Assembly: GCA_015065725.1 (NCBI GenBank) | Contig: SVPV01000017.1 | Span: forward strand, 1-46,136 | Length of the DNA stretch: 46,136 bases | Reading direction: 5' to 3' | Source of the DNA: Oscillospiraceae bacterium | GTDB taxonomy: Bacteria; Bacillota; Clostridia; Oscillospirales; Acutalibacteraceae | Part shown: positions 1-46,136 of the stretch, in pieces | How positions within the stretch are numbered: position 1 is the first letter of the stretch | Layout: each line of letters opens with the position of its first letter | Notes under the pieces: model-generated | Told to the model about the DNA's origin: nothing | The model's database searches: none | What the model saw: only the letters and a program-made list of their open reading frames with translations | Made by a program: the position numbers and the translations under genes

Positions 1-50
1 AGAAATGCACCGATGTGATTCGGCATGGAAGTAACATACGTCTTTTTCAT
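1..50 (-). CDS. ACT-domain-like protein, 5' end only (runs off the left edge)
   Basis: A reverse-strand reading frame starts with ATG at 50-48 and stays open to the window edge. It begins MKKTYVTSMPNHIGAFL. An AGGTGAT ribosome site lies at 54-60, and a good reverse-strand promoter lies further upstream (116-144). From memory this N-terminus resembles ACT-domain proteins that sit next to serine recombinases in clostridial mobile elements; only 17 codons are visible, so the family is tentative. It is divergent from the recombinase operon and probably belongs to the same element. Confidence 0.5.
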   Translation of the reverse strand, partial: MKKTYVTSMPNHIGAF

Positions 51-63
51 TGTATCACCTGAA

Positions 64-91
64 TTGACAAAACATTGCTATTTGATAAAAT
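64..91 (+). promoter_or_regulatory. Candidate SigA promoter toward the recombinase genes
   Basis: TTGACA (64-69) and TAAAAT (86-91) are spaced by 16 bases on the forward strand. The site lies about 200 bases upstream of the small ORF at 296 and overlaps the leader of the divergent gene, so the two units may interfere. The hexamers are good, but the distance and the AT-rich setting make it only a candidate. The rest of 92-295 shows no gene I can support. Confidence 0.35.
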
Positions 92-115
92 TCACAAATC
101 CTTTTACCGTTCAAA

Positions 116-144
116 ATTATACTACTCTTTTTTTCCAAAATCAA
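116..144 (-). promoter_or_regulatory. SigA-type promoter for the divergent ACT-domain-like gene
   Basis: On the reverse strand, TTGATT (139-144) and a perfect TATAAT (116-121) are separated by exactly 17 bases. The predicted transcript would begin near 109 and reach the ATG at 50 after a leader of about 60 bases. This independent signal supports the short partial gene at the window edge. Confidence 0.6.
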
Positions 145-295
145 TATAGCAACAAACGAAAAATCTCTCGGTGCATTACATTTTGCTTTTTACTTGCCAA
201 ATGGAATCTCCTTTTTCATCCTTCTGGTACGCACTTCGGAATAGCGGACTTGCCGCTTTTCATATAGTGTAGTACCAAATTGAAAGGGGTAGATT

Positions 296-445
296 ATGGC
301 GGAAAACGAAAAATCTACGACCGTAAAAAGTGTTTTCAAAAGCGGCGAAAGCACTACTACTGAGCGCGAATTCACGGACAAGTGGATCGAGCTTATCAAT
401 ACTTTGGAGAAAGGCAAAAGCGGAAACTTTTGCGAAAAAGCGTGA
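296..445 (+). CDS. Small hydrophilic protein upstream of the serine recombinase (49 aa)
   Basis: ATG at 296 follows a GAAAGGGG ribosome site and opens a 49-residue frame beginning MAENEKSTTVKSVFKSGES and ending at TGA 443-445. The product is charged, with no membrane segment or recognised domain. Short ORFs of this kind often precede large serine recombinases in clostridial conjugative or mobilizable elements, where an accessory or directionality role is possible but not shown here. The recombinase ribosome site lies about 50 bases downstream, so the two are probably cotranscribed. Codon use matches the recombinase rather than the host genes to the right. Confidence 0.6.
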   Translation: MAENEKSTTVKSVFKSGESTTTEREFTDKWIELINTLEKGKSGNFCEKA

Positions 446-512
446 CTAAAGGAACCTTTTGTGGTATATGGATGTAGAAACAGCTTGTTCTATCTCAAAA
501 GGAGATGGAAAA

Positions 513-2066
513 TTGAAAGTAGCTATTTATTGCCGCTTATCCGAAGAAGATAGAAACAAGCAGGTTGAAACCGACGATAGCAACAGCATTCAGAACCAAA
601 AGGCAATGCTGGTGCAATACTCTCTCGAACAGGGGTGGGAAATTTACTGTATTTACAGCGACGATGACTACGCCGGTGCAGACAGACGTCGACCGGAGTT
701 TAACCGTCTGCTGCAGGACGCAGAAGCGAGAAAATTTGATATTGTCCTCTGCAAGACACAATCCCGTTTCACCCGTGAGCTGGAGTTGGTGGAAAAGTAC
801 ATCCACGGTTTATTCCCCATTTGGGGTATTCGCTTTGTCAGCATCGTGGACAATGCCGACACCGACAACAAGGGAAATAAGAAGTCCCGACAGATCAATG
901 GACTTGTAAACGAGTGGTACTTGGAGGATATGTCTGACAACATCCGCAGCGTTCTGAAAAACAGACGGGAAAACGGATTCCATATCGGTGCTTTTGCCCT
1001 TTACGGGTACAAAAAAGACCCCGATCAAAAGGGGCATCTGATCATCGACGAGGAAGCCGCCGCTGTGGTTCGTGAGGTGTTCACCCTCTTTTCGCAGGGC
1101 TATGGCAAAACTGCAATCGCCCGTATGCTCAATGACCGAGGCATACCCAATCCAACCGAGTACAAACGTCTGAAAGGTCTGCGTTACAAGCAACCTACCG
1201 CCAAAAACAGCACACTTTGGAAATACTTTGCGATTTCCGATATGCTGGTCAACGAGATCTACATTGGCAATATGGTGCAGGGCAAATACGGCAGTATTTC
1301 CTACAAGACCAAGCAGAACAAGCCACGCCCCAAAAGTCAATGGTACATCGTTGAGGGAACACACGAACCCATCATCGACCGTGAGCTTTGGGATAGGGTG
1401 CAAAAGATGATAAAGGAACGGGCAAAGCCTTTTGACGTCGGCACTATCGGTCTGTTTGCAAGAAAGGCTCGCTGCGCCAACTGTGGATATGTGATGCGCT
1501 CCTCTAAAAATCGGGGCAAGCATTATCTGCAGTGCTCCAACCGTCACGTGGCGAAGGATGCCTGTATCGGCTCCTTTATCTCGGTTGACAAATTGGAGCA
1601 GATGGTCATTGACGAGCTGAACAGACTTTCCGAGGAGTATCTGAACAAGGACGATTTGGAAAGAAAGATCGAGTTCTGCAACAATCTGCAAGCACAAAAG
1701 GACGGTATTCTGAAAAATATAGCCACCTATGAAAAGCGTGTTGCGGAGTTGTCTAAGGGCATTCGGGAGCTGTATATGGATAAGGTCAAAGGACTCATCA
1801 GTGGTGCAGATTACACAGAGATGTCTAAGGACTTTATCGCTGACCGTGACCGCCTTGAAAGACTCATTTCGGACGGGCGTAAGCAGATTGAAGAAATCGA
1901 GGTAAAAATTGAAGTCGGCGACAACCGCAGAGAGATCATCGAGCGTTACACAAACCTCAAACACCTCACCAGAGAGATGGTTGAAATCCTCATTGACTAC
2001 ATTTCCGTAGGCAAGAGAATTCCTAAAACGAACGATGTTCCCATCGAAATTCACTGGAATTTTTGA
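513..2066 (+). CDS. Large serine recombinase (site-specific integrase/excisionase)
   Basis: Catalyses integration and excision of a mobile element through a serine-DNA intermediate. I choose TTG at 513 as the start: AAAGGAGATGG lies 7-17 bases before it and the product then opens MKVAIYCRLSEEDR, placing the nucleophilic serine at residue 10. The frame is open from TTG 459 and ATG 468, but those starts are poorly spaced from a ribosome site and add residues the family lacks. Resolvase domain about 1-150, including the R-F-T-R-E-L stretch; Recombinase domain about 160-290; zinc ribbon with Cys 321, 324, 341 and about 349; then a coiled coil about 365-460 and a short C-terminal tail. At 517 residues it has normal length and looks intact. 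GC-richer codons than the neighbouring host genes point to transfer. Its 3' end lies about 100 bases from a broken cotJC, marking the element end. Confidence 0.95.
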   Translation: MKVAIYCRLSEEDRNKQVETDDSNSIQNQKAMLVQYSLEQGWEIYCIYSDDDYAGADRRRPEFNRLLQDAEARKFDIVLCKTQSRFTRELELVEKYIHGLFPIWGIRFVSIVDNADTDNKGNKKSRQINGLVNEWYLEDMSDNIRSVLKNRRENGFHIGAFALYGYKKDPDQKGHLIIDEEAAAVVREVFTLFSQGYGKTAIARMLNDRGIPNPTEYKRLKGLRYKQPTAKNSTLWKYFAISDMLVNEIYIGNMVQGKYGSISYKTKQNKPRPKSQWYIVEGTHEPIIDRELWDRVQKMIKERAKPFDVGTIGLFARKARCANCGYVMRSSKNRGKHYLQCSNRHVAKDACIGSFISVDKLEQMVIDELNRLSEEYLNKDDLERKIEFCNNLQAQKDGILKNIATYEKRVAELSKGIRELYMDKVKGLISGADYTEMSKDFIADRDRLERLISDGRKQIEEIEVKIEVGDNRREIIERYTNLKHLTREMVEILIDYISVGKRIPKTNDVPIEIHWNF

Positions 2067-2109
2067 TATGTTGCACTTATGAGATTGCAGCTACCCAAAA
2101 ATGCCGATC

Positions 2110-2140
2110 CCAAAAACCCGCATAAATACTGGGTTTTTGG
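2110..2140. terminator. Perfect 10-bp dyad at the element/cotJC junction
   Basis: CCAAAAACCC (2110-2119) and GGGTTTTTGG (2131-2140) are exact inverted copies around an 11-base loop. The right arm carries five T, so the hairpin could end recombinase transcription from either strand. Because it sits within ~25 bases of where cotJC homology begins (about 2161), a role in the attachment site or in recombinase binding is an alternative. Confidence 0.55.
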
Positions 2141-2160
2141 ACCTCGTTATTCTTACACAG

Positions 2161-2375
2161 TTGCAGCAGAACAAAAGGCAAGGGTAACCTATGATAACCT
2201 GCTTCGTCTTATAGACGATCCCGATATTATAGAACCTCTTAAGTTCTTGAGGGCTAGGGAATTGGTACACTATCAACGCTTCGGAGAAGTTTTAAGAAAC
2301 GCCACCGATAAGCTTGATTGTAAAAATTTCTACGCATTTAATCCATCTTTCGACAAAGATTGTCTTAAGAAATAA
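2161..2375 (+). pseudogene. cotJC: cotJC, 3' fragment (spore-coat manganese-catalase-like protein)
   Basis: From residue V-A-A-E-Q-K-A-R onward the frame reads like the C-terminal third of CotJC/manganese catalase. Both second-half metal-site motifs are present: the glutamate of AAEQKAR and the histidine of R-E-L-V-H-Y-Q-R-F. It then ends with an N-F-Y-A-F-N-P-S-F-D-K tail typical of clostridial CotJC as I remember it. The upstream two thirds (normally about 120 more residues) are missing and are replaced by the recombinase element. The frame stays open back to an ATG at 2079 with no ribosome site, so a separate short protein is unlikely. In the family this is a mother-cell coat protein. Either it is a dead remnant, or it is rejoined on excision. 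Confidence 0.8.
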
Positions 2376-2380
2376 AACGC

Positions 2381-2401
2381 GGGCGGGGATTAACCCCGCC
2401 C
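2381..2401 (+). terminator. GC-rich hairpin after the cotJC fragment
   Basis: GGGCGGGG (2381-2388) and CCCCGCCC (2394-2401) form a perfect 8-bp stem with a 5-base loop, six bases after the cotJC stop. The tail is T-poor, so it may act as a terminator core or an mRNA 3' stabiliser. It is probably the original cotJ operon terminator. Confidence 0.6.
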
Positions 2402-2433
2402 TCATAATTTAAAAATTATTAATTTTTGTAGGT

Positions 2434-2458
2434 GACGGTGCTGACATCGTCTTTTTTT
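2434..2458 (+). terminator. Rho-independent terminator
   Basis: GACGGTG (2434-2440) pairs with CATCGTC (2445-2451), with one G-T pair and a four-base loop, followed directly by seven T (2452-2458). It separates the cotJC remnant from the glycan cluster. The rest of 2459-2614 is very AT-rich leader DNA with no convincing promoter hexamers that I could find. Confidence 0.65.
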
Positions 2459-2614
2459 ATTTCCACTAAACAGCTCAAAAAGTATGCAACACCAAATAAT
2501 ATGAAAAAATGTTAAATTTTTAATAAAAAAATGTTATATACAAATTTAATGAAATATGATAAAATCATAGTGAAAAAATATATATTTATTATAATTTCGA
2601 CAGGAGAATTCAAT

Positions 2615-3520
2615 ATGAAAAAAACAGGACCCATTACAGGAACCTTTATTGATGATGTTACATACGATATTCCGTCATCTAACTGGTCTAGAAAACAGTG
2701 GAAGAAAGATTTAGATAATATGCAGAAAATCGGTATAGATACCGTAATATTTATTCGCGGCGGTCTTGAGGATAAAAGCATATTCCCATCTAAAGCTTTA
2801 GGCACCGAATATGCCGACGATTTTGCAACCTTTATTTTTGAAGAAACCTCTAAACGTGATATGAAGGTTTTCTTTGGTCTTTATATTTCTAATCTAGATT
2901 GGAACGGCGGTGACGCTAAAGGAGAGATTGAAAAGAATAAGCCTTTTGTTGACGAGGTGTGGGAACGCTTCGGTAAATATCCGTCTTTTGAGGGTTGGTA
3001 TATACCCCAAGAATGTAATGCGGATAAATTAAATTTTGGCGATATCTTGCTTGGCCTTTCGGCTATATGTAAAGAAAAAACTCCCGATAAAAAAGTGCTT
3101 ATAAGTCCTTTCTTTTTAACACATATTACTGCCGAAGAGGGTGAAACACCATTATCCCCAGAAGAAACCTACGAGGTTTGGGATAAGCTGTTCACTTACG
3201 GAGGCAAAAATGTCGATATTTGTGCTGTTCAGGACGGAACTGCACCTATGTCACAAATGACCGAGTATTATACTGCTATGAAAAATGTTTGCGATAAGCA
3301 TAATATCGAGCATTGGGTAAACGCCGAAACCTTCGAGCGTGATGTTCGCCGTATGTATTATCCAATTACATTCTCACTTTTAAAGCGTAGACTTGATATG
3401 CACAAGAATTATGCAGAGAAGATTATTACCTTTGAATTTTCACATTTTTTAAGTCCGCAGTCGATTTATCCGTCGGCACACAATCTTAATAAATTATACA
3501 TTGACGAGTATTGTAAATAG
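2615..3520 (+). CDS. DUF4434-type TIM-barrel protein (glycoside-hydrolase-like)
   Basis: A 301-residue cytoplasmic protein without a signal peptide. The start is ATG 2615, 6 bases after AGGAGAA (2602-2608); the frame is open upstream to 2531, but that stretch has no ribosome site. The N-terminus I-T-G-T-F-I-D-D-V, then a W-x-K-D-L-x-x-M-x-x-I-G-I-D-T-V-I block and the later E-G-W-Y-I-P-Q-E motif fit the DUF4434 family, whose members resemble TIM-barrel glycosidases. E97 and the Y-I-P-Q-E glutamate are plausible acidic catalytic positions, but this is inference. It lies 14 bases before an AGE-family epimerase and is probably cotranscribed with it, which suggests processing of an imported sugar or oligosaccharide. 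The substrate is unknown. Confidence 0.7.
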   Translation: MKKTGPITGTFIDDVTYDIPSSNWSRKQWKKDLDNMQKIGIDTVIFIRGGLEDKSIFPSKALGTEYADDFATFIFEETSKRDMKVFFGLYISNLDWNGGDAKGEIEKNKPFVDEVWERFGKYPSFEGWYIPQECNADKLNFGDILLGLSAICKEKTPDKKVLISPFFLTHITAEEGETPLSPEETYEVWDKLFTYGGKNVDICAVQDGTAPMSQMTEYYTAMKNVCDKHNIEHWVNAETFERDVRRMYYPITFSLLKRRLDMHKNYAEKIITFEFSHFLSPQSIYPSAHNLNKLYIDEYCK

Positions 3521-3534
3521 GTAGGGTGAATAAT

Positions 3535-4743
3535 ATGAATATTGCTTTGTTAAAAGAGGCTAGAGATTGGGCTAGAAGCGAACTTGATATATCGGTTAAG
3601 TTTTGGCTTAAAAACGGTATTGACCGTGTGAACGGCGGTGTGTACACCTGTCTTGACCGCGAGGGTAAGGTTTATTCGACAGATAAAAGTGTTTGGATGC
3701 AGGGACGCTGTGCTTGGACATTTGCACGCCTTTGCAATCAGTACGGTAATAAACCGGAATGGCTTGAAGCCTCAAAAAGCTGTTTAGACTTTTTAGAAAA
3801 CCATTGTATTAATAAAGAGGCTGACGGCAGACTCTATTTTACGGTTACGGCTGACGGTAAACCCTTGCGTCAAAGAAGATATTACTTTAGCGAATCTTTT
3901 TATATAATTGCTAATGCCGAATATTACGGTGCAACAGGTGAGCAAGTACATATTGAACGTGCAAGAAAGTACTATGATATGCTTTATGCACTTAATAACG
4001 GTCTTTTAAAAGACCCAACGGGATTAGGCCCTAAAACCATTACCGAAACCCGTACAGGTCGTGCTTTGGCAGACCCGATGATTTTCTTAAACACAACCGC
4101 AATAATGCGTATGTATGACCCTGCGAATAAAGAAAAATATGATAAGTATTCTGCCGAATGTGCAGAGGAAATAGTAAAATACTTTTATAAGCCAGAGCTT
4201 TCTTGTACCCTTGAAAGCGTGGCATTAGACGGTACACTGCAGTTAGATTTTACTGCTGGTAGGGTAGTAAACCCAGGTCACGATATTGAGTGTAGCTGGT
4301 TCCTTGTTGAAGAGGCTGAATATCAAGCTAACAGTGCCTTAATGGAAAGTGCAAAGGAAATTTTTGAATGTGCTGCTAATGCGGGTTGGGATAAAACATA
4401 CGGCGGTCTATTAAGCTTTATTGACTGCCTTGGCAATCCTCCCGAAGCCTATGAACACGATATGAAGCTTTGGTGGCCGCATAACGAGCTTATGATTGCC
4501 GCTTTAATGTTCTATAAGAACACAGGCGAGCAAAAATATTTGGATTGGTTCCAGAAATCAAGACAATACTGTATAGAACATTTCTGTGATAAGGAATATG
4601 GCGAGTGGTACGGTTATCTTCGCCGCGACGGTAATCCAACCGAGCCTGCATCAAAGGGTAGCACCTTTAAAGGACCGTTCCACGTTCCGAGATGCCTTAT
4701 GGCCATTGATAAGCTAGTTTCAGAAATAGAAGCAACGTTATAA
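3535..4743 (+). CDS. AGE-family epimerase (N-acylglucosamine 2-epimerase / cellobiose 2-epimerase fold)
   Basis: Expected to interconvert C2 epimers of a sugar such as GlcNAc/ManNAc or a mannose-terminated disaccharide, in the cytoplasm. I choose ATG 3535, 5 bases after AGGGTGA; GTG 3526 is in frame but overlaps that site. The 402-residue protein has the alpha6/alpha6-barrel length of the family. Both characteristic histidines are visible: N-P-G-H-D-I-E-C-S-W with His249, and L-W-W-P-H-N-E-L with His316. The FxxR-type early motif W-M-Q-G-R-C-A-W-T-F is present near residues 50-60. It follows the DUF4434 gene by 14 bases and precedes a giant surface protein. Family confidence is high; the exact substrate cannot be read from sequence. 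A role in mannose-type or amino-sugar catabolism is inference. Confidence 0.85.
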   Translation: MNIALLKEARDWARSELDISVKFWLKNGIDRVNGGVYTCLDREGKVYSTDKSVWMQGRCAWTFARLCNQYGNKPEWLEASKSCLDFLENHCINKEADGRLYFTVTADGKPLRQRRYYFSESFYIIANAEYYGATGEQVHIERARKYYDMLYALNNGLLKDPTGLGPKTITETRTGRALADPMIFLNTTAIMRMYDPANKEKYDKYSAECAEEIVKYFYKPELSCTLESVALDGTLQLDFTAGRVVNPGHDIECSWFLVEEAEYQANSALMESAKEIFECAANAGWDKTYGGLLSFIDCLGNPPEAYEHDMKLWWPHNELMIAALMFYKNTGEQKYLDWFQKSRQYCIEHFCDKEYGEWYGYLRRDGNPTEPASKGSTFKGPFHVPRCLMAIDKLVSEIEATL

Positions 4744-4779
4744 TGATTATTATAAGCTTTACTTGAAAGGATAAAGATT

Positions 4780-7700
4780 ATGTCAAAACTTGTCGAATTT
4801 ATCAAAACTAAACGAAATATACCGCTTGCGGTTATTTTGACACTGTGTATTGTATTTTCCGCTATATTTGTAGGTGTTTCTGCAACAAGTGCAAATATTC
4901 TTGAAGGCAATACAACAGGTAAACTTTATAATATAACATTAAATCCTGCGTTAGCACAGGGCAGTACTTTTGCTGATAATTTAGTTTACAACAATTTAGA
5001 ACCTGCTAAAATGAGCGGTGACTTTGCCTTTTATTTACAGGATACGGGCGATTATAATCGCAACTCAAATACTACCGAGTTTTTAACGGCTGCAAATCTT
5101 GGTAAAAGCAATAATGACGATATTATAAAAAATTTAACTTATGCTACTAATAATGATATTGTTAAGATAGAGCATACAAGCGGCGGTGCAAAGCCTTTGA
5201 GCCACCGTGCAGCTCTTGCCTTTGACCTTGGTGCTTATTACGATGTTAATAAACTCGAGATAACACAGGCTATCGGTAAACAGAATAGGGCGATTATAAA
5301 CTTATCGGTGTATGCAGGCGAAAAACTAACTGCTTCAATATTCCAAAATAAAGTAGGCTCGGGTGGTAGCGGTACTCAAGATGTTATGTCTGTAAACCTT
5401 GAAAACTCAGCTAATACCCGTTACATTGTTATAGTCTTTGACCACGTAAGCGAAGCTAATAATCCTATTGTTAATCAACATGCATATCATATTTGGTTAA
5501 AGAACATCGCGGCTTTCGGTACAAAAACAGGCGACCTTCCGCCGCAAGTAGATTATACCGATAATATTCTTGATAAAGAAACTGCCGTAGGCGGTCTTTA
5601 CAATATAGCTTTGCCGCAAGGCACCTTAACACAAGGTCAGACCTTTAATGCAACAGCACTTTCCAATGTATATGATAACATTGAAAAATGCAATGTAAAC
5701 GGCGGTTTTATATTACTCACAGCTGATACTGCCGACGTAGACGGTGATGGCAATACTACAGAGGATTTATCGGCAAAGGATCTCGGAAAATCTAATTCAG
5801 AAATGCTGAAAATTCTTACAAATAAGGATAATACCAAGATTGTAAGTGTTTCGCATAATCCAATGGACTCTTCAAGAATTAAAAACAGATTTGCTATAGT
5901 TTACGATTTAGGTGCTTATTATGATGTTGATAGATTTGAATTGACACAAGCGTCTAAAGGATATGTAGTTACATATAATTTCTCGGTATATGCCGGCAAT
6001 ACGTTAGACGGTACTATATTTGATAACGTTGTAGGTCGTGGCGGTTGTAACACCTACAATGCAAATAAAATGTCTGTAACACTCGAAAATGCAGAAAACT
6101 CTAGATATCTTGTAGTTGTAGTAGACCATGCTTCACAGTCCTTTAATAACTTTGCGAATGAGCATGGATATTATGGTCATTTCACTAATATTGCAGCATT
6201 TGGTATTAAGAAGGGCGAACTTCCTGATGATGCTTACGGGGAAAGTATCCTTGAAGGCAACGAAAACGGTACACTTTATAACATAACCCTAAATCCCGCA
6301 TTAACACAGGGTGCAGCTTTTGTTGATAATTTAGTTTACAATAATTTAGCACCATCTGCTATGAGTGATGACTTTGCTCTCTATACAGAGGATAAAGACG
6401 ATGCTAATAACAACGGCAACATTACTGAATTTTTAACTGCTGAAAAGCTAGGCAAGAATAATGCCGATATTTTAAAGAATATTACTAATGCTGAAAATGC
6501 AGATTTAGTTAAAATTGAGCATACAAGCGGCGATGCAAAGCCTTTAAGCCATCGTGCAGCAATAGTTTATGATTTAGGTGCTTATTACGATGTTAATAAG
6601 CTCCAGATAACACAGGCTATCGCGAAAGAAAATATTGCGGTTATAAACTTCTCGGTGTATGCGGGTAAAACCCTTGATGCTACAATATTCCAAAATAAAG
6701 TAGGTAAGGGCGGTGGCACGATTAATGATGCCATGACTGCAATTCTTGAGGGTTCAAACGATACCCGTTATATAGTTATAGTTTTCGACCACGTAACTAC
6801 TGCAAATAATCCTATTGTTAATCAACAGGCATATCATGTTTGGTTGAAGAATATTGTGGCTTTCGGTACAAAGACAGGTGATATCGAAGCTCCTGTAGAT
6901 TATGGTAGTAATATTCTTGTAGGCAACGAAAATGGTGCACTTTACAACATAACCTTAAATCCCGCATTAACACAGGGTGCGGCTTTTGTTGATGATTTGG
7001 TTTATAACAACTTAGAAAAATGTGCTATGAGTGGCGACTTTGCTCTCTATACAGAGGATAAAGGCGATGCTGATAACAACGGCAACACCACAGAATTTTT
7101 AACTGCTGAAAAGCTAGGCAAGAATAATGCCGATATTTTAAAGAATCTTACTAATACCGAAAATGCAGATTTAGTAAAAATTGAGCATACAAGCGGCGGT
7201 GCAAAGCCTTTAAGCCACCGTGCAGCAATAGTTTATGATTTAGGTGCTTATTACGATGTTAATAAACTCGAGATAACACAGGCTATCGGTAAACAGAATA
7301 GGGCGATTATAAACTTCTCGGTGTATGCAGGTAAAACTCTTGACGCTACAATATTCCAGAATAAAGTAGGTAAGGGCGGCAGCAGAACTGACGACATTAC
7401 CTCAGCTGTTTTAACAGATTCTGAAAACACACGCTATATTGTTATAGTGTTTGACCACGTAAGCGAAGCTAATAATCCGATTATCAATCAATACACATAT
7501 CATATTTGGTTAAAGAATATCGCGGCTTTCGGTACAAAGACCAGCGACCTTGAACCTCCTGTAGATTACGGCAGTAACATTCTTTTAGGTAATAAAAACG
7601 GAGCTCTTTATAAAATAGGTCTCAATAATCCGTTAATACAAGGCGAGACTTTTGCTGATAATTTGGTATACGACAATTTAACAAAAAGCGGAGATACTGC

Positions 7701-10041
7701 AAACTTTGCAATCCTTTATACAGATGTCGGCGACGCTAATAAGAACGGCCAAACAAACGATGTTATTACAGCACAAAAGCTTGGTAAAAATCCTGCTGAT
7801 ATTTTAAAGAACCTTACTTATCCCGATAATAATGAGGTCATCAGGATTGAACATACAAGCGGTGGCGATGCACCCTTAAATAACCGTGCAGTTTTGGTTT
7901 ACGATTTAGGTGCTTATTATAATGTTAATAAGCTTGACTTAACCCAATTTACAGAAAGTAAAACATCAATATACAAATTCTCTGTATATGCAAGTGCAGC
8001 ACTTGATTCGGATGCTTTCGCTAACTGTGTAGGTAGGGGCGGCAGTAAAACCGAAGACCAAATGTCTGTAATTTTAACCGGTGCTAAAAATGTTAGATAT
8101 CTTCTAATAACATTTGACCATGTAGGTAGCACAAACAATCCGATAATCAATAAATATAGTTATAGGATTTGGTTAAAGAATGTTGCAGCTTTCGGTGAGA
8201 AAATTGGCGAATTGACAGGCAGTCATGTAAAATACGGTGAAAACATACTCCTTAATAACAATTCGGGTAGAATTTATCAGGTTTCGGGTGCTGTTAAAAA
8301 TGATATTGTTTATGTACCCGACTATAAAACTCTAAAGTATACTTCCCTTTATGACGGCAGTTCTAGATACGGCCGTTTCGGTTGTGACTGGGATTTAGAC
8401 AATGCTCCCGTTCCGAACGCTACTGATGACCCAAGTCTTAAATATCTTACCGACGGTAATCTTGATAAGAGCGTATTTATTCAATATGGCGGTAGTTCAA
8501 ATAACGGCTTTATAGAAAAGAAACGTGCGGCAATACTTTATGACCTTGGCGGTTGGTATGACCTTACTGCTGTAAACTTAGTTCAAGACGCAACAAGTAA
8601 TTTGATAAGAAATTACTCGGTGTATGCAGGTGCCTTCGGCGATTCAAGAATTCTTGAAAATCTTGTAGGCTTTGGCGGTGGTGCATATGATTCTATAACA
8701 GCCGAGCTTTCAAATGCTAATTCTGTCAGATACCTGCTTATAGTATTTGATAACATTACTGCAAGTGATTCGATAAAGACGAACTATTATGCATATAGAA
8801 CAAAACTGTTTGAAGTAGAGTGTTTCGGTAAGGTTAATAAAAATCCGAATATACCTTTCAATATTAGGGATAACGATATTTTTGAGAATAATGATAAGTT
8901 AACAGCTACTATTGTATTCCTTGACCACGAATTCGGTTGGCCTGACAGCTTTGAAAAGGGTAGCTTCGACTATCAAACAAAGGATTTCCATATTCAGTCG
9001 CAAATGGATAAACAACTTTACGGCAAATGGATTGACGGCGATAGCGAAACCATGGATTATTATTCAAGCGGTATTACCTCTAAAAATAATTTGATCTATC
9101 GTAAGGGTATATTGTTCGATTTGGGCGACTTTTATGATTTAAGTGAATTTGAGCTTGAAATACCCGCTTTTGACGGAAGATATGTTTACGACTACTCGGT
9201 ATATGCCGGTATGGTGCCGGATAGCTCTATTTTGAACAATCTCATCGGTCACGGCGGAAGTGATGAGCCTATTTTAACCTCAAAGCTAAACTCTAACAAA
9301 TCGGTTCGCTATGTACTTGTAACATTCAACAAGCTAGGTACTGACCCAGGTAACTTAAACGATGACGGCACACGAAGCCTTGCCTCAAGTGTTGACCGTA
9401 CAGGAGCATTACCTGGTTGTACTTGGGCAGATTCTGGTGTATATATCTACGAAATTTCTCTTTATGGTACAAAGGGTATTGATACTACTGAAACCCTAAC
9501 TTATACCGATAAGGAAAGCGGTGTAGAGGTCAAGGTTGTAACTTACGATAACCCCGTGTCTATAAAGAAGATTGCGGTATTACGCAATAAGATTGTCGAC
9601 ATTTATAATGGTATACTTTTACTTGAAAATTTATATCCTATAGGTGACTCATATCGTATTGAATTCTATGATGAAAACGGAAATGTAGTTACCGATATGA
9701 AGGGTAGACAATTCACTGTTTCTTTCCCGATGGAATACGGAGACGAGGTTGTTTATAGGATAAACGAGGACGGCTCTATTGAAAAAATGAATCTGGCTAT
9801 TGATATGGATACGGCGATGTTAGTCTATGCGTCTTCTCCAGATGAAATAGTGTATGATTTCATAGTAGCATCTTACACCGAACCCACTAAAGAAGTTGAA
9901 AAACAGAAAATCAGTGTCAAGAATGACTCTGTTTTTGATGATGTTGATGTTATAATTGCCTTTATAGCTTCTGCCGTTATTATCATTGCTGCTATTTCTG
10001 TAATGATTGTGGTACTTAAACGCAGAGGATATATAAAATAA
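4780..10041 (+). CDS. Giant repeat surface protein with discoidin-like (F5/8 C type) domains, C-terminal membrane anchor
   Basis: A 1753-residue extracellular protein. N-terminal signal about residues 12-38 (charged start, long hydrophobic core, then S-A-T-S-A). Seven consecutive modules of about 205-227 residues follow, beginning at codons 4894, 5563, 6244, 6910, 7576, 8242 and 8875. Each has a strand pattern Y-D-L-G-A-Y-Y-D-V, then S-V-Y-A-G, then R-Y-I-V-I-V-F-D-H and a closing L-K-N-I-A-A-F-G. This resembles galactose-binding jelly-roll (F5/8 C, CBM32-like) domains. Modules 1-5 are close copies; 6-7 are divergent. After about residue 1570 comes a unique domain, then a transmembrane helix (about 1727-1746) and a short basic tail K-R-R-G-Y-I-K. 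No LPXTG motif, so it is anchored by the helix rather than sortase. It starts 36 bases after the epimerase with an AAAGGAT ribosome site. Likely role: multivalent binding of a host or plant glycan; this is inference. Confidence 0.75.
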   Translation: MSKLVEFIKTKRNIPLAVILTLCIVFSAIFVGVSATSANILEGNTTGKLYNITLNPALAQGSTFADNLVYNNLEPAKMSGDFAFYLQDTGDYNRNSNTTEFLTAANLGKSNNDDIIKNLTYATNNDIVKIEHTSGGAKPLSHRAALAFDLGAYYDVNKLEITQAIGKQNRAIINLSVYAGEKLTASIFQNKVGSGGSGTQDVMSVNLENSANTRYIVIVFDHVSEANNPIVNQHAYHIWLKNIAAFGTKTGDLPPQVDYTDNILDKETAVGGLYNIALPQGTLTQGQTFNATALSNVYDNIEKCNVNGGFILLTADTADVDGDGNTTEDLSAKDLGKSNSEMLKILTNKDNTKIVSVSHNPMDSSRIKNRFAIVYDLGAYYDVDRFELTQASKGYVVTYNFSVYAGNTLDGTIFDNVVGRGGCNTYNANKMSVTLENAENSRYLVVVVDHASQSFNNFANEHGYYGHFTNIAAFGIKKGELPDDAYGESILEGNENGTLYNITLNPALTQGAAFVDNLVYNNLAPSAMSDDFALYTEDKDDANNNGNITEFLTAEKLGKNNADILKNITNAENADLVKIEHTSGDAKPLSHRAAIVYDLGAYYDVNKLQITQAIAKENIAVINFSVYAGKTLDATIFQNKVGKGGGTINDAMTAILEGSNDTRYIVIVFDHVTTANNPIVNQQAYHVWLKNIVAFGTKTGDIEAPVDYGSNILVGNENGALYNITLNPALTQGAAFVDDLVYNNLEKCAMSGDFALYTEDKGDADNNGNTTEFLTAEKLGKNNADILKNLTNTENADLVKIEHTSGGAKPLSHRAAIVYDLGAYYDVNKLEITQAIGKQNRAIINFSVYAGKTLDATIFQNKVGKGGSRTDDITSAVLTDSENTRYIVIVFDHVSEANNPIINQYTYHIWLKNIAAFGTKTSDLEPPVDYGSNILLGNKNGALYKIGLNNPLIQGETFADNLVYDNLTKSGDTANFAILYTDVGDANKNGQTNDVITAQKLGKNPADILKNLTYPDNNEVIRIEHTSGGDAPLNNRAVLVYDLGAYYNVNKLDLTQFTESKTSIYKFSVYASAALDSDAFANCVGRGGSKTEDQMSVILTGAKNVRYLLITFDHVGSTNNPIINKYSYRIWLKNVAAFGEKIGELTGSHVKYGENILLNNNSGRIYQVSGAVKNDIVYVPDYKTLKYTSLYDGSSRYGRFGCDWDLDNAPVPNATDDPSLKYLTDGNLDKSVFIQYGGSSNNGFIEKKRAAILYDLGGWYDLTAVNLVQDATSNLIRNYSVYAGAFGDSRILENLVGFGGGAYDSITAELSNANSVRYLLIVFDNITASDSIKTNYYAYRTKLFEVECFGKVNKNPNIPFNIRDNDIFENNDKLTATIVFLDHEFGWPDSFEKGSFDYQTKDFHIQSQMDKQLYGKWIDGDSETMDYYSSGITSKNNLIYRKGILFDLGDFYDLSEFELEIPAFDGRYVYDYSVYAGMVPDSSILNNLIGHGGSDEPILTSKLNSNKSVRYVLVTFNKLGTDPGNLNDDGTRSLASSVDRTGALPGCTWADSGVYIYEISLYGTKGIDTTETLTYTDKESGVEVKVVTYDNPVSIKKIAVLRNKIVDIYNGILLLENLYPIGDSYRIEFYDENGNVVTDMKGRQFTVSFPMEYGDEVVYRINEDGSIEKMNLAIDMDTAMLVYASSPDEIVYDFIVASYTEPTKEVEKQKISVKNDSVFDDVDVIIAFIASAVIIIAAISVMIVVLKRRGYIK
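4894..8241 (+). repeat. Five in-gene tandem repeats of about 670 bp
   Basis: Units begin at 4894, 5563, 6244, 6910 and 7576, with lengths 669, 681, 666, 666 and 666 bp. Units 1, 3 and 4 are nearly identical at DNA level over long stretches, while unit 2 is more diverged. Unit 4 reads like unit 3 in its first half and like unit 1 in its second half, implying exchange between copies. Two more diverged modules follow (8242-8874 and 8875 to about 9480). Confidence 0.9.
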
Positions 10042-10059
10042 TTTATTTCTAACTTTTAT

Positions 10060-10087
10060 GAGGGGCAATCATCACTGATTGTCCCTC
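10060..10087. terminator. Terminator-like hairpin after the giant surface gene
   Basis: GAGGGGCAATCA (10060-10071) pairs with TGATTGTCCCTC (10076-10087) through a 4-base loop, 12 bp with one G-T pair. A T run follows after a gap (10096-10102). It sits 18 bases after the stop codon and probably ends the DUF4434-epimerase-surface protein transcript. Confidence 0.65.
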
Positions 10088-10176
10088 ATGCCAATACTTT
10101 TTTAAAATTATATCATTTACAGTTCTTAATGGATTCGCTTTTGGCGGAAAACTATTATTTTGCGGAGGTGAAAAAT

Positions 10177-10356
10177 ATGCGGTTTTTAGCTATTTTTCTT
10201 TTAATGCTTATATTATGCCTTTTTGTTGGATGCAAGGGCAAAGGTAACGATGTCGATACACAAGCTAAAGCAAATGGTAGTGGACAGTCACAAAGTGATG
10301 AATTACCTGTGGAAAACCATAATGATGAAGATGGTTGGTCGCAAGATGTGATTTAA
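10177..10356 (+). CDS. Tiny predicted lipoprotein (59 aa)
   Basis: The start is ATG 10177 after GGAGGTG (10164-10170); the frame is open to 10129, but the upstream part lacks a ribosome site. Residues 1-19 form a lipoprotein signal ending in a lipobox L-F-V-G-C with Cys19 as the acylation site. The mature part is only about 40 residues, rich in Asn, Asp, Gly, Ser and Gln, and has no fold I recognise. Such short lipoproteins are common in surface-protein clusters, but the function is unknown. It lies between two large surface proteins and probably belongs to the same regulon. Confidence 0.65.
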   Translation: MRFLAIFLLMLILCLFVGCKGKGNDVDTQAKANGSGQSQSDELPVENHNDEDGWSQDVI

Positions 10357-10443
10357 ATTCGAAAACAATCTATAAAGATAGTTTATATATGCTAATTACC
10401 CTGTTTGTTACATTGTATTGTAGTAAATAAAAAGGAGATTTTT

Positions 10444-12189
10444 ATGAAAAAAGCAATTAATCAGTTATCCAAATTAACGGTTTTGTTTGTAGCAATTGTT
10501 TTAGTGTTATCAGTAATGCCTACTACTGCCTTTGCTGCTAAAAGCGGTAAAACCTATTATGTTTCGGTAGATGGTAAGGATGATAATGACGGATTGAGCA
10601 AGGATAAACCCTTGTCGTTCAAAATGGCTAATGCTACCTTGTTTAAAGGCGGCGACAAGGTGCTTTTTAAGCGTGGCGATACCTTTTACGGACTGTTTGC
10701 ACCAATAGTAGCAAGTGCAAGTAAGGATAGCCGTGTTACATTTGATGCTTACGGTAAGGGCGATTTGCCGAAATTAAGCTTTGCTAAAATTGTGTCAAAG
10801 GCTTGGGAGAATGCGGGTAACGGTTTTTATAAAATAGACCTTACTGACGAAAAAAACTATAGCGGTGCAAAAAGTAGAATAGCCAATGTGGGCTTCTTTA
10901 CAGATGATAAAGGTAACTACTACGGTATGCGTAAAAAGGATGCAGCTTCTTGTGTAGATAAGTATGATTTTTATTGTGATGATACATATATTTATCTAAA
11001 GACAGATAAGGAACCTTATGCAGAACTAGGAACACTTAAAATGGCTATACATGAGTCGTTATTTAAGTTAGCTCCCTGTATTAACGTTAAAAATTTACAT
11101 TTAGAATATTGCGGATACGGTATGACTTGGGGCAGGGGTGATAAGGATAAAAGAAATTTTGTTGATATCACAAACTGCGTTATTGAAAATATGGGCGGTA
11201 CTGTTATAGATGAAAAAAACTTCACCCGTGCGGGTAACGGTATCGAGCTTTTTGATTCGGGTAGTAATGTTGTTATTAAAAACAATATTTTCCGTACTAC
11301 TTATGACGTTGCCTTTACGTGTCAGGGTAGTGAGCCTGGAACTTGGAAAAACATTTCCATAACTGATAACATTTTTGCATACAACACCCAAGCAATAGAG
11401 TTTTGGTGCGGTAAAGAAGGCAACGGCGGTATATATAATCTTGTTTTTGAAAACAATCTTTGCATTAAGCAAGGTGAGCATTGGGGTACTATAGCACGTC
11501 CAGGAAAGTTCGCTTCAACAGACCTTTTGATGTATGGATTTAAGGCACCCGCTTATGATGTTACTATGCGTAACAATACTTTTTATCATTCTACTGACGA
11601 ATATGCGGTTATTTACTATAGCCCTGCAGCTACAGTTGAAAAGTTTTTGAAAAACTTCAAAATTAATAATAACTATATTTATCATTTGAAGGAAAATTCT
11701 ACTGTATTCTTTGTTAACGATGATGCTGAGAAAAGGGAAGATAACCGAAACTTTAACTTTAAAGAGTGGCAGGAAATGTCCCAGATGGATAAGGACACTA
11801 CATTTACTGCAATAGGTGATAACCTTTCTAGTTTTGCCGACTTAGAAAAAATTGCTCTTGAGTCTAATGATTATAATGAAATTGTAAAGGCTGCTATTGA
11901 TTCGGGTCTTACTGTAAAAGCAAGATATAGCGATGAATATGAGGATAAAAAAGACTCAGACAAGGAAGACTCTTCTAAAGATAAAGATGATAACAAATCC
12001 GAAGTCAAGGAAGAAAATAAATCACCAATGAACATAAAAACCAAGATTTATATTATTCTGGGTTCGGTAGTAACTGTTGTTGTGGCAGCGGTAGTTGTTG
12101 TAATTATATTAACAGGTAAAAATCCACCTGTTAATAGGGTTGATGTGGCTAGCAAGGGTAGCGAATCAGACAATAACACACAAGAGTGA
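10444..12189 (+). CDS. Secreted right-handed beta-helix protein with C-terminal membrane anchor (pectate-lyase-like fold)
   Basis: A 581-residue protein starting at ATG 10444 behind AAAGGAG; the in-frame extension to 10405 lacks a ribosome site. Signal peptide about 1-32 ending T-A-F-A-A. The mature N-terminus K-T-Y-Y-V-S-V-D-G-K-D-D-N-D-G-L-S-K is the classic opening of parallel beta-helix polysaccharide lyases and hydrolases. Repeated N-x-x-I-x-N-N-x-F coils follow between about residues 215 and 420 (V-I-K-N-N-I-F, I-T-D-N-I-F, F-E-N-N-L-C, M-R-N-N-T-F, I-N-N-N-Y-I). A Lys/Asp/Glu-rich linker (about 500-530), a Val-rich transmembrane helix (about 536-558) and a 25-residue cytoplasmic tail finish it. 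No sortase signal. Likely a cell-surface polysaccharide-active or binding protein; catalytic residues cannot be assigned from sequence alone. Confidence 0.75.
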   Translation: MKKAINQLSKLTVLFVAIVLVLSVMPTTAFAAKSGKTYYVSVDGKDDNDGLSKDKPLSFKMANATLFKGGDKVLFKRGDTFYGLFAPIVASASKDSRVTFDAYGKGDLPKLSFAKIVSKAWENAGNGFYKIDLTDEKNYSGAKSRIANVGFFTDDKGNYYGMRKKDAASCVDKYDFYCDDTYIYLKTDKEPYAELGTLKMAIHESLFKLAPCINVKNLHLEYCGYGMTWGRGDKDKRNFVDITNCVIENMGGTVIDEKNFTRAGNGIELFDSGSNVVIKNNIFRTTYDVAFTCQGSEPGTWKNISITDNIFAYNTQAIEFWCGKEGNGGIYNLVFENNLCIKQGEHWGTIARPGKFASTDLLMYGFKAPAYDVTMRNNTFYHSTDEYAVIYYSPAATVEKFLKNFKINNNYIYHLKENSTVFFVNDDAEKREDNRNFNFKEWQEMSQMDKDTTFTAIGDNLSSFADLEKIALESNDYNEIVKAAIDSGLTVKARYSDEYEDKKDSDKEDSSKDKDDNKSEVKEENKSPMNIKTKIYIILGSVVTVVVAAVVVVIILTGKNPPVNRVDVASKGSESDNNTQE

Positions 12190-12216
12190 TATTAATTGCT
12201 TATAAAAAATTTCTTA

Positions 12217-12254
12217 TTAAAGCCGATTTCTGTTTTGAATCGGCTTTAATTTTA
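12217..12254. terminator. Rho-independent terminator after the beta-helix gene
   Basis: TTAAAGCCGATT (12217-12228) and AATCGGCTTTAA (12238-12249) form a perfect 12-bp stem with a 9-base loop, then a short T run. The A-rich left flank would also allow reverse-strand use. Confidence 0.8.
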
Positions 12255-12291
12255 GCGATTCGATAATATTTTTTTAAAATAATTTTTGGTA

Positions 12292-12320
12292 TTTACATTT
12301 TATAAAAAGAGTGATATTAT
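12292..12320 (+). promoter_or_regulatory. SigA-type promoter for the SGNH hydrolase pair
   Basis: TTTACA (12292-12297) and TATTAT (12315-12320) have 17-base spacing. The site lies between the beta-helix terminator and the SGNH hydrolase start at 12351, giving a leader of about 24 bases. Confidence 0.5.
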
Positions 12321-12350
12321 GTTTGTAGTTTAAAAGTTAGGTGAAGTGTA

Positions 12351-13100
12351 ATGAATTTTTTTGAATTAGAAAAACGTTTAGAGAATAATGAAGAAGTAAC
12401 CTTTACTTTTGTTGGCGATAGTATTACCCACGGTCTAAATAATTGTACTGCCGACCAAACCTATGTTGCGGAATTTGCAAAGCTTTTAGCTACTAGGTAT
12501 CCGAAATCGAGGGTTGTCCGTTACGACGGTATTGTAAAGGATGAGAAAAGCTCGCTTTTAGGTTATCAAAAGATTGTTGTACAAGAGGGGAACGTTGGTA
12601 CAGTTTACGTTTTCCGTTCGGGTGTTGGCGGAAACACGGTAGCACGTGCTTTAAAGAGGATTGACGATTATACGGGACTTCTGCCGTCTAATACATATTC
12701 AGATTATATTTTTACAATGTTTGGCATTAATGATGCACTAAAGTCAGACCCCGATAAATATGTTTTGCCTGAGGTTTTTAAGGAACATTACCGCGAGCTT
12801 ATATGTAAGCTTAAAGCTTCGGAAAAATTCGCAAAGCTTTTTATTATGACGGCTACTACAAATGACCAGTGTATAGATAATCACGTGGCTTTAACCTATG
12901 ACTTAGCCAAAGAGGAAAATCTATCTATTATTGATTTGCATTTGCTTTGGAAGAATCATTATGATAAGAATGCCGACAATTTCGGTCACGGTGATTGGCT
13001 TGCACCCAACTCTGCCGATGCCTGTCACCCTATGCCTAAAGCAACAAAGGCTATGGCACAAGCAATTTGCAGTGAATTTTTTAATATCATTAAAGCTTAA
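12351..13100 (+). CDS. SGNH/GDSL-family hydrolase, cytoplasmic (esterase-like)
   Basis: A 249-residue esterase-type protein with no signal peptide. All four SGNH blocks are visible: nucleophile Ser24 in V-G-D-S-I-T-H-G, block II glycines in G-V-G-G-N (91-95), Asn127 in G-I-N-D-A, and the Asp223-x-x-His226 pair in D-A-C-H-P. The family removes acyl groups, commonly acetyl groups from carbohydrates, but also acts on lipids; the substrate is not readable here. The ATG follows AGGTGAAG. It has its own promoter and lies 32 bases before a secreted SGNH lipoprotein, so the pair may deacetylate the same glycan outside and inside the cell. That pairing is inference. Confidence 0.85.
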   Translation: MNFFELEKRLENNEEVTFTFVGDSITHGLNNCTADQTYVAEFAKLLATRYPKSRVVRYDGIVKDEKSSLLGYQKIVVQEGNVGTVYVFRSGVGGNTVARALKRIDDYTGLLPSNTYSDYIFTMFGINDALKSDPDKYVLPEVFKEHYRELICKLKASEKFAKLFIMTATTNDQCIDNHVALTYDLAKEENLSIIDLHLLWKNHYDKNADNFGHGDWLAPNSADACHPMPKATKAMAQAICSEFFNIIKA

Positions 13101-13132
13101 TACTTAAAAATATTTTTGAGGTGGAATTTTCT

Positions 13133-14449
13133 ATGAAACAAACAAAAAAACTTTTAGCGTTATTGTTAGCAGTAATAATGGTGTTCTCGCTAGCTGCTTG
13201 TAAGGAAAGTGAAACTAAGAACAATGGGAGTGATTTAGAAGTGACTGAAAAGGAAACAACACTTTATACTGGTGATGATGCAGATTCTACAGAATCACGA
13301 CTTGCTAATACACATAAGCTTTTAACGACCGATAAAAAGCTTACAATAGGCTACCTCGGCGGTTCTATAACCTACGGTGGTTCTGCTAAAGAAATGGATG
13401 GCGACATTGATTTGTCTTGGGTTAACCGTACTAGTGCTTGGTTCCAACAAAAATATCCTGAAGCTACTATTGAAACGGTTAATGCAGGTCTTTCGGATAC
13501 CGCAACAAACTTTGGCCTTTTCCGTCTTGAAAAAACTTTAATGAACGAAAACGGACATGATATGCCCGATCTTGTGTTTGTTGAGTTTACTGTTAATGAC
13601 GTTACTTATGCAACACAGACTGCCGAGGATTTAGAGCGTCAGGCGGAGTCGTTGTTCCTAAATATTTGGAAATATAATCCTTATGCTGAAATAGTTACAG
13701 TTGTAACTGCACGTAACGAAAGCAAATCAAGAGGTGCTTATAAAGCTGTGTCAGAGCATTATAACGTACCGTTTGTCGATATGGGTATACCTCTGCAGGC
13801 TAAAATTACAGAAAAAATAGGAACTACTAATGAAACTGCAGATAATTACTACTATACAGTGGATAATCTTCATCCCTCTTGGAGAGGATATGAAATTTAC
13901 TTTAACGAGATTGAAAAAAACCTAAAAGCTAACCTTGACGGTTTAGAAGTTAAAACAAATAACCTTTATCCATATGGTAAAAAACTAGCTACTGCTAAAA
14001 ACCAAGGTTTAATTGAATCACCAAAAATAATGACAGTAGAGGATTTTGAATATTCCGATGCGTTTAAGCTAAAGCAAGAAGCAATTACAGGTAATATGTA
14101 TTTAACCGAAAAATCTGTAAAAGCAGTTCCAATTGTGGATAAATATATCAGTACCTTAAAAAAGGCTACAATAACTGCTAAATTCAGTGGAAACGCTTTG
14201 GGTGTGTTATTCAAAATGACAGAAGAAGGCTTTAATATAGAGTATAAAATCGATGGGGGCGAGGCTAAAACCTTTAAGGTTGAAAAAGGCGGAAATCTTA
14301 GTTGGCAGGCATACCCTCACGCACAGGTTTTCATGTTAGAGCATCAGTTATCTGAGGGTGAGCATACCGTTGAAATAACCTTTACATCGGTTAATAGTTC
14401 TACACGTATAAACACTAACTTCGGCGGCGTGCTTGTTGACAGCAAATAA
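13133..14449 (+). CDS. SGNH hydrolase lipoprotein with C-terminal accessory domain
   Basis: A 438-residue surface lipoprotein. I choose ATG 13133, 7 bases after GAGGTGGA; a GTG at 13121 overlaps that site. Lipoprotein signal 1-22 with lipobox S-L-A-A-C, Cys23. The SGNH domain spans about 65-270: Ser78 in G-G-S-I-T-Y-G-G, Gly in N-A-G-L-S-D, Asn155 in F-T-V-N-D-V, and Asp244/His247 in D-N-L-H-P-S-W-R-G-Y. A second beta-rich domain (about 295-438) contains A-V-P-I-V-D and G-E-H-T-V-E-I motifs and probably packs on or binds the substrate. The family includes carbohydrate esterases; acetyl-esterase activity on cell-surface-bound polysaccharide is a reasonable guess. Downstream is a strong terminator, so it ends the accessory cluster. 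Confidence 0.85.
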   Translation: MKQTKKLLALLLAVIMVFSLAACKESETKNNGSDLEVTEKETTLYTGDDADSTESRLANTHKLLTTDKKLTIGYLGGSITYGGSAKEMDGDIDLSWVNRTSAWFQQKYPEATIETVNAGLSDTATNFGLFRLEKTLMNENGHDMPDLVFVEFTVNDVTYATQTAEDLERQAESLFLNIWKYNPYAEIVTVVTARNESKSRGAYKAVSEHYNVPFVDMGIPLQAKITEKIGTTNETADNYYYTVDNLHPSWRGYEIYFNEIEKNLKANLDGLEVKTNNLYPYGKKLATAKNQGLIESPKIMTVEDFEYSDAFKLKQEAITGNMYLTEKSVKAVPIVDKYISTLKKATITAKFSGNALGVLFKMTEEGFNIEYKIDGGEAKTFKVEKGGNLSWQAYPHAQVFMLEHQLSEGEHTVEITFTSVNSSTRINTNFGGVLVDSK

Positions 14450-14479
14450 GTTTTTTGATAGGAATAATATAGTCTTACT

Positions 14480-14521
14480 AACCGTTATTGTGTGTAAAAG
14501 CATAATAGCGGTTATTTTTTT
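14480..14521 (+). terminator. Rho-independent terminator
   Basis: AACCGTTATTGTG (14480-14492) pairs with CATAATAGCGGTT (14501-14513), 13 bp with two G-T pairs and an 8-base loop, followed by A and seven T (14515-14521). It closes the SGNH operon. Confidence 0.85.
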
Positions 14522-14528
14522 AAAAGGT

Positions 14529-14556
14529 TTGACAATTATAATTATGTTAGTATAAT
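14529..14556 (+). promoter_or_regulatory. Consensus SigA promoter for mnmA
   Basis: Perfect TTGACA (14529-14534) and perfect TATAAT (14551-14556) with 16-base spacing lie 23 bases before the chosen mnmA start. The leader is very short, so no riboswitch fits. Confidence 0.8.
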
Positions 14557-14578
14557 GATTATGTAAAGGATGGTGTTT

Positions 14579-15625
14579 ATGGCTGATAAAAAGGTAATGG
14601 TCGCTATGAGCGGCGGTGTTGACAGCTCTGTTGCGGCGGCACTGCTTTTAAAGGAAAATTATAATGTAATTGGAGGAACACTTCGCCTTTTTGAAACCGG
14701 CGGTGTATCGCCCGAGGTCAATTTAGCAAAATCAGTGTGTGATACTTTGGGAATTAAGCACTATACCTTTGATAAACGCGAGATATTTAAAGAAAAGGTT
14801 ATAAATAGTTTTGCACAAAGCTATAATAACGGTCTTACACCAAACCCTTGTATAGAGTGTAATAAGCATATAAAATTTGGTGCTTTGCTTGATGAGAGCC
14901 TGTCTTTAGGTGCTGAGTTTATTGCAACGGGACATTATTCTAGAATAACAAAGGATACATCAAGCGGTAAATATATGCTAAAAAAACCTGCTGACAGCAA
15001 AAAAGACCAAACTTATGTGCTTTGGCGTCTTGGTCAGTTTGAACTGTCGCATATACTTATGCCTCTTGGCGAGTATACAAAGCAAGAGGTTAGGGAGATT
15101 GCAGAAAGTTATGGCTTTAAAAGTGCAAGCGTGAAAGAGAGTCAAGACATTTGCTTTGTACCCGACGGTGATTATGCTGAGTTTTTAAAGAAAAACTGCG
15201 GTATTAAATTTGAAAAAGGCGATTATGTTGATATGAACGGTTGTGTTTTAGGTCAGCATTTAGGCCATCAGAACTATACTATAGGTCAGAGAAAAGGTCT
15301 TGGAATTGCCCTTGGTAAGCCACAGTTCGTAATAAGTAAGGACGCTTTAACTAATACGGTTGTTTTATCTGATGAGGAACATTTATTTAAAAACAGAGTT
15401 TTAATAAATGAAATGAATCTTATGTCAGATGAAATTCCTACAAAGGCATTTAATTGCACAGCAAAGCTTCGCTATAGTGCTAAAGATATGCCTTGCCGTG
15501 TAGAACCGTTAGGCGAAGGTAGAGCGGTTATAGAGTTTACTACGCCGCAAAGGGCGGCGTCTATTGGTCAGTCGGCTGTTTTTTATGACGGCGACATTCT
15601 TTTGGGAGGCGGAGTAATAGTATGA
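14579..15625 (+). CDS. mnmA: tRNA-specific 2-thiouridylase MnmA
   Basis: Installs the 2-thio group on wobble uridine 34 of tRNA-Lys, -Glu and -Gln, using ATP and a persulfide sulfur relay. I choose ATG 14579, 8 bases after AAAGGA; ATG 14570 overlaps that site. The 348-residue protein has the PP-loop S-G-G-V-D-S-S at 11-17. The two catalytic cysteines are Cys91 in N-P-C-I-E-C-N and Cys192 in S-Q-D-I-C-F-V-P. The tRNA-binding G-x-x-x-G-Q-R-K-G-L-G-I motif is present. No cysteine desulfurase lies beside it, so sulfur must come from elsewhere. Its last four bases overlap the next gene (ATGA), indicating translational coupling. Confidence 0.95.
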   Translation: MADKKVMVAMSGGVDSSVAAALLLKENYNVIGGTLRLFETGGVSPEVNLAKSVCDTLGIKHYTFDKREIFKEKVINSFAQSYNNGLTPNPCIECNKHIKFGALLDESLSLGAEFIATGHYSRITKDTSSGKYMLKKPADSKKDQTYVLWRLGQFELSHILMPLGEYTKQEVREIAESYGFKSASVKESQDICFVPDGDYAEFLKKNCGIKFEKGDYVDMNGCVLGQHLGHQNYTIGQRKGLGIALGKPQFVISKDALTNTVVLSDEEHLFKNRVLINEMNLMSDEIPTKAFNCTAKLRYSAKDMPCRVEPLGEGRAVIEFTTPQRAASIGQSAVFYDGDILLGGGVIV

Positions 15626-16275
15626 CAGATAGAATAGAACGTGTAATAAAATCACTTGAAAAGAACAATATAAATGCGGTTTTTGTAGAGAAAAAGCAAG
15701 ATATAGTACCGCTTGTAAAATCGATGCTTCATAAAGGCTCTGTAATTACTAACGGTGGCTCAATGTCGGTCATAGAGTCAGGTGTCGATAAGCTGATTGA
15801 AAACGGTGACTACAATTATTTTAACCGCTTCCGTGAGGGTATCACACCCGAAGAACAGCTAGAGGTTTATAAAAAGGTTTTAGATTCCGATTTTTATTTC
15901 TGCTCTACTAATGCCCTAACAGAAAACGGGGAGCTTATTAATGTTGACGGCAATTGCAACCGTATTTCTGCCATAAGCTTTGGACCTAGGAAGGTTATTA
16001 TGATTGTGGGTGCAAATAAAATTGTAAAAGACGTAAATGAGGGATTTTTGCGTGTTAAAAAAGTCGCCGCACCGAAAAATTGTGTGCGACTAGGCGTAAA
16101 ATCACCCTGCTCGGTTTTAGGACATTGTGTATCGCTTGAAAATAACGATAACCCTAATATTACTGACGGCTGTGATGCTGTTGGTAGAATTTGTTGTACC
16201 TATATGGTTACGGGCAGACAGCGTGTAAGTGGCAGAATAACGGTTATTATCTGTGGCGAAAGTCTAGGTTATTAA
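15622..16275 (+). CDS. LUD-domain (LutC/YkgG-like) protein
   Basis: A 217-residue cytoplasmic protein of the LUD family, related to the LutC subunit of lactate oxidation. Many clostridial stand-alone members are of unknown function. Visible family features are I-T-N-G-G-S-M-S near residue 42, the central S-T-N-A-L-T-E-N-G-E-L-I-N-V-D-G-N block and the following S-F-G-P-R-K-V-I-M-I-V-G-A-N-K-I-V. The C-terminal part has a cysteine cluster (C-V-R-L, P-C, G-H-C, G-C, I-C-C) that could hold an iron-sulfur centre; this is inference. The start overlaps the mnmA stop by 4 bases, so the genes are coupled, though a shared function is not obvious. No lutA or lutB is nearby. Confidence 0.8.
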   Translation: MTDRIERVIKSLEKNNINAVFVEKKQDIVPLVKSMLHKGSVITNGGSMSVIESGVDKLIENGDYNYFNRFREGITPEEQLEVYKKVLDSDFYFCSTNALTENGELINVDGNCNRISAISFGPRKVIMIVGANKIVKDVNEGFLRVKKVAAPKNCVRLGVKSPCSVLGHCVSLENNDNPNITDGCDAVGRICCTYMVTGRQRVSGRITVIICGESLGY

Positions 16276-16300
16276 TACCGAATTTATGGCATATCCTTTA

Positions 16301-16573
16301 GTGTGACAGGACTTGAACCTGTCACGGTTTCGCTCGCCGCCTTTTATATTGCGGCTTTGCACTCATTTTTGCAAGGCGATAGCCTTGCTTCAAATTTCCT
16401 GCTTCGCCGAATAAAAAATTCGGCGGCAGAAACTTTTAACCTTACGAAATTAAAAATTTTTGTATAAGACAAAGCCGACAAAACGCAGTAATACTGACGT
16501 ATTTCAAGTTTTGAGGCAAAGTATTATCAAAAATTTTATTTCGTAGGCGTGGCAGGTTAAAGTCTTGTCACAC
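16301..16573. mobile_element. MITE-like inverted-repeat element, 273 bp
   Basis: Fills nearly all of the 329-base gap between the LUD gene and dacF; I see no protein gene in it. Terminal inverted repeats of 25 bp (16301-16325 and 16549-16573) match at 22 positions, and each arm is itself a hairpin (GTGACAGG pairing with CCTGTCAC). TTA flanks both ends (16298-16300 and 16574-16576), a possible target duplication. Inside are perfect hairpins at 16371-16388 and 16405-16425, and a nested inverted pair 16436-16450 with 16538-16560. No transposase, so it would move in trans. Its right end lies 32 bases before the dacF start, where it may supply leader sequence. Confidence 0.7.
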
Positions 16574-16604
16574 TTAAAAGAGCTTTTGGAAGGATGTGCT
16601 TTTT

Positions 16605-17774
16605 TTGAAAAAATTTTTATGCTTTATTTGTTTGGTTTGTGTTTTGTCTTCCGCTTTTATGGTTCCGATTTTTGCCGAAACGGATGGGAACGATAGTACT
16701 TCTAATGAACAAAAATTGGATATCAATGCAAAATCTGCAATTCTTATGGAGGTTAATACGGGCAAAATTCTTTACGAGGATAATATAGACGAGGTGTTGC
16801 CACCTGCATCTATTACAAAGGTTATGTCACTTTTGCTTGTTATGGAGGCTCTAGAGCGTGGGGATTTCACCCTCCAGACAGTAGTAACTGCCAGTGAACA
16901 CGCATGTAGTATGGGTGGCTCGCAAATATGGCTTGAGCCAAATGAAAGTATGACGGTAGACGACCTTTTAAAAGCGGCAGTAATAGTATCGGCAAATGAT
17001 GCCACAGTGGCACTCGGCGAACTCGTAGCTGGTAGTGAAGAGGGCTTTGTATCACTTATGAACGAGCGTGCTGCCGAGCTTGGTATGACCAACACAAAGT
17101 TTATAAATTGTACAGGACTTGATGCCGAGGGTCACTTAACCACTGCACACGACGTTGCGGTTATGTCTAGGGAGCTTATAAAACACGATTTGATAAAGAA
17201 TTATACAACAGTTTGGATGGATAGCCTCAGAAACGGCGAGAGCGAGCTTGTGAACACTAATCGTTTGGTTAGATTTTATAACGGAATTACAGGACTAAAA
17301 ACAGGCACTACCGCAAACTCGGGCTATTGCCTTTCTGCTACTGCCGAGCGTGACGGATTAGAGCTTGTAGCTGTAGTAATGTGTGCCGATACCACCGACC
17401 ATCGTTTTGAAGGAGCGAAAAAGCTTTTGGAGTTCGGCTTTGCCAACTTTAGCTTTACCGAAATTAATGCTGATATAGAAAAGAATTTTTCTGTAGATGT
17501 TATAAACGGTGTAAAAGAAAAACTGTCAGTAAAACCCGATGGTAGCTTTGGAATTTTGCTTAAAAAAAGCGATAAGTCGGAAATTACCCAAAAAACAGTT
17601 TTGGATAAAAATATAACAGCACCCATAAAAAAAGGAGATGTTGTAGGCAGGGTAAAGGTGTATTCGGCTAATGAACAAATAGGTGAAATTCCACTAAAAG
17701 CTGATGAAAATGTTGGTAAGCTTACCTTCTTTGTGGTGCTTTCAAGGGTGTTTAAGGGCTTATTTGTGTCTTAA
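16605..17774 (+). CDS. dacF: D-alanyl-D-alanine carboxypeptidase (DacF/PBP5 type)
   Basis: Trims the terminal D-Ala from peptidoglycan pentapeptides outside the membrane, controlling cross-linking. I choose TTG 16605: AGGA at 16591-16594 is well spaced, and the product then starts M-K-K-F; GTG 16596 lies almost on the ribosome site. Signal peptide about 1-24 (ending I-F-A). The serine peptidase S11 motifs are all present: S-I-T-K (Ser69, Lys72), S-A-N (129-131) and K-T-G (232-234). A beta-rich C-terminal domain (about 280-375) and a weakly hydrophobic C-terminus, F-F-V-V-L-S-R-V-F-K-G-L-F-V, would act as a membrane foot. Length 389 is normal. It follows the inverted-repeat element, and I found no clear promoter outside that element. 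DacF-type assignment is by clostridial habit; a vegetative DacA role is equally possible. Confidence 0.9.
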   Translation: MKKFLCFICLVCVLSSAFMVPIFAETDGNDSTSNEQKLDINAKSAILMEVNTGKILYEDNIDEVLPPASITKVMSLLLVMEALERGDFTLQTVVTASEHACSMGGSQIWLEPNESMTVDDLLKAAVIVSANDATVALGELVAGSEEGFVSLMNERAAELGMTNTKFINCTGLDAEGHLTTAHDVAVMSRELIKHDLIKNYTTVWMDSLRNGESELVNTNRLVRFYNGITGLKTGTTANSGYCLSATAERDGLELVAVVMCADTTDHRFEGAKKLLEFGFANFSFTEINADIEKNFSVDVINGVKEKLSVKPDGSFGILLKKSDKSEITQKTVLDKNITAPIKKGDVVGRVKVYSANEQIGEIPLKADENVGKLTFFVVLSRVFKGLFVS

Positions 17775-17818
17775 TTTTAAATTTTGCTAATATTTTGTAT
17801 TAATATTAATATTAAATC

Positions 17819-17847
17819 TTGAAATGTTGCAGAAAATATTGTAAAAT
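17819..17847 (+). promoter_or_regulatory. SigA-type promoter for pgi
   Basis: TTGAAA (17819-17824) and TAAAAT (17842-17847) with 17-base spacing, 33 bases before the pgi ATG. Confidence 0.6.
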
Positions 17848-17880
17848 AATAAAAAAGAAACGATATTAGGGAGTTTTCCA

Positions 17881-19221
17881 ATGGCAATTAAATTCAATAG
17901 CTCTTATGCGAAGAGCTTTATACGCGATAATGATATTGAAGGTTTAAAATCGCAGGTAACTGCTGCACATAATCTTGTTCATAATAAAAACGGTCTTGGT
18001 AATGACTTTTTAGGTTGGGTTGATTTACCCGAGAATTACGACAAAGAAGAATTTGCAAGAATAAAGGCTGCTGCAAAGAAAATTAAAGAGGATACCGATG
18101 TTCTAATAGTTATAGGTATCGGTGGCTCGTATTTGGGTGCTAGGGCAGCTATTGAGTTCTTAAAAGGACCTTATTACAATAGTATTCGTGACGGTGTGCC
18201 TGAAATCTATTTTGCAGGTAACAATATAAGTGGGTCGTATCTTTCTGACATTATAAAGCTTTGCGAAAATAAAAGGGTTTCAGTTAATATTATTTCAAAA
18301 TCCGGTACGACTACCGAGCCTGCTATTGCTTTCCGCGTTTTCCGTAAAATGCTTGAAGAGCGTTATGGTGAGGCTGAGGCTGCAAAGCGTATATACTGCA
18401 CAACCGATAAGGCTAGGGGAACACTTAAAGCTCTTGCCGACGAAAAAGGTTATGAATGCTTTGTAGTACCCGATGATGTCGGCGGTAGGTTTTCGGTTTT
18501 GACGGCAGTGGGTCTTTTACCTATAGCTGCCGCAGGTGCTGATATTGATGCACTTATGGCGGGTACCAGAGCTGCTATGAAGGATTATAGTGAGCCTGAT
18601 GTTTATAAGAATGATTGCTATACCTACGCGGCACTTAGAAATGCTTTTTATAACAAAGGCAAATCGGTTGAGCTGCTTGTAAGCTATGAACCTCGATTTG
18701 CTATGATGGCTGAATGGTTTAAACAGCTTTTCGGTGAGAGTGAGGGTAAGGATAATAAGGGACTTTTCCCTGCATCTGTAATCTTTTCTACAGACCTTCA
18801 TTCTATGGGACAGTTTGTTCAGGACGGCAGCCGATTAATGTTTGAAACGGTTGTAACCATCGGCGATAACGGTGCTGATGTCATAATAGAAAAAGAGGAT
18901 AACGACGGTGACGGTCTTAACTTCCTGTCTGGCAAAAACCTTTCCTTTGTAAACGGTAAAGCGTTTGAGGGAACTGTGCTTGCCCACACCGATGGCGGTG
19001 TGCCTAATCTTGTTCTTTCGCTTGATAAGGCGGACGAGGAAAATCTTGGCAGACTTATTTACTTTTTTGAAAAAGCCTGTGCGATTTCCGGATATATGCT
19101 TGGCGTAAATCCATTTGACCAACCTGGTGTTGAAAGTTATAAAAAGAATATGTTTGCCCTCTTGGGTAAACCCGGTTATGAGGCTATGAAGGCAGAGCTT
19201 GAGGCTAGACTTCAAGGATAA
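17881..19221 (+). CDS. pgi: Glucose-6-phosphate isomerase
   Basis: Interconverts glucose 6-phosphate and fructose 6-phosphate in glycolysis and gluconeogenesis; cytoplasmic. The 446-residue length fits the short Firmicute form. The signature [14 protein letters not shown] is complete (about residues 199-212). The sugar-phosphate binding [11 protein letters not shown] and S-K-S-G-T-T-T-E-P motifs are also present, as is the late N-P-F-D-Q-P-G-V-E block with the catalytic-region residues. ATG 17881 follows a GGGAG ribosome site. It has its own promoter. The small P-loop gene begins 58 bases later with no terminator between, so read-through is likely. Confidence 0.97.
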
Positions 19222-19279
19222 TCGGTAGGACAGTAAATTGCTGTGAAAACAGTGTTAAAATAAAAAAGGAGCTGGTATT

Positions 19280-19687
19280 ATGATTAAACTCATTATTGGA
19301 AAGAAAGGTTCGGGCAAAACTAAAAAGTTGGCAGAGTTAGTAAATTCTACTGCTGAAACAAGTCTTGGCAACGTAGTTTGCATTGAGAAAAGTGATGCTT
19401 TGACCTATTCTATTAAGTATAAAGCAAGACTTATTGATACCGACGTTTACGGCATTAAGAGCTATGATGAATATTATGGTATGCTTTCTGGTATTAAGGC
19501 AGGTAACCACGATATAACACATATTTTCGGCGATGCAACTTTGAGAATTGGCGGCAGAGATTATTATGAGCTTGCAGCTTTTCTTGAAAGACTTCAGAAG
19601 ATTGAAGATGTTGATTTTATCTTCACAGTATCTTGCGATGAGTCTGAGCTTCCTGAAAAGATTTTCAAAATTGCTGAAAAAATTTAA
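19280..19687 (+). CDS. Small orphan P-loop protein (135 aa)
   Basis: The protein opens with a Walker A loop, I-I-G-K-K-G-S-G-K-T-K (residues 5-15), followed by an alternating helix/strand pattern and an acidic I-F-G-D-A-T-L-R that could serve as a Walker B-like site. At 135 residues it is too short for a full ATPase of a known class. Similar stand-alone proteins in clostridia are sometimes mislabelled as pilus-retraction proteins; I see no pilus genes here. ATG 19280 follows AAAGGAG. It lies downstream of pgi and upstream of two terminators and the division cluster. Function unknown; nucleotide binding is the only supported inference. Confidence 0.7.
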   Translation: MIKLIIGKKGSGKTKKLAELVNSTAETSLGNVVCIEKSDALTYSIKYKARLIDTDVYGIKSYDEYYGMLSGIKAGNHDITHIFGDATLRIGGRDYYELAAFLERLQKIEDVDFIFTVSCDESELPEKIFKIAEKI

Positions 19688-19702
19688 TTATACTACATTA
19701 GA

Positions 19703-19738
19703 AAACACCGTTTTGCGTTAGCAAGGCGGTGTTTTTTT
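19703..19738 (+). terminator. Rho-independent terminator
   Basis: A 14-bp stem (19703-19716 with 19721-19734, two G-T pairs) closes a GTTA loop, and its right side runs into seven T (19732-19738). It ends the pgi/P-loop transcript. Confidence 0.9.
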
Positions 19739-19753
19739 GTGTCGAAATATAAA

Positions 19754-19786
19754 AACAGCCTCTATTTGTAGAGGTTGTTATTTTTT
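19754..19786. terminator. Second terminator, possibly bidirectional
   Basis: AACAGCCTCTA (19754-19764) pairs with TAGAGGTTGTT (19769-19779), 11 bp with one G-T pair and a TTTG loop. T6 follows and A5 precedes, so it could act on both strands. With the preceding terminator it insulates the division cluster from upstream transcription. Confidence 0.75.
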
Positions 19787-19822
19787 AATTGTAATTTTGT
19801 GCAAATTTTTCAAAAAAACATC

Positions 19823-19851
19823 TTGATTTTATTAAAGAGAGGTATTATAAT
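19823..19851 (+). promoter_or_regulatory. SigA promoter of the dcw cluster
   Basis: TTGATT (19823-19828) and TATAAT (19846-19851) with 17-base spacing. Transcription should start near 19858, exactly where the MraZ boxes begin. Confidence 0.75.
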
Positions 19852-19857
19852 ACAGTT

Positions 19858-19906
19858 AAGTGGTTTAAAGTGGTGTAAAAACACACTAAAATGTTTTAAA
19901 GTGGAG
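19858..19906 (+). promoter_or_regulatory. MraZ operator: three GTGG direct repeats
   Basis: Three direct repeats with core GTGG lie at 19860, 19870 and 19901. The second and third share the extended form TTTAAAGTGGWGTAAAA. Spacings of 10 and 31 bases put all three on the same DNA face. MraZ in other bacteria binds GTG-containing direct repeats upstream of its own gene. Their position over the predicted transcription start suggests autorepression of the whole cluster. Confidence 0.7.
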
Positions 19907-19925
19907 TAAAAGAGGTGAAAATTCT

Positions 19926-20351
19926 ATGCTTTATGGCGGATATCAACACAATATAGACAAAAAGGGTAGGATTTTCATACCCTCAAAGCTTCGTGACGAA
20001 TTGGGTAATAGCTTTATGATATGCCGTGGAATATACGGCAAACGTTGTCTTTGTGTTTACTCAATGGACGAGTGGGAAGTGCTTGTTGATAAAATAGGCA
20101 ATTTACCCTCTGCAAAATCAAGCGTTGTAAAGCGTTTCTTGTATGACGGTGCTTTTAACGTAGAATTTGATTCACAGGGCAGAATTTTGATACCCTCAAC
20201 ACTTCGCGAATATGCCGAGCTTTTAGAGGATGCACATATTATAGGTATGGATACCAATCTTGAAATTTGGAATACTGCACTTTGGGAGGCTGAAAACCGT
20301 CAGTACACACCTGAATCTGTTGCAGAAATCGTTGAAGGGTTGGATTTCTAA
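19926..20351 (+). CDS. mraZ: Transcriptional regulator MraZ
   Basis: First gene of the division and cell-wall cluster. MraZ is a ring-forming DNA-binding protein with two AbrB-like (SpoVT) domains. Here these cover about residues 5-50 (Y-Q-H-N-I-D-K-K-G-R-I-F-I-P-S-K-L-R) and 75-120 (F-D-S-Q-G-R-I-L-I-P-S-T-L-R). The two D-x-x-G-R-I-x-I-P motifs mark the paired half-domains. The 141-residue length is typical. ATG 19926 follows AGAGGTGA. Three candidate binding boxes lie directly upstream, so autoregulation is expected. The stop overlaps the rsmH start by one base (TAATG). Confidence 0.97.
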   Translation: MLYGGYQHNIDKKGRIFIPSKLRDELGNSFMICRGIYGKRCLCVYSMDEWEVLVDKIGNLPSAKSSVVKRFLYDGAFNVEFDSQGRILIPSTLREYAELLEDAHIIGMDTNLEIWNTALWEAENRQYTPESVAEIVEGLDF

Positions 20352-21271
20352 TGGAATTTAACCATATTTCAGTTTTATTTAATGAATGTATAGATGCCTT
20401 AAATATAAAGGAAAACGGAATTTATGTAGACGGCACCGCAGGCGGTGCAGGACATTCTACAGGAATTGCAAAAAAACTTAAGAATGGCAAGCTCTATGCA
20501 CTTGACCGCGACCCTGATGCAGTAGCTACCGCAACAGAGCGGTTAAAAGACCTTCCTGCCGAGGTTATTAATTGCAACTTCAAAGATATGGCACGCGTGC
20601 TAAATGAACGCGGTGTAAACGCGGTTGACGGTATTCTTCTTGATTTGGGGGTTTCTTCATATCAGCTAGATAACGGCGAACGCGGATTTTCTTATCATAA
20701 GGACGCCTACCTTGATATGCGTATGAGTAAATCGGGTGTTACAGCGGCAGAGCTTGTGAATAGTTTAGAAAAAGATGAACTAGCAAAAATTTTTAGAGAT
20801 TACGGTGAAGAAAAATTTAGCTTTAGAATTGCTGAAAAAATAGTAAAGGCGAGGGAAGTGGCACCAATAGAGACCACTTCGCAACTGTCCGATATAATAT
20901 CATCGGCGTATCCTGCTGCCGCAAGACGTGACGGACACCCTGCAAGAAAATGCTTTCAAGCTTTAAGAATTGCCGTAAATGGTGAGCTTGACAGTCTGTC
21001 ACTAGCATTAGATGATGCTTTTGAGCTTTTAGCACCAAACGGGGTGCTTGCAATAATTACCTTTCATTCGCTAGAGGATAGAATGGTAAAACAAAAATTT
21101 AAGGAATACACAACAGGCTGTATATGCCCTTCTGATTTTCCTGTTTGTGTTTGCGGAAAAACTCCGCGTGGAATTTTACCGCACCGCAAACCTATTGAGC
21201 CGTCGGCGGACGAGCTATCAAATAATCCTAGAAGTCGCAGTGCAAAGCTTAGGGTAATAATAAAGGTGTAA
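20351..21271 (+). CDS. rsmH: 16S rRNA m4C1402 methyltransferase RsmH
   Basis: Methylates N4 of cytidine 1402 in the decoding centre using S-adenosylmethionine. The 306-residue protein has the SAM loop Y-V-D-G-T-A-G-G-A-G-H-S (about 26-37), the L-L-D-L-G-V-S-S-Y-Q-L-D motif (about 96-108), the H-P-A-R-K-C-F-Q-A-L-R-I-A-V-N block and the late T-F-H-S-L-E-D-R motif. All are family signatures. A cysteine group near the end (C-I-C-P, C-V-C-G) is common in clostridial members. It overlaps mraZ by one base and sits 11 bases before ftsL, so it is part of the dcw operon. Confidence 0.97.
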   Translation: MEFNHISVLFNECIDALNIKENGIYVDGTAGGAGHSTGIAKKLKNGKLYALDRDPDAVATATERLKDLPAEVINCNFKDMARVLNERGVNAVDGILLDLGVSSYQLDNGERGFSYHKDAYLDMRMSKSGVTAAELVNSLEKDELAKIFRDYGEEKFSFRIAEKIVKAREVAPIETTSQLSDIISSAYPAAARRDGHPARKCFQALRIAVNGELDSLSLALDDAFELLAPNGVLAIITFHSLEDRMVKQKFKEYTTGCICPSDFPVCVCGKTPRGILPHRKPIEPSADELSNNPRSRSAKLRVIIKV

Positions 21272-21282
21272 AAGGAGAAACT

Positions 21283-21750
21283 ATGAATAATTTGAAGTAT
21301 TATAATGATAGTCTTGCTTATGATTTCGATATGTTTATGCCCTCTACCGCCAAGAAAACTCGTAAAGAGGATAATATAATAAAATTAGCACCGCCTAAAA
21401 GAAAGAATAAAACCCGCAGAGCTGTAAGGGCAATGTCGGTTTCGGCATTTACCGTTATGGCAGCTGTGTTTATGCTTTCTGCACTTTGCGGTAATTTGTT
21501 TTTACGTCTTCAAATTAATGAGGTAAATTCTGAAATTAATGACGTAAAGGCACAGATAAATGCTCTTGATAGTGAAAAGACAAGTCTAGAGATGGAATTT
21601 GAGCGTAGGATTTCCTATTCAAACATTGAACTTGAGGCTACCGAGCTTGGTATGAAGAAAATGAGCAAGGACCAAGTTGAATATATAAGAGTAAATGATA
21701 AAAATGCCGCTATAACCGCAAAGGGCGAGCTTGTAGAGGAAGAATATTGA
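21283..21750 (+). CDS. ftsL: FtsL-like septum protein
   Basis: A small bitopic membrane protein of the divisome, needed to assemble and activate the septal synthase. The 155 residues consist of a long basic cytoplasmic tail (1-48), one transmembrane helix (about 50-73) and an extracytoplasmic coiled coil (about 75-120). The tail of the coiled coil contains the common A-x-E-L-G-M-K-K-M motif found in FtsL/DivIC proteins. Sequence identity in this family is low; position between rsmH and the transpeptidase is the strongest evidence. ATG 21283 follows AAAGGAG. Confidence 0.8.
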   Translation: MNNLKYYNDSLAYDFDMFMPSTAKKTRKEDNIIKLAPPKRKNKTRRAVRAMSVSAFTVMAAVFMLSALCGNLFLRLQINEVNSEINDVKAQINALDSEKTSLEMEFERRISYSNIELEATELGMKKMSKDQVEYIRVNDKNAAITAKGELVEEEY

Positions 21751-21808
21751 TAGGTATAGACCGCATTTTTAATTAATATAATATATAATAAAAGACGAGG
21801 TGAAGTTG

Positions 21809-24070
21809 ATGTCGGCAAGACCTAGTAATCTTATGGTTATAAGAAGCCGTGTAATTATGTGTTTAGTTATTGCGGCACTTACGCTGGTATCATTCGGAAG
21901 CCTCGTTTATATTATGATTTATAAGGGTGACGAATACCAAAGCAAAGCGTCCGAGCAACAGCTTTACGACAATCTTGTAACGGCACCCAGAGGTGATATA
22001 TACGACTGCAATATGAATGTGCTTGCTACAAGCTCAACAGCGTGGACGGTATATATTACACCTAACGGAATAAGGTCTTTAAAGGATGCCGACGAGGCAC
22101 AAGAGGTAAAGGAAACTATAGCTAAGGGACTTTCAGAGATTTTAGAACTCGAGTACGACGAGGTTTATGAGGCTACAGAGAAAAAGACCTACTATGTAAT
22201 TGTAAAAAAGAAAATTGAAAAAACCACCGCCGATAAGGTGCGTCAGTTTATAGCTGATAATGAAGAGCTTGAGCTTAATCAGTATATAGGCTTGGATGAA
22301 ACTACAAAAAGGTACTATCCAAACGACACACTTGCTTCGGCGGTAATCGGCTTTGTAGGTGACGATAATCAAGGTCTTGCGGGAATAGAGAGTTATTATG
22401 ATAACGAGCTTACCGGAATAGCAGGAAGAGTAGTGGCGGCTAAAAATGCTGCAGGTACCGATATGCCTTTCACCTACGAAAAGGTTGAAGAGGCAACACA
22501 GGGAAATTCCTTGGTGCTTACTCTTGACTCATATATACAGTACACCTGCGAAAAGTATCTTGACTCAGCTATTGAGCAGTTTCAAATTGCCGAACGCGGT
22601 GCCGTTATAGCAATGAATGTTAATAACGGTGAGATACTCGCAATGGCAGTAAGCGGGGACTTTAATCCCAATACACCGTTTACACTCTCTAGCGAAGACC
22701 AAGCAAAAGTTGATGCTGAATTGGATGAAGAAAAAAAGACTAAGCTTCGTTCCGAGCTTTTAAACCGCCAATGGCGTAATAAAGCCGTTTCTGACACTTA
22801 TGAGCCGGGTTCGGTTTTCAAAATTTTCACATCCGCTACAGCAATCGAAGAAAGCTTAATTAATAAAAACAGCACATTCGGCTGTAATTATACAATGACA
22901 GTAGCAGGCAGAACATACCACTGCCATAAAGCAGGCGGACACGGTACACAAACCCTTACACAGTCAATGTCAAATTCCTGCAACCCTGCATTTATAACAA
23001 TAGGTCAGTTGATAGGCATACCGACCTTTTCAAAATACTTTGAAGCCTTTGGTCTTACAACCAAGACCAATATTGACCTACCCGGTGAGGCTCTTCCTTA
23101 CTATCACAAAGAGGCTGATATGGGACCTGTAGAGCTTTCTTCGTCTTCATTCGGTCAAACCTTTAATATTACACCGCTTCATATGATTTCTTTGGCTGCC
23201 GCATCTGTAAACGGCGGATATCTAGTTCAGCCGCATATGGTGAAAAAGGTAGTTGATGCAGATAAAAAGGTAGTATCTGTTACTTCTACAGGATATAAAA
23301 GACAGGTAATTTCTGAAACCACATCGGCTGTTATGCGTGAAATGCTTGAATATGTAGTACAAAACGGTGCTAAAAACGGTATAGTTTCAGGCTACCGTGT
23401 AGGCGGTAAGACAGGTACTTCACAAAAAATGGCAAAAATACTTGAAACAGGCGATTCAAGACTGTATATAGGCTCTTACGTTGGTATAGCCCCGATAGAT
23501 GACCCCGAAATTGCGGTATTTGTAATGCTTGATGAGCCTAAAGGCAGTGCATATTACGGCGGTGCGATTTCTGCACCTGTCGGCTCGCAGGTTATGGGAG
23601 ACGTTCTCCCTTATTTAGGCTTTGAACCTCAGTATTCAGAGGAGGAACTTAAAAAGCTTGGTGTTTCTGTTCCTGATGTTACAGGTATACCTGTTGCCGA
23701 CGCAAAGGGCAAAATCACTACAAATAAGCTTATTTATAAAATTATTGGTAATGGAGAAAATGTTATAAGACAAATTCCCGAGGCGGCTACGGAGGTTTAC
23801 ACGGGCGGAACGGTTATTCTTTATACAGAGGAAACAGGCGACCAGACTACAACAGTACCGAATCTTATCGGTCTTACCGCTACAGATGTAAACAGAATTG
23901 CGGCTGAATCAGGAATTAATGTAGAGTTTTCAGGAAATACTACTTCGGCGGATATAAAATCCTCATCGCAGAGTATCGCTTCGGGTGAAACGGTATCTGT
24001 AGGTCAGGTAGTTACTGTTTATTTTGCCGACGAGGGTAGTGCTGACATAGCAGTGCAAGAACAGGAGTAA
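21809..24070 (+). CDS. Class B penicillin-binding protein with two PASTA domains (FtsI/PbpB/SpoVD type)
   Basis: Transpeptidase that cross-links septal (or spore cortex) peptidoglycan outside the membrane. I choose ATG 21809 after GACGAGGTG; GTG 21800 overlaps that site. The 753 residues hold a single N-terminal membrane anchor (about 15-38), a dimerisation domain starting at A-P-R-G-D-I, and the transpeptidase with S-V-F-K (Ser335, Lys338), S-C-N (390-392) and K-T-G (534-536). Two PASTA repeats (about 645-745) start V-P-D-V-T-G and V-P-N-L-I-G. PASTA is found in SpoVD and many Gram-positive division PBPs, so sequence does not decide between vegetative FtsI and SpoVD. It is the only class B PBP visible here, and ftsW is likewise single in this cluster. 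Confidence 0.93.
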   Translation: MSARPSNLMVIRSRVIMCLVIAALTLVSFGSLVYIMIYKGDEYQSKASEQQLYDNLVTAPRGDIYDCNMNVLATSSTAWTVYITPNGIRSLKDADEAQEVKETIAKGLSEILELEYDEVYEATEKKTYYVIVKKKIEKTTADKVRQFIADNEELELNQYIGLDETTKRYYPNDTLASAVIGFVGDDNQGLAGIESYYDNELTGIAGRVVAAKNAAGTDMPFTYEKVEEATQGNSLVLTLDSYIQYTCEKYLDSAIEQFQIAERGAVIAMNVNNGEILAMAVSGDFNPNTPFTLSSEDQAKVDAELDEEKKTKLRSELLNRQWRNKAVSDTYEPGSVFKIFTSATAIEESLINKNSTFGCNYTMTVAGRTYHCHKAGGHGTQTLTQSMSNSCNPAFITIGQLIGIPTFSKYFEAFGLTTKTNIDLPGEALPYYHKEADMGPVELSSSSFGQTFNITPLHMISLAAASVNGGYLVQPHMVKKVVDADKKVVSVTSTGYKRQVISETTSAVMREMLEYVVQNGAKNGIVSGYRVGGKTGTSQKMAKILETGDSRLYIGSYVGIAPIDDPEIAVFVMLDEPKGSAYYGGAISAPVGSQVMGDVLPYLGFEPQYSEEELKKLGVSVPDVTGIPVADAKGKITTNKLIYKIIGNGENVIRQIPEAATEVYTGGTVILYTEETGDQTTTVPNLIGLTATDVNRIAAESGINVEFSGNTTSADIKSSSQSIASGETVSVGQVVTVYFADEGSADIAVQEQE

Positions 24071-24074
24071 TTAG

Positions 24075-25499
24075 ATGCTATTTAAGGAATTATATTCTTT
24101 TGACAATAAAAATTTTGACTCTTTAGAAATAAGCGGTGTCACTTGTGATAGCCGTAAGGTTAAAAAGGGTTTTGTATTCGTTTGTATAAACGGTTCTTTA
24201 AGTGACGGACACGAATTTGCTAAAAGTGCCGTAGAAAACGGTGCATCTGTTATAATATGCGAGCGTGATTTAGGACTAAAAGAGCAAATTATTGTAGAAA
24301 ACACACGCTTTGTATACGCTAAAATGTGTGCTAATTGGTTCCATAATCCTGCAGATAGCTTAAAGCTTATCGGCGTAACGGGAACAAACGGAAAAACAAG
24401 CGTTACCTATATGCTTAAAAGAATACTTGAGCATGCAGGATATAAGGTAGGTCTTATCGGAACTATTCAAAATATGATTGGTGATAAGGTAATCGCCGCC
24501 AAAAACACAACTCCCGATGCGTATGAGTTAAATTCACTGTTTTCGTTAATGGTTGCAGAGGGCTGCACTTATGCTATTATGGAAGCATCCTCTCACGCAC
24601 TTGACCAAAACCGTATATCAGAGCTAAATTTTGAAACGGCTGTATTTACAAATCTTACACAAGACCATCTTGATTATCATATTACTATGGAAAACTATCT
24701 TTCTGCTAAGAAAAAGCTTTTCTATATGTGTAAAAATGCCGTTATTAATATTGATGATGAATATTCGGCAGAGCTTATAAAAGACCTTGACTGTAATATT
24801 GTTTCGCTTTCAACAGGAAACGATGCTACCTATAGTGCAAAGGGCATAAACTATCATCCTGCAAGCGTTGAATATGAACTTGTAAGTGATAGCTTTATTC
24901 AGCATATAAAGGTAAAAACGGGAGGAAAATTCACCGTTTATAATTCTATGTGCTCTTTGGTTACTGCAATTACGCTTGGTATCTCGCCAGAAACTGCCGC
25001 TAATGCCCTTTTAACACTTGAGGGTGTAAAGGGTAGAGCAGAGGTTGTACCTACCGACCGCGATTTTACAGTTATTATAGACTATGCACACACTCCCGAC
25101 GGTCTTAAAAATATACTTTCAACCTTTAGAGAATGTCAAAGTAACCGCCTTATAGTTTTGTTTGGTTGCGGTGGCGACAGGGATAAACGTAAGCGTGCAA
25201 TAATGGGTAAAGTAGCGGTATATAACGCCGATTACGTTATAGTTACAAGTGATAATCCTCGTAGTGAGGACCCCTCGGCAATAATTGAAGATATACTAGA
25301 GGGTACACAAGGCACAAATAAACCCGTTAAGGTTATTGAAAATCGTATAGAGGCTATTAATTATGCTATTTCTATAGCACAAAAGGATGATATAATAGTG
25401 CTTGCAGGTAAGGGACATGAAACCTATCAGATTTTAAAAGACGGCACTATACATCTTGATGAGCGTGAAGTGGTAAAAGAAGCACTCGAAAGGCTTTAA
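24075..25499 (+). CDS. murE: UDP-MurNAc-L-Ala-D-Glu:meso-diaminopimelate ligase MurE
   Basis: Adds the third stem-peptide residue to the peptidoglycan precursor in the cytoplasm, using ATP. The 474-residue protein has the P-loop V-T-G-T-N-G-K-T-S (about 101-109), the E-A-S-S-H-A-L-D block (170-177) and the C-terminal D-N-P-R (393-396), the motif that selects meso-diaminopimelate over lysine. It therefore predicts a DAP-type cell wall. It starts 4 bases after the transpeptidase stop with an AGGAG ribosome site inside that gene. murF, murD and murC, which often follow, are absent from this cluster. Confidence 0.97.
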   Translation: MLFKELYSFDNKNFDSLEISGVTCDSRKVKKGFVFVCINGSLSDGHEFAKSAVENGASVIICERDLGLKEQIIVENTRFVYAKMCANWFHNPADSLKLIGVTGTNGKTSVTYMLKRILEHAGYKVGLIGTIQNMIGDKVIAAKNTTPDAYELNSLFSLMVAEGCTYAIMEASSHALDQNRISELNFETAVFTNLTQDHLDYHITMENYLSAKKKLFYMCKNAVINIDDEYSAELIKDLDCNIVSLSTGNDATYSAKGINYHPASVEYELVSDSFIQHIKVKTGGKFTVYNSMCSLVTAITLGISPETAANALLTLEGVKGRAEVVPTDRDFTVIIDYAHTPDGLKNILSTFRECQSNRLIVLFGCGGDRDKRKRAIMGKVAVYNADYVIVTSDNPRSEDPSAIIEDILEGTQGTNKPVKVIENRIEAINYAISIAQKDDIIVLAGKGHETYQILKDGTIHLDEREVVKEALERL

Positions 25500-25521
25500 A
25501 AGCTAAAAAGGAGATACTAAA

Positions 25522-26544
25522 ATGAAAGATTTTTCAGCTATAATTGCCGCATTTGCTGCATTTGCGGTAACTGCACTTTTAGGTTACATAGTAATTCCTT
25601 ATTTAAGAAAATTGAAATTTGGGCAGACTATACTTGATATAGGACCTAAATGGCATAAAGAAAAACAGGGTACACCTACTATGGGTGGAATAATGACAAT
25701 ATTAGGTGTATTGGTAGCATTAGCATTAACCTTTAGTTTTTCTGCGGCTTTCGACGGCAACTTTTTTAAAGAGCTTAAAAATCCTACACGCCTTTCAAGC
25801 TTTGTTGCAGGCTTGGTAATGGCACTTGGTATGGCACTTATAGGCTTCATTGATGACTACATTAAGGTAGTAAAGAAGCGTAATTTGGGACTTACCGCTC
25901 GCCAAAAAACCTTTTTGCAACTATTAGTTTCTGCGGCGTATCTTGCTACACTTGGTCTTTCGGGTATGCATACAACCTATATTCCGTTTGTAGGCCATAT
26001 TAATATCGTAAACGGTATAGGTTTGATTTTTTGGCCTATTGCACTTATGTTTATTTACGGATTTACAAATGCTGTAAATCTTACCGACGGTGTTGACGGT
26101 TTGGCTTCAAGTGTTACACTAGTAGTTGCTTGTGCATTTATGCTTGCCGCAGGACTTTTAGGTAATAATACAATTAACGTTTTAGCAGCCGCACTTGCAG
26201 GCGGATGTGTAGGCTTTTTAATTTGGAATTCAAAACCTGCAAAGGTATTTATGGGTGATACAGGCTCAATGTTTTTGGGCGGTATGGTTGTAGCCTTGTC
26301 TTTTGGAATAGGTGCACCTATACTTTTGTTGTTTGCAGGCTGTGTTTATTTTATGGAAGCTATATCTGTAATGCTTCAGGTAACATATTATAAGCTAACT
26401 AAAAAAAGGCTTTTTAAAATGAGTCCTATACACCACCATTTTGAAATGTGTGGTTGGAGTGAGGATAAAATCGTTTTTGTCTTCTCGGTAATAGCCTTTG
26501 TAGGCTGCTTTATAGCACTAATGCCGATTTTATTCAATTGGTAA
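25522..26544 (+). CDS. mraY: Phospho-MurNAc-pentapeptide translocase MraY
   Basis: Integral membrane enzyme that transfers phospho-MurNAc-pentapeptide to undecaprenyl phosphate, making lipid I. At 340 residues with about ten hydrophobic segments it has family length. Signatures visible are F-I-D-D-Y-I-K-V (catalytic Asp pair, about 110-117), N-A-V-N-L-T-D-G-V-D-G-L-A (about 187-199), and the cytosolic H-H-H motif in P-I-H-H-H-F-E-M-C-G-W. ATG 25522 follows AAAGGAG. It lies 22 bases after murE in the same operon. Confidence 0.97.
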   Translation: MKDFSAIIAAFAAFAVTALLGYIVIPYLRKLKFGQTILDIGPKWHKEKQGTPTMGGIMTILGVLVALALTFSFSAAFDGNFFKELKNPTRLSSFVAGLVMALGMALIGFIDDYIKVVKKRNLGLTARQKTFLQLLVSAAYLATLGLSGMHTTYIPFVGHINIVNGIGLIFWPIALMFIYGFTNAVNLTDGVDGLASSVTLVVACAFMLAAGLLGNNTINVLAAALAGGCVGFLIWNSKPAKVFMGDTGSMFLGGMVVALSFGIGAPILLLFAGCVYFMEAISVMLQVTYYKLTKKRLFKMSPIHHHFEMCGWSEDKIVFVFSVIAFVGCFIALMPILFNW

Positions 26545-26576
26545 ATTTAAAAATTACTTTAAAGGAGGGATAGGTT

Positions 26577-27719
26577 ATGGCGACAAAAGCAGTCAAAAAA
26601 ACTACTAAAAAAGCTCATTTGGACGGCAGAATTGACATAACCTTTCTTTCTATTGTTTTAATACTTCTTACAATTGGTCTGGTTATGCTGTTTTCAGCAA
26701 GCTATGCCTATTCTTACGCTAAATACGGTGATAGCTATAAATTTATAATCCGTCAAGCCGCTTTTGCTATAGCAGGCGTTGTGGTTATGCTTATAGTTTC
26801 TAAAATAGATTATCATTTTTGGCGTAAATTTTCTTGGATTATATTTTTTATCACTATCGCTATGCTGATTTTTTTGCTTGCCATTCCACCAATGGTAGAC
26901 GGTATGGACGTAAAACGCTGGATAGTTTTAGGACCCGTTAATTTTCAGCCGTCGGAAGTAGCAAAATTTTCTATAATTCTTTTGTTTTCATCACTTATAG
27001 CATCTAATCAAAAGCTTATGAAGAATTTTCGCTTTTTAGCCTTTATGGCTGTGCTTTTGGGTGCTACCTGTGTGCTTATTATGCTTGAGCCACACTTGTC
27101 AGCAACGGTGCTTGTATTTGCTATTGGCGTTGTTTTGCTTGTGGTGGGCGGTCTTCCAAAGCTTTATATAATTATTGGCGGAATAGTAGCGGTAGGCGGT
27201 TTCGCCCTTATACTCTTCGGAGGTGTTATTGGCTACAGTTCAGACCGTATTACCTATTGGCGTGACCCTTGGGCAGACCCGCTTGGCAAAGGCTTTCAAA
27301 CTATACAGTCACTTTTAGCTATAGGCTCAGGTGGAATTTTTGGTAGAGGTATAGGTCAGTCAAGACAAAAATATCTTTGGGTGCCAGAGCCACATAACGA
27401 TTTTATCTTTTCGATTGCCTGTGAGGAATTAGGACTCATAGGGGCTATGGTAATAATTTGTCTTTTCGCAGTCCTTGTATGGCGTGGATTTACTATTGCC
27501 ATGCGTGCGGCTGATAAATACGGTTCACTTATGGCGTTAGGTCTTACCTTCCAAGTAGGACTTCAAGCAATGCTTAATATATGGGTAGTAACAAATACTA
27601 TGCCAAATACGGGTATTAGTTTACCTTTCTTTAGTTACGGCGGTACATCACTATTAATACTCTTGGCAGAAATGGGAATTGTACTGTCTGTATCACGAGG
27701 GTCCAATATTGATAAATAA
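26577..27719 (+). CDS. ftsW: SEDS-family septal peptidoglycan glycosyltransferase FtsW
   Basis: Polymerises lipid II at the septum together with the cognate class B PBP. The 380-residue membrane protein has about ten transmembrane segments after a basic N-terminal tail of 20 residues. Family marks include Q-P-S-E-V-A-K-F (about 122-129) and the large-loop motif V-P-E-P-H-N-D-F-I-F-S. The C-terminal P-F-F-S-Y-G-G-T-S motif is intact. FtsW and SpoVE are not separable by sequence here. ATG 26577 follows a strong AAAGGAGGGAT site. It is adjacent to mraY and murG, the donor pathway for its substrate. Confidence 0.95.
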   Translation: MATKAVKKTTKKAHLDGRIDITFLSIVLILLTIGLVMLFSASYAYSYAKYGDSYKFIIRQAAFAIAGVVVMLIVSKIDYHFWRKFSWIIFFITIAMLIFLLAIPPMVDGMDVKRWIVLGPVNFQPSEVAKFSIILLFSSLIASNQKLMKNFRFLAFMAVLLGATCVLIMLEPHLSATVLVFAIGVVLLVVGGLPKLYIIIGGIVAVGGFALILFGGVIGYSSDRITYWRDPWADPLGKGFQTIQSLLAIGSGGIFGRGIGQSRQKYLWVPEPHNDFIFSIACEELGLIGAMVIICLFAVLVWRGFTIAMRAADKYGSLMALGLTFQVGLQAMLNIWVVTNTMPNTGISLPFFSYGGTSLLILLAEMGIVLSVSRGSNIDK

Positions 27720-27737
27720 AAATTTTAGGAGGCAGTT

Positions 27738-28859
27738 ATGCATATACTGTTTGCAGGCGGCGGCACAGCAGGTCATATAAATCCGGCATTGGCTGTTGCA
27801 GGATATATTAAAGAAAAACATCCCGATGCTAAAATCAGCTATATCGGTACTGCCGATAAGCTAGAAGCAAGACTTGTACCCGAAAAAGGATACGAGTTTA
27901 GAACTATAGATGTTGCAGGCTTTCAAAGAAAAATCACTGTTAAAAATATTATTCGTAATGTAACTGCCGCCAAAAAGGCTGTTACATCGTCTATTAATGC
28001 CGCAAAAATATTAGCAGAACTAAAACCTGATATCGTTGTAGGTACAGGCGGTTATGTCAGCGGTCCTGTACTTCGTGAGGCAGCAAAAATGGGCATTAAA
28101 ACTGCAATTCATGAGCAGAACGCTTATCCTGGTGTTACAACAAAAATGTTAAGCGGCAAGGTAGATAAAGTTATGCTTGCTATGCGGGAGGCAGAAAAAT
28201 ATTTAAAGCTTAAGTCAAAACCGATAGTTACCGGAAATCCTGTAAGAAGTGAGCTTTTAAATGTTAATAGAGAAGAAGCTCGTGCCGCTTTGGGAATTAC
28301 CGACGATAGACCTGTTTTGTTGTCTTTCGGTGGCTCGCTAGGGGCTAGACGTATAAACGAAGCAGTAACCGAGCTTATAAAGTGGCATAACGGTAGCGGA
28401 AAATTCTATCATATACACGCGACAGGTAAAGTGGGTTATGATACTATGCTTTCCGCACTTAAAAACGATAATATATCCCTTTCAAGTGAGATTGATATAC
28501 GTGAATATATAAATAATATGGATATTTGTATGGCGGCTGCGGATTTGGTAATCTGTAGGGCAGGTGCAATAACCTTGAGCGAGCTTTCAGCTTGCAGAAA
28601 ACCGTCTGTTCTTATTCCGTCACCTTATGTGGCAGAAAATCATCAGTTCCATAATGCAATGACTTTAAAGAAATGCGGTGCCGCAGAAATTATTGAAGAA
28701 AAAGATTTAAACGGCGAATTGTTGATTGATAAGGTCTCACATTTGATTGAAAATAAGCCTAAACTAGAGAAAATGGCACAGGCGGCAAACGGCAGTGCTA
28801 TTGTTGATGCTAATCAGCGTATTTACAAGGTTTTAATGGAATTATATACAGGTGCTTAA
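27738..28859 (+). CDS. murG: UDP-GlcNAc:lipid I N-acetylglucosaminyltransferase MurG
   Basis: Adds GlcNAc to lipid I at the inner membrane face to make lipid II. The 373-residue GT28 protein opens with F-A-G-G-G-T-A-G-H-I-N-P-A-L-A, the N-terminal glycine loop of the family. The second domain shows L-S-F-G-G-S-L-G-A-R (about 193-202) and the UDP-GlcNAc binding block around C-R-A-G-A-I-T-L-S-E. ATG 27738 follows TAGGAGGC. It is in line with ftsW (18-base gap). After it an 82-base gap holds a possible internal promoter for murA. Confidence 0.97.
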   Translation: MHILFAGGGTAGHINPALAVAGYIKEKHPDAKISYIGTADKLEARLVPEKGYEFRTIDVAGFQRKITVKNIIRNVTAAKKAVTSSINAAKILAELKPDIVVGTGGYVSGPVLREAAKMGIKTAIHEQNAYPGVTTKMLSGKVDKVMLAMREAEKYLKLKSKPIVTGNPVRSELLNVNREEARAALGITDDRPVLLSFGGSLGARRINEAVTELIKWHNGSGKFYHIHATGKVGYDTMLSALKNDNISLSSEIDIREYINNMDICMAAADLVICRAGAITLSELSACRKPSVLIPSPYVAENHQFHNAMTLKKCGAAEIIEEKDLNGELLIDKVSHLIENKPKLEKMAQAANGSAIVDANQRIYKVLMELYTGA

Positions 28860-28877
28860 AGCAGAATAGCTAATTTA

Positions 28878-28906
28878 TTGGCAAAAACACTTTTTCGGCA
28901 TAGTAT
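28878..28906 (+). promoter_or_regulatory. Candidate internal promoter before murA
   Basis: TTGGCA (28878-28883) and TAGTAT (28901-28906) are 17 bases apart in the largest gap of the dcw run before ftsQ. The -10 matches only four of six consensus bases, so support is moderate. Confidence 0.4.
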
Positions 28907-28941
28907 GGATTGAAAGATTCATATTTGTGGGAGGGTGTTTA

Positions 28942-30198
28942 ATGTCAAAAATATTAATAGAGGGTAATAAAAGACTTTCGGGCGAAATAAGGCTTCAGGG
29001 AGCTAAAAACAGCGTTTTGCCTGTGCTTGCCGGCACAATTCTTTGCGGTGGCGAGTGCGAAATACATAATTGCCCGAATTTAAGCGATGTCAACACTTCG
29101 CTTAAAATATTGTCGCATCTCGGTTGCTATTGCACTAAAGACGGTGAGGTTGTAACAGTTAATTCAAACGGCATAAATTCCTTTGAAATTCCCGATAGTC
29201 TTATGCGAGAAATGCGTTCTTCAATAGTCTTTTTGGGTGCAATCGTAGCAAGAATGGGTAAAGCTGTAATAAGCAGTCCTGGCGGTTGCGAACTAGGGCC
29301 TAGACCTATTGATTTGCATCTTTCCTCCCTTGAAAAATTAGGCGTAATAATTAAAGAGGACCACGGATTTTTATACTGTGAAGCACCAAACGGACTAAAG
29401 GGTACAGAAATTCATCTGTCCTTTCCAAGCGTTGGTGCTACCGAAAATATAATTCTGGCGGCGGCACTAGCACGCGGTACTACCGTAATTCATAATGCCG
29501 CAAAGGAGCCTGAGGTCAGTGACCTTGCAGACTTTTTAAATTCTGCGGGGGCTAAAATATGCGGTTGCGGCTCGGACACAATTGAAATTCACGGCGTAAA
29601 AAGTCTTCACGGTGCAAAGCACTCAATAATACCCGACCGTATTGCTGCGGTTACATATATGGCGGCTTCTGCGGTTACGGGCGGAGATATAATTATAAAA
29701 AATGCAATGCCATCACACTTAATGTCGGTGTTGTCGGTTTTTAAAGAGGCGGGCTGTAATGTTACTGCAGATGCCAGGAGTATTCGCATCAAACGCGACG
29801 GTGAGCTTTTAAGGGTGCCTACAATTCGTACGTTGGTTTATCCTGCTTTTCCTACAGATGCAGGGCCTATTGTGATAGCAATGTTGTCTTTAGCACAGGG
29901 AACAACTGTGTTTGTTGAAAATATATTTGAAAACAGATATAAATATACTGAAGAATTAAAGCGTCTTGGTGCTAAAATTAAAACCGAGGGCAAGGTCGCT
30001 GTGGTTGAGGGCGTAAAAAAATTTTCAGCCGCTTGTTGTGAATGTACCGACCTTCGTGGCGGTGCGGCATTGGTAGTTGCCGCTTTAGCTACCGAGGGTG
30101 TTACCGAAATTTCTAAAATAGAGCATATTTTACGAGGATATGACGATATTACAGGCAATATAAACATCTTGGGTGGCAAGGCGTGGATAGAGCATTAA
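28942..30198 (+). CDS. murA: UDP-N-acetylglucosamine 1-carboxyvinyltransferase MurA
   Basis: First committed step of peptidoglycan synthesis: transfers enolpyruvate from PEP to UDP-GlcNAc. I choose ATG 28942 after GGGAGGGTG; GTG 28927 lies on that site. The 418-residue EPSP-synthase-fold protein has the early G-A-K-N-S-V-L-P motif with the conserved Lys. The catalytic loop S-P-G-G-C-E-L-G-P-R-P has Cys116, the residue alkylated by fosfomycin, so native sensitivity at the target is expected. Firmicutes usually carry two paralogues; one is seen here. It is followed by ftsQ after 24 bases. Confidence 0.96.
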   Translation: MSKILIEGNKRLSGEIRLQGAKNSVLPVLAGTILCGGECEIHNCPNLSDVNTSLKILSHLGCYCTKDGEVVTVNSNGINSFEIPDSLMREMRSSIVFLGAIVARMGKAVISSPGGCELGPRPIDLHLSSLEKLGVIIKEDHGFLYCEAPNGLKGTEIHLSFPSVGATENIILAAALARGTTVIHNAAKEPEVSDLADFLNSAGAKICGCGSDTIEIHGVKSLHGAKHSIIPDRIAAVTYMAASAVTGGDIIIKNAMPSHLMSVLSVFKEAGCNVTADARSIRIKRDGELLRVPTIRTLVYPAFPTDAGPIVIAMLSLAQGTTVFVENIFENRYKYTEELKRLGAKIKTEGKVAVVEGVKKFSAACCECTDLRGGAALVVAALATEGVTEISKIEHILRGYDDITGNINILGGKAWIEH

Positions 30199-30222
30199 AA
30201 TTAAGGTAAAGGAATGGTGAAA

Positions 30223-31008
30223 ATGTCTTACGAGCGTGAAGAAATAATGAAACGGCGTGCAGAACGTAAAAAAAGAATAAGACGCAGAAGAATTTTTACC
30301 GCCTTTTTAAGTTTTGTGTTTATTTCACTTTTAGTGCTTGTAATTCTTTGCTTTACGGTGCTTTTTCCAATAAAAACCGTTAGTGCAAAGGGTAGTAAGC
30401 TATATACCGCAGAGCAGATTGTAACAGCTAGCGGTATTACCGAAAAAAATAATCTTTTCACCGTTAGTGAGAAAGAATTAACCGAAAAAATACGGGTAAA
30501 GCTTCCGTTTGTTGATGCTATTGAAATTAAACGGGAGCTGCCCGATACACTTATAATTACTGCAACTGACGCTAAAGAGTGTGCCTGCATAAAGGATGGA
30601 GATACATATTATACTTTAAGCCGTAAGGGTTATGTACTCAGTAGTTATCCCGAGAAGCCAGAGGGTGTTTTTCTAATCGTTTGTAACAGTAAACCGCTAA
30701 CTTTGGGCGAAAAAGCAGAACTCAAAAAAGAAAATGAAATCAATGCAATAAGCCTAGTGGTAGATAACCTTACAACTAAAAAAATTGTTATCGATTATAT
30801 AGATGTAAGTGATATATTGAATATAACTGCAAAGGTAGAGGGTCGTTTTGTAGTTAATTTCGGAAATTCTGCAAACCTTGATAAAAAGATTGCACACTTA
30901 AGTGCAATGGTTTCTAAAATCGAAGAAAATAAGACAGGAAAAATAAATTTAAGTATGTGGACAAGCCAAAAAACAGAGGGGACTTTTGTCGAGGGCGATA
31001 TAAATTAA
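30223..31008 (+). CDS. ftsQ: Cell-division protein FtsQ/DivIB
   Basis: Bitopic divisome scaffold that regulates septal synthesis with FtsL and FtsB/DivIC. I choose ATG 30223, about 10 bases after AAAGGA; ATG 30214 abuts the site. The 261 residues show an extremely basic cytoplasmic tail (K-R-R-A-E-R-K-K-R-I-R-R-R-R), a transmembrane helix (about 25-48), a POTRA domain (about 50-120, with L-P-F-V-D-A-I-E-I-K-R-E-L-P) and a beta domain. Position between murA and ftsZ is typical, though ftsA, often found here, is missing. Confidence 0.9.
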   Translation: MSYEREEIMKRRAERKKRIRRRRIFTAFLSFVFISLLVLVILCFTVLFPIKTVSAKGSKLYTAEQIVTASGITEKNNLFTVSEKELTEKIRVKLPFVDAIEIKRELPDTLIITATDAKECACIKDGDTYYTLSRKGYVLSSYPEKPEGVFLIVCNSKPLTLGEKAELKKENEINAISLVVDNLTTKKIVIDYIDVSDILNITAKVEGRFVVNFGNSANLDKKIAHLSAMVSKIEENKTGKINLSMWTSQKTEGTFVEGDIN

Positions 31009-31048
31009 ACGAATTTTAAAAAAAAGTTACGATTTTGTAATAAAACTA

Positions 31049-31077
31049 TTGAAATTTGAAAATGGTTGTGTTATTAT
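31049..31077 (+). promoter_or_regulatory. SigA-type promoter for ftsZ, with a dyad in its leader
   Basis: TTGAAA (31049-31054) and TATTAT (31072-31077) with 17-base spacing, 61 bases before ftsZ. The leader has an 8-bp inverted repeat (31080-31087 with 31102-31109) around TAATCGATTA (31086-31095), itself palindromic. This could be an operator or a weak RNA hairpin. It allows ftsZ to be expressed apart from the upstream operon. Confidence 0.55.
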
Positions 31078-31138
31078 CTATATGATAATCGATTAATTTA
31101 GTATCATATTATACATAGAAAGACGGAGGAATCAGAAA

Positions 31139-32185
31139 ATGCCATTCGAAGTAGCAGAAGAAATGGAAAATGTAGTTCAAATTAAAGTAGTAGGTGTAGG
31201 CGGCGGCGGTGGAAACGCTGTAAACCGCATGGTTGCCGCAGGTGTTCGCGGTGTTGAGTTTATAGCTATTAATACCGATAAAGCGGCTTTATTCCTTTCA
31301 AAAGCAAATCAAAAAATTCAAATTGGTGACAAAACCACAGCAGGTATGGGTGCAGGCGGTAATCCCGACAATGGCCGTGCAGCTGCTGAGGAGTCACGCG
31401 ATGAAATAGCTGCAGCTATCCGCAGTGCAGATATGATTTTCGTAACCGCAGGTATGGGCGGCGGTACAGGTACCGGTGCAGCACCCGTTGTTGCAGAAAT
31501 CGCTAAGGAGCTTGGTATCCTTACAGTTGGTATCGTTACAAAGCCTTTCGGTTTTGAGGGTAAAAAGCGTATGACACAGGCTGAAGCAGGTATTGCTGCA
31601 CTTCGCGAGCATGTTGACAGCCTTGTAGTTATTCCTAACGAGCGTCTTAAGTTCGTTTCTGAACAGAAAATTACATTTAAAAATGCATTTGACATTGCTG
31701 ACGATGTACTTCGTCAAGGTGTTCAAAGCATTTCTGAGCTTATTAACGTTACAGCACTTGTTAACCTTGACTTTGCTGACGTTAGAGCTGTTATGGAAAA
31801 TGCAGGCTATGCACATATGGGCGTTGGTATCGCTACCGGTCGCGACAAGGCAGAGCAGGCAGCACGTGCAGCTATCAACAGTCCCCTTATCGAAACTTCT
31901 ATGGACAATGCACGCGGCGTAATCATCAGCATCACAGGTTCTGAGGATATCGGACTTGAAGAGGTTGAAGAGGCAGCATCTATCGTTTCCGAGATGGCTC
32001 ATCCCGATGCTACAATCATTTGGGGTGCACAGCTTGACGAGTCCCTTGAGGATACTATCCGCGTAACAGTTGTAGCTACTGGTCTTGGTGAGGAGCAGAA
32101 GGAAGAAAATCCTTTCGCAGGCTTTGTTGATAACACCAATGACGAGTCTTACGAGGATGTTATGAACTTCTTTAAGAAAGACTAA
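31139..32185 (+). CDS. ftsZ: Cell-division GTPase FtsZ
   Basis: Tubulin-like GTPase that polymerises into the Z-ring. The 348-residue protein has the nucleotide-binding V-G-G-G-G-G-N-A-V, the tubulin signature [12 protein letters not shown] (about 105-116), the N-T-D motif and the T7-loop N-L-D-F-A-D-V. ATG 31139 follows ACGGAGGA. What is odd is the end. After the globular domain (about residue 318) there are only about 30 residues, ending [11 protein letters not shown]. The usual long linker and the D-I-P-x-F-L-R type peptide that docks FtsA, SepF and other partners is replaced by this short acidic/aromatic tail. Codon use is strongly adapted, as expected for high expression. A terminator follows. 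Confidence 0.98.
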
Positions 32186-32203
32186 TCAAAGTAATAAAAT
32201 TTT

Positions 32204-32236
32204 AAACAGTCTACCTTTTGGTAGGCTGTTTTTTTT
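32204..32236 (+). terminator. Rho-independent terminator after ftsZ
   Basis: AACAGTCTACC (32205-32215) pairs with GGTAGGCTGTT (32220-32230), one G-T pair and a TTTT loop, with a T run to 32236. It separates the dcw cluster from the sporulation operon. Confidence 0.9.
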
Positions 32237-32309
32237 ATACCCTTTTTGTTCTACTTTGGACAAACATATCATATATTCTAATAAAAGACTTTAAAAAGGG
32301 CGGAATTTT

Positions 32310-33242
32310 ATGAATTGTATTTCTAGTTTTGAAAGTTGTTTATATGCAATACCGCAAAGAATTCGGCGTGCACTTGAATTTTTGCCGGAGTCACTTAAAT
32401 CCAAAGCAGAAGAAATCAGATTACGAATAGGACTTCCGGTTACACTCACAGTAAGCGGTAAAACATTATTTTTAACTTCAAGCGGTCAATTAAGCGATTT
32501 TATAAGTCGCGATTTGATAATTAGCCAAAAAAACGAGGTATACGAGGCGTTTAGCCTTTTGTGTGCAAATTCGGTTTATGCTCATACCGATGAAATAAAA
32601 AAAGGCTATGTTATTATGCGGTCAGGGCATCGGGCAGGTGTTTGCGGAACGGTTATAGCAGACGGTATGAAGGATATTTCCTCGGTAAATATTAGAATAG
32701 CACGGGAGATTTCGGGCTGTGCCGATAAGCTTATAGAACGCTTTGACGGCGGTGGAGTTTTAATAGCAGGACCGCCAGGCAGTGGAAAAACAACACTTCT
32801 GCGGGATTTTTTGCGTCAGCTTTCAAACGGTGCTACGGGTACGTTTTACCGAATAGCCGTTATAGACAGCAGAGGCGAGCTATCGGGCAGTTATTTAGGA
32901 GAGTGCTATACAGACCTTGGTGCCAATACTGATGTTTTAATGTGTGAAAATAAAGCAGAGGGGGCACTTATGGCACTTCGCACAATGTATCCCCACATAA
33001 TAGCCTTTGACGAGATTGGAACAGCAGATGAGCTTGATAGTGTTTCCGAGAGCTTTAACGCGGGTGTTTCTATAATAACCACCGCACATATTGGAAATAG
33101 CTGTGACCTAAAAAAACGAAGCGTTACAAGAGGATTGCTGGAGAGCGGAATAATATCCTTAATAGCAGTCTTGCCGAGAAACTTTAGTGAGGAAATAGAA
33201 TTTTTAACACCAAAGGAGATAATCGGTGATTTGGATAATTAA
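32310..33242 (+). CDS. spoIIIAA: Stage III sporulation protein AA (ATPase)
   Basis: Mother-cell ATPase of the SpoIIIA-SpoIIQ transenvelope channel that sustains the engulfed forespore. The 310-residue protein has a Walker A loop I-A-G-P-P-G-S-G-K-T-T (153-162) and a Walker B-like I-I-A-F-D-E-I-G region, and resembles secretion ATPases of the type II/IV class. ATG 32310 follows a GGGCGGA site. In relatives the operon is driven by SigE, but I could not find a clean SigE promoter in the short gap after the ftsZ terminator. It overlaps spoIIIAB by 17 bases. Confidence 0.95.
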   Translation: MNCISSFESCLYAIPQRIRRALEFLPESLKSKAEEIRLRIGLPVTLTVSGKTLFLTSSGQLSDFISRDLIISQKNEVYEAFSLLCANSVYAHTDEIKKGYVIMRSGHRAGVCGTVIADGMKDISSVNIRIAREISGCADKLIERFDGGGVLIAGPPGSGKTTLLRDFLRQLSNGATGTFYRIAVIDSRGELSGSYLGECYTDLGANTDVLMCENKAEGALMALRTMYPHIIAFDEIGTADELDSVSESFNAGVSIITTAHIGNSCDLKKRSVTRGLLESGIISLIAVLPRNFSEEIEFLTPKEIIGDLDN

Positions 33243-33684
33243 GTTTTTAGGGGTTATTATTTTGCTTGTGTCGGTGGCGGGATACGGTTTTTATAAGGCG
33301 GCTAAAGCCGAGCTTGCCGCTAAACGAGTTCTTCAATATATTTCCTGCATCACCGAGCTTCGTGATAGAATTTTTTATGATGGAAGCGAGGTTGTAACCC
33401 TTGTAAAAGCGGCTTTTGGGGAACTGCCGCTTGTTGTTATAGAAGACGGCAGGATACATACGGCTGATTGCGGAATTGCCGATAGCGAGCGAAAAATAAT
33501 TGAAGATTTTTTCAATAGGCTCGGCACTACCGAGCGTCAAGGAGAGGTCAGCCGAGCAGAGCTTTGCCTTTCACTACTTAAGGAAAAAAATAAAATAATA
33601 TCCGAAGAAACGGTAAAAAAGGCAAAGCTTTACCGCATATTAGGTATTTGCGGTGGACTTTTTTTAGCGATTATATTCGTGTAA
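33226..33684 (+). CDS. spoIIIAB: Stage III sporulation protein AB
   Basis: Membrane component of the SpoIIIA channel, related to GspF/type II secretion platform proteins. The 152 residues hold an N-terminal hydrophobic segment (about 4-22), a charged helical middle and a C-terminal membrane segment (about 136-152). The start is GTG 33226, with AAAGGAGAT (33212-33220) correctly spaced; it lies inside spoIIIAA, so the pair is translationally coupled. The family match is by pattern (A-x-x-E-L-x-x-R and E-R-x-G-E-V-S-R-A-E) and by operon position. Confidence 0.9.
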   Translation: MIWIIKFLGVIILLVSVAGYGFYKAAKAELAAKRVLQYISCITELRDRIFYDGSEVVTLVKAAFGELPLVVIEDGRIHTADCGIADSERKIIEDFFNRLGTTERQGEVSRAELCLSLLKEKNKIISEETVKKAKLYRILGICGGLFLAIIFV

Positions 33685-33706
33685 TAAAATGAGAGCAGGT
33701 TTTCAA

Positions 33707-33901
33707 ATGGATGTAGATTTTATATTTAAAATTGCGGCTATAGGAATAATAGTTACGGTTTTAAATCAACTGCTTGTGCGGTCGGGCAGAGAGGAACAGG
33801 CAATGCTTACCACACTTGCAGGGCTTGTGGTTGTGCTACTTATGATAGTTTCTGCAATAGCCGAGCTTTTTAGCACCGTAAAGGGACTTTTCGGACTTTG
33901 A
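33707..33901 (+). CDS. spoIIIAC: Stage III sporulation protein AC
   Basis: A tiny, very conserved membrane protein of the channel. I choose ATG 33707 because M-D-V-D-F-I-F-K-I-A-A-I-G-I matches the usual family N-terminus; ATG 33689 adds six residues and lacks a ribosome site. The 64 residues form two hydrophobic helices joined by a conserved G-R-E-E-Q-A-M-L-T-T-L-A-G-L hairpin. It sits 22 bases after spoIIIAB and 1 base before spoIIIAD. Confidence 0.93.
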   Translation: MDVDFIFKIAAIGIIVTVLNQLLVRSGREEQAMLTTLAGLVVVLLMIVSAIAELFSTVKGLFGL

Positions 33902-33902
33902 T

Positions 33903-34286
33903 ATGGAAATACTTAAGGTTTTAGGTTTCTGTCTTGTGTCCTCGGTACTATCGCTTATATTCAAGCAACAAAGACAGGAGTACGCATTTTTTATATCGGT
34001 AGCGGCGGCAATTTCGGTTTTGTCGTTATTGTGCCTTAGAGTATTTCCTCAATTGGAGGAAATAAAAGTGCTAATAAGTAGCTCGGGTATAGAAATGGAA
34101 TATTTTAAGGTGGCACTTAAGGCGTTGGGAATTGCCTATCTTACCGAGTTTACCGCCGATACTTGTCGGGATTTCGGACAAGGCTCTATTGCATCAAAGG
34201 CAGAGCTTGCAGGTAAAGCGGCAATTTTTATTATATCAATACCACTGCTTGCTTCAGTCCTTAAAACTGCCTTAGAATTGGTGTAA
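33903..34286 (+). CDS. spoIIIAD: Stage III sporulation protein AD
   Basis: A 127-residue membrane protein of the SpoIIIA complex with three or four hydrophobic helices. The conserved E-Y-A-F-F-I-S-V-A-A segment, the Y-F-K-V-A-L-K-A-L-G-I-A-Y-L-T-E-F block and A-D-T-C-R-D-F-G-Q are visible and typical. The ATG follows the spoIIIAC stop by one base (T-G-A-T-A-T-G), so expression depends on coupled translation. Confidence 0.93.
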   Translation: MEILKVLGFCLVSSVLSLIFKQQRQEYAFFISVAAAISVLSLLCLRVFPQLEEIKVLISSSGIEMEYFKVALKALGIAYLTEFTADTCRDFGQGSIASKAELAGKAAIFIISIPLLASVLKTALELV

Positions 34287-34289
34287 AAT

Positions 34290-35387
34290 ATGAAGAATTT
34301 AAAAGTACTGTTTTTATTTTTTACTTTCTTTTTGGTTTTTCCGTTTACCGTAAATGCCCAAGAATACAGTATTGACGGTGTGGATGCGGTCGAAGAAGCA
34401 TTGCCCGACGAGGTGGGAGATATTCTTGATAGCTATGGTATTAGTCCAAACAGCACCGAATGGGCAAAGGCAATTAGTAGCGAGAGCGTTTTTTCACATA
34501 TATCAAGCTTTATTAAAAGCGGTATAAAAGCACCCTTAAAAACGGCAGGGACTGCCCTTGCTATAGTGGTAGTAATTGCGGCAATAACCTCCCTTTCTAG
34601 CAAAAGTGAAATTTCTTCGAATGCGGTGTTTTTATGTGGACTGTCGTTAATAGTTTTTTTAGTGGCACAGGTTTATGGGTCAGTAAAGGCGGCGGCAACC
34701 GCTATTAAGGGCAGTGCTACCTTTATGATGGCGTTTGTACCAATGTATGCAGGTATAATCGCAGTGTCTGGCGGTGTAGCATCATCTGTAACTATGAGCA
34801 GTCTGCTTTTGGTTGCATCAGAGGTTTCAAGTGCACTAGCCGCTTACATAATAGTGCCGCTAATGAGCGGATATTTGGCATTGTCGGTAAGTACCGCCGC
34901 ATCTCCGCTTATAAATAGCAATGCGGTAGGTGAGTCGGTAAAAAAAATTGCACTTTGGGTACTTTCCTTTATTACAACTATATTTTTAGGTGTTTTGGGT
35001 ATTCAAACAACCGTAAATTCTGCCGCAGACTCTTTGGCACTTCGTACTTCAAAGTTTTTAATTGGCACCGCCGTTCCCGTAGCAGGACCTGCACTTTCGG
35101 AAGCAGTAGCTACGGTAAGTACCTCTATGCAGCTGCTTAAATCTACCGCAGGCATATACGGTGTAATAGCCTTGGTGTTACTGCTTTTACCCATAATAAT
35201 AGAGCTTTTGCTTTGGCGTATTTCAATGATGCTGCTTGGTATAATATCCGAAATTCTAGACGTCGGCAAGGTAACAACCGTTTTTAAGTCAATAGATTCA
35301 ATGCTTGCATTGCTTATAGGTATAACAATGCTTATAGCAGCACTTTTTATAATATCACTTACAGTGGTAGTTAGCCAAAGCGTTTAA
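34290..35387 (+). CDS. spoIIIAE: Stage III sporulation protein AE
   Basis: Large polytopic membrane subunit of the SpoIIIA channel. The 365 residues begin with a signal-like segment (1-23, ending V-N-A), then an extracytoplasmic region and about eight transmembrane helices. The Y-G-I-S-P-N-S-T-E-W and A-D-S-L-A-L-R-T-S-K-F blocks fit the family. The last few codons, S-Q-S-V-stop, lie inside the left arm of an inverted-repeat element at 35372, so insertion may have replaced the original C-terminus. The start is 4 bases after spoIIIAD with a weak ribosome site. Confidence 0.93.
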   Translation: MKNLKVLFLFFTFFLVFPFTVNAQEYSIDGVDAVEEALPDEVGDILDSYGISPNSTEWAKAISSESVFSHISSFIKSGIKAPLKTAGTALAIVVVIAAITSLSSKSEISSNAVFLCGLSLIVFLVAQVYGSVKAAATAIKGSATFMMAFVPMYAGIIAVSGGVASSVTMSSLLLVASEVSSALAAYIIVPLMSGYLALSVSTAASPLINSNAVGESVKKIALWVLSFITTIFLGVLGIQTTVNSAADSLALRTSKFLIGTAVPVAGPALSEAVATVSTSMQLLKSTAGIYGVIALVLLLLPIIIELLLWRISMMLLGIISEILDVGKVTTVFKSIDSMLALLIGITMLIAALFIISLTVVVSQSV

Positions 35388-35530
35388 ACCCAAACCAGCC
35401 TAAAAGGGCGGTTTTAAGGCGTCTTTTGGCTCTTTGTCGCACATAGGCGACAGATTTGCGAGTATTTTAACAAAGCCACAGTAAAAAATCCTTATTCCAA
35501 AATCTGATTCGGGTTTGAACGCTTTGGCTA
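35372..35530. mobile_element. MITE-like inverted-repeat element inside the spoIIIA operon, 159 bp
   Basis: The 20-bp ends (35372-35391, TAGCCAAAGCGTTTAAACCC; and 35511-35530) are inverted copies with one mismatch and begin and end in TA, as expected for TA-targeting IS630/Tc1-type elements. Inside are a perfect 6-bp hairpin (TGTCGC with GCGACA, near 35435-35452) and an imperfect one near 35398-35420. The left arm covers the spoIIIAE stop codon. It creates a 159-base gap between spoIIIAE and spoIIIAF in an otherwise overlapping operon. No reading frame. Confidence 0.7.
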
Positions 35531-35546
35531 GTACAGGTAAAACTAT

Positions 35547-35978
35547 ATGAGTACATTTTTTGATTTTATAGGTGTTTTTTGTAGTGCCGCTATGCTTTTT
35601 GGCGGAATTTTTCTTTTAAAACCGTCAGGAAACACATCCAAGGCGGTAAAATATGTTTTTGCACTAATATTTTTGTGTATTGTAATTTCTGCACTTTTAA
35701 ATATTAAAATCGACGAAATTTCAATAGACAATAAAAAAATTGAGCAAAGCATAAATACGGCATCGCTATCAAAGGATTTTTTAAAACTGACATTTGAAGA
35801 AGTGTTGCGTGGCCAAGATATAAATTTTAATAAAATTACTGTTTGTACTAATAAAACCGAAAACGGCAGCATAACTATTAGTAAAGTGACGGTTTATTCT
35901 AAGGATTCGCCTGAAAAAATAATAGCAGCACTAGGTGGTAATAATGCAGAATATGAAATAGAGGTCTTATATGAATGA
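35547..35978 (+). CDS. spoIIIAF: Stage III sporulation protein AF
   Basis: A 143-residue channel subunit with two N-terminal transmembrane helices (about 5-25 and 33-50) and a ferredoxin-like soluble domain, which in relatives forms a ring. The F-A-L-I-F-L-C-I-V-I-S-A-L-L segment and the late V-T-V-Y-S-K-D-S-P-E strand fit the family. The ribosome site is weak (AGGT). Because an inverted-repeat element separates it from spoIIIAE, translation cannot be coupled to the upstream gene as it is elsewhere in the operon. It overlaps spoIIIAG by 8 bases. Confidence 0.88.
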   Translation: MSTFFDFIGVFCSAAMLFGGIFLLKPSGNTSKAVKYVFALIFLCIVISALLNIKIDEISIDNKKIEQSINTASLSKDFLKLTFEEVLRGQDINFNKITVCTNKTENGSITISKVTVYSKDSPEKIIAALGGNNAEYEIEVLYE

Positions 35979-36531
35979 AGCAATTAAAAAAATATCCGTC
36001 GCACTAAAAAAACCGAAACTTCTTATAATAATGGGCATATGCGGAATTGTGTTATTGGTTTTATCTTCTTTTTTTAGCACAGGGGAAGAAAATAGCGATA
36101 AAATTAAAACAGATGATTCGGGGGAGTTTACCGAAAGTTATAGAAAAGGTCTAGAAGAAAGTGTTTTAAAGATTGTAAAAAGTATTAGCGGAGATAAAAA
36201 GGCTACCGTAGTGGTAACTCTTGAAAGCGGAATACGTTACAGCTATGCCGACTCGTATGACGAAACTTCGTCAAATTCTTCTAATGATAATTCGCAAAAT
36301 GAGAGCAGTAGCTCATCAAAAACATATTTGACCTTTAAAAATGATGAGGGAGGGGAGGAACCGCTTGTTGTAACCGAAATTATGCCCGAAATAAGAGGTG
36401 TAGCAATTGTGTGTGCAGGCGGTGATAATGAGGTTTTAGCAGAAAAAATAAAAAATGCTGTAACAGCAGCACTTAATATTACATCAAAAAGAGTATACAT
36501 TGTAGGAGGCAGCAATTATGAAAAAAGGTAA
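35971..36531 (+). CDS. spoIIIAG: Stage III sporulation protein AG
   Basis: Forms the large ring of the SpoIIIA-SpoIIQ channel in the intermembrane space. The 186 residues have one N-terminal transmembrane helix (about 17-35) and a ring-building domain split by a Ser/Asn-rich insert (residues about 96-116). That insert matches the place where family members carry an extra beta-triangle, though here it is short and low-complexity. The R-G-V-A-I-V-C-A-G-G-D and T-A-A-L-N-I-T-S-K-R-V-Y-I blocks are conserved. It overlaps both neighbours (8 bases with AF, 14 with AH). Confidence 0.93.
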   Translation: MNEAIKKISVALKKPKLLIIMGICGIVLLVLSSFFSTGEENSDKIKTDDSGEFTESYRKGLEESVLKIVKSISGDKKATVVVTLESGIRYSYADSYDETSSNSSNDNSQNESSSSSKTYLTFKNDEGGEEPLVVTEIMPEIRGVAIVCAGGDNEVLAEKIKNAVTAALNITSKRVYIVGGSNYEKR

Positions 36532-37051
36532 AGTGATAGGTAAAAAGCATATAGCTTTGGTGGTAATGGTGTTAGCACTTGGTGCTGCAGTATGGCTTAA
36601 TATGAAATTTTCGTCAGATAAATATTTAGGTGAAGCAAAGTATGTAAATAGTAATAACGATACCGCTATAGAAACAGCGGCAAAGGTAGAAACAGATTAT
36701 TTTGCCGAGGCTAAAAAAGAGCGTGAAAAAGCACTGAAAGAAGCAACAGAACTAGTCGAGGAAACCCTTAAAAGCTCAACGCTTACTGATGCCGATAAAA
36801 AAGAAGCCTTGAATACCACAAAACAGTTAGCTACAAGAATTGAAAATGAAGTAAACATAGAAACGCTTTTAAAGGCAAAGGGCTTCGAAAAGGCAGTTGC
36901 GGTAATAGGGGAGAAAAGCGTTAATATTATTGTAAAGTCGGACGGTCTTACAACGGCTCAGACCTTGCAGATACAGGATATTGTAACCGAGGAAACAAAA
37001 ATCCCGTTAAGCAATATTAAAATAGTTACCTATGGTGATGCGAAAAAATAA
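36518..37051 (+). CDS. spoIIIAH: Stage III sporulation protein AH
   Basis: Mother-cell membrane protein whose extracytoplasmic domain binds forespore SpoIIQ to bridge the two membranes. The 177 residues show an N-terminal transmembrane helix (about 10-27), a charged helical stretch with D-Y-F-A-E-A-K-K-E-R-E-K-A (about 63-75), and a YscJ/FliF-like ring domain (G-F-E-K-A-V-A-V-I-G, then the A-Q-T-L-Q-I-Q-D-I-V helix). ATG 36518 follows GTAGGAGGC, a strong site inside spoIIIAG. It ends the operon; a weak hairpin follows. Confidence 0.93.
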   Translation: MKKGKVIGKKHIALVVMVLALGAAVWLNMKFSSDKYLGEAKYVNSNNDTAIETAAKVETDYFAEAKKEREKALKEATELVEETLKSSTLTDADKKEALNTTKQLATRIENEVNIETLLKAKGFEKAVAVIGEKSVNIIVKSDGLTTAQTLQIQDIVTEETKIPLSNIKIVTYGDAKK

Positions 37052-37052
37052 C

Positions 37053-37092
37053 GCCTAAAATTTATAAAAATTATAAGTTTTGGCTTTTATTG
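37053..37092 (+). terminator. Weak terminator-like hairpin after spoIIIAH
   Basis: GCCTAAAATTTATAA (37053-37067) pairs with TTATAAGTTTTGGC (37071-37084) with a bulge and a mismatch, followed by a T-rich stretch. It is AT-rich and imperfect, so termination may be leaky. Confidence 0.4.
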
Positions 37093-37103
37093 TTAAAAAA
37101 AAG

Positions 37104-37131
37104 TTGAGTTATTTGAAAAGTGTGTTATAAT
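37104..37131 (+). promoter_or_regulatory. SigA-type promoter for the Asp23-family gene
   Basis: TTGAGT (37104-37109) and a perfect TATAAT (37126-37131) with 16-base spacing, 36 bases before the gene. Confidence 0.65.
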
Positions 37132-37167
37132 ATAAGTGTAAATTGATGACACGGAGGACTAGTGACT

Positions 37168-37521
37168 ATGGAAAATAATAAAACCGAGCTTTCTGTTAAT
37201 ACTCAAGTTTTAGAAAAAATGGCAGAGATTGCCGCAAAGGAAATCGACGGCGTTGCCGCAATTTGCAAAAAAGCTGTAGATATAAAGGGTGCCGTAAAAA
37301 CTAAAAGTGCATTCAAAGGCGTTGTAGCCGAAAATGTTAACGGTGCTATAAAAATTACTGTATATGTAAATGTTAAGCGTGAGGCTAATGTGCGTGAGGT
37401 TTGTGAGGCTGTTCAAAACAATGTTAAGGACAAAATTCAAACTATGACAGGCACCGCCGTTACAGTTGTAAACGTAGTTGCTGCCGACATAACATTTAAT
37501 GAAGTAGTTGAAGAAAATTAA
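37168..37521 (+). CDS. Asp23/Gls24 family envelope stress protein (YqhY-like)
   Basis: A 117-residue cytoplasmic protein of the Asp23/Gls24 family (DUF322). I choose ATG 37168, 10 bases after GGAGG; GTG 37162 is too close. The family pattern is clear: V-L-E-K-M-A-E-I-A-A-K-E-I-D-G-V, a beta strand I-K-I-T-V-Y-V-N-V, and V-N-V-V-A-A-D-I-T-F near the end. In Firmicutes a member of this family lies close to accBC and the spoIIIA operon, and has been linked to fatty-acid synthesis control and envelope stress. No accB/accC follows here. It has its own promoter and terminator. Confidence 0.9.
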   Translation: MENNKTELSVNTQVLEKMAEIAAKEIDGVAAICKKAVDIKGAVKTKSAFKGVVAENVNGAIKITVYVNVKREANVREVCEAVQNNVKDKIQTMTGTAVTVVNVVAADITFNEVVEEN

Positions 37522-37542
37522 TAAATTTAAGTTTTAAAGCTA

Positions 37543-37579
37543 AAACTGATTTCGATTATTTATCGAAGTCAGTTTTTTT
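37543..37579 (+). terminator. Rho-independent terminator
   Basis: AAACTGATTTCGAT (37543-37556) pairs with ATCGAAGTCAGTTT (37562-37575), one G-T pair and a 5-base loop, then T to 37579. Confidence 0.85.
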
Positions 37580-37586
37580 GTATAAC

Positions 37587-37617
37587 AAAAACCACCTGCT
37601 AATGCAAGGTGGTTTTT
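37587..37617 (-). terminator. Bidirectional terminator ending rhaB
   Basis: AAAAACCACCT (37587-37597) and AGGTGGTTTTT (37607-37617) form an 11-bp stem; either strand ends in five U. It lies 26 bases beyond the rhaB stop on the reverse strand, so its main use is to end rhaB. Confidence 0.8.
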
Positions 37618-37643
37618 GATTGATTATTATTAAATCTAAAATA

Positions 37644-39110
37644 TTATTTACCGATTATCTTCTTGTAATCCTCATAAGCCTTATCCCAAGCCTCGCTGTT
37701 GGTGGGTAGGTACTGCTTTAAGTCGGTCGAATTGATTACGGTCTGGCGGATAGCCTTAAAGTCCTCAATTTCGCCTAAAGCATAGTAAGCTACCGCAATG
37801 TTGCCCATAACTGTAGCCTCGGTAGGACCGGCAAGAACCTCACAACCGCAAGCATCTGCGGTAAGCTGACATAAAAGCTTATCCTTAATACCGCCGCCCA
37901 ACATGTTGATGCGGTTATAATCCTTACCTGTTAAACTGTGAAGACCGTTAAATGTGTATTTATATTTCATAGCAAGACTTTGATAAATACAACGCATTAT
38001 CTCGCCGCGTGTCTTGGGGACATACTGACCTGTACGCTCGCAAAATTCCTTAACGCGTCTGGGCAGATTACCTGCAGGGGCGAAAGACCCATTATCAACG
38101 TCAATAAAGCAACGGAAAGGCTCTGCAGCTAATGCTTCATGTTCAAGTGTGTCAAAGCCTACCTCAACACCCTCACGACGCCACTGACGGCGTGATTCTT
38201 GAATAAGCCAAAGTCCCATAATGTTTTTAAGGAAGCGTGTAGTACCCTTAAAACCGCCCTCGTTCGTAAAGTTAGCATCGGCTGCAGCCTGTGTTAAAAT
38301 AGGAGTTTCGTTTTCAATGCCGAAAAGACTCCAAGTTCCGCAGCTGATATATACAAAGTCATCAGAAAGGCTTGGTGTTGCAACAACTGCCGATGCGGTA
38401 TCGTGTGTAGGTACTGCAATTACGGGTACTTTAGGACAACCAAGCTCTTCACAAATCTCATCTGATAATAGACCTAATTCCTCGCCTGCTTCAATAACAT
38501 CTGGGAAAATTCCTTCGGGCAAACCGAGCTTTTTAATAATCTCGCGGTTCCAATCTCTCTTATAAGGGTCGAAAAGATTTGTTGTTGAAACATTTGTAGC
38601 CTCGGCACGCATAACGCCTGTAAGCATATATGCAAAAAGGTCGGGTATAAGTAGGATTTTATCAGTAAGCTCTAAAAGCTCAGGCTCGTAAAGCTTTAAG
38701 TACATAAGCTGATAAATGGTGTTAAAATTCATAAGCTGTGTTCCGCAAAGGGAATAAAGCTCATCCTTAGGTATAATTTCAAACACCTTTTCGGGAATAC
38801 CCTCTGTACGAGTGTCACGGTAATGAACGGGATTACATAGTAATCTTCCGTTTTTGTCAAGCATACCAAAGTCAACGCCCCAAGTATCAATACCTATAGC
38901 GTCAAATCCGCCGTTGTTTACAGCCTTTGTAATGCCTGCCTTAATTTCAAAGAAAAGACGTAGTACGTCCCAATACATTCTGCCGTTTACTACTACGGGG
39001 TCGTTGCTGAAACGGTGAATTTCCTGCATTTCAATTTTGCCGTCAATAAGCGTAGCCAGCATAGCTCTGCCGCTTGAAGCACCAAAGTCAAAAGAAAGAA
39101 CTTTTTTCAT
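37644..39110 (-). CDS. rhaB: Rhamnulokinase
   Basis: Phosphorylates L-rhamnulose to rhamnulose 1-phosphate with ATP, a step of rhamnose use. The start is the ATG at 39110-39108, behind GGAGGA (39117-39122); the frame is open to 39140 but without a better ribosome site. The 488-residue FGGY-family kinase opens F-D-F-G-A-S-S-G-R-A, the ATP phosphate loop in rhamnulokinases. It contains D-T-W-G-V-D-F-G with the catalytic-region Asp, a T-H-D-T-A-S-A-V block, S-C-G-T-W-S-L, and late G-G-G-I-K-D adenosine-binding glycines. Fuculokinase is the closest alternative. No rhaA or rhaD is adjacent, so it stands alone on the reverse strand between forward operons. Confidence 0.93.
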   Translation of the reverse strand: MKKVLSFDFGASSGRAMLATLIDGKIEMQEIHRFSNDPVVVNGRMYWDVLRLFFEIKAGITKAVNNGGFDAIGIDTWGVDFGMLDKNGRLLCNPVHYRDTRTEGIPEKVFEIIPKDELYSLCGTQLMNFNTIYQLMYLKLYEPELLELTDKILLIPDLFAYMLTGVMRAEATNVSTTNLFDPYKRDWNREIIKKLGLPEGIFPDVIEAGEELGLLSDEICEELGCPKVPVIAVPTHDTASAVVATPSLSDDFVYISCGTWSLFGIENETPILTQAAADANFTNEGGFKGTTRFLKNIMGLWLIQESRRQWRREGVEVGFDTLEHEALAAEPFRCFIDVDNGSFAPAGNLPRRVKEFCERTGQYVPKTRGEIMRCIYQSLAMKYKYTFNGLHSLTGKDYNRINMLGGGIKDKLLCQLTADACGCEVLAGPTEATVMGNIAVAYYALGEIEDFKAIRQTVINSTDLKQYLPTNSEAWDKAYEDYKKIIGK

Positions 39111-39144
39111 AAATTTTCCTCCAAAAAATAATTTATACAATGCT

Positions 39145-39173
39145 AGTATAACACATAAAATTTTGCTTGTCTA
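39145..39173 (-). promoter_or_regulatory. SigA-type promoter for rhaB
   Basis: On the reverse strand TAGACA (39168-39173) and TATACT (39145-39150) are 17 bases apart, five of six matches each. The start would fall near 39138, giving a leader of about 28 bases. Confidence 0.65.
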
Positions 39174-39238
39174 CAATAATTAAGACATACTTGAGTTTTT
39201 TTCAAATTCGTTTTTGAAAGTGAAATTAAAGAAAAATA

Positions 39239-39269
39239 GTGGTAAAATAGTGATATTTGTGGTAAAATA
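39239..39269 (+). repeat. Direct repeat upstream of the HD-domain gene
   Basis: GTGGTAAAATA occurs twice (39239-39249 and 39259-39269), start to start 20 bases, about two helix turns. It lies 28-58 bases before the HD-domain gene. Each copy contains a TAAAAT that could be a -10 box, but no matching -35 was found. An operator is possible; the GTGG core resembles the MraZ boxes near 19860. Confidence 0.45.
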
Positions 39270-39296
39270 AATACAATAACAATACGGAGGATAAAA

Positions 39297-39956
39297 ATGT
39301 TAACTTTTGACGAAATTAGGCACAATAATGATATTAATACATACATTACTGCTGCTGACCACTCGCTAGCGGCACTCGGCTTTACTGAGCATAGCTTTGC
39401 CCATGTCGGTAAGGTGGCAAATACCGCTGCATACATTTTAACAACGCTAGGTGTTGACGAGCATAAAATAGAGCTTGCGAAAATAGCAGCATACCTTCAC
39501 GATATAGGAAATGTTGTAAACCGTATTGAACATTCTCAAAGCGGTGCAGTTATGGCATTCCGTATACTTGATAATTTAAAAATGCCCTCGGCTGATATTG
39601 CGGCTATTATAACCGCAATAGGAAATCATGACGAGGGAACAGGGGTGCCTGTTGACGAGATTTCGGCGGCACTTATTTTAGCAGACAAGTCAGACGTTAG
39701 GAGAAGTCGTGTTAGAAACCGCGATAAGACAAGCTTTGATATTCACGATAGGGTTAACTATTCGGTTACCGATTCAAATCTTGTTATAAATGATAAAAAG
39801 AACGAAATACGGCTTTCGCTTAAGGTTGATACAGAGTACGGCTCTATAATGGACTATTTTGAAATATTTATGCAAAGAATGCTTATGTGCCGTAAAGCCG
39901 CCGAAAAATTAGGACTCGACTTTAAACTTTCCATAAACGAACAGCAACTTATATAG
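39297..39956 (+). CDS. HD-domain metal-dependent phosphohydrolase
   Basis: A 219-residue cytoplasmic protein. The HD superfamily metal site is visible: H32/H36 in E-H-S-F-A-H-V, the His-Asp pair 68-69 in Y-L-H-D-I-G-N, and a later N-H-D-E-G-T-G plus A-D-K-S-D. This fits a divalent-metal phosphohydrolase acting on a nucleotide or phosphate ester. The C-terminal part (D-I-H-D-R-V-N-Y-S-V-T then an antiparallel pair) is a clostridial-type extension I do not recognise as a named domain. ATG 39297 follows ACGGAGG. It is divergent from rhaB, but no functional link is apparent. Substrate unknown. Confidence 0.8.
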   Translation: MLTFDEIRHNNDINTYITAADHSLAALGFTEHSFAHVGKVANTAAYILTTLGVDEHKIELAKIAAYLHDIGNVVNRIEHSQSGAVMAFRILDNLKMPSADIAAIITAIGNHDEGTGVPVDEISAALILADKSDVRRSRVRNRDKTSFDIHDRVNYSVTDSNLVINDKKNEIRLSLKVDTEYGSIMDYFEIFMQRMLMCRKAAEKLGLDFKLSINEQQLI

Positions 39957-39991
39957 GTTTTAAAAAAAATTAATATTTTTTGAAAAAAATC

Positions 39992-40020
39992 TTGCTTTTT
40001 AATAAAAAGTGTGGTATCAT
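39992..40020 (+). promoter_or_regulatory. SigA-type promoter for rpmE
   Basis: TTGCTT (39992-39997) and TATCAT (40015-40020) with 17-base spacing; predicted start near 40027. Confidence 0.5.
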
Positions 40021-40052
40021 TGTCACGTTACTGAAACGAAAGGGGTGACAAT
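40019..40052 (+). promoter_or_regulatory. Perfect 8-bp dyad around the rpmE ribosome site
   Basis: ATTGTCAC (40019-40026) and GTGACAAT (40045-40052) are exact inverted copies. They bracket the AAAGGGG ribosome site and end next to the ATG at 40055. If transcription starts upstream, the RNA would form a stem exposing the site in its loop. If it starts near 40027, only a DNA operator is possible. L31 is known to regulate its own mRNA in E. coli, so an autoregulatory site is plausible. Confidence 0.5.
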
Positions 40053-40054
40053 TG

Positions 40055-40258
40055 ATGAAAGAAGGAATTCATCCGCAGTACGATAAGGTAGTTATTAAGT
40101 GTGCTTGTGGTGCTGAATTTGAAACACGCTCAACTAAAAAGGACATCCGTTTGGATATATGCTCTAAATGTCATCCGTTTTTTACCGGTAAGCAGAAGTT
40201 GGTAGATACCGGTGGTCGTGTTGACAGATTCAAAAAGCGTTTTGGTATGGATAAGTAA
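40055..40258 (+). CDS. rpmE: 50S ribosomal protein L31 (zinc-binding form)
   Basis: Large-subunit ribosomal protein that bridges the two subunits. The 67-residue protein starts at ATG 40055 after AAAGGGGTGA and opens M-K-E-G-I-H-P-Q-Y. Four cysteines for zinc are present: Cys16 and Cys18 in K-C-A-C-G, Cys36 and Cys39 in I-C-S-K-C-H-P-F, so this is the C+ (zinc-containing) type rather than a zinc-free YkgM-like paralogue. The [14 protein letters not shown] end is typical. It has its own promoter and terminator. Confidence 0.97.
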
Positions 40259-40270
40259 TTACCTAATATT

Positions 40271-40308
40271 CCGCAACAGCCACTTGGCAGTTGCGGATTT
40301 TTCTTTTT
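40271..40308 (+). terminator. Rho-independent terminator after rpmE
   Basis: CCGCAAC (40271-40277) pairs with GTTGCGG (40290-40296); inside, GCC pairs with GGC beyond an A-A mismatch, with loop ACTT. A T-rich tail follows. Confidence 0.85.
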
Positions 40309-40324
40309 AAGGTGGAGATAAGCT

Positions 40325-40948
40325 ATGAACTCCTATATTACAATAAAAGAACCCGAAATAGCCGAGCTTACCGAGAAAAAATCTCGGTTTATAGCAACAC
40401 TTTCTCCTTGTACTACAGAGGAGGAGGCAACAGCTATTTTAGCTGAAATTAAATCAAAATATTGGGATGCACGTCATAATGTTTATGCCTATATTTTGCG
40501 TAGCGGCACCGTGCGTTTTTCGGACGACGGTGAGCCACACGGAACGGCGGGTAAGCCTGTGCTTGATGTATTAGCGGGTAGCGGACTTACTGATGTAATT
40601 GTGGTGGTTACCCGTTATTTTGGTGGAATTTTGCTAGGGACTGGCGGTCTTGTGCGTGCTTATTCAGGTGCGGCAAAGCTAGTAACCGATAATGTTCAAA
40701 GGGTGGAAATGTGTCCTTGTGTTTGGTGTAAGATAGTATGCGATTATCAAAATCACCAAAGACTTATAACCCTTATAAACGATAACGGCGGTACTGTTAC
40801 TAATGAGGAATTTACCGATAATGTGACTGTGTCCTTTTCTTTTAAAGAGGAGGATATTGATGCTTTTGAAGCTAATTTGTGCGAGGTTTTCTCGGCAAGA
40901 CTTAAAAATGAACGCGTAAAAAATGATTTTTCGGCATTTTTTATTTAA
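40325..40948 (+). CDS. YigZ/IMPACT family protein
   Basis: A 207-residue cytoplasmic protein of the UPF0029/IMPACT family, linked in other organisms to translation stress, with no settled bacterial function. The N-terminal domain (1-125) shows the family blocks K-K-S-R-F-I-A, W-D-A-R-H-N-V-Y-A-Y, F-S-D-D-G-E-P-H-G-T-A-G-K-P and V-V-V-T-R-Y-F-G-G-I-L-L-G-T-G-G-L-V-R-A-Y. The C-terminal DUF1949-like ferredoxin fold (about 130-195) is present. ATG 40325 follows AAGGTGGAG. No promoter is visible after the rpmE terminator, so it may be read through. Confidence 0.92.
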   Translation: MNSYITIKEPEIAELTEKKSRFIATLSPCTTEEEATAILAEIKSKYWDARHNVYAYILRSGTVRFSDDGEPHGTAGKPVLDVLAGSGLTDVIVVVTRYFGGILLGTGGLVRAYSGAAKLVTDNVQRVEMCPCVWCKIVCDYQNHQRLITLINDNGGTVTNEEFTDNVTVSFSFKEEDIDAFEANLCEVFSARLKNERVKNDFSAFFI

Positions 40949-41012
40949 AAAAAGAGGAATTTATAAAAAATTATCGTATATAAAAGTAGAGATATAGAAT
41001 AGGAGGGAGCTT

Positions 41013-42011
41013 ATGAGTGTTCGTGAAACTACAGAGAAAATAGAGCGTGAGTTTTTGTCGAACGGTGCCGCATTTAGTGATGCTTCAAAGGGAAGAAAAA
41101 CCCTTGAGGAAGAGTGTGAGCTTAGAACTGCTTTTCAGCGTGACCGCGATAGAATTATTCATTCAAAGGCGTTTAGACGTTTAAAGCACAAAACACAGGT
41201 TTTTTTAGCTCCCGAATCGGACCATTATAGGACAAGACTTACCCACACCCTAGAGGTATCGCAAATAGCTAGGACGATTGCTAGGGCTCTTCGTATTAAT
41301 GAGGATTTAACCGAGGCTATAGCATTAGGTCACGACCTTGGACACACCCCGTTCGGTCACGCGGGTGAGCGGGCACTTAACACCCTTTATAGCGGTGGAT
41401 TTACCCACTATGAGCAGAGCGTTAGGGTTTGTGAAAAAATCGAGAAGAACGGAAAGGGACTTAACCTTACATTTGAGGTGCTTGACGGAATACTGCATCA
41501 TACAAAAGACGATTGGTCAGAAACGCTAGAGGGTAGGATTGTACGCTATGCCGACCGTATTGCATATATAAATCACGATATAGAGGATGCGGTACGTGCT
41601 GGCATTATAAAGGCGTCTGATTTACCGTCTGAAATCACACAGGTGTTAGGGTATACAAAAAGTCAACGTATTAATACACTCGTTACCTCAATAGTTGAGA
41701 ATAGTGATAGTAAAAGCATTAAAATGAATGATGAAATTAATGGTGCTTATGAGTCATTGCATCGCTTTTTGTTTGATACGGTTTATACAAACCGTGCCGC
41801 AAAGGCAGAGGAGGATAAGGTTCAAGGCATAGTAGAGGGACTTTTCGGATATTTCGTAAAACACCCCGAAAAAATGTCGGACGAGTATAAGGCAATATGC
41901 GAGCGTGAGGGTGTCGAGCGTGCTGTTATGGACTATATAGCAGGTATGACCGACCATTTCGCAGTAAGTGCATATTCTAAAATATATATACCAAAGTTTT
42001 GGGAAGTGTGA
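41013..42011 (+). CDS. dgt: dGTPase-like deoxynucleoside triphosphate triphosphohydrolase
   Basis: Hydrolyses dNTPs to deoxynucleosides plus triphosphate, controlling nucleotide pools. The 332-residue protein is of the shorter, Firmicute type. The metal-binding HD motif is complete: His78 in R-L-T-H-T-L-E-V, His107-Asp108 in G-H-D-L-G-H-T-P-F-G-H, and a later Asp in R-Y-A-D-R-I-A-Y-I-N-H-D. R-D-R-I-I-H-S-K-A-F-R-R-L-K-H-K-T-Q-V-F is the classic N-terminal signature. ATG 41013 follows AGGAGGG. It is next to dnaG and rpoD, an arrangement known in clostridia. Confidence 0.95.
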   Translation: MSVRETTEKIEREFLSNGAAFSDASKGRKTLEEECELRTAFQRDRDRIIHSKAFRRLKHKTQVFLAPESDHYRTRLTHTLEVSQIARTIARALRINEDLTEAIALGHDLGHTPFGHAGERALNTLYSGGFTHYEQSVRVCEKIEKNGKGLNLTFEVLDGILHHTKDDWSETLEGRIVRYADRIAYINHDIEDAVRAGIIKASDLPSEITQVLGYTKSQRINTLVTSIVENSDSKSIKMNDEINGAYESLHRFLFDTVYTNRAAKAEEDKVQGIVEGLFGYFVKHPEKMSDEYKAICEREGVERAVMDYIAGMTDHFAVSAYSKIYIPKFWEV

Positions 42012-42043
42012 ATTTTTTAAGTTTAAAAGGCAGGTGATACACA

Positions 42044-43819
42044 TTGGCAATTCCTGAGGAAGTAATTAACGAAATTAAGTATAGAAACGATATTGAAACA
42101 GTTATGGCACCGTATGTCGATTTAAAGCGTAGGGGTAAAAATTTGGTGGGACTGTGTCCTTTTCATAATGAAAAAACCCCGTCATTTACTGTTTATCCCG
42201 AAAACGGCTCGTTTTATTGCTTTGGCTGTGGGGTAGGCGGCGATGTGTTCACCTTTACAGGTCTTATAGAAAATCTTGATTATATAGATTCTGTTAGGCT
42301 TTTAGCTGAAAAGTCGGGTATAGTTTTAGACGAAAATAAATACGATAACTCTATGCAGAAGCTAAAAAACACTATATACGATATTAACCGTGAAACCGCA
42401 AGATTTTTTCATAGCTATTTAATGTCAGAGGGCGGAAAATGGGCACTTGATTATTTGGTTGGACGCGGTCTTAGTGTTAGTACAATAAAGCATTTCGGCC
42501 TTGGTGCCGCACCTGACAGTTGGGATGCACTTATAAATCATTTAAAATCAAAGGGCTTTAGTATTGCCGATATGTATCAAGCAAATGTTATCGGTAAAAG
42601 CAGTAGCGGCAAGTATTATGACCGTTTTCGCCGTAGGGTAATGTTCCCGATAATTAATGTTAGAGGAAATGTTGTGGCATTTAGCGGACGAGCTATGCCA
42701 GGTGACGATAAAGCGGGCGGAAAATACGTAAACACAGCTGATACCCCGGTATATAAGAAAAGCGATAATCTTTTTGGTATGAATTTTGCAAAAAAGGATT
42801 GTGCAGAGCGTATCATATTGGTTGAGGGCAATATGGACGTTGTATCACTTCACCAAGCAGGTTTTAGTAATACTGTAGCAGCCCTCGGTACAGCCTTTAC
42901 GCCCGAACAGGCAAAGTTGCTTACTAAATATACTAAAGAAATAGTCTTAATGTTAGATGCAGATGCCGCAGGACAAAAGGCAATGAAAAGGGCGGGCGAA
43001 ATTCTTAAAAATACGGGACTTAAGGTTAGGGTGGTTTTAGTACCCGACGGCAAGGACCCCGATGAATACATTAAGAAAAACGGTGCGGCAAGGTTTTCCG
43101 CACTTTTAGACGGTGCAGTTAGTGAGATAGAATATAAGCTTCTTACCGCCGCTGCTGATATTAATACCGAATCGGATGACGGCAGACTTAAATATTTAAG
43201 TGCCGCGGCAGAAATTTTAGCCGATACGCCCGATGTTATCACAAGAGATATTTATATTGGCAGACTTTCTGATAAATACGGTGTTTCAAGAACAGCACTT
43301 GAGTCGAAAATAAAGGATATCAGAAAAGGCAAGATAAAAGAAAAAGAGAAAAAAGAGTTCCGTGAGATTGTTAATCCCACGTACAAAAGGGATGAGGTAA
43401 ATCCTGAAAAGCGACAGTTTCCAAAAGCCGCCGCCGCAGAGGAGAGCATAATAGCTATACTTTTAAAGCATCAGGATTTAATTGGGTTTACTGCCGATAA
43501 TTTACCGAGCGATAAAATGATAACCTCGTTAAATAAACGTATATACTCACTTATACTCGAAGCGTTTTTTGATGGACGTGATTTTGATTTTTCCTACATA
43601 AGTCAGTTTTTAAGTGCGGCTGAAACGGGGTATCTGGTATCTCTTCAAAACAGTAGCACAGGGGATAAAAATGCAAAAGCAGAGCTTGGGGATTGCATAA
43701 AAATTCTAAATAGTGAGAATGATGCAAAATCCTTAAACGGTGCAAAAAATATGCCTACTGAAGAATGGGCGGATAATTTGGCAAATATTATCAAAAATAA
43801 AACAAAGGGGAATTTTTAA
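42044..43819 (+). CDS. dnaG: DNA primase DnaG
   Basis: Synthesises RNA primers at the replication fork. The start is TTG 42044, 7 bases after AGGTGAT; the product opens [11 protein letters not shown], as expected. The 591 residues include an N-terminal zinc ribbon (Cys38, His41, Cys59, Cys62), the RNA polymerase core with a TOPRIM part (I-L-V-E-G-N-M-D-V, then [11 protein letters not shown]) and a C-terminal helicase-binding region after a charged linker (about 420-450). It overlaps the rpoD start by one base (TAATG), so the primase and sigma factor are translationally coupled. Confidence 0.97.
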
Positions 43820-44877
43820 TGAAGGACACAAAGAAAGACCAGAACAATATTGAATTACAGGAAAATGAAGCTGTAGAGCTTGATGAAAGCAATTCTATAG
43901 ATAATCTTGAAAATGCTCCCGAAGATTTGGAGGAGTTGTTTACCGAGCCTCCTATACTAGAGCTTGATTTTGATGAGGAGCCAACCGAGGACGACCTTAA
44001 GCTTGAAGAAATGGATGTAGACCAGATAGATGACGAGTCTATCCTTGAAAATGTTTCACTTGATGACCCTGTTAAAGTTTATCTTCGCGAAATCGGTAGG
44101 GTGCCGCTTCTTAACTCTGAAGAAGAAATTGAGCTTGCTGTAAAAATCAGCGAGGGTAGTGAATACGCAAAGCAGCGTCTTACTGAAGCTAATCTTCGCC
44201 TTGTTGTAAGTATCGCCAAAAAATATGTGGGCAGAGGTATGTACTTCCTAGACCTTATTCAAGAGGGAAATGTAGGTCTTATAAAAGCGGTTGATAAGTT
44301 TGACCACACAAAAGGCTTTAAATTTTCTACCTATGCTACTTGGTGGATTCGTCAGGCTATAACCCGTGCTATTGCCGACCAAGCAAGAACTATCCGTATA
44401 CCTGTACACATGGTTGAAACTATCAATAGACTTAAAAAGATACAAAGTCAGTTATTGCACGAAAACGGTTACGAGCCAAGTGAAGAGCTTATTGCTGAAA
44501 AAATGGACCTTCCTGTTGAGCGTGTAAGAGAAATCATGCGTGTTGCTCAAGAGCCTGTTTCTATGGAAACACCTATAGGACCTGAGGAGGATTCTCGTCT
44601 TATGGACTTTATACGTGATGAAGACGCATTAGCTCCCGATGATGCGGCACTCAAGACCATTACAAATGAGGATATTGATACCGTTCTTCGCACCCTTACT
44701 CCGCGTGAGGAATCGGTTATAAGGCTTCGCTTTGGTCTTCATGACGGCCGTTGCCATACACTTGAAGAGGTTGGTATGGAATTTAATGTAACACGTGAGC
44801 GTATACGTCAAATTGAGGCAAAGGCACTCCGTAAGCTTCGTCATCCCGTACGTAGCAATAGGTTTAAAGAGCGTTAA
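43819..44877 (+). CDS. rpoD: Housekeeping RNA polymerase sigma factor SigA/RpoD
   Basis: Primary sigma factor. The 352 residues show region 1.2 ([12 protein letters not shown]), region 2 ([35 protein letters not shown]), region 3 and region 4 ([24 protein letters not shown]). The first 75 residues are an acidic, Glu/Asp-rich tail rather than a well-formed region 1.1. Last gene of the dgt-dnaG-rpoD series; a small hairpin overlaps its stop codon. Confidence 0.97.
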
Positions 44878-44894
44878 TTTCACTAGAAATTAAC
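44873..44894 (+). terminator. Hairpin overlapping the rpoD stop codon
   Basis: GTTAATTTC (44873-44881) and GAAATTAAC (44886-44894) form a perfect 9-bp stem with an ACTA loop; the stop codon is in the left arm. The tail (CTTTGTT) is a weak terminator, so partial read-through into the TSCPD gene is likely. Confidence 0.5.
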
Positions 44895-44924
44895 CTTTGT
44901 TACTAAAAAAGGGGAATAAATTTA

Positions 44925-45173
44925 ATGCAATTCACATATAAAACTAATGGTGTTTGTTCAACGACTATTACAATAGACGTAATAGATGACATAGTACAGT
45001 CGGTAAAATTTACGGGCGGCTGTAACGGAAATTTGCAGGGAATATCCTCGCTTGTAAAGGGTATGTCGGTTGACGAGGTTATATCAAAACTTGAAAACAT
45101 AAGATGCGGCTTTAAAAACACCTCTTGCCCCGACCAACTTGCAAGGGCATTAAAACAGTATAGGGAAGAATAA
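44925..45173 (+). CDS. TSCPD-domain protein
   Basis: An 82-residue cytoplasmic protein. The G-G-C-N-G-N-L-Q-G-I-S-S-L-V-K-G motif and the T-S-C-P-D-Q-L-A tail define the TSCPD domain, which also occurs at the C-terminus of vitamin-B12-dependent ribonucleotide reductases. Stand-alone copies of about 80 residues are common in clostridia, and their role is not established; metal or nucleotide binding is a guess. ATG 44925 follows AAAGGGGA. It probably forms the tail of the rpoD transcript. Confidence 0.85.
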   Translation: MQFTYKTNGVCSTTITIDVIDDIVQSVKFTGGCNGNLQGISSLVKGMSVDEVISKLENIRCGFKNTSCPDQLARALKQYREE

Positions 45174-45205
45174 TAACAAAATCTTGTTTAAAGGTGGTGT
45201 AAAAT

Positions 45206-45757
45206 ATGGGTTTGGATGAAGATATTAAAATTGTGGGTGACAAGCCCTCGCTAGATGTGCGTCACAACAAAATAAAAGAAAATCTTGCCGACCCTATTAC
45301 TGCCGAAGAGTTTGAAAACGCAAAAAAATTGGGCGAGGTAATTGCAAATAAATATATATTAGAGGCTGCAAATCCTTTAGGACTCGATGAGGGGGAATAT
45401 AGCCCCGAGCTTATACGCCAAATGCGATTATTGCTCTCCTTTACCGCAACGGTTGGCTTTGAACGTTTTTGTAAAAATGACACCGTTGCAGGACTTGCCC
45501 AAAAGAGTTTTATAGATATACTTTTTAAAGAGGGTGGAGAGATATATAACTCCTCGTCTGATACGGGTGCTTTCTCGTTTTATTATTTGGCTTTCCGTCG
45601 CGGAACAGATGTAGAACGCCGTATGGGACAGACCTTCGCGATGCTTTGCTCGTCGGACGGTGATCCGATTTTCCAAGAACGCGGTGAGGCACTTTACTGC
45701 TGGTTTTCTGCAGAAATACGAAAGGCAGCGTCTGAGCTAAAGCTTGCAAGATTATAA
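45206..45757 (+). CDS. Conserved hypothetical protein (183 aa)
   Basis: I do not recognise a family. The product is soluble, mainly helical by composition, with no signal peptide or membrane segment. The middle shows a short Cys/Phe stretch (F-E-R-F-C-K-N-D-T-V-A-G-L-A-Q-K-S-F), followed by a conserved-looking F-S-F-Y-Y-L-A-F-R-R-G and ending in helical E-I-R-K-A-A-S-E-L-K-L. ATG 45206 follows AAAGGTGG, with 32 bases after the TSCPD stop, so it is likely cotranscribed. Its stop codon lies within the left end of a large hairpin element. Confidence 0.7.
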   Translation: MGLDEDIKIVGDKPSLDVRHNKIKENLADPITAEEFENAKKLGEVIANKYILEAANPLGLDEGEYSPELIRQMRLLLSFTATVGFERFCKNDTVAGLAQKSFIDILFKEGGEIYNSSSDTGAFSFYYLAFRRGTDVERRMGQTFAMLCSSDGDPIFQERGEALYCWFSAEIRKAASELKLARL

Positions 45758-45965
45758 TGGTTATAGTAAGTCGAAAAAGTGTGAAATCACGCTTTTTCGA
45801 CACAATATCAAAGATATTGTGCCAAATTTTTATAAAAATTTGGACTAACCCATTGCAATGAATGTAGCGAACAATTAAATTTTCATAAATTTAATTGTTC
45901 AAAAGTCGATAAAATCGGCTTGTCGAAACGCAAATAGCCGTTTCGATGTTCTATATTCATTATAA
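45752..45965. mobile_element. Composite palindromic element: two units, six hairpins, 214 bp
   Basis: The ends TTATAATG (45752-45759) and CATTATAA (45958-45965) are exact inverted copies; the left one contains the upstream stop codon. Perfect or nearly perfect hairpins follow in line: 45770-45801 (14 bp, one G-T), 45802-45820 (8 bp), 45822-45843 (a 22-base palindrome), 45869-45900 (14 bp, perfect), 45903-45921 (8 bp, one G-T), 45923-45946 (8 bp). A central palindrome CATTGCAATG (45851-45860) divides two units, each bounded by related inverted ends. No reading frame is present. It occupies most of the 265-base gap before the amidase. Confidence 0.75.
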
Positions 45966-45981
45966 TAAAAGAAATAATTAA

Positions 45982-46015
45982 TCCTCCCATATCATATATT
46001 TGTGATATAGGAGGA
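45982..46015 (+). promoter_or_regulatory. Hairpin that masks the amidase ribosome-binding site
   Basis: Positions 45982-45994 (T-CCTCCCATATCA) pair with 46003-46015 (TGATATAGGAGG-A), 13 bp with one wobble pair and an 8-base loop. The AGGAGG ribosome site is wholly in the right arm, 8 bases before the ATG. If this stem forms in the mRNA, translation of the amidase would be blocked until it is opened. Confidence 0.7.
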
Positions 46016-46022
46016 AATTTTT

Positions 46023-46136
46023 ATGCCAAGTATTTATTTAAGTCCTTCAACGCAAGAGTTTAACCCTTATATAACTGGCGGTACAGAGGAATACTATATG
46101 AATCTCATAGCCGATGCTATGGAGCCGTATTTATAT
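46023..46136 (+). CDS. N-acetylmuramoyl-L-alanine amidase-like protein, 5' end (runs off the right edge)
   Basis: ATG 46023 opens a frame of 38 codons to the window edge, with TAGGAGG as ribosome site. The beginning M-P-S-I-Y-L-S-P-S-T-Q-E, then N-P-Y and G-G-T-E-E-Y-Y-M-N-L-I-A-D-A-M, is what I remember of Amidase_3-type clostridial cell-wall amidases (zinc-dependent, cutting MurNAc from L-Ala), with the Glu-rich helix after the first strand. There is no signal peptide in the visible part, so it could act in the mother cell or be released on lysis. Only the start is visible, so the family call is moderate. Confidence 0.6.
   Translation, partial: MPSIYLSPSTQEFNPYITGGTEEYYMNLIADAMEPYLY

Follow-up and report, generated by a model that had tools for sequence, protein, structure and literature searches.

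Large serine recombinase elements split the spore-coat gene cotJC of Clostridia at one codon and are probably excised during sporulation

In the window, by which we mean the whole 46,136-nucleotide stretch of DNA that was analyzed, an element encoding a large serine recombinase (LSR) interrupts the spore-coat gene cotJC. Judged from the sequence, matching attL and attR sites bound this element, and joining of attL to attR would restore the gene exactly, in keeping with the proposal of the initial annotation that a recombinase element splits cotJC. Comparison between genomes establishes the split gene, the att sites, the exact rejoining, the shared target and the mobility of the element. The best explanation, to which we assign a probability of roughly 0.7, is a developmentally excised element that resembles the skin element of C. 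difficile and has cotJC as its dedicated target; that excision takes place in sporulation is our inference.

The window corresponds to C7:1-46136, a contig of a 22-contig, 1.46-Mb genome with a completeness of 97.6%. The initial annotation had described an intact LSR close before a cotJC tail, and this arrangement stands (Table 1). The LSR open reading frame comprises 535 amino acids when counted from an upstream TTG, and a later TTG at 513 is the likelier start, yielding MKVAIYCRLSEEDRN. Pfam profiles identify Resolvase, Recombinase, zinc-ribbon and DUF4368 domains, and the protein matches the PHROG 95 integrase (9e-100). Positions 147-197 of the Mn_catalase profile PF05067 match window 2157-2372 (1.6e-9), and similarity to the whole CotJC of relatives begins at 2160, at ...AAEQKARVTYDN, from which the last 70 codons of the gene follow. 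The break had been placed at about 2161, which agrees with this start of homology, but the crossover core GA lies slightly later, at 2169-2170. The 3' part is 86% identical to the whole CotJC of one relative in the genus. No counterpart of the gene that follows cotJC in the window was found at the other loci, most of which have little flank.

Table 1. Features at the recombinase end of the element, in window coordinates
Feature	Coordinates	Strand	Basis and remarks
Predicted sigma-E-type promoter of orfS	239..268	+	GAATA ... CATATAGT; ATA-N17-CATA
orfS, 49 aa, candidate recombination directionality factor (RDF)	296..445	+	Upstream homologue in 83/85 loci; alignment
Large serine recombinase (LSR), intact	459..2066	+	PF00239, PF07508, PF13408, PF14287; likely start 513
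attR	2145..2192	+	Element P arm, core GA 2169-2170, then cotJC; family junction alignment and comparison with attL on contig C6
cotJC 3' part	2169..2375	+	PF05067 147-197; homology from 2160

The front part of cotJC, which had been noted as missing from the window, lies at the end of contig C6 of the same genome (C6:6309-5900). Searching this genome with PF05067 gave two pieces, C6:5893-6306 (minus strand, profile 1-152) and C7:2160-2312 (profile 147-197), and nothing else; a second full cotJC, which would have spoken against the initial annotation, is thus absent. The genes on C6 are ordered cotJA, cotJB and cotJC 5' part, and cotJB also precedes cotJC in relatives with a whole gene. The anticipated 5' fragment also has the shared core, as attL on C6 (GATTTGGCAGCA, then GA, then TGCCAC) matches attR in the window (ACAGTTGCAGCA, then GA, then ACAAAA). 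When the host flanks are joined at the common core, GCAGCA followed by GA, a full-length, in-frame CotJC results, with HEDLAAEQKARVTYDN spanning the join. The insertion falls within the conserved DLAAEQ motif, in its GAA codon. In-frame rejoining was obtained for the window and for 11 loci whose two halves share a contig, among which L115 runs to the contig end and L126 is additionally cut at a second site (site C, below).

Both contigs break inside the element, and their ends share no overlap of 15-249 bases; they are not physically joined. Since the C6 side past the core is nearly identical to locus L092, we read C6:1-5900 and C7:1-2168 as arms of one element. The L092 LSR is 97% identical to that of the window, and its cotJC halves lie 9.85 kb apart on one contig. 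If C6 and C7 adjoin, with the middle absent from the assembly, the window's element is at least 8 kb; the 11 elements for which a single contig includes both ends measure 3.2-10.1 kb. The cargo of the C6 arm comprises a SEC-C protein along with two genes at G000:C6:1550-4273, one for a type I specificity subunit and one for a PDC-S53 candidate defence protein (1318 bits in PADLOC). Cargo differs among the four one-contig elements whose ORFs were listed. No phage structural genes appear in the Pfam matches of the four C6-arm genes, the middle of the element lying outside the assembly, and four small elements of the family look free of such genes by eye only.

The element belongs to a family of small mobile elements, carried by gut-type bacteria, with a single favored target. 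A scan of GTDB genomes recovered 346 relatives of the LSR, and we analyzed the best 80 of these 346, with identities of 98-77%. Among these 80 and the window, a cotJC half follows the LSR within 600 bases at 75 of 81 loci: 61 have the 3' half in the sense of the LSR, 13 have the 5' half in antisense, and one (L147) has a 3' half with an earlier match start. In the remaining six, the halves are farther away (L114, L153) or absent (L098, L107, L144), or the sequence stops 89 bases past the LSR (L089). As far as these loci indicate, this family of LSRs targets the cotJC site almost exclusively. Nearly all breaks fall at query codon 124-128, with insertions in both orientations. The central dinucleotide of LSR sites sets the orientation of insertion, and the junction arms GTTGTTCTT...AAGAACAAC flank GA in sense insertions and TC in antisense insertions (by eye), as expected on this principle.

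Carriers include Anaerotignum lactatifermentans DSM 14214, Blautia sp. An249 and Parablautia intestinalis, and further isolate carriers are Anaerotruncus colihominis, Flintibacter muris, Roseburia faecis M72 and Diplocloster modestus. At L085-L088 and L092, the LSR is 95-98% identical to that of the window, whereas the cotJC halves are 62-70% identical, which indicates that the element moves between hosts. A cotJC half is also present in 6 of 9 IMG/VR contigs with a relative of the LSR. Phage records with a relative numbered 694, every one below 60% identity, and one plasmid record reached 70% (L174; OY725852.1). This last is a circular 23.9-kb Subdoligranulum variabile record in which a 3' half of cotJC was detected but no 5' half, and we judged it uninformative. 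At two loci, L098 (after 1980) and L144 (after 6111), an LSR of the same family adjoins non-cotJC sequence, that is, secondary attachment sites. At L114 (after 11551) and L107 (after 1555), a P arm followed by a P'-like arm was seen by eye at the LSR; these may be free attP sites or elements in tandem. When the collected loci were searched by motif for a free attP, no clear circular form emerged.

The separated halves of cotJC are conserved. From the junction to the HxQRF motif, 66 of 67 3' halves are open, and the remaining one meets a contig end. Over codons 128-166 of the 3' halves, 171 usable pairs from 66 loci give a median pairwise dN/dS of 0.16, and the 5' halves give a median of 0.26 from 3 usable pairs only. 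Within the genus, cotJC of the window compared with whole copies gives a dN/dS of about 0.05 (8 usable) and whole copies compared with one another 0.055 (130 pairs), but for these values synonymous sites approach saturation and the time preceding insertion is counted in. Conservation of the halves in part reflects that earlier history. Judged by three markers, the host possesses the sporulation program: in the window's own genome, Spo0A and SigK score at or above their cut-offs, and SpoIIID scores 109.2 bits against a cut-off of 111.5.

Directly upstream of the LSR, a homologue of the small gene orfS is present at 83 of the 85 loci with at least 300 nt of upstream sequence; the exceptions, L171 and L172, are distant. 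OrfS matches no family in Pfam or NCBIfam and nothing in PHROG except for a 0.09 match of one member. Its predicted structure is one helix (pLDDT 67) with a best PDB match at E 0.1, and comparison with known RDFs found no link in sequence or structure. The name TnpW was considered for orfS and dropped, as no Pfam or NCBIfam family matched.

Ahead of orfS, the motif ATA-N17-CATA resembles a mother-cell sigma-E promoter, and we treat it as a predicted one. After the 83 upstream regions were reduced to 61 non-redundant regions, the motif was found in 50 of 61, compared with a mean of 0.51 and a maximum of 3 in shuffles; other ATA-CATA spacings, from 12 to 22, each occurred in 0 to 6 regions. A stricter sigma-E pattern matched 31 of 83 regions upstream of orfS and 0 of 83 control regions around the orfS-LSR gap. 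In the positive control, the regions upstream of spoIIID in the genus, ATA-N16-CATA was present in 26 of 30 and the N17 form in 1 of 30. The spacing ahead of orfS is therefore one base longer than that of spoIIID in the genus, which we counted against our main reading. A consensus for the SpoIIID box is GGACAAG. The sequence GGACTTG/GTACAAG between the -35 and -10 elements might be read as such a box, a reading that we do not claim; this consensus differs from the C. difficile box KRTAACARK. For C. difficile spoIIID, the mapped sigma-E promoter is described as ATA-N16-CATATATA (PMC3789822), and the spacing given for B. subtilis sigma-E is 12 plus or minus 1, between longer elements (PMC517825). 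By eye, the cotJ operon promoters of relatives varied, too widely for a promoter model to be trained on them, with no single clear sigma-E match, and the C. difficile coat catalase genes cotCB and cotD are described as sigma-K dependent (PMC3789822), for which reasons the coincidence of orfS and cotJC expression stays a prediction.

The cotJC gene is also cut elsewhere. Relatives with an uninterrupted cotJC, which the initial annotation had suggested looking for, are common among 70 genus genomes, and the gene is cut in about 20 by manual row count. The cuts fall at four sites: A, the site used in the window, near codon 125; B, near codon 168; C, near codon 55; and D, near codon 24. Uncertain cases were set aside, including contig-end pieces (G063:C49, G078:C1) and 5' pieces for which no tail was found (G003, G011). 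The LSRs at the four sites are mutually 22-29% identical. LSR-D lies beside a cotJC piece at 6 of 6 genus loci, and LSR-B does so at 8 of 8 loci at 94% identity or more and at 2 of 14 loci with weaker matches. Relatives of LSR-C (38-43% identity; 391 Clostridia genomes) occur at 17 loci; at 13 of these, a cotJC half that is broken near codon 55 lies within 1.5 kb, and the other 4 lack one. In L126, from the same genus, cotJC is in three ordered pieces with two elements between them, L168, L169 and L170 are apparently cut at both C and A, and the site-B position is broken again in nine A-type 3' halves. Among viral contigs, LSR-D has no relative, LSR-C has one, without adjacent cotJC, and LSR-B has ten at 38-59%, none adjoining cotJC.

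Several further loci deserve mention. The site-D elements L183, L185 and L186 (G001:C3, G082:C25, C8) look prophage-like by eye, with tail- and lysin-like ORFs, and about 14.6 kb separates the two cotJC pieces at site D in G001. The class-wide survey of cotJC covered 393 genomes, and its results for genus g55 (4-5 Mb genomes) come from among the matches listed. There, the best match among those listed starts at codon 42-53 in G114, G209, G262, G296, G402 and G471; in G142 and G341, also among the matches listed, it begins near codon 20. LSR-C adjoins the 3' piece in G114 and the 5' piece in G402, and none lies within 1.5 kb in G209, G262 and G296. A short frame at G004:C37:27457-27660, which joins cotJC codons 1-39 to 163-194 and lies beside a whole cotJC, is apparently an internally deleted copy.

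A second sporulation gene, the regulator gene spoIIID, is interrupted at about codon 40 in six genus genomes, with its pieces on separate contigs (loci L280-L293; G027, G034, G074, G078, G088, G090). An LSR of 511-539 amino acids lies directly at the 3' piece in 6 of 6, and the three compared are 29-33% identical to LSR-C. G062 and G029 have one spoIIID piece each, and spoIIID of the window's own genome is whole.

How might excision be timed? We propose that the LSR inserts the element into the GAA codon of the DLAAEQ motif, that it is made in all cells from what looks by eye like a housekeeping-type promoter, and that alone it would favor integration. In the mother cell, the sigma-E-type promoter would drive OrfS, the proposed directionality factor, which would switch the LSR to excision between attL and attR. 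The gene would therefore be rebuilt in the mother cell, and the forespore would keep the element. Beyond this family, we consider it slightly better than an even bet that mobile elements timed to sporulation use cotJC as a general landing pad in Clostridia. In that case, at least four LSR lineages would use four codons, sometimes two per gene, with the gene assembled in each mother cell. A fifth lineage would use spoIIID, and the class-wide LSR family would be paired with a new family of small directionality factors that reads the host sigma-E clock directly.

Other explanations can be envisioned. Since the genome is metagenome-assembled and the cotJC pieces lie on two contigs that break within the element, they could represent an intact gene that was misassembled. 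This is highly improbable, as the same junction recurs in independent assemblies and both halves share a contig in 11 loci, some of them isolates. Many LSR elements take conserved genes as attB, and those described here clearly move between hosts. It is conceivable, although unlikely, that cotJC is merely a safe harbor without developmental timing: a dispensable gene whose conserved catalytic-site DNA makes a handy attB, which stays broken, and from which excision occurs only when the element moves. The described redundancy of cotJC homologues in C. difficile (PMC11222575) would fit such a harbor, but decay before HxQRF in 0 of 67 3' halves, the targeting of the same mother-cell gene by four LSR lineages, the predicted mother-cell-type promoter of the small gene orfS, and the splitting of the mother-cell regulator gene spoIIID in six genus members all argue against it.

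A doubtful possibility, to which we give a little more weight than to a safe harbor, is that timing resembles that of skin and OrfS is not the RDF. The LSR would then excise alone or with another factor, and OrfS would act elsewhere, for example in control of the LSR. Certain LSRs, TnpX of Tn4451 among them, need no separate factor for excision, and no relation between OrfS and known RDFs was detected. However, the position of orfS directly upstream of the LSR (83 of 85) together with a mother-cell-type promoter is the pattern described for CD1234 of C. difficile skin (PMC5025042).

Our findings bear on how split sporulation genes are read. The intervening elements named in the literature that we found are single cases; here, one recombinase family occupies one cotJC codon in dozens of species, named isolates included, and the question of why mobile elements choose mother-cell genes thus becomes testable by comparison as well as in several strains. 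A clostridial genome with a truncated cotJC does not necessarily carry a dead gene. The loci also form an extensive natural collection in which LSRs, att sites and candidate directionality factors are matched to one another.

The TndX resolvases of plasmid-borne transposons in Enterococcus are about 31% identical across the LSR, and we know of no fixed sporulation-gene target for them. Our literature search, with subscription papers and preprints mostly outside it and most matches judged by their listing entry, found no report of an element-split cotJC or spoIIID. Targets of intervening elements named in PMC10747680 are sigK, spsM, spoVFB, gerE and yabG. Like the cotJC elements, SP-beta in spsM, vfbin in spoVFB and yin in yabG lie within sporulation genes, although these are reported there as prophages or prophage-like, in other targets and as single cases (PMC10747680). 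In C. difficile R20291, a cotJC homologue is described just downstream of the attR of prophage phi027 (PMC11222575). The gin element in gerE of Bacillus cereus ATCC10987 is likewise a non-phage element in a mother-cell gene and uses a serine recombinase, GirC, with a factor, GirX; it differs in its size of 28.6 kb, its three recombinases and its target (PMC5595907).

The closest parallel is with C. difficile skin, in which an LSR element splits the mother-cell gene sigK, every cell expresses the LSR (CD1231), and a small gene controlled by sigma-E and SpoIIID encodes the RDF, CD1234 (PMC5025042); in the cotJC elements, the corresponding sigma-E-type promoter is predicted. Unlike skin, the cotJC elements strike the gene for a structural coat enzyme, carry small and variable cargo and occur in many species, OrfS has no detected relation to CD1234, and excision is predicted from sequence. 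By our analysis, the new part would be the target gene, cotJC, and the known part the logic of skin, in which an LSR is paired with a sigma-E-controlled RDF.
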